Positions 1-44,174 of a stretch of 44,174 nucleotides of DNA are shown piece by piece. The stretch lies in the NCBI GenBank assembly GCA_023230325.1, contig JALNXN010000006.1, forward strand, positions 1-44,174, in the 5' to 3' direction. The translations under genes were made by a program, and so were the position numbers. Position 1 is the stretch's first letter. The number at the start of each line of letters is the position of its first letter. The notes beneath the pieces are model-generated. The model had not been told where the DNA came from. It worked only from the letters and a program-made list of their open reading frames with translations, and searched no databases. Source of the DNA: an archaeon. Its GTDB lineage: Archaea; Iainarchaeota; Iainarchaeia; Iainarchaeales; CSSED10-239.

Positions 1-144
1 GTCTAAAGATTCTTTTGTGAAAGTCTTTCCCCAAGTTAAGACTACTGCAATTAACACCACAGCAACAACAACTAAAAGGATAGTTGCAATTAATGGGGAG
101 ATTGATTTTTTCTTAAAAATGTTTTTGCTTTTATTTCTGTTCAT
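1..144 (-). CDS. Type IV pilin/archaellin-like protein, N-terminus only (runs off the left edge)
   Basis: The gene starts at an ATG at 144-142 and is still open at base 1, giving 48 residues. They show a short Lys/Arg/Asn-rich head, then KKKSISPLIATILLVVVAVV and more hydrophobic residues. This is the class III signal peptide of archaeal pilins and archaellins: basic stretch, processing site, then a helix that forms the filament core. In this family the prepilin peptidase cuts just before the hydrophobic stretch. A good ribosome binding site (AGGTGA on the minus strand, about 152-156) fixes the start. It could be an adhesion pilin, an archaellin or another pseudopilin, which the missing C-terminal part would decide. 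The GspE/TadA-type ATPase at 38660-40963 is a possible assembly motor, but it is not adjacent. Confidence 0.75.
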   Translation of the reverse strand, partial: MNRNKSKNIFKKKSISPLIATILLVVVAVVLIAVVLTWGKTFTKESLD

Positions 145-229
145 AAATTTTCACCTTTTATAAATATTATATATCTACTATTAGTTAATCAAAATATTTT
201 TAAAGACTTGGGAAAGAAAGAAAAATTGA

Positions 230-562
230 TTATTTTAGTTTTTTAATTGTAGAACTTACTTTCTTGATAACAATTAAACCTAACTCTTTTTTTAAAAAAA
301 ATAAAGATCCTAAAAATTGATTTAAATAAAATTTATTTACTCTTACAATAACTTCTCTTTTTTCTAGATCTAAATCTATTACTGTTATATTTGCTTTGGC
401 TGTTAGAAAAACACCAAAGACCTTTTGAAAATTATTATTCAAGATTGTAAATAAATTGTAAGGATCAGACAATATTTCCTTTGAGAAAGAGAAATGCACA
501 TATCTTTTCTTGTGCCTTAAAGTTGGTCTGATCACATTTAGTTTCTTTTTATTTACAACCAT
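230..562 (-). CDS. rnp2: RNase P protein component 2 (Pop5)
   Basis: This is a small basic protein of 110 residues. It opens with the Pop5 signature RPTLRHKKRYVHF, followed by the alpha-beta fold with a conserved hydrophobic pattern and a basic C-terminus. In archaea Pop5 pairs with Rpp30 and supports the catalytic domain of RNase P RNA, which removes tRNA 5' leaders. The gene lies directly downstream of rnp3 (Rpp30), so the two partners are probably co-transcribed with argS. I chose the ATG at 562 over an upstream in-frame TTG at 571, because the AGTGAT at 571-576 then sits at normal ribosome-binding-site distance. The spacer to rnp3 carries a tandem 14-base repeat. Confidence 0.85.
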   Translation of the reverse strand: MVVNKKKLNVIRPTLRHKKRYVHFSFSKEILSDPYNLFTILNNNFQKVFGVFLTAKANITVIDLDLEKREVIVRVNKFYLNQFLGSLFFLKKELGLIVIKKVSSTIKKLK

Positions 563-583
563 TTTTATCAATCACTTTATTTT

Positions 584-611
584 TTCTTAGTTTTCAATTC
601 TTAGTTTTCAA
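584..611. repeat. Tandem 14-base duplication between rnp3 and rnp2
   Basis: The unit TTCTTAGTTTTCAA occurs twice head to tail, at 584-597 and 598-611, with no mismatches. It lies in the 84-base spacer between the stop of rnp3 and the start of rnp2. It is probably a simple slippage duplication in AT-rich DNA. Confidence 0.7.
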
Positions 612-646
612 CTTTAATTTTAAATTTTAATTTTCTTACCTAACAA

Positions 647-1255
647 TTATTCTAATAGTATTTTTCTGTCTAACAACCTATCTATAAATTGCTCCTCTAA
701 ATTAAAGTTTATTAAAAAAGATTTTAAGATATTAATATCTACTAGTTCTTCATAGTTTCTTGCAAAAGAAGAGAATATAAAATCTGCTTGCTTTATTTTT
801 AACAAATCTATTATAAACTGAGTTTGTTTTAAATTTCTAAGTACAAACCTATCTGTGTAAAGAGAAGTCTTAAAAGCAACAATTTTATTTTGTTGTTTAA
901 TCATGTTTGCAGACTGCTCATCAAAACTTAACTTCTCTGAAATTGGGTTTAAAAGAATATTTACTTTTAAATTGTTTATTGCTAGAGTGTTTTCTTTTAA
1001 GTTACCACCAACATAGATTATTTTTTCTAAAGATTTATATTTATTTAATAATTTTAGATCAGAAAATAAAAATAACTTATGGAATTTTAATTTTTTAGAT
1101 TTTGGTAAAAGAAACTGAGAGGTTAGACTTTCTTGGGTGTTAATCTCTCTTACCACAAAGACATGTTTATAGCCTAAACTTAAGAAAGTGTCTTCAATTT
1201 TTTTAAAGCTATTATTTTCTAATAACTCTTCATAAATTATATCAAAATATTCCAT
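647..1255 (-). CDS. rnp3: RNase P protein component 3 (Rpp30)
   Basis: This 202-residue protein matches the archaeal Rpp30/Rnp3 family, a TIM-barrel-like RNase P subunit that partners Pop5. The stretch around residues 105-125 (LNPISEKLSFDEQSANM then IVAFKTS) resembles the family strand-helix-strand where other members have a conserved Asp and VAIEIN-like motif. Linkage to Pop5 supports the call. The length is close to the usual 200-240 residues. The ATG at 1255 is preferred over an in-frame GTG at 1267: the stop TGA of argS lies inside GTGAT, which then serves as the ribosome binding site for this gene and suggests translational coupling. Divergence makes single-residue assignments uncertain. 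Confidence 0.8.
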   Translation of the reverse strand: MEYFDIIYEELLENNSFKKIEDTFLSLGYKHVFVVREINTQESLTSQFLLPKSKKLKFHKLFLFSDLKLLNKYKSLEKIIYVGGNLKENTLAINNLKVNILLNPISEKLSFDEQSANMIKQQNKIVAFKTSLYTDRFVLRNLKQTQFIIDLLKIKQADFIFSSFARNYEELVDINILKSFLINFNLEEQFIDRLLDRKILLE

Positions 1256-1263
1256 TTGTTTAA

Positions 1264-2967
1264 TCACATCTTTTCAGGCATTTCAATCCCTAAAATTGAA
1301 AGGGTTTTTGTTAAAACTATAATATATGCTTTGATAATTAAAACTCTATTTTTTTTAATAGCCTCATCTTCAACCAAGACTTGACAAGTGGTGTAAAATT
1401 TATTAAACAGATGTGCAAGCTCAAGTGCATAGTTTGCAATAATGTGCGGTTTATAGTTTCTTGCTGAATATTCTATTTTTTCTTGTAACTCTTGAAACTT
1501 GTTTATTAACAATAGCTCTTCATTTTCTAAAGTAGCTTTAGAAAGATCTTTTAGGCTAATATTACTTAGGTTTGCTTTTTCTAAAATACCCTTTGCTCTA
1601 ACACCTGTATATTGAACATAAGAGCAAGAGTCTCCTGCTAAGTCTGTTGCAACATCTAGATCAAAGACTAGATTTTTAGAAGTATTTATTTTTAACATCT
1701 CAAAAATTATTGTTCCAAAGGATATTTTTTTTAGAGTTGATTGATCTGAATCTAATCCATTCTCCGTTAATACTTTATTAACTTTTGTAAAAACTTCATC
1801 TCTAAAGTCCTCATATAAAGTCATTCCACCTTCTCTTGATTTCATTTTTCCTTCTGGGGTGTTTATTAGTCCATGACTTATGTGTAGATTATTGAAGTTA
1901 GGGTAGATAAATTTAAATAATCTAAATAACTGTTTTAAATAAAAATCTTGCTCACAGGCAACAACATATAAAAAATCATTACAGTCAGGATATTTTTCTT
2001 TCTTTAAATTAATTAAGCCTATGTCTTTTGCACCATAGAGAAGAGCACCATTACCTTTGATTAAAATAAAGTTTCCAAGTTCCTTTGAACCAAGATCAGC
2101 AACAATAGCTCCGTCGTCCTCTACAAAAATGTCTTTGTATTTTTTAAAAAGGTCTGTCTTTATTTCTAAAAACTTCTTTTCAGCTTGACTTTCAAAAATC
2201 GTGTGGTCAACAGTTATCCCTAGTTCTTTTCCAACCTCTAAAAAACTATTAAAGCTTGCAGTCACAAATTTTTTTAGATCTTTTTGTAAACTTTCATCTG
2301 TCATCAGCTTAACTTGCAAATCATCAATTTCTTTTTTGTAGATGTCAGGATTTTCAGCAACCTTGTTTCCTGCAGAAATATAGATTTCACCAAACCATTT
2401 GCTTACATAACTTTTTGGAATCTCTTTTTTATTTTTTTCTAAAAATTTATAATAATACCATAACCACTTAGAAACATGAGTTCCAACATCTCCATTATAA
2501 GTTACAGCTTTTGGGTTTGCACCAATTTCTTTTAAGAGATTGTAAACTACTTGGCCAGTAACTGCGTTTCTTATGTGTCCAACATGTAATGTTTTTAGAG
2601 GATTTGGATTAAAGGTGTCAATCACATATGTCCTAGAATCAATATTTCTTTTTGTAAAGTTTTCTTTTAAGTTTAAAATATCTGAAATGGTGTTTTTAAA
2701 TAATAAAAAAGAATTAATCTTTATGTTTAGATAACCATTAACTTCAAAAAATTCAAAATCCTTAGACCTTAAACTACCAGCTAGATCTTTTGCAATAACC
2801 ACCGGAGATTTTTTAAGCAACTTAGATAAGAAAAAGCAAGGTAAAGAGTAGTTACCAAGATCTTGGTTAGGTGGAACTTCTAAAGACTTATAGATTTTTT
2901 CTTCAGTAATTTCTTTATTTGAAAAATAATCAAATATTATTTTAGATATTTCTCTTTTATATTCCAT
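1264..2967 (-). CDS. argS: Arginyl-tRNA synthetase
   Basis: A full-length class I aminoacyl-tRNA synthetase of 567 residues that charges tRNA-Arg. Residues 1-90 form the N-terminal Add1 domain that contacts the tRNA D-loop. The HIGH signature appears as HVGH at 128-131. The KMSKS equivalent is KMKSREGG in the second half of the catalytic core. An alpha-helical DALR anticodon-binding domain closes the protein, and the usual terminal Met is present. The gene is followed immediately by rnp3 and rnp2, and a tRNA-Arg gene lies just upstream on the same strand, so the region groups tRNA maturation and charging functions. Confidence 0.97.
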   Translation of the reverse strand: MEYKREISKIIFDYFSNKEITEEKIYKSLEVPPNQDLGNYSLPCFFLSKLLKKSPVVIAKDLAGSLRSKDFEFFEVNGYLNIKINSFLLFKNTISDILNLKENFTKRNIDSRTYVIDTFNPNPLKTLHVGHIRNAVTGQVVYNLLKEIGANPKAVTYNGDVGTHVSKWLWYYYKFLEKNKKEIPKSYVSKWFGEIYISAGNKVAENPDIYKKEIDDLQVKLMTDESLQKDLKKFVTASFNSFLEVGKELGITVDHTIFESQAEKKFLEIKTDLFKKYKDIFVEDDGAIVADLGSKELGNFILIKGNGALLYGAKDIGLINLKKEKYPDCNDFLYVVACEQDFYLKQLFRLFKFIYPNFNNLHISHGLINTPEGKMKSREGGMTLYEDFRDEVFTKVNKVLTENGLDSDQSTLKKISFGTIIFEMLKINTSKNLVFDLDVATDLAGDSCSYVQYTGVRAKGILEKANLSNISLKDLSKATLENEELLLINKFQELQEKIEYSARNYKPHIIANYALELAHLFNKFYTTCQVLVEDEAIKKNRVLIIKAYIIVLTKTLSILGIEMPEKM

Positions 2968-2997
2968 AACACACAGTAATCTCTAATTTAAAAAAAG

Positions 2998-3070
2998 CGA
3001 GTCCGGAGGGATTCGAACCCTCGACCCACAGCTTAGAAGGCTGTTGCCCTATCCACTAGGCCACGGACCC
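2998..3070 (-). tRNA. tRNA-Arg (anticodon UCU)
   Basis: A 73-base cloverleaf without intron. The acceptor strands GGGTCCG and CGGACTC pair over seven positions with one G-U. The D arm, the anticodon arm with loop CTTCTAA and the T arm with GGTTCGAATCC are all present. The anticodon is TCT, which reads AGA and AGG, the main arginine codons used here. The discriminator base is G and no CCA is encoded. It lies just upstream of argS on the same strand. Confidence 0.95.
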
Positions 3071-3092
3071 ACTTATAGATATAGACTAAGAA

Positions 3093-3107
3093 AATATTTA
3101 TAAATAG
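3093..3107 (-). promoter_or_regulatory. TATA box for tRNA-Arg
   Basis: On the minus strand CTATTTATAAATATT lies about 25-35 bases upstream of the tRNA 5' end (3070). That is the distance expected for an archaeal TATA element when transcription begins just before the mature tRNA. No other gene could use it on this strand. Confidence 0.6.
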
Positions 3108-3113
3108 ATAGAT

Positions 3114-3143
3114 TTAAAAAAATAAAAAAAGAAAGAAGAAAAA
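3114..3143 (-). terminator. T-rich terminator behind the DsbA-like gene
   Basis: Read on the minus strand, the bases just after the stop codon of the DsbA-like gene are runs of T broken by single C or A bases. This is the U-tract type of archaeal intrinsic terminator. No hairpin is needed or seen. Confidence 0.5.
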
Positions 3144-3144
3144 A

Positions 3145-4677
3145 TTACTGAGCTTGGCCTTGCCCAAGTAATTGCTGATAAAGCTTGTTTAGTTCTTCAA
3201 TTTCATCATTATATTTTTCCATTACTGGATCTACCATTGCTTTTTGACCTAATTGTTCTCTAAGACTAAACAACAATTCATGTGTCTCTAAGTATTTTCC
3301 TTGTTTCTCTGCACATCTAGAAAATATTGCAGGGAATAATGCTGACATCTCATGAACAACAAAATCTTTAATTACTAGGTTTGCTTTATTGGCATCCACA
3401 TAGTTCTCTATAACCAAAGATTGTGTTTCTTGCTCAAATTTCGTACAGTATGGGCAATCATAATCTGTAAACACATAGATATTTACTTTTGCTTCAGGAT
3501 CCCCCATAACATAGTCTAACTCGTCAACCATGATATCATAGTTTAATAATTGATTTAGAGTAGTTATGTTTGCTGCAGAAATCAAATCAGAAACAACACT
3601 TGGAGACAACACATAACCATTAGTTGATGTCTCTACAAACAAATTTGTAAAAAAGTAAGATAGATTTTCATCAGTCATAATATCTAAACCCTCAATATTT
3701 CCATCTAAGTAGAAACCAGGAATCACAGTCAACCCAACTGCTTCAATCAAATCTCTTGCAAAAGGATCTTCATAAGATAAATAAACAACTTCTGTTTCTG
3801 AAAATAACTTGTTAAAAAATTCTTTAATCTCAGGGGTTAGTTGTTCAGAGCTTTTCATAAACTCAATTAACTCTGTAGTGTTGTCTTTAGTTATTTGATG
3901 TCTATCATTATATAAAATTGTTAATGTTGGTTCTGAATCTATATCAGATTTATATGATTTATTTTCATAGTTCCAATCAATAACAGGATCTGCTAATGCA
4001 AATTCTATTTTCTCAGAAACAAAGTTATAATCTTGAGCTCCATTTATAAAATAACCATTTACATAAATTCCAGGAGTCCCACTAACACCTAAATTTGTTG
4101 CTAAGAAAGAATCTGTTTGAATTTTCATAATTATGTCTGATGCTAAAACATTCATGTCAGGATCTGCATAATCATTTTCTAAAAGACATTGATCCATTTG
4201 TTCTGCATCTAAATCCAATTCTGTATATTTAGTTTCTAAAAAAGCAGTTTGTTTTTCTTTAACTTCTCTTAAAATCTTTAATTGCAATTCTAATGATTTT
4301 ACTTGAAATTCTTCTTGTGTAATTGTTGGAATTGTAGTGTTAGTATCTAGATTTGCATCAACAGGTACATTTGTGTCAACTGGAGGATTTGTGTCATTGT
4401 TTGCTGGTGTAAAAACAGATATTAAAACAATCACAATAATTAAAATCACAAGTATTAAAATTGTAATCAAGTCTTTCTTTTTTGAGAACACACAACTTTT
4501 TTTATCTTTACAGCTTTTATTTTCTGCAACTTTAGTATGTGTTACTTTAATATCTTTTTCTTTTCCTTTTTCTAACTTCTGATCAGAAGAAGGTTTATTT
4601 TCTAAATTATCTTTTTTAGAAGAAGTTTCTTTTAAATTTTCCTTCTTCTTTTTAATAATTTTCTTTTTTTTAACCAA
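3145..4677 (-). CDS. Membrane-anchored DsbA-like thiol oxidoreductase with permuted domain order
   Basis: This 510-residue protein has a Lys-rich N-terminus (1-68), one transmembrane helix (about 69-89) and an Asn/Thr/Pro-rich linker (90-120), so the rest should face outside. Residues 125-230 look like the second half of DsbA: a DQCL helix, then GVSGTPGIYVNG with the cis-proline loop at 200-203. Residues 247-350 look like a second thioredoxin-fold domain with an IPGFYLDG loop but no CxxC. Residues 391-475 look like the first half of DsbA: GDPEAKVNIYVFTDYDCPYC with the active site CPYC at 408-411, then RCAEKQGKYLETHELLF. DsbA halves thus occur in swapped order in one open frame. The start is TTG, with a strong AGGTGAT three bases upstream and no better ATG nearby. 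The expected role is disulfide formation or isomerisation in exported proteins. Confidence 0.8.
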   Translation of the reverse strand: MVKKKKIIKKKKENLKETSSKKDNLENKPSSDQKLEKGKEKDIKVTHTKVAENKSCKDKKSCVFSKKKDLITILILVILIIVIVLISVFTPANNDTNPPVDTNVPVDANLDTNTTIPTITQEEFQVKSLELQLKILREVKEKQTAFLETKYTELDLDAEQMDQCLLENDYADPDMNVLASDIIMKIQTDSFLATNLGVSGTPGIYVNGYFINGAQDYNFVSEKIEFALADPVIDWNYENKSYKSDIDSEPTLTILYNDRHQITKDNTTELIEFMKSSEQLTPEIKEFFNKLFSETEVVYLSYEDPFARDLIEAVGLTVIPGFYLDGNIEGLDIMTDENLSYFFTNLFVETSTNGYVLSPSVVSDLISAANITTLNQLLNYDIMVDELDYVMGDPEAKVNIYVFTDYDCPYCTKFEQETQSLVIENYVDANKANLVIKDFVVHEMSALFPAIFSRCAEKQGKYLETHELLFSLREQLGQKAMVDPVMEKYNDEIEELNKLYQQLLGQGQAQ

Positions 4678-4771
4678 ATTATCACCTTTAGTATAACATA
4701 TATTAAATAAGAATTAGACAAAATGTTTTTAAACATACTTTATTTAATGATTATGTTACAAGATATTAATT
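4678..4771. promoter_or_regulatory. Divergent promoter region between the DsbA-like gene and taw1
   Basis: The 94-base spacer holds the GGTGAT ribosome binding site of the DsbA-like gene (4681-4686 on the plus strand as ATCACC). AT-rich TATA-like stretches near 4722-4745 could serve both directions. taw1 has no evident ribosome binding site. Confidence 0.4.
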
Positions 4772-5743
4772 ATGGAAAATAAAAAAGAAATCTTTAAAGA
4801 TTTGGAACATAAACACTATAGGATTTTTGGAGAACATTCAGCAGTAGAGATTTGCGAATGGAACAAAAAGGCTCTAAGAGGAGAAGGTGTTTGTTATAAA
4901 CAAAAATTTTATAATGTTGATTGTCATAGGTGTGCTCAGATAACACCTACAGTCTTATGGTGTCATCAAAATTGTAGTTTCTGCTGGAGACCAGCAAACT
5001 ATATGCCTGCTTGGGAAATGGGTGAAAGAATTGATGACCCTAAAGATATTATTGAAGGTCTATTTATAAAAAGACAAAAACTATTAAGTGGCTTTGGAGG
5101 AAACCAAAAGGTTAATTCTAAACTACTAGAAGAAAGCTTAACACCTTCTCATGTTGCTATCTCTCTTGCTGGAGAACCTACAATCTATCCTAAGATTGGA
5201 GAAATGGTTTCTTACTTAAAATCTAAAAAAGAAATAAAAAGTATATTTATCGTAACAAATGGTTTAGAGCCTAAAAGATTAGAAGAACTAAACAATAATA
5301 ATTGTTTACCAACACAACTTTATCTTTCAATTGAAGCACCTAATAAAGATTTACATTTTAAAATTAATAGACCAAAAATAAAGAATAGTTGGGAAATTTT
5401 TAATAAAACTTTAGAATTGTTTCCAAAATTAAATTGTAGAAGAGTATTAAGATTTACAATGATTAAAGGAATTAATGATTCTTTAGAGTATTTAGATGAA
5501 TATGTTAAATTGTTTGAAAAAACAGATTCTGATTTTTTAGAAATTAAATCGTACATGTTTTTAGGATATTCTAGAGAAAATTTGAAATTTGAAAACATGC
5601 CAAACCATGAAGAAGTTTCTAACTTTGCAAAAGAGATTGAAAAGAAGTCCTCTAAGTTTAAAATTATTGATGAACAAGTTGCTTCAAGAATTGTTCTATT
5701 AAAAAATAAAAATAGTAAATATAAAAATTTTATAAAAGACTAG
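4772..5743 (+). CDS. taw1: tRNA 4-demethylwyosine synthase (Taw1/TYW1)
   Basis: A 323-residue radical SAM enzyme. Taw1 condenses N1-methylguanosine-37 of tRNA-Phe with two carbons of pyruvate to form the tricyclic core of wyosine. The radical SAM motif is C64-x3-C68-x2-C71 in LWCHQNCSFCWRP. Additional cysteines at 28, 41 and 51/54 match the spacing of the second 4Fe-4S cluster that binds pyruvate in this family. The segment HVAISLAGEPTIYP carries the GEP-type radical SAM motif. Length is normal for the archaeal stand-alone form without flavodoxin domain. It needs two Fe-S clusters, consistent with the ISC operon in this window. Confidence 0.95.
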   Translation: MENKKEIFKDLEHKHYRIFGEHSAVEICEWNKKALRGEGVCYKQKFYNVDCHRCAQITPTVLWCHQNCSFCWRPANYMPAWEMGERIDDPKDIIEGLFIKRQKLLSGFGGNQKVNSKLLEESLTPSHVAISLAGEPTIYPKIGEMVSYLKSKKEIKSIFIVTNGLEPKRLEELNNNNCLPTQLYLSIEAPNKDLHFKINRPKIKNSWEIFNKTLELFPKLNCRRVLRFTMIKGINDSLEYLDEYVKLFEKTDSDFLEIKSYMFLGYSRENLKFENMPNHEEVSNFAKEIEKKSSKFKIIDEQVASRIVLLKNKNSKYKNFIKD

Positions 5744-5788
5744 GGTTAAAAAAAATTAATTTAAAAAAAGAAAAAAAGGTAATAGAGT

Positions 5789-6658
5789 ATGGAACTTTCA
5801 GACAATTTAAAAAAAATAATAAAAATAATTAATACTAAAAAGACTGTGTGCTTGTTAGCACCTGCCTTTCCTGTTGACTTTAAATACCCTGATATAATTA
5901 TTGATCTTAAAAAAATTGGGTTTTCTAAAATCCTAGAACTCACTTATGCTGCAAAATTAATAAGTATAAGGTATAGTAAGATTCTTAAAAGACTTCCAGA
6001 AAAACAATTTATCTGTGCTAATTGCCCAAGTGTTGTTAAGTATATAGAAAATAAATACCCACAGCATAAAGCTAAGATAATTAATGTGGCGTCTCCAATG
6101 ATAATCATGGGAAGATATTCACATGCTGAATACCCAAGCTATAAGACGATATTTGTTGGACCTTGCCTTTCTAAAAAACAAGAAGCTATTGAAAATCATG
6201 AGGTCGATTTTGCTATAACCTTTAAAGAATTACAAGAAATTTTTGATTATTATGCTGAAAAAAAGTTGTTTAAAAAAATTGACATAGACCCAAAGACTGT
6301 TGACTTTAATAAGCTATATAATGATTATACAAAAATCTATCCACTTTCAGGAGCTGTAGCAAAAACCATGAACTACAAAGAAATTGTAGAAAAGAAACAA
6401 GTAGTTATTGCTGATGGAATAAAAGGAATTGATTTGGCAATTAAAAAAATGGAGAAAAATAAAAATATTAGACTTTTAGATATTCTTTTTTGTGAAGGTG
6501 GCTGTATTGGTGGTCCAGGAATTATGTCAAAAGATTCACTTGAAGTAAAAAAAAAAAAAATTTTAGATTATAAAAAGGAATGTAAAAAAACACCTATGGG
6601 TGAACACTTTGGAAAATTTGAATATTATAAAGATCTAAAGCTTAGAAGAAAATTATAA
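5789..6658 (+). CDS. Stand-alone FeFe-hydrogenase-like H-cluster domain protein
   Basis: This 289-residue protein consists only of the catalytic H-domain of the iron-only hydrogenase large subunit. There is no N-terminal ferredoxin domain. The three H-cluster signatures are recognisable. L1 is CANCPSVV with ligand C79; N78 stands where canonical enzymes have the proton-relay Cys of TSCCP. L2 is GPCLSKKQE with C126 and the conserved Lys and Glu at +3 and +6. L3 is FCEGGCIGGPG with C235 and C239. All four cluster-binding cysteines are therefore kept. The family includes true FeFe hydrogenases, sensory variants and NARF/Nar1-type Fe-S proteins. Very short FeFe hydrogenases have been described in DPANN archaea. 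No HydE, HydF or HydG maturase is in the window, so hydrogenase activity is not proven. GGTAAT upstream supports the start. Confidence 0.8.
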   Translation: MELSDNLKKIIKIINTKKTVCLLAPAFPVDFKYPDIIIDLKKIGFSKILELTYAAKLISIRYSKILKRLPEKQFICANCPSVVKYIENKYPQHKAKIINVASPMIIMGRYSHAEYPSYKTIFVGPCLSKKQEAIENHEVDFAITFKELQEIFDYYAEKKLFKKIDIDPKTVDFNKLYNDYTKIYPLSGAVAKTMNYKEIVEKKQVVIADGIKGIDLAIKKMEKNKNIRLLDILFCEGGCIGGPGIMSKDSLEVKKKKILDYKKECKKTPMGEHFGKFEYYKDLKLRRKL

Positions 6659-6695
6659 AAAAAGAAAAATAAAAAAGGAAGAAAAAGAGAAAAAG
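6659..6695 (-). terminator. T-rich terminator behind radA
   Basis: Between the convergent H-domain gene and radA, the minus strand carries long T runs broken by C, directly downstream of radA. This fits an archaeal U-tract terminator. Confidence 0.45.
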
Positions 6696-6706
6696 CGCTA
6701 TACAAC

Positions 6707-7801
6707 TTAATCAACAACACCATTCTCAGTAACATTATATATTGCTTCACCATCTGGAAGAGAAGGAGAATCTACTAGTTTTGCAATCCTCTTTGAACCA
6801 GTTCCCTTTCTTAAATAAATTCTTGTCTTTGAGGCATGCTTTACAACATTACCCCCAATAGCATCTGTAGGGTCTCCAAAGAGAATGTCAGGTCTTGACA
6901 TAACCTGGTTGGTTACAAAGACAACAACATTATACAACTCTGCAACTTTCTGTAACAACCTCATATGTTGATTTAGCTTTTGTTGTCTGTCTGAAAGTTG
7001 CCCTCTACCAGTATACTCAGATCTAAATTGACTTGTTAAAGAATCCACAATCAATAATTTAACATTATGCTCCTTAATCAAATCAACGCTCTTTTCTGTA
7101 AGTAACATCTGATGGTTACTATTGTATGCTCTTGCAACATAAATATTTTTCATAATCTCATCAGGATCAACCCCTAAATGCTTAGAGATCTGTGCAACTC
7201 TTTCAGGTCTAAATGAATTTTCTGTATCAATATATAGAACTGCACCGCCTAGACCACCTTTGTCCTTAGGCAATTGAGCCATAACACAAAGTTGAAAACA
7301 CCACTGACTTTTACCAGAAGCAAACTTACCATACACTTCAGTTATTGATTGGCTCTCTATACCTCCACCTAAAAGTTCATCTAAAGACTCTGCACCTATT
7401 GATAACCTAGAGATTGTCTTTCTTTTTAATAAAATCTTGTCTGCACTCTCAAAACCCATGTCTAGAGAGTCTCTTGCAGCCTTAATAGCCTTAATGGCTG
7501 TGCCTTCCCCTAAACCAGCAACAGCTACAAGTTCCATTGGTGAAGCTACAGCTATAGCCTCATAAGAATCATAACCAGCTCCTCTTAGCTTCTCTGCAGA
7601 GGTAGGCCCTATCCCAGGGAGTTTGCCTATATCTTTAGGTTTAATTTTTTCTTTAAGTTTTTCCTCTTCTGTCTTTGGAGCATCTGTCTTAAAGTCATCA
7701 TCAACCTCTTGCTCAAAAGCCTCATCCTCTAAGTCATCCTCGTAAGTTTCATCAACAACTTCTTCTGATTCTTTTTCATCAAAATTATTTTTTTTTGCCA
7801 T
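6707..7801 (-). CDS. radA: DNA repair and recombination protein RadA
   Basis: The archaeal RecA/Rad51 recombinase, 364 residues from the chosen start. An acidic N-terminal extension (about 1-45) precedes the helix-hairpin-helix domain with LPGIGPTSAEKL (61-72). The ATPase core has Walker A GKFASGKS (158-165) and Walker B LLIVDSL, followed by the DNA-binding loops. It forms filaments on single-stranded DNA for strand exchange. The open frame extends 12 codons further upstream, but the ATG at 7801 is preceded by a clear AGGTGA, so that start is used. The acidic extension of about 35 residues before the usual RadA domain is longer than average. Confidence 0.97.
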   Translation of the reverse strand: MAKKNNFDEKESEEVVDETYEDDLEDEAFEQEVDDDFKTDAPKTEEEKLKEKIKPKDIGKLPGIGPTSAEKLRGAGYDSYEAIAVASPMELVAVAGLGEGTAIKAIKAARDSLDMGFESADKILLKRKTISRLSIGAESLDELLGGGIESQSITEVYGKFASGKSQWCFQLCVMAQLPKDKGGLGGAVLYIDTENSFRPERVAQISKHLGVDPDEIMKNIYVARAYNSNHQMLLTEKSVDLIKEHNVKLLIVDSLTSQFRSEYTGRGQLSDRQQKLNQHMRLLQKVAELYNVVVFVTNQVMSRPDILFGDPTDAIGGNVVKHASKTRIYLRKGTGSKRIAKLVDSPSLPDGEAIYNVTENGVVD

Positions 7802-8047
7802 ATGTTTTTCACCTTTTTTCCTTTCATCTTTTTTCACGTTTTATTTCTTGTGTTTCTCGTCTCACAAATCATTTTCCACAAGTAAGGTATTAAACTTGGG
7901 TTAACAATAATATTATGGTAAATAACTTATATATCTCTTTTGGAGGGGGGTAGTTTGCCGAGAAAGAAACCTAACTAAAAACCTATAAATAGTTTTCTAT
8001 ATAATATAAAATAGAAACAAATATAAAAAAATAAAAAAAGATTAAAA
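7802..8047. promoter_or_regulatory. Divergent promoter region, radA / PEP-synthase-like gene
   Basis: For radA (minus strand) the likely TATA box is GATATATAAG, plus-strand 7926-7935. For the plus-strand gene, CCTATAAATAG at 7981-7991 and TATATAATATAAA near 8000-8012 are candidates. Between them lies the G-rich element at 7938-7970. Confidence 0.5.
7938..7970 (+). promoter_or_regulatory. G-rich intergenic element, copy 1 (upstream of radA)
   Basis: The segment starts TTTTGGAGGGGGGTAGTTTG and ends CCGAGAAAGAAAC. It matches the segment at 36668-36700 upstream of mcm with two gapped positions and a few substitutions. It sits just upstream of the radA TATA box. It may be an operator for replication and repair genes or a remnant of a dispersed repeat. 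Confidence 0.5.
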
Positions 8048-10186
8048 ATGGACAGTAAAAACATAAAATGGTTAAAAGAAATAACAGATAATGATATACA
8101 AGAGGTAGGTTACAAAGCAGCAAGACTTGCAGAACTCTCAAGAGCTAACTTCCCTATACCTAGAGCTTTTGTTATTGGTAACAAATTCTATTTCTCTTTC
8201 TTACAAACAAATAATCTAAAAGAAAAAATAAACCTGCTTTTAGAAACAATAGATTACACAAATAAAAAAGACTTAGAAAAAAAATCAATTGAGATTAAAA
8301 AAATATTTTTAAATAACCAATTCACAGATGACTTTAAGGCAGAACTTGGAAAAGCATATATAAAAATTGGTGAACAAAAGGTTGGCTGGCTAAATAGCAA
8401 AGTAGATGAATTTGTTTCTATAAGACTTTCAATAACAAGCGAAGAGATAAGCCCAAAAGATTTAGACTTTATAGAACAATTTAGTGGATTTATTAATATT
8501 AAAGGAATTGAAAACATCTACAAGTCAGTCAAGGGATGCTGGGCATCTTTATATTCTCCAGAAGTCCTAGAATATATTAAAGATAATAATTTACAAATTA
8601 ATAAAATTGGATATGCAATAGTTATTCAAAAAATGATAAATGCAAGTAAGTCTGGAATAATAATTACCACAAAAGAAATGCAAGATAAAAAAAGCACAGT
8701 CATAGAAGTTATTTACGGTATTGGAGGTAAAAGCCTTATTTCAGAGATTACCCCTGAACACTATGAAATTAATAAAAAAAATTATTCAATTATTAAAAAA
8801 ACAAAATCAAAACAAGAATGGATGATAAGAAGATTGACAGGAAAAACAACAAAAATAAATCTTGAACCTTCTACTCTTGATAAAAACAAACTAGACTTAA
8901 GAGATGTAAAAGAACTTACTGAAATTGGAAACAAACTAGAACTGTATTTTGGAACTCCTCTCTATATTGATTGGGTTATTGGAAAAGCAGACATCCATTT
9001 AATAAGTGCAGACCCACTTGACCCAAATTTAAAAAAATTAAAAATTAAAAAGAAAAAGGACGCTTCTCTTCAAGACAAAATGGACTCTTATAAAAAAGAA
9101 GTTCTCTTAGAAGGAATACCTATCTGCCAGGGAGTGGTTAACGGAATTATAAAAGTTATAAATAAACCTGAAGACCTTAAAGATATTACAGAAAATCACA
9201 TACTAGTTACTAAGATGACAACCTTAGAAATGACCCCTTACCTAAAAATTGCAAAAGGAATTATCACAGATGCAGGTAGTTCAATTTGCCATGCTGCCTT
9301 AATTTCTAAGAAATATGATATCCCTTGTGTTGTTCATACAGACTATGCAACCAAACTATTAAAGAATGGAGATAGTGTCCAGCTTAATGGGGGTGCAGGA
9401 ATAGTCTACAAGCTAACAGGTGTAAAATTAGTTATAAGGGACGACTCTAAAAACAACCTTAATAAAAAAGAAGAAATTAAACTTTTAAGAAAGGAACCAG
9501 AATTTCCTGAAACAATTACAAAAATTATAATTGATTTAAAAGATCTAGATGACTTAAAAGATATTAACTTAAATGAGGTTGATGGTTTTTTAATAACTGT
9601 AAACTCTTTGTTTAAAGAAGAAGAGCTTAATGAGATTATAAAAGACAATTCAATTTTCATAAACAAGATTAAATGTAAATTAAAATTATTTTCTGAAAAG
9701 TTAAATAAAGAAATTATATATTATAAGATTAATTTACATAATTCCAATCTACTTTCAAAAAACACCTCAAGCTACGAGATAGAAACATTACTTGAAATCA
9801 ATAATCCTAAAATAAATATAGTTCTTGAAAATTTAAAGTCCTCTGATGAGATAACCCCAATTAAAGAAGTTACAGATAATAATCTTTGTGTAACAATTGA
9901 AACAATTAAAGAGACTTTGATTGAAGAATATATCTCTAGAGGAATTGATTCACTTATTTTTAACCTAGAAAAAATAGACTCTTTAGAGCTTAAAAGAGCT
10001 TTTGAGATCTGTAAAGAGAATAAGATCACAAGAATCTTAAAAGTAAACAATCACTCTCAAGAAATAATAAAGGAATTAATTGAACTAAAAGTAAATTCTT
10101 TAATCATAGATTATAAAAACTTACAAATAAAAGAAACTATCTACAAAAAAGAAAGAGAACTACTTAAAAATCTTTTATCTATTTAG
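8048..10186 (+). CDS. PEP synthase / pyruvate phosphate dikinase-like protein, probably degenerate
   Basis: 712 residues with the PEP-synthase layout. Residues 15-330 are an ATP-grasp domain: VGYKAARLAEL near the start, then SIRLSITSEE where active enzymes have VRSSATAED, then an IEQFSGFINI loop. Residues 350-455 are the swivelling phosphohistidine domain with TDAGSSICHAALISKKY, active His at 415. Residues 480-712 occupy the place of the PEP-binding barrel but keep little of it. I do not find the GIGLxRxE motif or a C-terminal catalytic Cys context. QARP near the end of the ATP-grasp part reads SADP. It may be an inactive relative or have a changed substrate. True PEP synthase would make PEP from pyruvate and ATP for gluconeogenesis. 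It is transcribed divergently from radA. Confidence 0.75.
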   Translation: MDSKNIKWLKEITDNDIQEVGYKAARLAELSRANFPIPRAFVIGNKFYFSFLQTNNLKEKINLLLETIDYTNKKDLEKKSIEIKKIFLNNQFTDDFKAELGKAYIKIGEQKVGWLNSKVDEFVSIRLSITSEEISPKDLDFIEQFSGFINIKGIENIYKSVKGCWASLYSPEVLEYIKDNNLQINKIGYAIVIQKMINASKSGIIITTKEMQDKKSTVIEVIYGIGGKSLISEITPEHYEINKKNYSIIKKTKSKQEWMIRRLTGKTTKINLEPSTLDKNKLDLRDVKELTEIGNKLELYFGTPLYIDWVIGKADIHLISADPLDPNLKKLKIKKKKDASLQDKMDSYKKEVLLEGIPICQGVVNGIIKVINKPEDLKDITENHILVTKMTTLEMTPYLKIAKGIITDAGSSICHAALISKKYDIPCVVHTDYATKLLKNGDSVQLNGGAGIVYKLTGVKLVIRDDSKNNLNKKEEIKLLRKEPEFPETITKIIIDLKDLDDLKDINLNEVDGFLITVNSLFKEEELNEIIKDNSIFINKIKCKLKLFSEKLNKEIIYYKINLHNSNLLSKNTSSYEIETLLEINNPKINIVLENLKSSDEITPIKEVTDNNLCVTIETIKETLIEEYISRGIDSLIFNLEKIDSLELKRAFEICKENKITRILKVNNHSQEIIKELIELKVNSLIIDYKNLQIKETIYKKERELLKNLLSI

Positions 10187-10200
10187 AAATTAAAAAAATG

Positions 10201-10271
10201 AGCCAAGATAGGGAGTCGAACCCTACTCTTCCGCTCTGCAGGCGGAGGCATAACCGATCTGCCATCTTGGC
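10201..10271 (-). tRNA. tRNA-Cys (anticodon GCA)
   Basis: A 71-base cloverleaf without intron. Acceptor strands GCCAAGA and TCTTGGC pair perfectly. The anticodon stem TCCGC/GCGGA holds the loop CTGCAGA with anticodon GCA. The T arm is TAGGG-TTCGACT-CCCTA. The discriminator base is T (U73), the cysteine identity base. The D arm is short, with a three-pair stem GCA/TGC and a probable 13-22 mispair, as in other tRNA-Cys. CCA is not encoded. Confidence 0.95.
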
Positions 10272-10361
10272 TTTGTAAAAGAATTAGTAATTAATAAATT
10301 ACTTACTCTCTATATATTATTTATTATTAGAAGTATTTATAAAGAAAATGGAAAAAAGTTT

Positions 10362-11558
10362 ATGAAAATTGCAATAATTAGTGATTGGCACCTTGGACTT
10401 AACTGGGGTAGTGATTTAGAATTTGATTCTTTTGCACAGTTGTCACAAGCCTTTGAACAAATTAAAAGTAAAGATGTTGACTTGATTCTTGTTGCTGGAG
10501 ATTTGTTTGATAAAAAAGATCCTAACCATGAGGTCTACTATGAAGCTATAAAATTACTAAACAATGTAGATACTGAAAACAAAATTAATTTAAAAAATGC
10601 AGAAGGTATGATATTAAAAATACCAATGCTCTCTATTTTTGGAAATCATGAATTTAAAGGTAAAGACTATAAATCAACAGTTGAGCTTTTAGAAGTTATT
10701 GGCTTTTTAAAAGTCTTACATGCAACTTCTGTAAAAATAGGAGATGTTAATGTCTTTGGTTTAGGGGGGGTTCCTGACAGATATGCAAAAGATATTTTAA
10801 ATAAGTTTAATCCTCTACCAGTTCCAAATGAATATAATATTTTGATGGTTCATCAATCTTTTAAAGAATATCTACCGTTTGACTCAGAGGACATGCTTTC
10901 TTTATCAAACCTCCCAGCTAATTTTAATTTAATTATTAATGGGCATCTTCATTGGAACATTGTTGTTGATCTAGAACAAGGTGGTAAATTTATGATGCCA
11001 GGCTCAACAGTGTCTACTCAAAATAAAAAATTAGAAGCAGACAAACCTAAGGGCTTTTACTTGCTTGACACAAACACCAACAATTTAGTTTTTGAAGAAA
11101 TTAAAAACACAAGACCTATCTTTTATATTGATTTAAAATTTAATAAAGTAGACATACAAACAATAACCTTAGAGATTAGAAAAAGACTTACAGAAATAAA
11201 TAATAAAAAATATAATAAAAAACCAATGGTAAGGGTAAGGATTAAAGGGGACTTAGAAGAAGGATATTTTTCAAAGGATTTAGATTTGAAAAAAATAGAA
11301 CTTGAGTTTCCTGAACTTTACCTTTCTTTTTCAAATAAGATTGATGAGAAGAGGCTTAAGGAAAGCTTAGAAAAGCTAAAAGAACTACAAACTAAAAAAG
11401 CTAATGTTGAGGGAATCTCTAGAGAAATATTTTTTGAACAACTAAAGCAGACACAATTTTCTAATTCTTTTGATAGCCAAAGACTATTTGAATTATTGTA
11501 TAATAAAGATCTTGAAAAAGCAAAAGATATTATTTTAGATAAAGATTCTAAAATTTAA
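10362..11558 (+). CDS. mre11: Mre11-type DNA double-strand-break repair nuclease
   Basis: A 398-residue calcineurin-like phosphoesterase with the Mre11 metal ligands in order: SDWHLG (D8, H10), GDLFD (D47), GNHEF (N95, H96), VHQ (H164) and GHLHW (H195, H197). The C-terminal part (about 255-398) is a cap domain followed by a helical Lys/Glu-rich tail, where the Rad50-binding region lies in this family. Mre11 normally works with the ATPase Rad50 on broken DNA ends. No rad50, herA or nurA lies next to it in this window, unlike the usual archaeal cluster. The ATG at 10362 gives the family N-terminus directly. No strong ribosome binding site is visible. Confidence 0.9.
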   Translation: MKIAIISDWHLGLNWGSDLEFDSFAQLSQAFEQIKSKDVDLILVAGDLFDKKDPNHEVYYEAIKLLNNVDTENKINLKNAEGMILKIPMLSIFGNHEFKGKDYKSTVELLEVIGFLKVLHATSVKIGDVNVFGLGGVPDRYAKDILNKFNPLPVPNEYNILMVHQSFKEYLPFDSEDMLSLSNLPANFNLIINGHLHWNIVVDLEQGGKFMMPGSTVSTQNKKLEADKPKGFYLLDTNTNNLVFEEIKNTRPIFYIDLKFNKVDIQTITLEIRKRLTEINNKKYNKKPMVRVRIKGDLEEGYFSKDLDLKKIELEFPELYLSFSNKIDEKRLKESLEKLKELQTKKANVEGISREIFFEQLKQTQFSNSFDSQRLFELLYNKDLEKAKDIILDKDSKI

Positions 11559-11639
11559 AATTTTGATTTAAGATAGAAATTATATTTAAAAAAACCAACT
11601 TAAACATTTTATTTAAATTTTTTCCTAAACAACAAATAT

Positions 11640-11650
11640 GTTTAAAATAC
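11640..11650 (+). promoter_or_regulatory. Probable TATA box of the iron-sulfur operon (leaderless start)
   Basis: GTTTAAAATAC lies about 25 bases before the ATG of the ArsR-type gene at 11672. Archaeal transcription starts about 25 bases after the TATA box, so the transcript would begin at or next to the start codon. No ribosome binding site precedes that ATG, which fits a leaderless mRNA. Confidence 0.45.
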
Positions 11651-11671
11651 TTTTTAATCATAAGCTTATAT

Positions 11672-11974
11672 ATGAAATGCAAATCATACTTTTTGTTTAA
11701 TGTTCTTTCAAACAAAACAAGGTGGAAAATCATTAATTCCTTATATTTGTCTGACAAGTTTGTACAAGACATCTGTAAAGATATTGATGAGGAACAATCA
11801 AAAGTTAGTCACAATCTTAAAACATTATCAAACTGTAATATTGTTTTTTCAAAAAGGGAAGGCAAATATATTAAATATTCTTTAAATAAAGAAACAATTA
11901 AGCCCCTAGTTGAAATTGTTAACAAACATACAGCTAACTTTTGTAAAGGGAAATGTAATATTACAGAAAAGTGA
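11672..11974 (+). CDS. ArsR-family winged-helix regulator, first gene of the iron-sulfur operon
   Basis: 100 residues with an ArsR-type winged helix-turn-helix: helix RWKIINSLYLSDKF, recognition region EEQSKVSHNLKTLSNCNIV (about 40-58), and the wing KREGKYIKYSLN. Cysteines at 3, 35, 55, 91 and 95 are numerous for so small a protein. The C-terminal CKGKC pair could bind a metal or Fe-S cluster. It is the first gene upstream of a cysteine desulfurase, a kinase-like gene, IscU and a DUF1858 protein, so it may sense metal or cluster status and control this operon, as IscR does in bacteria. That role is inferred from context. Its TGA stop lies inside the ribosome binding site of the next gene. Confidence 0.8.
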   Translation: MKCKSYFLFNVLSNKTRWKIINSLYLSDKFVQDICKDIDEEQSKVSHNLKTLSNCNIVFSKREGKYIKYSLNKETIKPLVEIVNKHTANFCKGKCNITEK

Positions 11975-11981
11975 TAATCTT

Positions 11982-13133
11982 ATGACAGAAATTATATATT
12001 TAGATTATGCAGCAACAACACCTCTTGACAAAGATGTTTACAAAGAGATAAAACCTTTTCTTACTGATCACTATGGAAATTCTGCAAGCTTACACTCTTT
12101 AGGCAACTATGCCAAAGAAAGGGTAGAAGATGCAAGAGAAAACATTAAAAAAAAACTAAATGCAAACAATTACAAATTAATATTTACTTCTGGAGGGACA
12201 GAAAGTAATAACCTTGCACTTAAAGGAATTGCAAATAGTTATAAGGAAAAAGGAAAACACATAATTGTTAGTAAAATTGAGCATGACTGTATACTAAATA
12301 CTGCAAAGTTTTTAGAAAAAGAGGGCTTTGAAGTTACTTACTTAGATGTTAACAAAGAAGGCTTTATTGACTTAGAAACTTTAAAAAAGAAAATTAGAAA
12401 AGACACAATTCTAGTTTCAATAATTCATGCAAATAATGAGATTGGAACTGTTCAAAATATTAAAGAAATTGGTAGAATCTGTAAAGAGAAAGAAACATTA
12501 TTCCATACAGATGCTTGCCAAAGTTTTACAAAGATACCAATTGACTTAGAAGAAGATAATATTTCCTTAATTACAATTAATGCTCATAAGATCTATGGAC
12601 CTAAAGGTGTTGGAGCTTTATTAGTTAAGAACGGAATTAAAATTACACCTTTGCTACATGGTGGGGGGCATGAATATAATCTTAGAAGTGGAACTTTAAA
12701 TGTTTCTGGGATTGTTGGTTTTTCAAAAGCAACTGAAGTGATTACTAAAGAAGATGTTATTAGGATGACTGAACTTAGAGATTATTTAATTTCTAAAGTT
12801 CTTAAAAAAATTCCTTCTGCTAAATTAAATGGACCTAAAGAAAATAGACTGTGCAATAATATAAATTTTAGATTTAATTATATTGAGGGAGAATCAATTC
12901 TTTTACATTTAGATCTTTTAGGAATTAAGGTTTCAACTGGTTCTGCTTGCTCCTCAAATACCTTACAAACAAATCATGTAATTAAAGCTATTGATGTTAA
13001 GCCTGAAGAAACAAATGGGGTCATAAGAATAAGTTTAGGGAAAGAAACAACCAAAAAAGAAATTGAAAAGGTAATAGAGGTCTTACCTATAATTATTGAG
13101 AAGTTAACAAAGATGTCTCCTTTTTCAAAGTGA
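11982..13133 (+). CDS. nifS: Cysteine desulfurase (NifS/IscS family)
   Basis: A 383-residue PLP enzyme that takes sulfur from cysteine for Fe-S cluster assembly. It starts with the family signature YLDYAATTPL. It has SGGTESNN, H101, HTDACQ (D177), and the PLP lysine K203 in NAHKIYGPKG. The catalytic cysteine is C323 in STGSACSS, and the spacing fits the NifS/IscS group. The open frame extends 24 codons upstream into the regulator gene, but the ATG at 11982 follows GTGAT at 11971-11975 and begins exactly at the family N-terminus. The upstream stop codon is part of that GTGAT, suggesting coupled translation. Confidence 0.95.
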   Translation: MTEIIYLDYAATTPLDKDVYKEIKPFLTDHYGNSASLHSLGNYAKERVEDARENIKKKLNANNYKLIFTSGGTESNNLALKGIANSYKEKGKHIIVSKIEHDCILNTAKFLEKEGFEVTYLDVNKEGFIDLETLKKKIRKDTILVSIIHANNEIGTVQNIKEIGRICKEKETLFHTDACQSFTKIPIDLEEDNISLITINAHKIYGPKGVGALLVKNGIKITPLLHGGGHEYNLRSGTLNVSGIVGFSKATEVITKEDVIRMTELRDYLISKVLKKIPSAKLNGPKENRLCNNINFRFNYIEGESILLHLDLLGIKVSTGSACSSNTLQTNHVIKAIDVKPEETNGVIRISLGKETTKKEIEKVIEVLPIIIEKLTKMSPFSK

Positions 13134-13139
13134 GAGATG

Positions 13140-13943
13140 ATGAAGATTAAAAGAAGAACTCCGCAAGAAATTAAAAAGAATAAAGAGATACTTAAGAAAA
13201 GTACTTTTGGATTAAAAGATCTACAGAATAAATATAGAGTTAGTAGAAATAAACCTAAAAAAGTATTTGTTATTCAAAAACAAACAGTACATGAACCAAA
13301 CTTTAAATTTTATAAAGAAGGTTTTGTATATAAAACCATGGCTAAAGACAAATACAGGATGTGGAAAGAACTTTTTGACAAAGGAATTTCTGTTGAGCAA
13401 ATAGAGGGCACAGGGAATAAAATTTTAAAAGAAATAAGAAAAGAAATAAAAGAAAATAATTTTGAAATTAAAAAAGGACAGGTGTTAGTTAAGTCTAAAG
13501 CAATTGGACAAAGATATTTACTTGGAAAAGACAACCAATCTATTGTAAAAAATCTTGTAACTATTGAAAGATTAATTGAAAAAAATGTAATTTCTCAATT
13601 TACAAAAGAACAAAAAAACAGTATAAGTTTACAGATTACAAAAATAACATTACAGTTATTAAAAAATGATTATACACACTCACATCCTCATTTAGGAAAT
13701 TGGGCAATAGACATCTCTTCTAAAAACCCAAAAGTATATTTGATTGATTTTGACAAAATTAAAAAAATAAATAATAAATTAGATTTTATGACAGTAAACA
13801 CAGATCTTTTAGAAATTGCAAATATTATTAGTCGTATTAGAGGAGAAAAACAAATGTCTAATGAGATGTATAGCGCAGTTTCTAAAAAATTTACAACCTA
13901 CATATTAAAAAGAAATAAAGAATTAAGACAATTAAAAATGTGA
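13140..13943 (+). CDS. Kinase-like protein of unknown function inside the iron-sulfur operon
   Basis: 267 residues, basic, without a recognised family name. The last third looks like the catalytic core of a protein-kinase or aminoglycoside-phosphotransferase fold. THSHPHLGNWAID (about 179-191) resembles HGDLHxxN, and VYLIDFDKIK (199-208) supplies a DFG-like Asp. In the first motif the usual catalytic Asp is replaced by His (HPHLGN). The middle has a possible nucleotide-fold strand with VLVKSK. It could be an active atypical kinase or a pseudokinase. It lies between nifS and iscU with GTGA overlapping the nifS stop, so it is surely in the operon. The second of two adjacent ATGs (13140) has better spacing from GTGA than 13137. 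Confidence 0.6.
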   Translation: MKIKRRTPQEIKKNKEILKKSTFGLKDLQNKYRVSRNKPKKVFVIQKQTVHEPNFKFYKEGFVYKTMAKDKYRMWKELFDKGISVEQIEGTGNKILKEIRKEIKENNFEIKKGQVLVKSKAIGQRYLLGKDNQSIVKNLVTIERLIEKNVISQFTKEQKNSISLQITKITLQLLKNDYTHSHPHLGNWAIDISSKNPKVYLIDFDKIKKINNKLDFMTVNTDLLEIANIISRIRGEKQMSNEMYSAVSKKFTTYILKRNKELRQLKM

Positions 13944-13950
13944 TCAGTTT

Positions 13951-14403
13951 ATGGTAAATAACACAAGCTATTCAGAAAAAGTAAAAGACCATTTCCTTAA
14001 TCCTAGAAATATGGGGAAACTTGAAAATGCAGATGGTGTTGGTCAAATGGGAAATTTTTTGTGTGGAGATGTCATGCAGGTTTACATCCAGGTTGAAAAA
14101 GATAAAGAAGGTGTAGAATACATAAAAGATATTAAATTTCAGACAATGGGTTGTGCAGCAGCAATATCTACCTCTTCTATGATTACAGAACTTGCAAAAG
14201 GAAAAACTTTAGAAAAAGCTATGAAAATCACAAATGCAAGTGTTGCAAAAGAACTTGATGGTTTACCTCCAATCAAAATGCACTGTTCAAATTTGGCAGC
14301 AGACACTTTGCATATGGCAATTAAAGATTATTATAAAAAACAAGGCTTTGATATTTCTGAACTTGAGAAAAAAGACGCATGTTACAGATGTTGTGAGCAT
14401 TAA
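13951..14403 (+). CDS. iscU: Iron-sulfur cluster scaffold protein IscU (NifU N-terminal type)
   Basis: 150 residues. It has the IscU start YSEKVKDHFLNPRNMG and the three cluster cysteines C38 (NFLCGD), C68 (MGCAAAI) and C112 (MHCSNLAADTL), plus the Asp D40 that eases cluster release. The scaffold receives sulfur from the desulfurase and builds 2Fe-2S or 4Fe-4S clusters. A C-terminal tail ends CYRCCEH, adding three cysteines (144, 147, 148) that canonical bacterial IscU lacks. They may bind metal or take part in sulfur transfer. GTGAT at 13940-13944 includes the stop of the kinase-like gene and gives the start at 13951. Confidence 0.95.
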   Translation: MVNNTSYSEKVKDHFLNPRNMGKLENADGVGQMGNFLCGDVMQVYIQVEKDKEGVEYIKDIKFQTMGCAAAISTSSMITELAKGKTLEKAMKITNASVAKELDGLPPIKMHCSNLAADTLHMAIKDYYKKQGFDISELEKKDACYRCCEH

Positions 14404-14450
14404 GAAAAAAATATGACATTTTTTAAAAAAAGAAGAAAGAGGACAAAAAT

Positions 14451-14657
14451 ATGTTTACAGAAAAAACAAAACTTGGAGAAGTTTATGATATTAAGAGAGG
14501 ACAAGAAATCTTAGCAAAGTTTGCAGTACCTTGTGTTACTTGTCCAATGGCAAGAATGGAACTTGATCTATTAAATCTTGGACAGATTGCTGAGATGTAC
14601 GATATTGACTTAGTGGGTTTGTTAAAAGAACTAAATGAATTGAAAAAGAAAAAATGA
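14451..14657 (+). CDS. DUF1858 redox-disulfide domain protein
   Basis: A 68-residue single-domain protein. The pattern matches DUF1858, known as a hybrid-cluster-protein-associated redox disulfide domain: an N-terminal TKLGEVYDI segment, then FAVPCVTCPMARMEL with a CxxC, then a helical MYDIDLVGLLKELNE end. Small proteins of this family accompany redox and Fe-S genes. Being last in the ISC operon suggests a thiol carrier or redox partner for sulfur delivery. It starts 47 bases after iscU. Confidence 0.8.
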   Translation: MFTEKTKLGEVYDIKRGQEILAKFAVPCVTCPMARMELDLLNLGQIAEMYDIDLVGLLKELNELKKKK

Positions 14658-14901
14658 TTTATAAAACGATTAATTAAATTACAAAATCAAAATTATCAAT
14701 AAATTAAATTTAGGCAATTATAATAAAACCAAAATTATAATTAACCCCAAACCTCATCTCCTTTATTATCCTACAGCTTTTTCATTTTTTCTTTCTGAAT
14801 TTTATTTAAAAATTTAGAATTGTTTTCTTTTTTGTTTATAAATTTCTTTCATAATTATGTCTCGTATATTAAATTAATTATTGTAAAGAAAATTAAAGAA
14901 A

Positions 14902-15204
14902 TTAATTTAAAAACTTTTTATCAATCTCTAAAATCTTATCTTTAATATCGTAATCTAAATTCTCAAACTCAGAAACAATATTACTAGATAATGATTTTTT
15001 AGAAATATTTTCTGAAAGATTATATTGTAAGTTTAAAATTTCTTTTTTTAAAGTTGTTAATTGAACTTTTGACATCTGCTCAATATTTGTAGAAAGTAAT
15101 CTTTGTAATTTTCTTAAATCAGAAAGAATTAAGGACAAAGAAACATTTGTATTTTTCTTTGCAAGACCATAATCTACACCTTGCTTATATTTTATATTTA
15201 CCAT
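14902..15204 (-). CDS. Small hypothetical protein, helical/coiled-coil
   Basis: 100 residues I cannot assign to a family. After a short GVDYGLAKK start, the protein is almost all Lys/Glu/Leu/Asn-rich helix with heptad-like spacing of Leu and Ile (about 25-95), so it may form a coiled coil. It has no cysteines, signal peptide or membrane segment. GAGGT lies about eight bases upstream of the ATG. It stands alone on the minus strand, with an AT-rich spacer of about 245 bases on each side. Confidence 0.55.
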   Translation of the reverse strand: MVNIKYKQGVDYGLAKKNTNVSLSLILSDLRKLQRLLSTNIEQMSKVQLTTLKKEILNLQYNLSENISKKSLSSNIVSEFENLDYDIKDKILEIDKKFLN

Positions 15205-15287
15205 ATTTAAAATACCTCTTTTTAAATTATCTTAACTTATAAAATAATTGACATAATAAATAATACCTAAATTAAAATATAAAAAGA

Positions 15288-15301
15288 CTTAGTTAACTAA
15301 G
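15288..15301. repeat. Perfect 14-base palindrome
   Basis: CTTAGTTAACTAAG reads the same on both strands. It lies between the hypothetical gene (15204) and acs (15451), close to the hairpin at 15321-15339. It could be an operator, but no promoter is clearly linked to it. Confidence 0.5.
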
Positions 15302-15320
15302 TAAATAGAAGAAGAGAAAA

Positions 15321-15339
15321 GAGTTGACAAAGTTAACTC
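15321..15339. repeat. Short hairpin GAGTTGAC-AAA-GTTAACTC
   Basis: An eight-pair stem with one G-T pair and a three-base loop. CCCC follows, so the minus strand reads GGGGAGTTAAC. It resembles the GTTGAC/GGGGTAG elements at 36668 and 42078. Confidence 0.45.
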
Positions 15340-15450
15340 CCCTTGTTGATGGAAAATTAAATTGTTCTTGTAAAGAATAGTTTCTCTTTCAAAAAATAAC
15401 TTATATTATTAGAAAAATCTCTTCCTATAACTTATCTTTACAACCTCTTT

Positions 15451-17379
15451 TTACAACTTCTTCAATTTAATTTGCTCAATTGTCTCTGGGTTTACTAAGG
15501 TTGAAAGATCTCCATAGTCCTCTGAGTCATAAGCAATTGCTCTTAAGATCCTTCTAATTATTTTTCCACTACTTGTTTTTGGTAGAGCTTTTACAACTTG
15601 GATCTTGTCAGGTTTTGCAATTGGTCCAATCTCCTTAGAAACATGCTCTCTTAACTCTTCAACTAAATTGTCAGAAATTACAATTCCTTCTCTTAAGATT
15701 ATAAAAGCATACATCGCCTGCCCTTTTATCTTATGTAGGAAAGGAACAACTGCCGCTTCTCCAACATTCTTATTAGAAACTAAAGCAGACTCTACTTCTG
15801 AAGCTCCAATTCTGTGACCTGAGACTTTAATAACATCATCTAATCTCCCAATTATAAAATAATCCCCGTCCTTGTCTACCTTTGCTCTATCTCCACAAAA
15901 ATAATAATCTTTAAACTTAGACCAATAGATATCTAAAAAAAGTTGATGATCTTTATAGATTGTCCTCATCATTCCTGGCCATGGTTTTTTTATAACAATG
16001 TTTGCTGGTTCATCAATTTCTGCTTTTGAAAAATCATCTCTTAAAATCTCTGCTTCAATTCCAAAGAAAGGCTTTGTTGCAAAACCAGGTTTTAAATTAA
16101 AGGCTCCAGGAAAAGGTGCAATTAAAAAACCTCCTGACTCTGTTTGCCACCAAGTATCAACTATTGGGCATTTTCCATTTCCAACATTCTCATAATACCA
16201 AAACCATGCTTCAGGGTTGATTGGTTCTCCAACTGACCCTAATAATTTTAAACTTTCTAAATTATATTTTTTTAAAGGCTCTTTTCCAAACCTCATCAAA
16301 GATCTAACAACTGTTGGTGCTGTGTAAAAGATGTTAACCTTATGGTCTTGAATTATTTTCCAATAACTTTCATTATCTGGGTAGGTTGGAATTCCTTCAA
16401 ACATAATTACATTTGCTAAATTAGATAGTGGACCATAGATCATATAAGAATGCCCTGTTATCCAACCAATGTCTGCTGTGCAGAAGTAAACATCACTTTT
16501 GTGATAATCAAAATTATATTTAAAAGTTTGGTTAACATACAAAAGATAACCACCAGTTGTATGAAGTGTGCCTTTTGGTTTTTCAACAGTTCCTGAATTG
16601 AACAAGATAAACAAAGGATCTTCTGCTTTCATAGTTTCACAATCACAGTCTTTTGAAATATTTTCTGAGTTTATTTCTTGATCCCAAAAATATTCATTTT
16701 CTTTTAATTGTAAATCTAAGTTTACTCTTCTAATAATTATTTTAGATTCAATTGTGGGGTTGCCTTCTAAAGCTAAATTAATATCCTCAATAAAATTAAT
16801 TACTTTCCCATTCCTGTAAGAACCATCACTTGTAATTAATAATTTAGATTCTGCAAAATCAATTCTATCTTTAATTGTAGGAACACTGTAACCTGCAAAG
16901 ATAACTGAATGGACAGCTCCAATTCTTGCACAAGAAAGAACTGCAATTATTAGTTCTGGAATCATTGGCAAATAGATTGAAACCCTATCTCCTTTTTTCA
17001 CACCTTTACTTTTTAAAACATTTGAAAATTTTGAAACAAGTTCATGTAATTGTTTATAATTTATTTTCTTTGTTTCTTTTAGATCATGTGATATCCAGGT
17101 TAAGGCTGTCTTTTCTGAATCCTCTTTTAAATGTCTATCAACACAATTGTAACAAGCATTTATTGTTCCATCCTCAAACCAAGAAAAGACCTTTCTATCT
17201 TTGTTAATCCAATTGAAAGACTTGGTAGGAAATTTAATCCAATCTAAATCTTTTGCTTTTTCTAACCAAAAGGTATTTGGATCTTCTATTGATCTCTTAT
17301 AAATTTCATAATATTCTTCTACAGATTTTACATATGCTTTTTCTGAAAAGTTTTTATCAGGGGGATACTCTTTACTCAT
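15451..17379 (-). CDS. acs: Acetyl-CoA synthetase, AMP-forming
   Basis: A 642-residue adenylate-forming enzyme that interconverts acetate, ATP and CoA with acetyl-CoA, AMP and pyrophosphate. Family marks: the N-terminal Acs domain, KGDRVSIYLPMIPEL, TLHTTGGYLL, DTWWQTESGG, the hinge region GRLDDVIKVSGHR, and the C-terminal acetylatable lysine K606 in PKTSSGKIIRR. Length is normal. The phosphate-binding loop reads SGTVEKPKG (262-270), where almost all relatives have SG(S/T)TGKPKG, so two conserved residues differ. The gene is divergent from porGDAB, which makes acetyl-CoA. In this setting it could assimilate acetate or, in reverse, support energy conservation. Confidence 0.95.
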   Translation of the reverse strand: MSKEYPPDKNFSEKAYVKSVEEYYEIYKRSIEDPNTFWLEKAKDLDWIKFPTKSFNWINKDRKVFSWFEDGTINACYNCVDRHLKEDSEKTALTWISHDLKETKKINYKQLHELVSKFSNVLKSKGVKKGDRVSIYLPMIPELIIAVLSCARIGAVHSVIFAGYSVPTIKDRIDFAESKLLITSDGSYRNGKVINFIEDINLALEGNPTIESKIIIRRVNLDLQLKENEYFWDQEINSENISKDCDCETMKAEDPLFILFNSGTVEKPKGTLHTTGGYLLYVNQTFKYNFDYHKSDVYFCTADIGWITGHSYMIYGPLSNLANVIMFEGIPTYPDNESYWKIIQDHKVNIFYTAPTVVRSLMRFGKEPLKKYNLESLKLLGSVGEPINPEAWFWYYENVGNGKCPIVDTWWQTESGGFLIAPFPGAFNLKPGFATKPFFGIEAEILRDDFSKAEIDEPANIVIKKPWPGMMRTIYKDHQLFLDIYWSKFKDYYFCGDRAKVDKDGDYFIIGRLDDVIKVSGHRIGASEVESALVSNKNVGEAAVVPFLHKIKGQAMYAFIILREGIVISDNLVEELREHVSKEIGPIAKPDKIQVVKALPKTSSGKIIRRILRAIAYDSEDYGDLSTLVNPETIEQIKLKKL

Positions 17380-17531
17380 AATCTACACATTTTTCAGTTT
17401 TAATTTTTAATTTAAATTAAAATCATATGATTTCTATATATCATATGTTAAAAATATATATTAGTCAATAAATATATAAGAGTTATGATGTAGATATATT
17501 AGAAGACTTTAGATTAATTGTAGGAATAGAT
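17380..17531. promoter_or_regulatory. Divergent acs/por promoter region
   Basis: AATAAATATATAAG at 17467-17480 is a good TATA box for porG, placing the transcript start near 17506. The acs promoter must lie on the other strand in the AT-rich part near 17400-17450. The inverted repeat at 17424-17447 sits between the two. Confidence 0.5.
17424..17447. promoter_or_regulatory. Inverted repeat CATATGAT-N8-ATCATATG, candidate operator
   Basis: Two perfect eight-base arms (17424-17431 and 17440-17447) separated by eight bases. The centre-to-centre distance of 16 bases suits a dimeric winged-helix regulator. Its place between acs and porG suggests joint control of both acetyl-CoA enzymes. Confidence 0.45.
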
Positions 17532-18101
17532 ATGAAAAAAGAAAATTTTGAAATAATTGTTTTTGGAAGAGGTGGACAAGGTGCAAAAACCTGTGCTCAA
17601 ATTATTGCAGAAAGTGCTATGCTTTCTGGAAATGAGATTCAAGGCTTTCCAGAGTATGGCCCTGAAAGAAGGGGTGCACCTGTTAGAGCATTTGTTAGAA
17701 TTTCAAATAAAAAGATTAGAATCCACGAACCTGTTACCAACCCTGATATAGTTTTGGTTATTGATTATAAGTTATTTGAAACTATGCCTGAACTAAAAAA
17801 TTATAATTGCCCAATAATTATTAATACACATAAAGAAAAAAGTTATTTTAAAAATTTAAAAAGTAAAGAACTATACACAATTGATGGAAGTGCCATTGCA
17901 CTTGAAGAAATTAAAATTGATAACCCTAATATTGTCTTGATTGGAAGCCTTCTAAAATATTTAAAAAATAATAATTTAGAAAAATTAGTTGGATATCAAG
18001 ATGTTAAAAAATCAATTGAAATTCAATTTGAAAAAAAAGGTAAAAGACAAATAATTGAACCTAATTTAAATTGTTTAAAAAAAGGTTTTGAAAAAATATA
18101 A
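17532..18101 (+). CDS. porG: Pyruvate:ferredoxin oxidoreductase, gamma subunit
   Basis: 189 residues. The start IIVFGRGGQGAKTCAQIIAE is the family glycine-rich motif, followed by EYGPERRGAPVRAFVRIS, typical of the gamma domain of 2-oxoacid:ferredoxin oxidoreductases. The complex oxidises pyruvate with CoA to acetyl-CoA and CO2 and reduces ferredoxin. This is the first gene of porGDAB, the usual archaeal order, which supports pyruvate rather than another 2-oxoacid. The ATG at 17532 follows a weak AGG. Confidence 0.93.
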   Translation: MKKENFEIIVFGRGGQGAKTCAQIIAESAMLSGNEIQGFPEYGPERRGAPVRAFVRISNKKIRIHEPVTNPDIVLVIDYKLFETMPELKNYNCPIIINTHKEKSYFKNLKSKELYTIDGSAIALEEIKIDNPNIVLIGSLLKYLKNNNLEKLVGYQDVKKSIEIQFEKKGKRQIIEPNLNCLKKGFEKI

Positions 18102-18140
18102 AAATCATAATTTTAGAAAAATATAAAGTATGAATGACAT

Positions 18141-18428
18141 ATGGCTACTAAAAAGAAATATAAAAAACTACCAATTGGAGGAACACTTCCAGGAGGAACC
18201 TCAACAGAAACAAAAACAGGACATTGGAGATCTGAAAAACCGATTTGGGATAAAAAAAGATGTATCCAATGTATGATGTGCTATATTGCCTGTCCAGAAG
18301 ATTGTATAATTGCAAAGAAGATGAAAAAAGGAATACAGAGAAGCGAAACTGATTTAAAATTTTGTAAAGGATGCGGGATCTGTGCCCAAGTGTGCCCTGT
18401 AAAATGTATAGAAATGGTTAAAGAATAA
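18141..18428 (+). CDS. porD: Pyruvate:ferredoxin oxidoreductase, delta subunit (2x 4Fe-4S)
   Basis: 95 residues with two ferredoxin-type cluster motifs, CIQCMMCYIACP and CKGCGICAQVCP, carrying eight cysteines for two 4Fe-4S clusters. The N-terminal segment with LPIGGTLPGGTS is usual for PorD. It passes electrons from the TPP site in PorB to free ferredoxin. It lies 39 bases after porG. Confidence 0.95.
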   Translation: MATKKKYKKLPIGGTLPGGTSTETKTGHWRSEKPIWDKKRCIQCMMCYIACPEDCIIAKKMKKGIQRSETDLKFCKGCGICAQVCPVKCIEMVKE

Positions 18429-18474
18429 TATGGAAAAAAATAATTATTTTATAAAATAGAAAAATAGAGAACTT

Positions 18475-19635
18475 ATGAAAAATAAAAAAATTGCATTAAA
18501 TGGAGGAGAAGCAATCTCTTATGCCTTAAAACAAATTGAACTTGATGTCTTTGCAATGTACCCAATAACTCCACAAACCCCAATTATTGAAAGTTATGCA
18601 AAATTTGCTGCAGATGGAGAAGTAGATTGTGAGATTGTTAGAGTTGAGTCTGAACATTCTGCACTTTCAGTAGTTGTTGGTGCTGCATCAGCAGGGGCAA
18701 GAGCAGTAACAGCCACAGCTTCGCAAGGTCTGTTATATATGTTTGAAATGCTTGCATTAACTTCAGGACTAAGACTTCCAATTGTTATGCCTGTTGTTAA
18801 TAGAGCAACATCTGCTCCAATTAATATTCATTGTGACCATTCAGATTCTATGTCTGCAATTGATCAAGGTTGGATGCAAGTCTATTGTGAAGATGCACAA
18901 GAAGCATATGCTATGACTTTATTTTCTACAAAGCTTGCAGAAAAAGTATATTTGCCAATTATGATTTGCTCAGATGGTTTTGTTACATCCCATAATCTTG
19001 AGACAATTGAAGTCTTTGATGATAAGGTTGTTAAAAAGTTTGTTGGAGAGTATAAAGGTCCTTACAATTTACTTAACACAGAAAAACCAATCTCAATTGG
19101 GCCACTTGCACTTCCTGATTATTTCTTTGAAATAAAAGTGCAGATGTTTGATGCTTTTAAAAGTGTGGAAAAAGAATATAAAGAAATTTCAAAAGACTTT
19201 GAAAAATTTTTTGGAGAAAAAATAAATATTTGTGAAGATTATTTTGCTTCAAAATCAGAAATTGTAATTGTTGTTTTGTCATCAACTGCTCAAAGCACAA
19301 AAGATGTTATTGATAAACTTAGACTTGAAAAAAAATCAGTAGGTTTACTTAGACCTATTCTTTTTAGACCATTTATCTATAAAGAGTATGCAAAATATTT
19401 AAAGAAAGCAAAAACTGTTATTGTTCTTGATAGGTCTGAGGGGCCTGGTAGTCATGCACCTCTCTTTAAAGACATATCTTTGAGTGTGATTAATGAAAAG
19501 AATAAACCAAATGTTTACTCTTATGTCTTTGGACTTGGTGGAAGAGACCTTTATCAAAAGGATATTGAAAAATTATTAAATGATTTTTTAAATGGAAAAA
19601 TAAACAAAAATAAATATCTTGGACTAAGAAAATGA
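18475..19635 (+). CDS. porA: Pyruvate:ferredoxin oxidoreductase, alpha subunit
   Basis: 386 residues of the PorA family: the opening NGGEAISYALKQIELDVFAMYPITPQTPIIE, stated here as residues 8-38, RVESEHSALSVVVGA with the Glu that activates TPP, and TATASQGLLYM. The C-terminal domain with LRPILFRPF and VLDRSEGPGS is typical. The subunit contributes half of the TPP pocket and the CoA-binding region. Length is normal and no insertion is seen, in contrast to porB. Confidence 0.95.
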   Translation: MKNKKIALNGGEAISYALKQIELDVFAMYPITPQTPIIESYAKFAADGEVDCEIVRVESEHSALSVVVGAASAGARAVTATASQGLLYMFEMLALTSGLRLPIVMPVVNRATSAPINIHCDHSDSMSAIDQGWMQVYCEDAQEAYAMTLFSTKLAEKVYLPIMICSDGFVTSHNLETIEVFDDKVVKKFVGEYKGPYNLLNTEKPISIGPLALPDYFFEIKVQMFDAFKSVEKEYKEISKDFEKFFGEKINICEDYFASKSEIVIVVLSSTAQSTKDVIDKLRLEKKSVGLLRPILFRPFIYKEYAKYLKKAKTVIVLDRSEGPGSHAPLFKDISLSVINEKNKPNVYSYVFGLGGRDLYQKDIEKLLNDFLNGKINKNKYLGLRK

Positions 19636-19676
19636 TTAGGAAAAAATTAGAAAATAAAATATAAACTTGAGAAATT

Positions 19677-22600
19677 ATGAATAATATAGAAGTTGCAGAA
19701 AGAATAAATAAAGAAAAAAAAATAGTAGCAGGACATAGAACCTGTGCAGGGTGCCCAATAACAATTATTTTAAGAACAGCTTTGGCAACCCAAGACAGCC
19801 CAGTAGTTGTTGCTAGTGCAACATCCTGTGCAGAAGTTACAACAACTATTTATCCTTATACCTCTTGGAATGTTCCTTGGATTCATTCTGTTTTTGCAAA
19901 TGTTGCAGCTACAATTTCTGGAGTGGAGTCAGCTTATAATGTGCTTAAAAGGAAGGGGAGAATAAAAAAAGAAATTAAATTCTTAGCATTTGCAGGGGAT
20001 GGTGGATGTTACATACCAGGCACAAAAATATTAACAGAAGATGGATTTAAAAACGTAGAAAAAATTACTAAAAAAGATGTCATTTGGTCAGTAAATCCAA
20101 AAAATAAACAAATGGAAAAATCAACAATTATAAAAATGCACAAATATAATTATAAAGAAAAAATAGTTAGTGTTAATCATAACTTTGTTCACTTTGATGT
20201 ATCACTACAACATAATGTGCCTATATATAATAAATTAAATAATAAAATTGAAGTGATTAAAGCACAAGAACTTTTAAATTACGGTAGGAGTGATAAAGTA
20301 AACATTATTACTGGTGACTTAATATGGAAAGGAAAAAATAAAACTTTTTTTGAATTACCATCTGTAAAATATAATAAACTATCTGCAAATAAAAAAATTG
20401 TTAAAAAAATTAAAATGGAAGACTGGTTAGAATTTTTTGGATACTGGATATCAAAAGGACATCTATCAAAAAAATCTGAAAAAAGAGAAAAATATAATGT
20501 ATATATATCTCAAACAAAAAAAGAATATGTTAAAAAAGTGCACAACTGCTTAAATAATACTAATTTAAATAACTGGTACAGCCAAGATAGATTCATTATA
20601 AATAATCAACAATTATGGACTTATTTAACACAATTTGGAAAAGCAAAAGATAAATTTATCCCTAAAGAATTCAAAGAATTATCTAATAAACATCTAAAAA
20701 TATTATTAGATGCATTAATAGTAGGAGATGGAACTATTATAAAAAGAAAAAAAACAATTGCTTATTCTTATAGTACAACATCCCCAAAATTAAAAGATGA
20801 TGTGATAGAAATTGCTTTAAAATTAGGATATAGGGCACATTTAAATACAAGTAAAAGAAAAGGACGTTATGAATATGCAATATCTCTTTCAAATTACAAA
20901 CCTACTAGTCTTGCAAATTTAAGAAGAAAACAAATTTCTAGTTATGATTATGATGGTGAAATATATTGTCCTGAATTAAAAAAAAATCATATAATGATTA
21001 TTGAAAAAGATGGCAGAATTAGTACAAACATGAATAGTTTTGACATAGGTTTACAGTCACTTTCAGGAGCTCTTGAAAGAGGACATGATTTTGTTTATAT
21101 CTGTTATGATAATGAAGGGTATATGAATTGTTTGTCTACAGAATCATTGATTATGACTGAAACTGGATTAAAAAAAATTACTGAAATTAAAAAAGGAGAA
21201 AAAGTTTGGGCCTTTGATCAAAAAAGTTATCACCCGGTACTTAAAAAATGCACAGGTGTATTTGATAATGGAAGAAAAAAAGTATATGAAATAGAAACTA
21301 TTCATCAAAATATTAAAGCAACTTCAAATCATCCTTTTTTAACATTAAAAAGAAATGGAAGGGGAAAAGAAAGTGAACTAATATGGAAAACAGTTTCAGA
21401 ACTTAAACAAAATGATGAAATTGTAACTATTAAAAGATTATACGATAAAGGAAAAACATTTAAATTTGAAAAAATAAAATTAGCTGAAAAAGGAAAAAAT
21501 AAAAAAAATAATATAAACAAAGTTAAAATTCCAACAGAGTCTAGTAAAGAACTAATGTTATGGCTAGGATTATACTTAGAAAATGGCTGGATTAGAGAAG
21601 AAAAAGGAGAAATTGGTTTTGCACTACCAGAAAACACAAAAGAAAGAACTAAGTTAATCAAAATACACAAAAAAATATTTGACCAAAGTAATATCTCTAA
21701 AGACAAATATTATATTTACTTTAATTCAGTAAATATTAGTAAATTTATTAATTCACTTGAATTTAAACAAGGAGCAAAAAATAAAACAATACCATCCTGG
21801 GTTTTCACATTACCATCTAATCAGAAAAAAGAATTTATAAAAGGATTAATAATGTCTGATGGGCATATTTATGAAAAGAAAAAAGAAAGTTACAGATATG
21901 TGTCAGTAAATAAAGATTTAATTGAAAGATTAAGATTGTTATTACAAACCATGGATTATAGAGTTGGAAAAATTACAACTCAAAAAAAGAAAAAAGGAAC
22001 ATTAATAGTAAATAGACCATTATTAAAGGATTGTGAATATTATTCAATTTGTTTTTCAGAAAAAGATAAATGGAACTTAGAAAAATACAGTGCCCAATAT
22101 AAATATCAAAATTTTTTAATAAAAAATAAATACTTTGAAATTAAAAAAATAAAAAACATAATTCCAAAAAGTATTGAACAAACTTTAGATCTTAGAATAG
22201 AAGGAGAACATAACTTTATTGCTAATGGAATTGTTGTACACAACACTGGTAACCAACGTTCTTCAGCTACACCCTATGGAGCTTCAACAACAACCACACC
22301 TTCAGGAAAGGTAAGCGTTGGGAAGGAAAAATTCCAAAAGGACTTAGCAGCAATTTCAATTGCTCATAACATCCCATATGTAGCAACAGCTAATCCTTGG
22401 AACCAAGTTGACTTATATAATAAGGTTAAAAAAGCATTTGATAAAAAAGGACCTGCATTAATCTTAGTCTTTGCTGCTTGTCCTACAAACATGAAAGCAC
22501 CATCAAGCCAAACAATCAACATTTCAAAGTTAGCAACTCAAACTAATTTTTGGCCACTTTATGAGTTTGAAGATGGGAAATACACAATCAACTACAAACA

Positions 22601-22748
22601 AGATAAAAGGCCACCAATTGAAGAACTTTTAAAAACTCAAACAAAATTTAAAGAAGTTTTAAAAAATAAAGAAGAGATTAAAAAAATACAAGAACATGTT
22701 GATGAAGAATTTAGAAAATTATTAGAAAAAGAAAAACTTACAAAATAG
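19677..22748 (+). CDS. porB: Pyruvate:ferredoxin oxidoreductase, beta subunit, with two inteins
   Basis: The 1023-residue frame is three exteins and two inteins. Extein 1 (1-110) has GHRTCAGC and ends LAFAGDGG. Intein 1 is C111-N453. Extein 2 (454-484) starts SFDIGLQSLSGALERGHDF and ends NEGYMN. Intein 2 is C485-N856. Extein 3 (857-1023) starts TGNQRSSATPYGAS. Joined exteins give 308 residues, the normal PorB length, and read straight through family sequence. The spliced protein binds thiamine pyrophosphate through GDG...N, and the two inteins sit exactly at the two ends of that motif. CAGC, C51 and a later Cys fit the proximal 4Fe-4S cluster. Without splicing of both inteins the enzyme cannot be active. 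Confidence 0.95.
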   Translation: MNNIEVAERINKEKKIVAGHRTCAGCPITIILRTALATQDSPVVVASATSCAEVTTTIYPYTSWNVPWIHSVFANVAATISGVESAYNVLKRKGRIKKEIKFLAFAGDGGCYIPGTKILTEDGFKNVEKITKKDVIWSVNPKNKQMEKSTIIKMHKYNYKEKIVSVNHNFVHFDVSLQHNVPIYNKLNNKIEVIKAQELLNYGRSDKVNIITGDLIWKGKNKTFFELPSVKYNKLSANKKIVKKIKMEDWLEFFGYWISKGHLSKKSEKREKYNVYISQTKKEYVKKVHNCLNNTNLNNWYSQDRFIINNQQLWTYLTQFGKAKDKFIPKEFKELSNKHLKILLDALIVGDGTIIKRKKTIAYSYSTTSPKLKDDVIEIALKLGYRAHLNTSKRKGRYEYAISLSNYKPTSLANLRRKQISSYDYDGEIYCPELKKNHIMIIEKDGRISTNMNSFDIGLQSLSGALERGHDFVYICYDNEGYMNCLSTESLIMTETGLKKITEIKKGEKVWAFDQKSYHPVLKKCTGVFDNGRKKVYEIETIHQNIKATSNHPFLTLKRNGRGKESELIWKTVSELKQNDEIVTIKRLYDKGKTFKFEKIKLAEKGKNKKNNINKVKIPTESSKELMLWLGLYLENGWIREEKGEIGFALPENTKERTKLIKIHKKIFDQSNISKDKYYIYFNSVNISKFINSLEFKQGAKNKTIPSWVFTLPSNQKKEFIKGLIMSDGHIYEKKKESYRYVSVNKDLIERLRLLLQTMDYRVGKITTQKKKKGTLIVNRPLLKDCEYYSICFSEKDKWNLEKYSAQYKYQNFLIKNKYFEIKKIKNIIPKSIEQTLDLRIEGEHNFIANGIVVHNTGNQRSSATPYGASTTTTPSGKVSVGKEKFQKDLAAISIAHNIPYVATANPWNQVDLYNKVKKAFDKKGPALILVFAACPTNMKAPSSQTINISKLATQTNFWPLYEFEDGKYTINYKQDKRPPIEELLKTQTKFKEVLKNKEEIKKIQEHVDEEFRKLLEKEKLTK
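20007..21035 (+). other. Intein 1 in PorB (after GDGG)
   Basis: 343 residues, C111-N453 of the precursor. Block A is CYIPGTKILTEDGF with the nucleophilic Cys1. The splice end is GRISTNMN, followed by S+1. The penultimate residue is Met rather than the usual His; the region reads GEIYCPELKKNHIMIIEKDG, as in inteins with a non-canonical C-terminus. The middle holds a LAGLIDADG (DOD) endonuclease region with motifs EFFGYWISKGHL and LLDALIVGDGTI. In the first motif Lys replaces the catalytic acid before Gly, so DNA cutting is doubtful. Codon and base use is even more A-rich than in the exteins. Confidence 0.9.
21129..22244 (+). other. Intein 2 in PorB (after NEGYMN)
   Basis: 372 residues, C485-N856 of the precursor. 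Block A is CLSTESLIMTETG. Block B is ATSNHPFLTL with its conserved His. Blocks F and G are TLDLRIEGEHNFIANGIVVHN (two parts, 836-856), ending in canonical HN and followed by T+1. DOD motifs are WLGLYLENGWI and FIKGLIMSDGHI. The first has Asn where the catalytic acid belongs and the second keeps Asp. Splicing residues look intact, so this intein should splice even if the nuclease is dead. Confidence 0.93.
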
Positions 22749-22755
22749 ATCAATC

Positions 22756-23538
22756 ATGCCAAACCCATCTACCCATATATACTTTGCAAAAAAAATTGTT
22801 TCTAAAAATTCAATTTTAAAGAATAAAATTAATTATGATTATTTAATATCTGGAGCAATCTATCCTGACTTTTATTATTTTGTGCCATTTAAAACTAAAA
22901 AGTTTATTGGAAAAAACTTAAGTGACTTTTGGCACGGGGATAATGATAATAATAAAATTGGTTTTAAATTTGCAAAAGATTTAGTTAAATATTCAAAAAC
23001 AAAAGAAGAATTTTCCTTTGCTCTTGGGTTTCTTTCCCATTTTTGTTTAGATCTAAGGATACATGGGTATTTTAGAAAAACACATAATCTAAGTAATATT
23101 AATCATTTGATTTTGGAACACTTTCTAGACATGGAACACAAAATCTATGTGCCGATGATAAAGTGTCCAAAAAGGCTATTAAAAGAAGTTTTTAGAAAAG
23201 AGCATCCCTTGCTTTCTAAAAAGTATATTTTACAACTAAACTTGAATCATATTAAGAGATTTTCATTTAAGATAACTTACAACACACTTAAATTTCTAAT
23301 ACTTAAAAAATATAAAAATCAGAAAAGAGCTAAAAAAATAATGATTTGGGATCTCTTTTTATATCTTGGTTACAAAAAACCATTAACCCAAAGATATTTT
23401 AAAAATATTAAAAGAATTATTTATCCTGACTTTTCTTTAAAAGACAAACACATGAAAAATATGAAACAAGAAATGAAGAATGCAGAAGAGGATTTTATAA
23501 AAGAAATTGAAAGTAAAGATTTTAAGATTGTGAAATAA
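22756..23538 (+). CDS. Zinc-dependent phospholipase C-like / S1-P1 nuclease-fold protein
   Basis: 260 residues. The start MPNPSTHIYFAKKI and the metal-ligand pattern match the zinc-dependent phospholipase C superfamily: H7, D38 (YPDF), H60 (FWHGD), H95-x3-D99, H103, and H117-x3-E121. These are the residues that hold three zinc ions in the fold. There is no signal peptide, so it probably acts in the cytoplasm. The C-terminal third is basic. Members of this group are widespread and mostly uncharacterised; a phosphodiester or phosphomonoester substrate is likely. It begins eight bases after porB. Confidence 0.75.
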   Translation: MPNPSTHIYFAKKIVSKNSILKNKINYDYLISGAIYPDFYYFVPFKTKKFIGKNLSDFWHGDNDNNKIGFKFAKDLVKYSKTKEEFSFALGFLSHFCLDLRIHGYFRKTHNLSNINHLILEHFLDMEHKIYVPMIKCPKRLLKEVFRKEHPLLSKKYILQLNLNHIKRFSFKITYNTLKFLILKKYKNQKRAKKIMIWDLFLYLGYKKPLTQRYFKNIKRIIYPDFSLKDKHMKNMKQEMKNAEEDFIKEIESKDFKIVK

Positions 23539-23627
23539 AAAAATCAATTAAAATTGATACTGAACAAAAAATTAACAAAATAAAATTTAAAAAATATTGA
23601 ACAATTTTAAAAAAATAAAAATTTAAA

Positions 23628-24770
23628 CTATTCCACAAAAATATTATTTTCAATCTTTTTAGGAAGATATTCTTTTGCTACAAAGTCTAAGGACTTGTTT
23701 GCTAAAGCCTGTTGCTCAATTCTTATCTTTTTCTCAATTGCTAACTTTATTTCTTTTTGCCAACCAGCAGACTTAAACCAATCGTAGTTCATTAGTTCTT
23801 TTGCTCTTTTAACATCCCCATCTTTCATTTTCTCAGTCACATTCTCTAAACCATAGTGTTCAACATCTGTTAAAGTCATACCAACAAACTTAGCATCAGG
23901 GACTGCTAAAAACTTTGAGTGTGCTGCAAGAGCCATTGATCCACTTTTGATAACTGAATAGATATACCAACCATAAGGATCCCCATCAGTAAAGACAACA
24001 ACAGGTAAATTAAATTCTTTATTTAGCCTATGGATTAGTCTTCTTGAACCTCTTGCTGCTTGCCCAGAAGTTCCAATCAAAATACATTTGTTTTGTTTAG
24101 GAAATTTTTCCTCAATTAACCTACCATACATCGCAGCTGTCTCTACAACTAAAAGGTAATCAGCATTAACATCTTTAATTTCAATTTCTTCAGGTTCAAT
24201 TCTTGACATTATTGACCATCCACCTCTTCCTAGCTTAGAGGCATTAAACTCATCATTTTCGTGTTTTCTGTCAATCAATGTTATGTCCCCATATAAGGAT
24301 CCTTTGGGGTCTGCTTGTAAACCTAACTTCTCTCTTATGGTGTTTACTGAATGTTCTAAATCAACAATAACATCATTTGATTCTTCTTGTCCATCAAAAG
24401 TATTTTCTTTTGTACCTTTAACTGTGTGTTTTAATTCATAATAGATTTCTCTTATTGATGCGGTTTTGTCATGTAATAAATATTCATGACATTTGTCAGC
24501 AACAATCATTGTCTGCATAAACTTTCTTGCAGCTCCAAGATTTAAAAAAGGTCTTGTTACTTGTTTATCCCCTAGTTGAATAAATTGTTTTTTTTCATCA
24601 TAATAAACATTTGAAAGACCTCTTACTTTTGTTGTAAAAGTAGGGTTGTGATTATTTTTAATTTGGGTAACAATATTATCTAATTTTTCATAGACTCTTT
24701 TAGCAATATCTTTATTACCTTCCACTTCGTGATCTTCTAATTTTTGTTTTTTAACTTTTTTTTCAACCAT
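23628..24770 (-). CDS. top6A: DNA topoisomerase VI subunit A
   Basis: 380 residues. The Spo11-type DNA-cleaving subunit of topoisomerase VI. The 5Y-CAP domain has SIREIYYELKH with the catalytic tyrosine at 110 or 111. The Toprim domain has VVFTDGDPYGWYIYS with the metal-binding Asp residues. Together with subunit B it relaxes and decatenates DNA. The GTG 12 bases upstream is really part of the GTGA ribosome binding site, so the ATG at 24770 is the start. It follows top6B by about 90 bases on the same strand. Confidence 0.96.
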   Translation of the reverse strand: MVEKKVKKQKLEDHEVEGNKDIAKRVYEKLDNIVTQIKNNHNPTFTTKVRGLSNVYYDEKKQFIQLGDKQVTRPFLNLGAARKFMQTMIVADKCHEYLLHDKTASIREIYYELKHTVKGTKENTFDGQEESNDVIVDLEHSVNTIREKLGLQADPKGSLYGDITLIDRKHENDEFNASKLGRGGWSIMSRIEPEEIEIKDVNADYLLVVETAAMYGRLIEEKFPKQNKCILIGTSGQAARGSRRLIHRLNKEFNLPVVVFTDGDPYGWYIYSVIKSGSMALAAHSKFLAVPDAKFVGMTLTDVEHYGLENVTEKMKDGDVKRAKELMNYDWFKSAGWQKEIKLAIEKKIRIEQQALANKSLDFVAKEYLPKKIENNIFVE

Positions 24771-24862
24771 AACTATTTTCACTTTTTTTAATTTAATTTT
24801 TTTATATTGTCTAAATTTATTTTCTAAAATGTTTAAAATTTAATTTATAATTTTAGATTAAT

Positions 24863-26635
24863 TTAATCTTCTTCATCAGCTTTATTTTTCTTACTATTTT
24901 TTTTGTGTTTTTCAACATCATCCTCTTCATCTAAAGTCTCTTCTTTAGAATGATTGTTGTCAGAAGCAATATGATCAAGTTCATCATCCATCTTTAACTT
25001 TTCAAGAACCATTCTATCTAAATTTCTTTGTAATAAGTTACCATCAGCCCCAGTTGCATTTACTAAAGCACTTACAACTTCTGGTGCATATTTAGAAAAG
25101 ACTTTTCTTTTTTCTTTTTTAAGTTCTTCTTTTTTCTTATCAATTATGTATCTACCAAGTCTTCTTGCAACATCCATCAACGCTAATTTCATGTCAGTAA
25201 CAATTTCTTCTTCATCAGCAATTGCAGACTTTCCTGCAGAGGTGTAAGGTATATGTACAGAGACTAGGTTTACAAAAACTGTAACTGGAGAATTATCAAA
25301 ATTAGAAATTCCATATCTTTTCCAATCAACAGAAGACACTGTCTTTGTGATCACACATCCACCAGCATCAAACAACAACGGAGCTTTATTTGCATATCTT
25401 ATAATCTCTGAAACTCTTACTTCTTTTGGAGTTTCTAACTCACTGTTTTCAAGTTCTTGTTTCTTCTTTTTACTAACCTTTGCACTCTCTATACTTACTA
25501 GTCTTCCGGCATTACCACCATAAGCTAAACCAACTTCAATTTGGAAAGAGTATCCACCTTGGTAAACAGAAGGCTTTCTTGTGTACACAAAACAAAATTC
25601 AGGATCAATAATTGATTTTAAAGATTTTTCCACAAACTTTTCTCCAATTGGAACTAGGTTGTCTGTGTTTGGTGCAATAAATTTTGTTTTTTTAATAGCA
25701 AAAACTATTTCTTCTGCTTCTTCCCAAGTTAATTTTCTTGGATCTTTGTTTAGATCAAAATGAACTAATTTTGAAACGTTGTCAATAGCAGTTTGTCCAA
25801 ACCTGTCAAAGGTTAAAGTCAGATAAGAGGAGACTTTTCTTGCTGTTGAGTATCTTGCAAGACTTAAAACTTCATCAACAGTTACTCCTCTTGGGTGTGG
25901 CTTTACTTGCTTTGGAATTGCAGGCAAAGTCTTTACTGTTCTTTCATATTTTGTAACTTCTTGGAAAGGATCTTCAAAGATAATTGTTGCATGTGGATTT
26001 GAAATTGCTGTTCTTCTTAGATATTCATCAACAGAGCCTTGTCCTTTCTTATATTGAATGTCTTTGAATTTTGCTTTAATTGCAAGACCTCTATATTTTT
26101 TTTCTAAATATGATTTGTCTGTTATCTTTGGGCTATTTGTTTTAGAATCAATAGAAATTTCTAAAGATACAGTTTTTCCTTTTGTTGTTCCACTAATAAC
26201 TTTTGTGGGTTTTCCAGTTGTAATTTGTGAAAATAAAATAATTCCTGAAACTCCAATTCCTTGTTGTCCTCTTGTCTGAACTAATCTGTGGAATTTTGTT
26301 CCAGCTAATAATTTCCCAAGAGCCTTTCCTATTTTTTCTTCAGGAATACCTGGACCATTATCACGGCTTGAGATCTCATAGTATTCTTCACCAATCTGTG
26401 AAATCTTAACTTCAATTTCTGGTAGGATTCCTGCTTCTTCACAAGCATCTAAGGAATTTGTAACAAGTTCATGAATTATTGTTGTTAATGTTCTTTGTTT
26501 ACCATACAGACCTAACATCTGTCTGTTTTTTTTAAAGAAATCAGCAACTGAGTGTTCTTTAAATTCAGTAAATAAAACATTAGCATCTATTCCATCTGTA
26601 TTTTGTGTTTTTTTTAAAGTATCTTCTTCTGACAT
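24863..26635 (-). CDS. top6B: DNA topoisomerase VI subunit B
   Basis: 590 residues. The GHKL ATPase subunit: N-box HELVTNSLDAC (55-65), G1 box RDNGPGIP (91-98), G2 box GQQGIGVSG (123-131). The helix-two-turns-helix and transducer domains follow, ending near 520. The last 60 residues are a charged Glu/Asp/Lys-rich tail without family counterpart. ATP binding closes the subunits and drives strand passage by top6A. GTGAT precedes the ATG. In many archaea top6B-top6A neighbour the KH, RIO1 and aIF1A genes; here two other genes are inserted between the groups. Confidence 0.96.
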   Translation of the reverse strand: MSEEDTLKKTQNTDGIDANVLFTEFKEHSVADFFKKNRQMLGLYGKQRTLTTIIHELVTNSLDACEEAGILPEIEVKISQIGEEYYEISSRDNGPGIPEEKIGKALGKLLAGTKFHRLVQTRGQQGIGVSGIILFSQITTGKPTKVISGTTKGKTVSLEISIDSKTNSPKITDKSYLEKKYRGLAIKAKFKDIQYKKGQGSVDEYLRRTAISNPHATIIFEDPFQEVTKYERTVKTLPAIPKQVKPHPRGVTVDEVLSLARYSTARKVSSYLTLTFDRFGQTAIDNVSKLVHFDLNKDPRKLTWEEAEEIVFAIKKTKFIAPNTDNLVPIGEKFVEKSLKSIIDPEFCFVYTRKPSVYQGGYSFQIEVGLAYGGNAGRLVSIESAKVSKKKKQELENSELETPKEVRVSEIIRYANKAPLLFDAGGCVITKTVSSVDWKRYGISNFDNSPVTVFVNLVSVHIPYTSAGKSAIADEEEIVTDMKLALMDVARRLGRYIIDKKKEELKKEKRKVFSKYAPEVVSALVNATGADGNLLQRNLDRMVLEKLKMDDELDHIASDNNHSKEETLDEEDDVEKHKKNSKKNKADEED

Positions 26636-26699
26636 TAATAATCACTATTTTTTTAAAAAGTTTTTAAATTTTAAAGTTTTTAAATTTAACTTAAAGGTA

Positions 26700-26738
26700 A
26701 GCGCTATATATAATATATTAAAATATATTTATAAATAG
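26700..26738. promoter_or_regulatory. Divergent TATA elements for top6B and the AsnB-DPH6 gene
   Basis: GCGCTATATATAATAT at 26701-26716 suits a minus-strand promoter for top6B, about 70 bases before its start. TATATTTATAAATAG at 26723-26737 suits the plus-strand gene. A second TATA-like TTTTTATATAG at 26767-26777 would place the start right at the ATG at 26797. Confidence 0.45.
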
Positions 26739-26796
26739 ATTGACATTTGTAAACATAAACAACAATTTTTTATATAGTTTGTTGATTAATGTAAAT

Positions 26797-28632
26797 ATGT
26801 TTAAATTAATTGGGTTTGTTAATGCATCGTGGGCACCTCTAAAATGGGTTGTTGGGTTTGAAAATGTAGGTTATGAGTGGACTAGTAACGTAGTTTACGC
26901 ATGGCTTTATACTTTTGATCGTGGTTGTGAGTCTTTACCCCCTTCCTCCTCCTCCCTTTCCCTTCCTTCCTCTATCTTTAAATCTTTATCTTCTCATAAA
27001 AGCCTATATTTTGCATCAAGAAAAAGAATTTTAAGAAAAATTAAAGTAAATAACATTAAACTTTTAGATCCAAGAACAATTTTAATATACGATATTAATT
27101 CTAAAGAAACTATATTTGAAAAAAGAGAATTTTTTAAAATACAAAAAATAAAAAGAACAGAAGAAAAAAAACTATCAACAATAAAAGAAACTTTAGAAAA
27201 AGCAGTTGTTAAAAGAATTTCTAAAAAAGGAAGTGTTGGAGTTTTGTTTAGTGGAGGAATTGATTCTTTATTAATTATTATGATACTACTTAAATTAAAA
27301 ATTCCATTTGCAGCATATTTTGCACACTCAAAAGAATATGGAAAGGATAAAGATTTGGTTTTTGTAAAAGAACTTTCAAAGTTATATAAATTTAAATTAA
27401 AAATTGCTTGTGTAGATAAGAAGGATGTAGAAAAAGAAATTCCAAAAATTGTGAAAATAATAGATAGTGCAAATCCAATTGCTGTTGGGGTTGGTTTACC
27501 TATCTATTTTGCAAGTAGACTTGCTAGAAAAGATGGAATTGAAATCCTTTTCTCAGGACTTGGAGCAGATGAGTTGTTTGCTGGGTATTTTAAATTTAGA
27601 GAATCAAAAAACATTTCTAAAGACACAATTGACCTTTTACATAAGATGTATAGAAGTGATCTTTTAAGAGATACACTAATAACAAAAAATCTTGATATAC
27701 AAATTAAATTTCCATATTTAGATAAAGACATGATAACTTTTGCTTTATCTTTGGAAGATGAAGACAAAATAAATAAGTTGACCAACAAAGTGATCTTAAG
27801 AAACTTAGGGAAAACTTATAGGTTACCTGAAAAATATTATTTAAGAAAAAAAGTTGCTGCACAGTATGGTTCTGGGTTTGATAAGGTTCTTGAAAAATTA
27901 ACAAAGAAAAATAAATTTACAAATAAGTCTGAATACCTAAATAGTTTTTTAAAAGAAAAAAGAAAAAAAATAAAACTTGTAAGCCTATATTCAGGAGGTA
28001 AAGATTCAAATCTATCTTTATGGCTTATGCAAAAACAAGGTTATGAAGTTTCTTGTTTAATTTCTGTAATTCCTGAAAATAAAGACTCTTACATGTATCA
28101 AAAACCAGAACTAGAAATTATAAAAAAGCAAGCAAAGGCTCTAGACATTCCATTAATTACCAAACACACAAAAGGAGAAAAGGAAAAAGAACTCCTAGTC
28201 TTAAAAGCAGCAATAGTTGAAGCTAAAGAAAAATATGATATTAAAGGAGTTGTCTCAGGAGCACTTTATAGTAATTATCAAAAAGAAAGAATACAAAGAA
28301 TCTGTGATGAACTTAACTTAAAGATGTTTACTCCTTTGTGGCACAAAGACCAAAGAGAGGAACTTAAAGAATTATTAGACAACAACTTTGAAATAATGAT
28401 AGTTAAAATTGCAGGACTTGGGTTAACTATAAAATGGTTAGGCAAGATTTTAAATTTAAAAGACTTAGAAGAACTTAAAAAATTAAATAAGAAATATGGA
28501 TTTAATGTTGCTGGGGAAGGTGGAGAATATGAGACAATTGTTTTAAATGCACCTAACTTTAAAAAGAAAATAAAAATTCCAAAATTTAAGAAGATTTTAG
28601 AAAATGAGTTTACTGGTCATTTAGAATTTTAA
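26797..28632 (+). CDS. dph6: Asparagine-synthetase-like domain fused to diphthine-ammonia ligase (DPH6)
   Basis: 611 residues with two PP-loop ATP pyrophosphatase domains. Residues 1-120 look like a shrunken glutaminase remnant: MFKLIGFVN resembles MCGIAGF of AsnB, but the catalytic Cys2 is Phe, and most of the domain is replaced by a Trp-rich and then Ser/Pro-rich stretch. Residues 145-380 are an asparagine-synthetase synthase domain with SGGIDS (152-157) and FSGLGADELFAGY. Residues 392-611 are DPH6 with SLYSGGKDSN (SGGKDS 399-404) and GEGGEYET (573-580), which amidates diphthine on elongation factor 2 using ammonia and ATP. The loss of Cys2 suggests free ammonia is used. The frame is open further upstream only from a TTG. 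The ATG at 26797 aligns with the AsnB start. Confidence 0.85.
   Translation: MFKLIGFVNASWAPLKWVVGFENVGYEWTSNVVYAWLYTFDRGCESLPPSSSSLSLPSSIFKSLSSHKSLYFASRKRILRKIKVNNIKLLDPRTILIYDINSKETIFEKREFFKIQKIKRTEEKKLSTIKETLEKAVVKRISKKGSVGVLFSGGIDSLLIIMILLKLKIPFAAYFAHSKEYGKDKDLVFVKELSKLYKFKLKIACVDKKDVEKEIPKIVKIIDSANPIAVGVGLPIYFASRLARKDGIEILFSGLGADELFAGYFKFRESKNISKDTIDLLHKMYRSDLLRDTLITKNLDIQIKFPYLDKDMITFALSLEDEDKINKLTNKVILRNLGKTYRLPEKYYLRKKVAAQYGSGFDKVLEKLTKKNKFTNKSEYLNSFLKEKRKKIKLVSLYSGGKDSNLSLWLMQKQGYEVSCLISVIPENKDSYMYQKPELEIIKKQAKALDIPLITKHTKGEKEKELLVLKAAIVEAKEKYDIKGVVSGALYSNYQKERIQRICDELNLKMFTPLWHKDQREELKELLDNNFEIMIVKIAGLGLTIKWLGKILNLKDLEELKKLNKKYGFNVAGEGGEYETIVLNAPNFKKKIKIPKFKKILENEFTGHLEF
26938..26973 (+). 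other. Homopyrimidine C/T tract inside the coding region
   Basis: 36 bases of only C and T, C-rich, in otherwise very AT-rich DNA. It encodes part of the PPSSSSLSLPSS stretch of the AsnB-DPH6 protein. Confidence 0.8.
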
Positions 28633-28744
28633 ATTTTAGATTTGAAAAATGAAAAATAAAAAATTAGGACTAGAGAATAAAAAATAAAAAAAATAGAATT
28701 AAAAAATAAATAAAAGAAAATAAAAATTAAAAATTAATTTAAAA

Positions 28745-29647
28745 TCAAATTCTTTTTTTAGGAAAAATACTTTTTGGAAAAATACTTTTTTTTGAACTTT
28801 TAACTTTAAAAGGACCTTTTTTAGCAGCTTCTTTTTTAGCAACAAATTTTTTCTGAGCTTTATAAATCCTCTTAATTCTTGTTAATCCTAAAACACCGTC
28901 TTTTTTATAAGCCATGTTTAAAAAATTAGAAATCGTTTTTTGTAAGATAAACGTATCCAAAACCCCAGCAACTGTTTTTAAATAATTGTTATAAACCTTA
29001 TGCTCATATTGAAATCTATTTAAGTCACCTAGTCTTTTTAAAGATTTTAGATCTAAAAAAACTGGATTATTATTATTAGATATGGAGTGTGTCAGATTAT
29101 AAACTTTAAAAGTCTGTGGATCTAAAACTAGAAAATTTCTTGAAGGGTCTAGATAAATACTAGAAGAACCATGTGGTGTTTTTATAAAAACCCTTTTTAA
29201 TTTCCCATCAATTATTGCTTTTGAAAAAACTATATTTCTTGATTCAAAAGCTCTAATAAAGCCATTGATTGTTCGATTACAAGCTGAATGACCTTTTATA
29301 AAAGGACCTTCTGTTAAGGGCAAATTGTTTTTAATTCTGTGCATGTCTTTGTTTAATGACACAAACTTTTTTCCATCCCTATGTAATAGTACTTTCCCTT
29401 CTAAAGCATAGGAAAAAAAAGCCAACTGATTTAAATTAAATTTTTTTAAAATCTCCCTAATTTTAATTAATTCTTCCATCTTATATTTAGAAAAATAATT
29501 TACAAATTCTTCTTTAGGAAAATTAGATATATTGATTAAAGAATAAGATTCAAATTTATAATTATTGGGATTGGATTCTAAAAATTTGTTAGCTTTTATA
29601 TCATTTAGTTCTTTAATAAATTTTTTAGAAACATAATCTTGAATCAT
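28745..29647 (-). CDS. Uncharacterised protein, possible transglutaminase-like fold
   Basis: 300 residues, not assigned with certainty. The middle has KGHSACNRTINGFIRAFESR (C123), TPHGSSSIYLD (H159) and FLVLDPQ (D176). A Cys, then His, then Asp with this spacing, and a helix right after the Cys, is the layout of transglutaminase-like cysteine proteases. The C-terminus (about 255-300) is very basic with a repeated FPK motif, suggesting RNA or DNA contact. There is no signal peptide. It follows the KH-domain gene by 12 bases, so it belongs to the aIF1A-RIO1-KH operon and may act on ribosomes or RNA. GAGGG precedes the ATG. Confidence 0.5.
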   Translation of the reverse strand: MIQDYVSKKFIKELNDIKANKFLESNPNNYKFESYSLINISNFPKEEFVNYFSKYKMEELIKIREILKKFNLNQLAFFSYALEGKVLLHRDGKKFVSLNKDMHRIKNNLPLTEGPFIKGHSACNRTINGFIRAFESRNIVFSKAIIDGKLKRVFIKTPHGSSSIYLDPSRNFLVLDPQTFKVYNLTHSISNNNNPVFLDLKSLKRLGDLNRFQYEHKVYNNYLKTVAGVLDTFILQKTISNFLNMAYKKDGVLGLTRIKRIYKAQKKFVAKKEAAKKGPFKVKSSKKSIFPKSIFPKKRI

Positions 29648-29659
29648 TCATATTCCCTC

Positions 29660-30232
29660 TTACTTAGTAAAAGTAATATCGTCAATATTTTCTTTTTCCT
29701 TTACTGGTTTATAACCTTCTGATTTAAATTCTGATTGCTTTAATGATTTGAAAACTGTTGAATGTCTTGCACCTGAAAGGATCTGTTCAATTATAGATTT
29801 TATGTTTTTCATATCATCTTGATTGCTAATAATTGAGACTGTTTTTCCATAGATTGCAAGTTTACAATTTAATCTATTTTCAATCATGTTTTTTATTTTA
29901 CCTTCTCTTCCAATTACTCTTCCCTTTATTTGGGTGTGCCTTTTTTTTGAACTTGTTACAAAATCATCTAAATAGATTATATCAAAGACAACATCGTCCT
30001 CTAATAACTTAAAAGCATTCTCAGGAGAAAAGCCTCTTGCAATTGCTGTGATTATGTTTTTTGCTAAATGGATTTCAAAGAAAGAAACATCTGTAGAAAT
30101 TATTATTTCTCCTGTATAACTATCAATATCTAAATTTGTTTTTGTTTCTTTACAAATTTTTTTTTTAATAGATCCATCAGGACCAATAATTACAGGTAAT
30201 CTGTTATGACTAACTTTTATTATCTCTTCCAT
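29660..30232 (-). CDS. KH-domain protein of the Dim2/Pno1 (Krr1) family
   Basis: 190 residues with two KH domains. The first has IIGPDGSIKK (GPDG at 17-20). The second has VIGREGKIKN and the following IENRLNCKLAIYG. This is the archaeal Dim2-type protein that binds the 3' end of small-subunit rRNA during ribosome maturation. Its start overlaps the end of the RIO1 gene by 23 bases, the standard archaeal pairing, so the two are probably translated together. Confidence 0.9.
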   Translation of the reverse strand: MEEIIKVSHNRLPVIIGPDGSIKKKICKETKTNLDIDSYTGEIIISTDVSFFEIHLAKNIITAIARGFSPENAFKLLEDDVVFDIIYLDDFVTSSKKRHTQIKGRVIGREGKIKNMIENRLNCKLAIYGKTVSIISNQDDMKNIKSIIEQILSGARHSTVFKSLKQSEFKSEGYKPVKEKENIDDITFTK

Positions 30233-30950
30233 AAATCTCTTCTTTTTTCTTTTTTAAATCTTCTAAAAAAAAGTCATAGGTTATTTCTAATTTTTTAAAT
30301 TTCTTTTTTAGAAAATCAATAATATTTATTATATCTCTTTTTAAAAACTCTTGAGCTTTTGGGTGAGACCAAACAACAGCTTGGCCCATGTCAATGATTG
30401 TTATTTTTTGATCATTTGGGTTGATCAAGATATTAAAAGCACTAAAGTCAGCATGAACTAATTTTGCACCATATAATAGCTTTGCATAGTTATCTACAAT
30501 CTGTGGGTAAACAACATCTAGATCAAAATCAACTTCATTTAATTTTGGGTAGGCTTTTTGGTTTTCTCCAATAAAGGACATGATGATTATGTTTTTTTCT
30601 TTACCAATAACAATTGGGCAACTTACCCCGTGCTTTAAAGCTAAAGTTAAATTTTTAAATTCCTTATTTGCCCAAACTAAAAATAAGTCTCTTTTTTCTT
30701 TAGAGGCATTTTTGAATCTGTAATCTCCATCTATGTATTTGTCTAAGTTTTTAAAATTAGAAGTTTCCATCTTATAGATTTTTGCAACTAATGGTGTGTC
30801 TTGAAGATGACCATAAAAGGTAATTGCTTCTTTTCCTGAGGCGATTGGAAAGTCTATACTATCAAATATCTTATTTGATGATAATTTGAATAATGCTTTA
30901 TGGGTTTGGTCATCAAACACATATCCCTCAATTCTGTTTTTTGTAATCAT
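30210..30950 (-). CDS. rio1: RIO1-type serine/threonine protein kinase
   Basis: 246 residues. A RIO kinase with a small nucleotide loop IASGKEA, the catalytic lysine in VAKIYK (K57), the catalytic loop VHADFSAFN (D168, N173) and the metal-binding IDMGQ (D187). RIO1 kinases act in the last steps of small ribosomal subunit maturation. Gene context with aIF1A upstream and the Dim2-type KH gene downstream supports that role. No clear ribosome binding site is seen before the ATG. Confidence 0.95.
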   Translation of the reverse strand: MITKNRIEGYVFDDQTHKALFKLSSNKIFDSIDFPIASGKEAITFYGHLQDTPLVAKIYKMETSNFKNLDKYIDGDYRFKNASKEKRDLFLVWANKEFKNLTLALKHGVSCPIVIGKEKNIIIMSFIGENQKAYPKLNEVDFDLDVVYPQIVDNYAKLLYGAKLVHADFSAFNILINPNDQKITIIDMGQAVVWSHPKAQEFLKRDIINIIDFLKKKFKKLEITYDFFLEDLKKKKEEIYGRDNKS

Positions 30951-30987
30951 TTGAAATCTATTTTAAAAATCTATTTTCATTTAAGAA

Positions 30988-31368
30988 CTATTTTCTTTTA
31001 TGGTAGACTGGTCTTGTGCTTTCCCTTTCACCAATAACATCATGAGTGTGTTTATAAAGATCATTTAGAAGTCCTTTCTTTTCTAGTTGAGTAACTTGAA
31101 AACCTAGATATCTCCAAACAACATCTCCTTTGGTTGGTTGAAAGTCCCATAGTTTCACAATCACTATGTCATTTGGTTTTATCCAAATATGCTTAAACAT
31201 CTTTCCAGGAATTCTACAGATTCTTTCTTTTCCATCTTCACACATAATTTGGATATTGTTTACACCCATAAGTTGAGTCACCTTTCCAAATTGCTCAAGA
31301 TCAGCCTTATTTGCAACTCTCATTCTCCTATAAGTTTCTGGGTTGTTTGTATTATTATTTTCTGTCAA
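30988..31368 (-). CDS. Translation initiation factor aIF1A
   Basis: 126 residues with the S1/OB fold of eIF1A: RMRVANKADLEQFGKVTQ, CEDGKERICRIPGKM, and WIKPNDIVIVKLWDFQ. It binds the A site of the small subunit during initiation. The start codon is TTG (31368-31366): AGTGATT lies just upstream, and the next in-frame ATG would remove the conserved N-terminus. Confidence 0.95.
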   Translation of the reverse strand: MTENNNTNNPETYRRMRVANKADLEQFGKVTQLMGVNNIQIMCEDGKERICRIPGKMFKHIWIKPNDIVIVKLWDFQPTKGDVVWRYLGFQVTQLEKKGLLNDLYKHTHDVIGERESTRPVYHKRK

Positions 31369-31509
31369 AAGTTAATCACTCCTTTATTTTTAAATTATCT
31401 TTAATTTCTTTTTTTAAAAATTATTTTAAATTGTTCTTTAAAATTGTCTTTAAGTTTAATTTCTTTTTTAAATTGTTTTTTTTAAACACATAATAATTAT
31501 TTTTTAGAC

Positions 31510-31800
31510 TTAAATTTTATAAATCTGTATGTGTGAGATGTTGTTGATTATAATTATTTGTTCCTTTGTAATTACCTTTTTAGAAACTAAAAAAGAACAG
31601 ATCTTATTTCCAAAGATATTAACACTGTCTGCCTTGTTAATGTTTGTTAGTAATTCTTCTTCTGTAATTGTGTCAACACCATAGAAAGCCTTGTTTATGT
31701 GGATCTCAACATCATCAAAAATAATTTTAGAACCTAATAGCTCCTTATCACAAGCTGCAAAGATATTTCCTATAGGACTTTTATGAAATTTTCCAATCAT
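31510..31800 (-). CDS. DUF424 family protein
   Basis: 96 residues of the small archaeal DUF424 family. Marks are AACDKELLGSKI near the start and NKAFYGVDTITEEELL in the middle, followed by a strand-rich end with KICSFLVSKKVI. The function is not known. These genes are typically beside aIF2-beta and related translation genes, as here (13 bases after it), which suggests a role with initiation or tRNA. Confidence 0.85.
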   Translation of the reverse strand: MIGKFHKSPIGNIFAACDKELLGSKIIFDDVEIHINKAFYGVDTITEEELLTNINKADSVNIFGNKICSFLVSKKVITKEQIIIINNISHIQIYKI

Positions 31801-31813
31801 GTCTTTTTCAAAA

Positions 31814-32245
31814 TTATATTTTTGGTAATGGTGTTATTGCTCCACAAGCACTGCACTTCAAGACCTTTACACCATTTTGGGAAACAATGTCAGTGTCTGG
31901 TTTTTTACATGCTGAGCATAATACAAAATTTTTAATATACTTGTCTAAGGTCAAATTGATTTTATAATTATTAAAAATACCATTTAAGACTAAAGTTCCA
32001 TTTGTGATTGCAGAAGATGTTGAAATCTCCTTCATTACAAATTTATATAATTGATTTTCATCTCTTTTTAGATCCTTTGCAACTTTAGAAAAGTTCTTCC
32101 AAATAGTTTGTTTACCTTGAAGCATTGACTCTGCTCTTGGAAGTTCAAATCTAGAACTAGATAATGTTCTTTCAGGTAAAGACATGTAAATTCTGTCTAA
32201 TAAGGTTTTATAATCTAAATCTTTTGAAGTTTCTTCTTTACTCAT
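31814..32245 (-). CDS. Translation initiation factor aIF2 subunit beta
   Basis: 143 residues. The helical N-terminus that binds aIF2-gamma and the alpha-beta core are followed by a C-terminal zinc ribbon, CSACKKPDTD and LKCSACGAITPLP, with four cysteines. aIF2 delivers initiator tRNA. The ATG at 32245 is chosen over a TTG six codons upstream: TATTTAAA at 32269-32276 (minus-strand TTTAAATA) lies about 27 bases before it, indicating a leaderless transcript. Confidence 0.95.
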   Translation of the reverse strand: MSKEETSKDLDYKTLLDRIYMSLPERTLSSSRFELPRAESMLQGKQTIWKNFSKVAKDLKRDENQLYKFVMKEISTSSAITNGTLVLNGIFNNYKINLTLDKYIKNFVLCSACKKPDTDIVSQNGVKVLKCSACGAITPLPKI

Positions 32246-32267
32246 AAATATTATATAGTGCAAAAGG

Positions 32268-32277
32268 TATTTAAAGA
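32268..32277 (-). promoter_or_regulatory. TATA box of aIF2-beta, leaderless
   Basis: On the minus strand TTTAAATACC lies about 25-30 bases before the ATG at 32245. The distance matches transcription starting at the start codon, and no ribosome binding site is present. Confidence 0.5.
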
Positions 32278-32312
32278 ATTTGGAACAAGCAAAGTCTGTG
32301 CTTTTTTAATCT

Positions 32313-33176
32313 TTAAAGAATAAACAAATAACTTATAATTATTGAAATTAGGATCAATATTGCTTGAGGTGGTAAAGCAGGAAGAACTTTAATTTTTCTT
32401 TTGTTAATTGAAAGATACCAAAAGGTTCCAAGTAAACCAACAATTGAAGCAACCCAAATTAATATAATTGGGATTATTGCAACTTTAAAAGGGTAAGTTC
32501 TAATTAAGACAAAGAAAAAACTTGCAGAAACAGTTAATGGAACAACAATGTCTCCACCTCCTAGTTGGTAAACTTTCTTTTTTAAGGGAAGCGCAAAGGT
32601 TAAGGCTAACTTCTGTTTAATAAACATCTTTGCAAGAGTAACCATGTGCTTTGTGTAAAAAACTGCAATAATGTCGTAGATTGAGAGAAGAACTAAAAAC
32701 ACAATGACTGGGAGTAGACCTAAAGATAGACCAATCAATGACCCTGCACCAGCAATTGCTAAAGATAGTAGGAAATTATTATACCAGAGTAGGATTTTTT
32801 TAAAAGAAGAGTGTCTACCTAAATAGTTTCTAATAAGTAATAAGATTGCAGAAACAAGGATTGCTGCAAAATAATCTAAAAAGACATCAAGAACAACTAT
32901 CATTCCAAAAAACAAAGCCAAAAATTCAAAGATTGAGAGGTATCTTGTTTTTTTAAAAAATCTTTTTAGAAAAAGCATAAGGCCTGTTAGTAAAACAATC
33001 TCTACAATAATTGCAATTGCGTTAATGATGTCATCAGGGTTGTCTGTAATTATTGTTAACCTTATGTCTTCTTGCGAGGAATAGTAGTTTGCAGTAATTA
33101 AACCAAGCACTTGTATAAATAGGAAAAGAATTATAAAAAAAATTACAAATTTTGAATTAAGTTTTTTTTCAGCCAT
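32313..33176 (-). CDS. Presenilin / signal-peptide-peptidase family intramembrane aspartyl protease
   Basis: 287 residues with about nine transmembrane helices. All three signatures of the GxGD proteases are present: LSIYDIIAV (YD at 167-168), LGGGDIVVP (GGGD at 206-209, catalytic Asp 209) and LPALPPQ (PAL at 266-268). It would cut transmembrane segments or leftover signal peptides inside the membrane. The frame extends upstream, but the ATG at 33176 has GGAAAAGAG before it. Its first seven codons (MAEKKLN) and its 5' leader are nearly identical to those of the acetyltransferase gene next door, the result of a tandem duplication. Confidence 0.9.
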   Translation of the reverse strand: MAEKKLNSKFVIFFIILFLFIQVLGLITANYYSSQEDIRLTIITDNPDDIINAIAIIVEIVLLTGLMLFLKRFFKKTRYLSIFEFLALFFGMIVVLDVFLDYFAAILVSAILLLIRNYLGRHSSFKKILLWYNNFLLSLAIAGAGSLIGLSLGLLPVIVFLVLLSIYDIIAVFYTKHMVTLAKMFIKQKLALTFALPLKKKVYQLGGGDIVVPLTVSASFFFVLIRTYPFKVAIIPIILIWVASIVGLLGTFWYLSINKRKIKVLPALPPQAILILISIIISYLFIL

Positions 33177-33265
33177 TCTCTTTTCCTTTTTATAGATATT
33201 TATTATTTTTAAATTAATGATCTCTTTAATTTGGTTTTTTCTAAAATTATTTTGGTCTTTTAATA
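33157..33265. repeat. 109-base direct repeat, copy A
   Basis: Covers the end of acetyltransferase 1, the spacer and the first codons of the presenilin-like gene. It matches 33779-33887 at all but about one position (TTAAATTAA versus TTAAATAAA). Confidence 0.9.
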
Positions 33266-33798
33266 ACAATACTATTCTTAAATCTTTTTTCTTTTGTTTT
33301 AGAATTTATGTAAGTTTCTTTTTTTTGTTTTAATTCTGCTTTATATTTTTTAGTTGCATTTTCACTTAAACTTTTTCTGTTAACAAAAGCCTCATTAATG
33401 CTATAGATTTTATTATTTTTAACACTAGGGTTTTGAAAATTAATAATTCCTTTTTTGTGTATCAAGTAAGCTAACTTTCTAAAAATTAATTTCTTTCCTA
33501 CACCCTTTCCTTGATAGTCTTTATGAACATATGTGTGAACGCTAATAAATGTTTTATCTAAAATCACACCAGTTGTAAAACCAATTACTTTATTGTTATT
33601 TAAAATTATAAATGTAGAATATTGTTTTTTAAAAAAATCATGAAGAGAAGATTCTAAAACTTTCTTATTAATGCCTTTAAAGGGTTCTCCAAACTTTACA
33701 AAGTATAAATCTTTTAAGAGCTTTTCATTTGAAAATAATTGTTCAAGATTAGACTTGTCAAATTCTTTATAGGAAATGTTAAGTTTTTTTTCAGCCAT
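33247..33798 (-). CDS. GNAT-family N-acetyltransferase, copy 1
   Basis: 183 residues. The acetyl-CoA-binding motif HKDYQGKGVGKKL (Q96-G101) and the strand FIILNNNKVIGFTTG before it define a GCN5-type acetyltransferase. The basic tail (about 150-183) is not part of the usual domain. The first 40 residues and the motif region are nearly identical to copy 2, while the middle (41-65) and the tail differ, so the copies have diverged. The substrate is unknown. Confidence 0.85.
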   Translation of the reverse strand: MAEKKLNISYKEFDKSNLEQLFSNEKLLKDLYFVKFGEPFKGINKKVLESSLHDFFKKQYSTFIILNNNKVIGFTTGVILDKTFISVHTYVHKDYQGKGVGKKLIFRKLAYLIHKKGIINFQNPSVKNNKIYSINEAFVNRKSLSENATKKYKAELKQKKETYINSKTKEKRFKNSIVIKRPK

Positions 33799-33887
33799 TC
33801 TCTTTTCCTTTTTATAGATATTTATTATTTTTAAATAAATGATCTCTTTAATTTGGTTTTTTCTAAAATTATTTTGGTCTTTTAATA
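33779..33887. repeat. 109-base direct repeat, copy B
   Basis: Covers the end of acetyltransferase 2, the spacer and the first codons of acetyltransferase 1. Same sequence as 33157-33265 apart from about one base. Confidence 0.9.
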
Positions 33888-34438
33888 GAAATATTATTTT
33901 TATGTTTTACTTTTTTTGTTTTAGAATGTAAATATTTTTCAGTTTCTAAATTTAATTGGGATTTATATTTTCCAACCATATTTTCAGTTAATTTTTTTCT
34001 ATTTACAAAAGCTTCATTAATGCTGTAGATTTTATTATTTCCAACAAAGTAATTTTGAAAATTAATAATTCCTTTTTTGTGTATAAGGTAAGCTAACTTT
34101 CTAAAAATTAATTTCTTTCCAATACCCTTTCCTTGATAATCTTTATGTAAAATTGTACTAAAACTATGATATGTTTTTTCAACAATTTTTCCAGTTGTAA
34201 AACCAATTGCTCTATTATTATTTAAGATTAAAAAGGTAACGCCATCTTTTGTAAAAAGAGAACTCATAATAGAAACTAAATTTCTTTTAGGTGTTTTTTT
34301 AAAGGGTTCTCCAAACTTTACAAAGTATAAATCTTTTAAAAGCTTTTCATTTGAAAATAATTGTTCAAGATTAGACTTGTCAAATTCTTTATAGGAAATG
34401 TTAAGTTTTTTTTCAACATCTCTTTTTTCTTCAACCAT
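33869..34438 (-). CDS. GNAT-family N-acetyltransferase, copy 2
   Basis: 189 residues, paralogue of the next gene, with HKDYQGKGIGKKL as the acetyl-CoA loop. The N-terminus MVEEKRDVEKKLNISYKEF differs from copy 1 only before the shared KKLNISYKEFDKSNLEQLF. The ATG at 34438 is preferred over a TTG two codons earlier. GATATATTAT about 20 bases upstream could be its TATA box, giving a leaderless or nearly leaderless transcript. This copy has its own promoter and may be the original one. Confidence 0.85.
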   Translation of the reverse strand: MVEEKRDVEKKLNISYKEFDKSNLEQLFSNEKLLKDLYFVKFGEPFKKTPKRNLVSIMSSLFTKDGVTFLILNNNRAIGFTTGKIVEKTYHSFSTILHKDYQGKGIGKKLIFRKLAYLIHKKGIINFQNYFVGNNKIYSINEAFVNRKKLTENMVGKYKSQLNLETEKYLHSKTKKVKHKNNISIKRPK

Positions 34439-34473
34439 ATACAAACACTAACAAAATAATATATCAAAAGTCT

Positions 34474-36621
34474 TTAAAAAGAATCAGGTTCTGTTGCTTT
34501 TAACAAACCATTTCTTGGCTCATAGATGTCTCCAATCTTTTTAAGCTTAATAACAGCATCTTGAGCCTTCTCTCTTGTAATATTATTCTCCTCAGCAAAA
34601 TCATACAACTCCTTTGTAGGAACTGGCTCTCCATTAGCTGAAAGATCTTTTATAAATTTTAAAATAGTCTTGACTAAGTTTCTTTCAGACTGAGACTGGC
34701 CTGTCTGAAGAATATCAATATCTATTTTTCCTGTTTCTTTGTCAAGTGCTGTTTGCTCTAAAGAAGTTTTAAAAATCCTAATCGCTCTCTCAGCATCCTC
34801 TTCTTCAATTATGTTTTTTAATTTTATTTTTGCACTTGCTTCTGAAAGCCTTATTAGTCCCTCTAGCTGTCTTGGAGTTGCAGAGAAGCTTCTTGAGTTT
34901 CTACCAAGATCTCTTAACTCCACATAATAGTTTAGAATCTTTTCAGAAGCCTTAGCTGTTAACACTGGCTTAATGTTCTGTCTTGAAAAGGCAACATACT
35001 TTTTATAAATATTTGGTTCAATTGCTGGAAGTATCTTTTTTTCTATCTCTTCAAGGTCCTCTTTAGATATAGAGTTTGATTTTTCTGAATGAGACATTTT
35101 CTGTGCGAGCTCTTGGGTCTTTAAAACATGCTTTGCAATATTTAAGTCCATGGTTCTGTCTAAGACATCAGGAATTACAAAATATAGATCAAAACGAGAA
35201 ATTAAAGAAAAAGGAAGATCAATTTGTTCAATTGGGTTTTTGTAAGGATCAAAACGATTGTATTTTGGATTTGCAGCAGCTAAAATTGAGGTGTCTGCCT
35301 TAAATTTACTGTATAGTCCAGCTTTAGAAACAGAGACAGTTGATTGAGCCATAGCTTCATGTAAAGAACTACGGTCATCCGGGTTGATTTTGTCAAACTC
35401 ATCAATCATTGCCATCCCTCCACTTGCTAAAATCACTGCTCCTGCCTTTAGGGTCCAACCACCTTCTCCAAACTCATCCTTAACAGCACTCACAGTTAAT
35501 CCAGCTCCAGAAACTGTCTTTCCAGCAACATACACACTCTTTGGGGCAAGGATGTTTGCATACTCTAAAAGTTTAGATTTACCAGTAGATGGGTCACCAA
35601 CCAAAAGCACATGGATATTTCCTCTTAGCTTTTGTTTAGCAATCTCTTTTTTCACACCACCAAACATCTGTAAGGTTATTGCTTCTTTTACAACATCATG
35701 TCCAAAGATGTTTGGAGCAATTGACTTTGATAATAGGTCATAGATGTCTGCTTTTTTTGAAAGTTCAATTATTTCTTTTTCCTCATCAATTGAGATCTTT
35801 AGTTCTTCATATTCTTGATCAACTTTTAGAATATGATTTGCAACAATATATTTTCCAAAGATGTTTGTGTCTCCCTTTGGAGGCCTTAACTTTAAAACTC
35901 CAGTTACAACAATTTTGTCTCCTGCAGAAACTCTATTAACTAAATCTTCAGAAAGATAAACATCAATGTTTGCAGCTTGGTCAGAACCTTTTAAACTCTC
36001 TAATGGCTCTTGCATTTGTATTTTTTGGTAATCAATAAATTTTGATTGATCTAGATCAATATCAAACTCCCTACCCTTACATTCTCCACACATGATTGGT
36101 TTTACAAGTTGTTGGGTTTTTTGACTTAAGTTCACACCAGTCCCACATTTCCTGCAAACAAAATGAGCGACAGTTAATTTTTCTAATCTCTCAGTAATCA
36201 ACCTAATTGTTCCTTCTAAAGAGGTTAACTTTGCAATATGTATAGCACCAACATCCCTTATTGCCACCCTATACTCTTCAGGCAGATTAAAAAATCTAAC
36301 AATTGGTGCGAAATTAGACTCAACCTCAGAATCTAAAATTCCTATATCCATTTTATTGATTGCAGCATTTGCAGCTTCAGTTATCAAGTGTGGATTTTCA
36401 AGTAATTTTTCAGAAACATTTAGATCAAAATCCTCTAACTTTTTATAATCAATGTCAAAGGATCTTTCTTGAGGGTAAATAGAGGCTAGAACTTCAATTT
36501 CTTTTTTATAAACTTCCTCAAAGAATTCAAAAAGAATGTCTATGTATTCTTCTATTGCTAAATTTTTAGAGTCTACAAAATCAATGTCTTGTAGTTCTTT
36601 GTCTAAGTCTATTTCTGCCAT
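34474..36621 (-). CDS. mcm: Replicative DNA helicase MCM
   Basis: 715 residues. The N-terminal domain carries a zinc ribbon (C156, C159, C178, C181). The AAA+ core has Walker A GDPSTGKS (342-349), Walker B MIDEFD (405-410), sensor 1 AAANPKY and arginine finger SRFD (475-478). A winged-helix domain closes the protein (about 640-715). It unwinds DNA at the replication fork as a hexamer. GTGAGAA upstream supports the start. The element at 36668-36700 and RPA lie upstream. Confidence 0.97.
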   Translation of the reverse strand: MAEIDLDKELQDIDFVDSKNLAIEEYIDILFEFFEEVYKKEIEVLASIYPQERSFDIDYKKLEDFDLNVSEKLLENPHLITEAANAAINKMDIGILDSEVESNFAPIVRFFNLPEEYRVAIRDVGAIHIAKLTSLEGTIRLITERLEKLTVAHFVCRKCGTGVNLSQKTQQLVKPIMCGECKGREFDIDLDQSKFIDYQKIQMQEPLESLKGSDQAANIDVYLSEDLVNRVSAGDKIVVTGVLKLRPPKGDTNIFGKYIVANHILKVDQEYEELKISIDEEKEIIELSKKADIYDLLSKSIAPNIFGHDVVKEAITLQMFGGVKKEIAKQKLRGNIHVLLVGDPSTGKSKLLEYANILAPKSVYVAGKTVSGAGLTVSAVKDEFGEGGWTLKAGAVILASGGMAMIDEFDKINPDDRSSLHEAMAQSTVSVSKAGLYSKFKADTSILAAANPKYNRFDPYKNPIEQIDLPFSLISRFDLYFVIPDVLDRTMDLNIAKHVLKTQELAQKMSHSEKSNSISKEDLEEIEKKILPAIEPNIYKKYVAFSRQNIKPVLTAKASEKILNYYVELRDLGRNSRSFSATPRQLEGLIRLSEASAKIKLKNIIEEEDAERAIRIFKTSLEQTALDKETGKIDIDILQTGQSQSERNLVKTILKFIKDLSANGEPVPTKELYDFAEENNITREKAQDAVIKLKKIGDIYEPRNGLLKATEPDSF

Positions 36622-36930
36622 AAAGTTCTCACTCTAATATAAATTAGTGTTATTTAGGAATTAATAGTTTTTGGAGGGGTAGTTGACCAAGAAAAGAAAC
36701 TCCTCTCAAGGTCATCTACTTGATTGTTTTTGATCTTTTACATTTTTTGTTTGGATTGTTTATTTGTTTGGATTGTTTAAAAAATTCAAAGATTCTATTT
36801 AAATTATAAGTAAAATAAAATATAAGTAAGTCGGCTTTGAAAAATAAACAAAAAAATTAAGAAATTTAGAGAATATTACCGGAAGTGAGGGGGTAAGCTT
36901 GAAAAATAAACAAAATTGAGGTTATTTTCT
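36622..36930. other. Spacer between RPA and mcm with the G-rich element and a direct repeat
   Basis: This 309-base stretch has no gene. It holds a TATA-like TTTATATTA (minus strand, about 36633-36645) for mcm and the hairpin-forming element at 36668-36722. A 17-base direct repeat, TTGAAAAATAAACAAAA, occurs at 36837-36853 and 36899-36915. Confidence 0.5.
36668..36722 (+). repeat. G-rich intergenic element, copy 2, with hairpin (upstream of mcm)
   Basis: TTTTTGGAGGGGTAGTTGAC opens it; it then runs CAAGAAAAGAAAC and matches the radA element at 7938-7970. GTAGTTGACC (36679-36688) can pair with GGTCATCTAC (36710-36719) with one mismatch. CTCC in the loop can pair with GGAG before the stem. Confidence 0.55.
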
Positions 36931-38262
36931 TTAGATTAGCTCAACTGAGTCACATAAAAGTTCAATTTGGGAAGAAAAATTATTTAGTTTTGCTCTACCT
37001 GTAACTTTTACTTTCTCACCTAGTAACTTATCTTCAAGTTTATCAAAGATCTCTAGCTTTTGTTCCTCTAAGATCTCTTGTTTGAAATTATCTTTATTTA
37101 GATCATATATTTTTTCAACAACATCTTTAAAGAAAACAATTTTTAAAATACCAGAACCATCATCAATGTCCAAGGAACCAAATAGATTTACTTGAGGATC
37201 AATTACTTTATTACATCTTTCACAAATAAATTCATTATTTATAATTTGTACTTTTTCATTACATTCTGGACATTTAAAATATCTTATGTTGTTTCTGTTA
37301 ATTGAGACTATTAGACCTTCAAGCTTATAATTTTTACCATCTTGTAGTTCGCTTATCTTTCCTTCTTCTAGATCTTTACTTAAAGCTAGGATTTGGTCTA
37401 GGGGAGGTATCTTTTTAGAAGTTTTTGGGTTTTTTATAACTGAAGAAGTCCAGTTAAGGTAGGCTTCAATATCATACAATCCCTCTTTTAGTCTAACATC
37501 TGTTAACTTAATTACATCTCCTTTTGAGAAATTAGAATTAATCTCCTGAGTCCAAGGTTCCCAAGCCACACATCTTAGAGACTTTAGACCATCTGATATT
37601 TCAAAAGAAAGAACTTCTCTTTTCTTTCCATCTTTTCCTTCAAAGGTATTGATTGGGTAGATGTTTATTATTCTTCCAATAGTGTCAATTGGGTTTTCTT
37701 CTACTTGTTCAATGTCTGAGACCTCTTTAAAGTTTTCTTTTATTTTTTCTATTAATGGTGGGTTTTCTGGATCTTTTATAAGTGTTCCACCATGTCTTAG
37801 AGAAAGGTCTAATCTATCATTATAAGTGGAAACAAAAGCATCTTTTACTAGAACTAAAGAATTCTTTTCTAAGTTAAGTTCTGAAAGTAGATCTGCTTTT
37901 TCTTGCCAAAGATTTAATTTAGTTTCACCAGTTCCATCTTGTAGATAGATGGTTTGTAGTTTTCCTTGACTTCCATCCTTTCCTGTGTATGTCTTTACTG
38001 GTGGAATAAACTTTACTCTTGCATAAAGGCTTACACCATCTTGAGAGCTTGTAAGTTCTGATATTTTTAAGATTGAGGGAGTTGACGTTATATTTAGGTC
38101 AACATTAAATTGTTTGGCAAGCATGATGTTTGCTCCAACATCAGAAAGTAGCCCTTGGTATTTGTCTTTTATCTTAATAAGGTTTGCTTGTAATTCTTCC
38201 TCTGATTTTCCAGTTTCTGTTTTTACTTTTCTAAAAATTTCGTCAGCATTATTTAATTGCAT
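36931..38262 (-). CDS. Replication protein A-like single-stranded DNA-binding protein
   Basis: 443 residues with at least two OB folds (about 65-165 and 190-280) and a third OB fold carrying a zinc finger, CPECNEKV and FICERCN (C331, C334, C347, C350). This is the layout of archaeal RPA41-type proteins that coat single-stranded DNA in replication and repair. GATGA before the ATG supports the start. It is followed by mcm, a sensible replication neighbour. Confidence 0.9.
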   Translation of the reverse strand: MQLNNADEIFRKVKTETGKSEEELQANLIKIKDKYQGLLSDVGANIMLAKQFNVDLNITSTPSILKISELTSSQDGVSLYARVKFIPPVKTYTGKDGSQGKLQTIYLQDGTGETKLNLWQEKADLLSELNLEKNSLVLVKDAFVSTYNDRLDLSLRHGGTLIKDPENPPLIEKIKENFKEVSDIEQVEENPIDTIGRIINIYPINTFEGKDGKKREVLSFEISDGLKSLRCVAWEPWTQEINSNFSKGDVIKLTDVRLKEGLYDIEAYLNWTSSVIKNPKTSKKIPPLDQILALSKDLEEGKISELQDGKNYKLEGLIVSINRNNIRYFKCPECNEKVQIINNEFICERCNKVIDPQVNLFGSLDIDDGSGILKIVFFKDVVEKIYDLNKDNFKQEILEEQKLEIFDKLEDKLLGEKVKVTGRAKLNNFSSQIELLCDSVELI

Positions 38263-38281
38263 AATTTTTCATCTTCTTTAT

Positions 38282-38324
38282 AATTTTTTTAAATTTTTTT
38301 AAATTTTTTTAAATTTTTTAATTT
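38282..38324. repeat. Tandem AAATTTTTTT repeat
   Basis: About four head-to-tail copies of a ten-base unit directly upstream of RPA. It is a simple low-complexity repeat and may act as a T-tract spacer or be slippage. Confidence 0.6.
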
Positions 38325-38348
38325 TACTTAATTGTTATAATTTTTAAT

Positions 38349-38399
38349 TTAATATATACTTTATAATGAAAACAATTATTAAAGTAACTGTTACTTGCT
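38349..38399 (+). promoter_or_regulatory. Promoter with palindrome AAGTAAC-T-GTTACTT
   Basis: TTAATATATACTTTA at 38349-38363 is a TATA candidate. The perfect palindrome at 38382-38396 falls where transcription should begin, and an ATG follows at 38400. Binding there would block transcription of the genes from 38400 onward. Confidence 0.5.
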
Positions 38400-38663
38400 A
38401 TGAAAAAATGTAAACATAGTTCTCTCAATGACATCATTAAAAATAACAGAATTCTCTCGCTGGTAAAGTTAAAAATAAAATATCAAAAAACAAGCCATAG
38501 TTTAAAAAGTACAAAACATATAAACGATAAAGAAAAAAATAAAAAATTAATAAACACACAATTCTTTTTCTTAAACCTTTTTTTTAAAAAAACACAAATA
38601 TATAAAAACATTAAACACATATATATTAGTAATCTTATATACAAATGTGTTAATAAATTATGA
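38400..38663 (+). CDS. Possible small Lys-rich protein before the secretion ATPase
   Basis: 87 codons. The sequence is dominated by Lys, Asn, Ile and Ser and has no recognisable domain, so it may be a chance frame in an AT-rich leader. In favour: it starts just after a promoter with a palindrome, and its TGA overlaps the ATG of the next gene (ATGA at 38660-38663), as coupled genes do. Against: low complexity and no ribosome binding site. Confidence 0.3.
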   Translation: MKKCKHSSLNDIIKNNRILSLVKLKIKYQKTSHSLKSTKHINDKEKNKKLINTQFFFLNLFFKKTQIYKNIKHIYISNLIYKCVNKL

Positions 38664-40963
38664 AGATAGGAAAATACACAGTTGGAAACTATATAGTTTC
38701 AAAAGAAGGAAATAAACAAAAACTAATCTTTGATTGTAGAAACTGTCCTTATAACACATCAGTTGCAGAAGACCCTAGATGTAGATACCATGTTATGAAG
38801 ATCTTAGAAACTGTTGATGCAGACGAAATAATATTAGCTGATGTCTATGAAAGAGCATATGATGAAACACAAACTAACTACTTAAAAGAAATGATAAACC
38901 TATTATTGGACTTTCAAAATAAAGCAGTTTGGGTAAGCTCACATTTAGGGATCTCAGATCTTGATTGTGATGAATGTTATCCTGGAAGACACAACAACAT
39001 TCTAAAGTTTGCAAGAGATCTTTTAAGCTACGACCCAATTGGCTCATACCTTGGGCTTCTTAGAGAACTTGAAAACACAAGGATTAGAGGGGAAGACAAT
39101 AAAGGAAAGCCTTGTGAGAAATGTTATACAGCAAATCTTAAACATCTAAATAATCTTAAACAACAATATGATAAAACCAACTTTATTAAAGTCTTAAAAC
39201 CAATCTTACTAAAAAGTAAAAACCTAGATAACCTTGATGACATCTACAGAACTTTATTTGAAGTAGAAATTAAACCTGCATTTATTGGATCAACAATCTC
39301 TTTTGGAGACATGGACAAGCTAGAGTTTATTGATGAGTATCAAGTACTAAACACAAGTGTTCAAATCTTTAAACATCCTGACAAAATTGAATATCAATAT
39401 ATTATTAATCCACCAGAGTATACTTTATCCCCTGATCACTACTTTGTACTTACAAAAACAAAAGAAACAGTTGCAAACTACCAACCAGGAAAAGTAACCC
39501 TTACAAGTGGAGACTCAACAAGAAAATATTTCCAAAGAATCTACCAAAGCACAATTATTGATGTTGCTAGAAAATATCAAATATCAATTTCTCCAGAAGA
39601 CATTTTATCTTTATCAGAGATTGTTACTAGATATACTATTGGTTATGGAATATTAGAATTATTGTTATCAGATAGACAACTTACAGATGTTTATTTAGAT
39701 TCACCATTAGGCTCAAAACCTATATACCTGATACATTCAAAATATGGACAATGTCAAACAAACATCCACTATCCAGAAAGAGATGCAGAAAGCTTTGTAG
39801 GAAAAATAAGAGCAATGTCTGGAAGACCATTTGATGATGCACACCCAATCTTAGACTATGATATGCCTGACCTAAACACAAGAGTTGCAATTATTGGAAG
39901 ACCTCTTGCAACAGACGGGATTGCTTTTGCTTTTAGGTTACATAAAGACACACCTTGGACTTTGCCACAACTTATCAATGTTAAGTCCATTAACGCACTT
40001 GGGGCAGGATTACTTAGCTTTTTTATAGACAACAACACAACAATTCTTGTAGCTGGGTCTCGTGGGGCAGGAAAAACCTCTTTAATGACTGCCATGATGC
40101 TTGAGATTTTACAGAATGCAAGAATCATTGTTCAAGAGGACACTTTAGAGTTACCAATAATGTACATGAAAGACATTGGGTTTAATGCTCAAAGGCTAAA
40201 AACAAAATCAGCAATTGGAAGTGATGACACAGCAACAACAGAAGTAAAACCAGAAGATGCTTTAAGAACAGCTTTAAGACTTGGAGACTCAGCAATCATT
40301 GTTGGAGAAGTAAGAAGTGTAGAAGCAAAAGTTCTATATGAGGCTATGAGAATTGGGGCAGCTGGTAATGTTGTTATGGGGACTATTCACGCAGACTCTG
40401 CCTATGCTGTTTGGGACAGAGTGGTTAACGACTTAGAGGTTCCAACAACTTCTTTTAAGGCAACTGACCTAGTTGTTGTAACTAAGCCTATTAGGTTTAA
40501 AGGATCATTAAAAAGTTACAAAAGAGTTGTGCAGATAACAGAAGTTAAAAAACATTGGAATGTAGATCCAGATGCTGAAGGAGGGTTACTAAACCTTATG
40601 GAATATGAGGCATCCAAAGATGGACTAATATTGAATGAAGATGCACTTAAAGATTCTGAACTGTTTGTAAAAATAACAAAAGTAACTGGTATGAAGATAG
40701 AAGAAATTTGGGACAACATAAAACTTAGGGCAAACGAAAAGCAACATCAAGTAGATGTCTCCATAAAGTTAGGGGTTGTTGACATACTTGAAGCAGAGCA
40801 TTCTGTTTTTGCACACAACAAACTGTTACTTTTAAAAGAAGAGTATATAGAAAGTAAAGGCAAAATAGATTACAATGATCTTTTCACAATTTGGAGCAAA
40901 TGGTATGATGAAGAATTTATTCCAAGGATTGTTAAGAGAATTAAAGAATCAAGAGAAGAATAA
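38660..40963 (+). CDS. Type IV pilus / secretion ATPase (GspE-TadA-VirB11 type) with Cys-rich N-terminus
   Basis: 767 residues. The C-terminal half is a secretion ATPase: Walker A AGSRGAGKTS (466-473 core), Asp box near VQEDTLELP, Walker B SAIIVGEVRS (545-550 core) and His box GTIHADSAYAVWDR. It would power assembly of pili or archaella from pilins such as the one at 1-144. The N-terminal 160 residues hold cysteines at 26, 29, 41, 103, 106, 152 and 155, possibly binding zinc or an Fe-S cluster. About 50 residues after the His box the sequence continues with an extra C-terminal region to 767. The usual TadC-type membrane platform gene is not next to it in this window. Confidence 0.88.
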   Translation: MKIGKYTVGNYIVSKEGNKQKLIFDCRNCPYNTSVAEDPRCRYHVMKILETVDADEIILADVYERAYDETQTNYLKEMINLLLDFQNKAVWVSSHLGISDLDCDECYPGRHNNILKFARDLLSYDPIGSYLGLLRELENTRIRGEDNKGKPCEKCYTANLKHLNNLKQQYDKTNFIKVLKPILLKSKNLDNLDDIYRTLFEVEIKPAFIGSTISFGDMDKLEFIDEYQVLNTSVQIFKHPDKIEYQYIINPPEYTLSPDHYFVLTKTKETVANYQPGKVTLTSGDSTRKYFQRIYQSTIIDVARKYQISISPEDILSLSEIVTRYTIGYGILELLLSDRQLTDVYLDSPLGSKPIYLIHSKYGQCQTNIHYPERDAESFVGKIRAMSGRPFDDAHPILDYDMPDLNTRVAIIGRPLATDGIAFAFRLHKDTPWTLPQLINVKSINALGAGLLSFFIDNNTTILVAGSRGAGKTSLMTAMMLEILQNARIIVQEDTLELPIMYMKDIGFNAQRLKTKSAIGSDDTATTEVKPEDALRTALRLGDSAIIVGEVRSVEAKVLYEAMRIGAAGNVVMGTIHADSAYAVWDRVVNDLEVPTTSFKATDLVVVTKPIRFKGSLKSYKRVVQITEVKKHWNVDPDAEGGLLNLMEYEASKDGLILNEDALKDSELFVKITKVTGMKIEEIWDNIKLRANEKQHQVDVSIKLGVVDILEAEHSVFAHNKLLLLKEEYIESKGKIDYNDLFTIWSKWYDEEFIPRIVKRIKESREE

Positions 40964-41022
40964 ATGTTTTTAGAAAAATATTTATTAAAAACCTAATTGC
41001 AAACAAAATAAAAATTAAATTA

Positions 41023-41796
41023 ATGATAGATATGGCACTACCAATAAAACCAAAAGTTAAAAAACCACGAAAAGAAACTTCTTACCTTAAAGTAGTAGAA
41101 AAAAAAGCCTATAAAACAATTTCAAGAAACACAGCAATAGATTTTTTAAAAAGTAAAAAACCATTTCAAAGAATTGTGTACACACCTCTTGGTAAAGAGC
41201 TACGAAAAAATAAAGAACTAAATAATGCAATTAAATTACTGCTTGAAAAAAAGGAATTAAATAGTTTTAAAGGAAAAAACTTCACAGTAGAAAAATTAAA
41301 TTACACAAAACTTAAAGATAGTCAAAATAATACCCACACAGGCAGCTTTAAAATAAATATTAAAATTAATGGGGAAAATAAAAGCCTTTTTCTAAAATTA
41401 TATTCTCAAAAAGATTATAAATTAAAACACCCTTTTTATATTGAGTTACATAAAGGGCATAATGAGTTTATGGCTTTAGAGGTTGCAAAACAAGTAGGCG
41501 TAGAGGTAATCCCTGCCCATCTTGGTTTTACAAACTTAAAGACAGTAAATGGACGTAACATTTTAGAAAGTGGAATTGTTTATGATTTTACAAATCTGCA
41601 AAGACTTGATAAATATTTATTAAAAGACACACCAAATAGACAACAGATAATTGAAAAGCATCATAGGCTTAATCTACAATTAACTAGTTTAGGGGTTAGA
41701 GATGGCTTTACAAAGAATGTTTTTATAGATAAAAAAACATCTAAACTATATTTCTTTGATCTGTACAACACAGATTTTGATTTTTCAAGACTATAA
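41023..41796 (+). CDS. Kinase-like protein of unknown function
   Basis: 257 residues. The first 60 are basic and rich in Lys and Pro. Then come features of a kinase fold: LFLKLYS with a possible ATP-binding Lys (K125), GHNEFMALEVAKQ with a helix-C Glu (E148), hinge-like GIVYDFTNLQRLDKYL, GVRDGFTKNVFID with RDxxxxN (D227, N232), and YFFDLYNTD with a DLY in place of DFG (D246). All catalytic positions are filled, so it could be active. The family and substrate are unknown. It stands 59 bases after the secretion ATPase and may be co-transcribed. An ATG three codons later (41032) is equally possible. Confidence 0.6.
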   Translation: MIDMALPIKPKVKKPRKETSYLKVVEKKAYKTISRNTAIDFLKSKKPFQRIVYTPLGKELRKNKELNNAIKLLLEKKELNSFKGKNFTVEKLNYTKLKDSQNNTHTGSFKINIKINGENKSLFLKLYSQKDYKLKHPFYIELHKGHNEFMALEVAKQVGVEVIPAHLGFTNLKTVNGRNILESGIVYDFTNLQRLDKYLLKDTPNRQQIIEKHHRLNLQLTSLGVRDGFTKNVFIDKKTSKLYFFDLYNTDFDFSRL

Positions 41797-41800
41797 AAAA

Positions 41801-41938
41801 TTATTTGGGTTTTCTAAAATACTTAAAAAAAATAGAAACTGGAATTACTAACCTATTATTTTTAATAATATCTGCAGGACCTAATATTGATTTTGATAAG
41901 ATTATATATTCTTCAACACCAGCTATTAGGTTTGGCAT
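41801..41938 (-). CDS. Possible small or truncated reading frame
   Basis: 45 codons from ATG to TAA. The protein-like character (residues MPNLIAGVEEYIILSKSI, then IFFKYFRKPK) continues upstream for about 26 codons to a TAG, without a usual start codon. This suggests a decayed gene end rather than an intact gene. There is no ribosome binding site. Confidence 0.2.
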   Translation of the reverse strand: MPNLIAGVEEYIILSKSILGPADIIKNNRLVIPVSIFFKYFRKPK

Positions 41939-42077
41939 AACAATATTGTTTCTGTATTTTACTTCAACAGTCTTATTTTTATAAATTAAAAAATATATTC
42001 TATTTATAATAATCTAAAACAGCTACACCAACAACCCATAAAAACAAAAAATCAAAGATAAGTTTATAATACTTGTG

Positions 42078-42107
42078 AAAAGTCAACTACCTCATTAGTT
42101 GACTTTT
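42078..42107. repeat. Perfect 12-base-pair hairpin AAAAGTCAACTA / TAGTTGACTTTT
   Basis: Two perfect 12-base arms (42078-42089, 42096-42107) with loop CCTCAT. A second, weaker hairpin follows at 42110-42131 (AAAAGTCAAGGGGTAGAC, then TAGTTAACTTT). Both share GTCAA and GGGGTAG with the element upstream of mcm. Confidence 0.8.
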
Positions 42108-42277
42108 GCCAAAAGTCAAGGGGTAGACTAGTTAACTTTCTAAAAATTAGGAATGTAAAGATTATTTAGCTATATTTACAAAATAGATTTACTTAATATA
42201 AAAATATAGAATTGCAAACAAAAACAAATATACCGTAGAAAAATAAATTTAAAAATTAAAAGTGTAATAAAAATTAA

Positions 42278-42307
42278 ACTAACAAAAACTAAACTAATAA
42301 AAACTAA
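42278..42307. repeat. Tandem 15-base repeat
   Basis: ACTAACAAAAACTAA is followed directly by ACTAATAAAAACTAA, one mismatch. Simple AT-rich repeat of no evident function. Confidence 0.6.
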
Positions 42308-42518
42308 ACTTGCAAGAAATAATAAAATTTGTTTATTTTGGACAAGTAAGTATTATACTTGTTACACCAAATAATGAAATGTTTTTTTCTAAGAAAGGAA
42401 ATGAAATGTATTTTTTAATAAAAGAAGTAAAATATTTTTAATAAGTAAAATTAAAATTGAACCAAATTAGAATTAAAACAAATAGATTAAGTTAAAACAA
42501 AATAAATTAGAAAATAAA

Positions 42519-42553
42519 TAAAAAAAAGAAAAAGAAAAAAAGAAAAGAAAAAT
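42519..42553 (-). terminator. T-rich terminator behind the S-layer gene
   Basis: On the minus strand the bases after the TAG stop are long runs of T broken by single C bases, as expected for an archaeal terminator behind a highly expressed gene. Confidence 0.5.
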
Positions 42554-42576
42554 CTTTTCAGTTTTCAATCAAGCAA

Positions 42577-44174
42577 CTACATGTTTTCGATAGCTGTAAT
42601 TAATTCTTTAGCAGCAGCAGCAGTGTCAGCAGCATCCATACCAGCAACAATTAAGTTGTTGTTTTCAGCAATACCTGCAACATATTGTCCAGAAACTGTA
42701 ACAATATCTTCTAAACCGTATGTACCAACTGCAAGAGAATTAACTTTGTATCCACCAACAATAATTAATGGAGTACTTGGAGCTTCTTGATCTAACCATA
42801 CTAATCTGTTATTATTTACATTCCAGTTACCAGGTATTACAGCACCTTCAGTACTAACAGCACCAGCAGTAATGTCGTAAGAATCTAATTGAGCTTGAGT
42901 TCCATTTTCTCCTTCAACAATAGCACCGATTTCTGATAATTCTAAAGTATCTCCGATTAATTCAGTAGATAAAGTTGCACCGCCACCAATGAATATTTTC
43001 AAATATCTTTTGAATTCAGGAATACGCATCATAAAGTCAGAACCGTCTACTTCAGCATAAGATCCATAAGCAGTATAAGCAAATCTTAAATCATCAGCGT
43101 GATCTTGATCTAATGTCCACACTTCTGAATTATAATCTACTTGAGAAGTATATACATTTGAACTACCTGAACCAGATTTGAAATCTGTTTTTCTAACTAA
43201 ATCTTTTGTATACAAATCAATAGCTACATCTAAAACAACACCATCATCTGTCACTGAAAAAATTCCTAATGCTTTCCCTGAACCTGTCACATTATTATCT
43301 TCATATGCAAAATAATTTGCATCGTATTCAGTTGAGTAATTATTGTCTAATTCAGAATATGCAAAATTCCATTTTGCTTTTTCATTTTTTCCTATTTGAA
43401 TATCCGCAGTTTGTTGCATTATTGCTAAATCAAAAGTGCTATCATTCTTAACAACAGTGTAATTTATATCATAGTCCTTTTCTAGATCTAATGTTAAAAT
43501 ATTACCATCAATTAAACCAACTGGTTTACCTGTATCTGATGTACCTTCATATACTTTTAATCCAGCAGTAACATTAGAATCATCAAAGTAATAATCATTG
43601 AATCCAAATTTTTGACTTCCAGCTATAGACGTTTCATACATAGGAATTGTATATTCTCTACCTCTATCATCTACCCAATTAATTTCGTTACTACCAACTT
43701 TAAATTGATAGGTATTTTCGTTAGTTAACCCTAAGAAATCAATAGAACCTAAGTTTAATGGTAAAGGAATAACTTCATCCATTGTTGCAGCAGCTCTATC
43801 ATGACCTAAATCTTCAACATTCCAAACTTTCTTATCATTGAATACAGTAATACCATTTAATTCTTTTAAATCAGCATTTGCATCAATTTCAACTCTCCAT
43901 TGGATATCACTAGAAGTTCCATATCCAGGTAATACTTTATTATGTTCTAATTCTAAAAGACCATCAGAACCAACACTTAATTCTACAAAGTCAGGACTAT
44001 TATCTATTTGATCAACAGATATTACTTTAATAACAGATTCTAAGTCATATCCTGAAAACAAAATTTCATCGTTAACTTTGAATAATCCAGAAGATAATTC
44101 TAAACCATCTTCTTTTAAAGTCATTAATACTCTTGATGTAGAAGTTACAGAACCTATATCTAAAGTGTAATTAC
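42577..44174 (-). CDS. S-layer protein, C-terminal part (runs off the right edge)
   Basis: The frame is open from the right edge to a TAG at 42579-42577, giving about 532 residues of the C-terminus. An internal ATG near 44124 is not the start: coding sequence continues upstream of it without a stop (NYTLDIGSVTSTSRVL). The protein is acidic, rich in Asp, Asn, Thr and beta-strand, with almost no Cys. The end with IIVGGYKVNSLAVG, then NNLIVAGMDAADTAAAAKE is the characteristic C-terminal domain of archaeal S-layer proteins of the Methanococcus/DPANN kind. It forms the outer protein lattice. Codons are more GC-rich than in neighbouring genes, consistent with high expression. Confidence 0.85.
   Translation of the reverse strand, partial: NYTLDIGSVTSTSRVLMTLKEDGLELSSGLFKVNDEILFSGYDLESVIKVISVDQIDNSPDFVELSVGSDGLLELEHNKVLPGYGTSSDIQWRVEIDANADLKELNGITVFNDKKVWNVEDLGHDRAAATMDEVIPLPLNLGSIDFLGLTNENTYQFKVGSNEINWVDDRGREYTIPMYETSIAGSQKFGFNDYYFDDSNVTAGLKVYEGTSDTGKPVGLIDGNILTLDLEKDYDINYTVVKNDSTFDLAIMQQTADIQIGKNEKAKWNFAYSELDNNYSTEYDANYFAYEDNNVTGSGKALGIFSVTDDGVVLDVAIDLYTKDLVRKTDFKSGSGSSNVYTSQVDYNSEVWTLDQDHADDLRFAYTAYGSYAEVDGSDFMMRIPEFKRYLKIFIGGGATLSTELIGDTLELSEIGAIVEGENGTQAQLDSYDITAGAVSTEGAVIPGNWNVNNNRLVWLDQEAPSTPLIIVGGYKVNSLAVGTYGLEDIVTVSGQYVAGIAENNNLIVAGMDAADTAAAAKELITAIENM

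What the first reader, a model, noticed from the sequence alone, without database searches (positions are those of the whole stretch)
19677..22748. PorB interrupted by two inteins that bracket the thiamine-pyrophosphate motif
Intein 1 enters right after GDGG and intein 2 right after NEGYMN. The 31-residue mini-extein between them carries the rest of the GDG...N cofactor motif. Inteins favour active sites, but two in one metabolic oxidoreductase subunit, one at each end of a single cofactor loop, is unusual. PorB is not among the common intein hosts I know of. Both must splice before pyruvate metabolism works, so splicing could gate the enzyme.
Basis: partly seen in the sequence, partly recalled or inferred. 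Interest (0 to 1): 0.75.

Follow-up and report, generated by a model that had tools for sequence, protein, structure and literature searches.

The report
Archaeal enzyme gene with two inteins
In an uncultured archaeon, the gene for a central pyruvate-processing enzyme is interrupted by two self-removing parasitic protein segments on either side of the cofactor-binding loop; the segments are real but look like known mobile elements, and near-identical copies of such genes elsewhere carry one, the other or neither.

Summary
PorB (19677-22748, 1023 aa) holds intein a (aa 111-453, GDGG|C...MN|S) and intein b (aa 485-856, GYMN|C...HN|T) around a 31-aa mini-extein; the joined exteins give 308 aa. 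Predicted structures show a PFOR/OOR beta fold and two intein folds with endonuclease domains. The setting is not unique: of 120 listed precursor-length proteins (window's own allele included) 111 carry b only, 6 a only, 2 both, 1 b plus a third site. Site b is occupied in 55 of 67 loci from named genomes of many archaeal and bacterial phyla. Exteins 98-99% identical carry a, b or nothing. The window's intein a is sister to that of P0010, but the exteins reject that pairing (p-AU 2.3e-8). This is ordinary homing mobility. Both endonucleases here have lost one conserved acid. A splicing gate is untested and, across the family, cannot be essential. Eight paper searches showed no description of PorB inteins; databases already hold them.

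The parts
19677..20006 (+). N-extein of PorB (aa 1-110), ends ...FAGDGG
20007..21035 (+). Intein a (343 aa): Cys1, Hint splicing halves, LAGLIDADG endonuclease insert, C-terminal Asn, +1 Ser; penultimate Met instead of His
20454..20456 (+). Intein a, first LAGLIDADG motif: Lys (intein residue 150) where the 7 other site-a inteins carry Glu
   Evidence: one search shows Glu also in P0121 and P0122
21036..21128 (+). 31-residue mini-extein SFDIG...NEGYMN, holding the inferred Mg-binding Asn and substrate-pocket Asn
   Evidence: position matched with PMC5020499
21129..22244 (+). Intein b (372 aa): Cys1, TxxH block B, HN C-terminus, +1 Thr, LAGLIDADG endonuclease insert
21582..21584 (+). Intein b, first LAGLIDADG motif: Asn (intein residue 152) where 108 of 114 site-b inteins carry Asp
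22245..22748 (+). C-extein of PorB (aa 857-1023 plus stop), begins TGNQRSS
17532..18101 (+). porC/porG, gamma subunit (POR family)
   Evidence: TIGR02175
18141..18428 (+). porD, delta (2x[4Fe-4S]) subunit
   Evidence: TIGR02179
18475..19635 (+). porA, alpha subunit
   Evidence: PF01855, PF17147

Best explanation
PorB, the beta subunit of a four-subunit pyruvate:ferredoxin oxidoreductase (porC-porD-porA-porB), carries two independently acquired LAGLIDADG homing inteins at two of at least three insertion sites packed into its TPP-binding loop. Each should excise itself by standard class-1 splicing (Cys1 acyl shift, transfer to Ser454 or Thr857, Asn cyclisation), leaving the 308-residue subunit (inferred from anatomy, not shown here). 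The inteins persist as mobile parasites: the endonuclease cuts an empty allele at the loop sequence, and repair from the occupied allele copies the intein in. In this lineage b was probably present first (sister P0002 has b only), and a was later brought in by homing from another lineage. The conversion tract must then have ended inside the 93-nt mini-extein, since b was kept (inferred). Both endonucleases have since lost one catalytic-type acid each, as expected after fixation.
Against: No splicing or cleavage was measured, and no DNA of the close relatives was available, so homing is inferred from proteins. Order of arrival rests on parsimony: loss of a in P0002 is possible. The conversion-tract signal is weak: 6 of 12 window-lineage changes fall at extein 76-112; scan p 0.046; the 0.00015 for the fixed stretch was post hoc. 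VLKRK is found in 3 of 10 a-carriers but also in 2 of 293 others, Fisher 2.5e-4 without correction for kinship. Relatives of intein b group largely by lineage, as their exteins do, so part of its spread may be vertical or with the whole gene. Intein a lacks the usual penultimate His (Met here; Met or Gly in its relatives).
Confidence: 0.88

Rival explanations
1. Splicing is a regulatory gate: one or both inteins splice only under permissive conditions (redox, temperature, cofactor), so pyruvate oxidation is switched post-translationally, and the dead endonucleases mark domestication.
For: Insertion is directly at the TPP/Mg and substrate residues, so the precursor should be inactive. Seven endonuclease-free mini-inteins (146-203 aa) persist at site b in bacteria and one Heimdallarchaeota genome. 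Conditional splicing is known elsewhere (start of the abstract of PMC5790916 in the listing).
Against: Exteins 98-99% identical carry a, b or nothing, so neither intein is needed or conserved across the family; occupancy turns over fast. Active-site insertion and endonuclease decay are expected of selfish inteins without regulation.
Confidence: 0.07
2. Whole intein-bearing porB genes move horizontally and the inteins only ride along; no intein-specific homing is needed.
For: The extein tree itself mixes phyla: the Vermiphilus record L005 sits with Omnitrophota L008, both with b.
Against: Intein a and extein trees conflict for the window, and a changes 9 times for 9 carriers; intein a identities of 62-67% go with extein identities of only 46-51% for P0046, P0089 and P0093.
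Confidence: 0.04
3. The double-intein allele is a metagenome chimera of an a-allele and a b-allele.
For: Only two a+b alleles were seen among 120 listed; both single-intein alleles exist in relatives.
Against: A second record differing at one residue exists (P0001, 10 members), though perhaps from the same sample; an unrelated a+b allele exists (P0020); the window's intein b and extein both pair with P0002.
Confidence: 0.03

Closest known systems
MCM-a / MCM-d double inteins of Haloferacales (PMC10643990; abstract and sections 3, 9, 11 read)
   Same: Two LAGLIDADG inteins at neighbouring sites in one conserved gene, independent gain and loss, single-intein and empty alleles in relatives; that paper found no support for co-homing
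   Different: Host is a replicative helicase, the endonucleases were shown active there, and sites were tested in vivo; here the host is a metabolic oxidoreductase and both endonucleases look degenerate
Archaeal VMA inteins with homing endonuclease (TliVMA, 7qsu/7qss)
   Different: Only 18-21% identity; different host gene and site
Database-annotated PorB inteins (e.g. JGI 'pyruvate/2-oxoacid:ferredoxin oxidoreductase beta subunit/intein/homing endonuclease', P0007, P0016)
   Same: Same host; P0007 and P0016 carry site b
   Different: One intein only in these two; no study of them was seen in the papers searched

Membership tests
Class 1 intein (both segments) | N-terminal Cys/Ser nucleophile, C-terminal Asn, +1 Cys/Ser/Thr | tested here: met
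   Cys1 in all 8 site-a and 114 site-b inteins; ends MN or GN (a) and HN (b); +1 Ser and Thr in the window
Class 1 intein (both segments) | Block B TxxH and penultimate His | tested here: inconclusive
   Intein b: TSNH and HN present. Intein a: SLQH, and Met before the final Asn (read); motif definitions recalled. The 7 other site-a inteins also lack the penultimate His
Class 1 intein (both segments) | Hint fold | tested here: met
Class 1 intein (both segments) | Autocatalytic splicing | not testable with these tools
   Needs expression
LAGLIDADG (DOD) homing endonuclease, active | Endonuclease domain inserted in the Hint domain | tested here: met
   LAGLIDADG_3 (2 stretches) and Hom_end in Pfam; folds
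LAGLIDADG (DOD) homing endonuclease, active | Acidic residue in both LAGLIDADG motifs | tested here: not met
   Motif 2 Asp kept in both inteins; motif 1 is Lys in a and Asn in b. Filed as degenerate, probably inactive endonucleases
Pyruvate:ferredoxin oxidoreductase beta subunit (PorB) | Sequence and fold of the family once inteins are set aside | tested here: met
   9bt4_C over three collinear pieces; best fold rows 5exd and 9bt4; NCBIfam PRK11865 is the best model but below its cutoff (310 of 405 bits) on the interrupted precursor
Pyruvate:ferredoxin oxidoreductase beta subunit (PorB) | GDG and Asn ligands of Mg-TPP | tested here: met
   GDG at extein 107-109, Asn at 136; same spacing (27) as StOFOR 91b to 118b (passages of PMC5020499)
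Pyruvate:ferredoxin oxidoreductase beta subunit (PorB) | Adjacent alpha, gamma and delta subunit genes | tested here: met
Pyruvate:ferredoxin oxidoreductase beta subunit (PorB) | Substrate is pyruvate rather than another 2-oxoacid | not testable with these tools
   Assignment by similarity only

The most novel reading that the evidence does not exclude
The TPP loop of PorB is a cross-domain intein hotspot with at least three separate insertion sites in 31 residues, in which the double allele arose by gene conversion that ended within the 93-nt mini-extein. In this lineage the two endonuclease-dead inteins would be kept because their splicing acts as a conditional switch on pyruvate oxidation.
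Probability: 0.06. Interest if true: 0.8.

Novelty: new member of a known kind. Interest (0 to 1): 0.42.

Why it matters
PorB appears to be a widespread and, in the papers searched, undescribed intein host outside replication and repair, spanning DPANN and Heimdallarchaeota, Methanophagales, Omnitrophota, Aerophobetes and Patescibacteria. The near-identical alleles with a, b or no intein (98-99% identical exteins) are a natural experiment on the cost of inteins and on interference between neighbouring homing sites, and the exteins could be used to test splicing effects on a central metabolic enzyme. The basic biology is known, which limits the surprise.

Tried and rejected
Essential regulatory gate: rejected as an essential function of the family because of near-identical intein-free alleles; conditional splicing itself remains untested.

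Shared origin of the two inteins by duplication: the window's a and b align over only 33 residues at 30%; no support.

Viral carriage of close relatives: the scan with an intein-b alignment found 112 relatives in viral contigs, of which 80 were kept and listed; the top rows are 23-29% identical over the full length, and higher values (up to 53%) are short segments. A single-sequence scan with intein a, which reaches close relatives only, gave one match of 35%, in an ORF that looks glycosyltransferase-like by eye. Close relatives were seen in cellular records only.

Exclusion between a and b: among the 63 rows the counts are 37 free, 19 b, 5 a, 2 a+b; no clear association or exclusion by eye, no test run, and the sample is biased by how rows were found.

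Composition: inteins are lower in GC (23.3% and 23.9%) than the exteins (32-36%), with the window at 28.3% and porC at 26.7%; not diagnostic of origin.

Rows dropped before the large extein tree: L009, L010, L029, L043, L045, L053, L056, L149, L152, L158, L160, L161, L173, L174, L175 (cut by contig ends, broken, or repeats of other rows), and of the 120 listed proteins only 22 plus the window went in; P0181 was left out of the clade tree as partial. One search used 30 rows of the 63. Only the best 120 of 223 hits and 120 of 8000 (a capped list) were seen.

Full report
OBSERVATION. The ORF 19677-22748 is open over 1023 codons. Its extein pieces match PFOR/OOR beta subunits collinearly (9bt4_C, 5c4i_C), and the inserts start after GDGG and after GYMN. 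Boundaries: intein a aa 111-453 (343 aa), mini-extein 31 aa, intein b aa 485-856 (372 aa), joined extein 308 aa. The gene closes a porC-porD-porA-porB cluster.

PLACE IN THE ENZYME. Published StOFOR structures give GDG 89-91b and Asn118b as Mg ligands, and Leu123b as the counterpart of DaPFOR Asn996, a pocket residue that rotates on pyruvate binding (passages of PMC5020499). By the same spacing the window's Mg ligand is extein Asn136 and the pocket residue is Asn141, the last residue before intein b (my mapping; in the DaPFOR alignment this Asn pairs with chain residue 995 in sequential count, one off the entry's number as I recall it). The unspliced protein should therefore be inactive (inference).

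HOW COMMON. Among 120 listed of 223 precursor-length hits, 111 carry b only, 6 a only, 2 both (P0001, which is the window's allele, and P0020) and 1 (P0087) carries b plus a 555-aa insert at a third site inside the mini-extein. A search centred on intein a gave 39 proteins: nine with the PorB domain PF02775 (P0010, P0001, P0093, P0015, P0046, P0089, P0121, P0024 and the partial P0122), the other 30 at 37% identity or less and without that domain; P0020, whose intein a is of another lineage, was not reached. In the GTDB genome collection the intein-b scan gave 67 loci, of which 55 are PorB at site b (L001-L047, L049-L056; three of them cut before the PorB N-terminus and one, L056, broken between frames). 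Record titles name Diapherotrites/ainarchaeum, Micrarchaeota, Aenigmarchaeota, Woesearchaeota, Altiarchaeales, Hadesarchaea, Bathyarchaeia, Heimdallarchaeota and Methanophagales, and bacteria such as Omnitrophota, Aerophobetes, Patescibacteria/Parcubacteria, Cloacimonadota, Poribacteria, Clostridia and Vermiphilus. None of the 55 shows a match to the window's intein a at E below 1e-3; in three of them (L043, L045, L053) site a is not on the contig. Seven hold endonuclease-free mini-inteins of 146-203 aa (L047, L049-L052, L054, L055).

HOST. TopoVI-B of the window is 79% identical to that of G015 and G016. These lie in the phylum set of G001. That set also holds G005, the genome of the Diapherotrites record L032, and loci whose PorB exteins are identical to those of records titled ainarchaeum or Diapherotrites (L002, L041, L046). 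So the window comes most likely from a Diapherotrites/Iainarchaeota archaeon. Of 87 genomes in that set, 59 match the precursor at E 1e-15: by my reading of the rows 13 have site b (4 as partial frames), 1 site a, 41 an uninterrupted PorB-length match, and 4 matched only in other genes or as a fragment. Some of the 41 may be paralogous 2-oxoacid oxidoreductases. In 156 genomes of a second phylum (that of G007), 13 match at E 1e-45: 3 with site b, 9 uninterrupted, 1 in another gene, none with both.

MOBILITY. Exteins that are nearly identical differ in occupancy: P0015 (a) and P0161 (none) differ at 2 of 312 residues, P0013 (b) and P0161 at 6 of 308, P0005 (b) and P0160 (none) at 2 of 305; P0121 (a), P0020 (a+b) and P0119 (b) are 83-88% identical. 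On an 85-row extein tree site a changes 9 times for 9 carriers and site b 12 times; on 63 rows of the wider clade a changes 6 times for 7 carriers and b 14 times. The window's intein a pairs with P0010 (100/99), while its extein pairs with b-only P0002 (96/84), and a window+P0010 extein clade is rejected (p-AU 2.3e-8). Intein b of the window also pairs with P0002 (SH-aLRT 99 in a quick tree). The simplest order is b first, then a by horizontal homing; loss of a in P0002 is possible. No close relative of the window itself (P0002, P0003, P0008) was seen intein-free; the nearest listed intein-free protein of full length is 75% identical (P0153).

A CONVERSION TRACT? Of 12 residues changed on the window lineage since P0002/P0008, 6 lie at extein 76-112 beside site a; clustering as tight as this anywhere has p 0.046 with column-variability weights (stretch length chosen after looking). 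At those 6 sites the a-carriers P0024 and P0010 match the window at 4 and 3, the 12 other rows compared at 0-2. The motif VLKRK (89-93) is in 3 of 10 a-carriers and 2 of 293 other rows. This fits co-conversion of flanking extein, but is suggestive only.

ENDONUCLEASE DECAY. Motif 1 of intein b has Asp in 108 of 114 and Asn in the window; motif 1 of intein a has Glu in 7 of 8 and Lys in the window; motif 2 Asp is intact in both. P0020, the other a+b allele, keeps all four acids. So the window's inteins look immobile now, while most relatives' motifs are intact.

COMPARISON. The nearest studied case is the haloarchaeal MCM a/d pair: neighbouring inteins home singly, co-homing is inefficient, and multi-intein genes are common in Halobacteriales and Thermococcales; its survey had only 2 DPANN genomes and no multi-intein gene among them (PMC10643990, abstract and sections 3, 9, 11). 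Eight paper searches on inteins and this host gave no title or abstract start that describes PorB inteins. Six papers holding both intein and oxidoreductase terms were searched for mentions of inteins and the passages read (PMC12713403, PMC3655853, PMC2718504, PMC3087415, PMC4853749, PMC3189178), and two reviews for key words: none of the passages mentions PorB inteins. The four papers were not opened (by title two concern gonococcus and none concerns inteins or archaea). The library holds open-licence papers only, and the spelling 'pyruvate:ferredoxin' may escape the search, so print elsewhere is possible.

VERDICT. Real, precisely described, and a new case of a known kind. The gate hypothesis is not supported by anything found and is weakened by the allele series; the cross-domain PorB intein hotspot with three sites in one cofactor loop is the part of interest.

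Noticed in passing
P0087 (1231 aa), extein position about 132/133: A third PorB insertion site: a 555-aa insert bounded by Cys and Asn|Cys, 9 residues before site b, together with intein b.
   Followed up: partly
L056 (Methanophagales), about 4001-4530: Intein b of PorB is split over two frames with a stop between: a fractured or decayed mini-intein, or an assembly error.
   Followed up: partly
window 6707-7837 (-) and 34474-36621 (-): RadA (376 aa) and MCM (715 aa), classic archaeal intein hosts, show no intein domain and ordinary lengths in this window while PorB has two inteins.
   Followed up: no
window 5789-6658 (+): A 289-aa protein with only the C-terminal [FeFe]-hydrogenase large-subunit domain (PF02906) and Cys motifs that look reduced by eye; possibly a minimal hydrogenase fed by the Por complex.
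   Followed up: no
window 26740-28632 (+): 630-aa protein joining asparagine-synthase-like and diphthamide-synthase (PF01902) domains.
   Followed up: no
L162, L168-L172 (genomes of the G001 phylum set): Distant relatives of intein a sit in other genes of this phylum, e.g. an NrdD-like reductase and ATP-grasp/PurD-like proteins (host names by eye), after ...LTG...EMG...GPN and ...EWT.
   Followed up: partly
P0020 and L157 versus window: Site a is used by two distinct intein lineages: P0020 and L157 are 49% alike, but P0020 is only 33% identical to the window's intein a.
   Followed up: yes
L060 (Woesearchaeota), 3200-5875: Two intein-like matches one after the other at about 30% identity, with no PorB extein match in the locus.
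   Followed up: no
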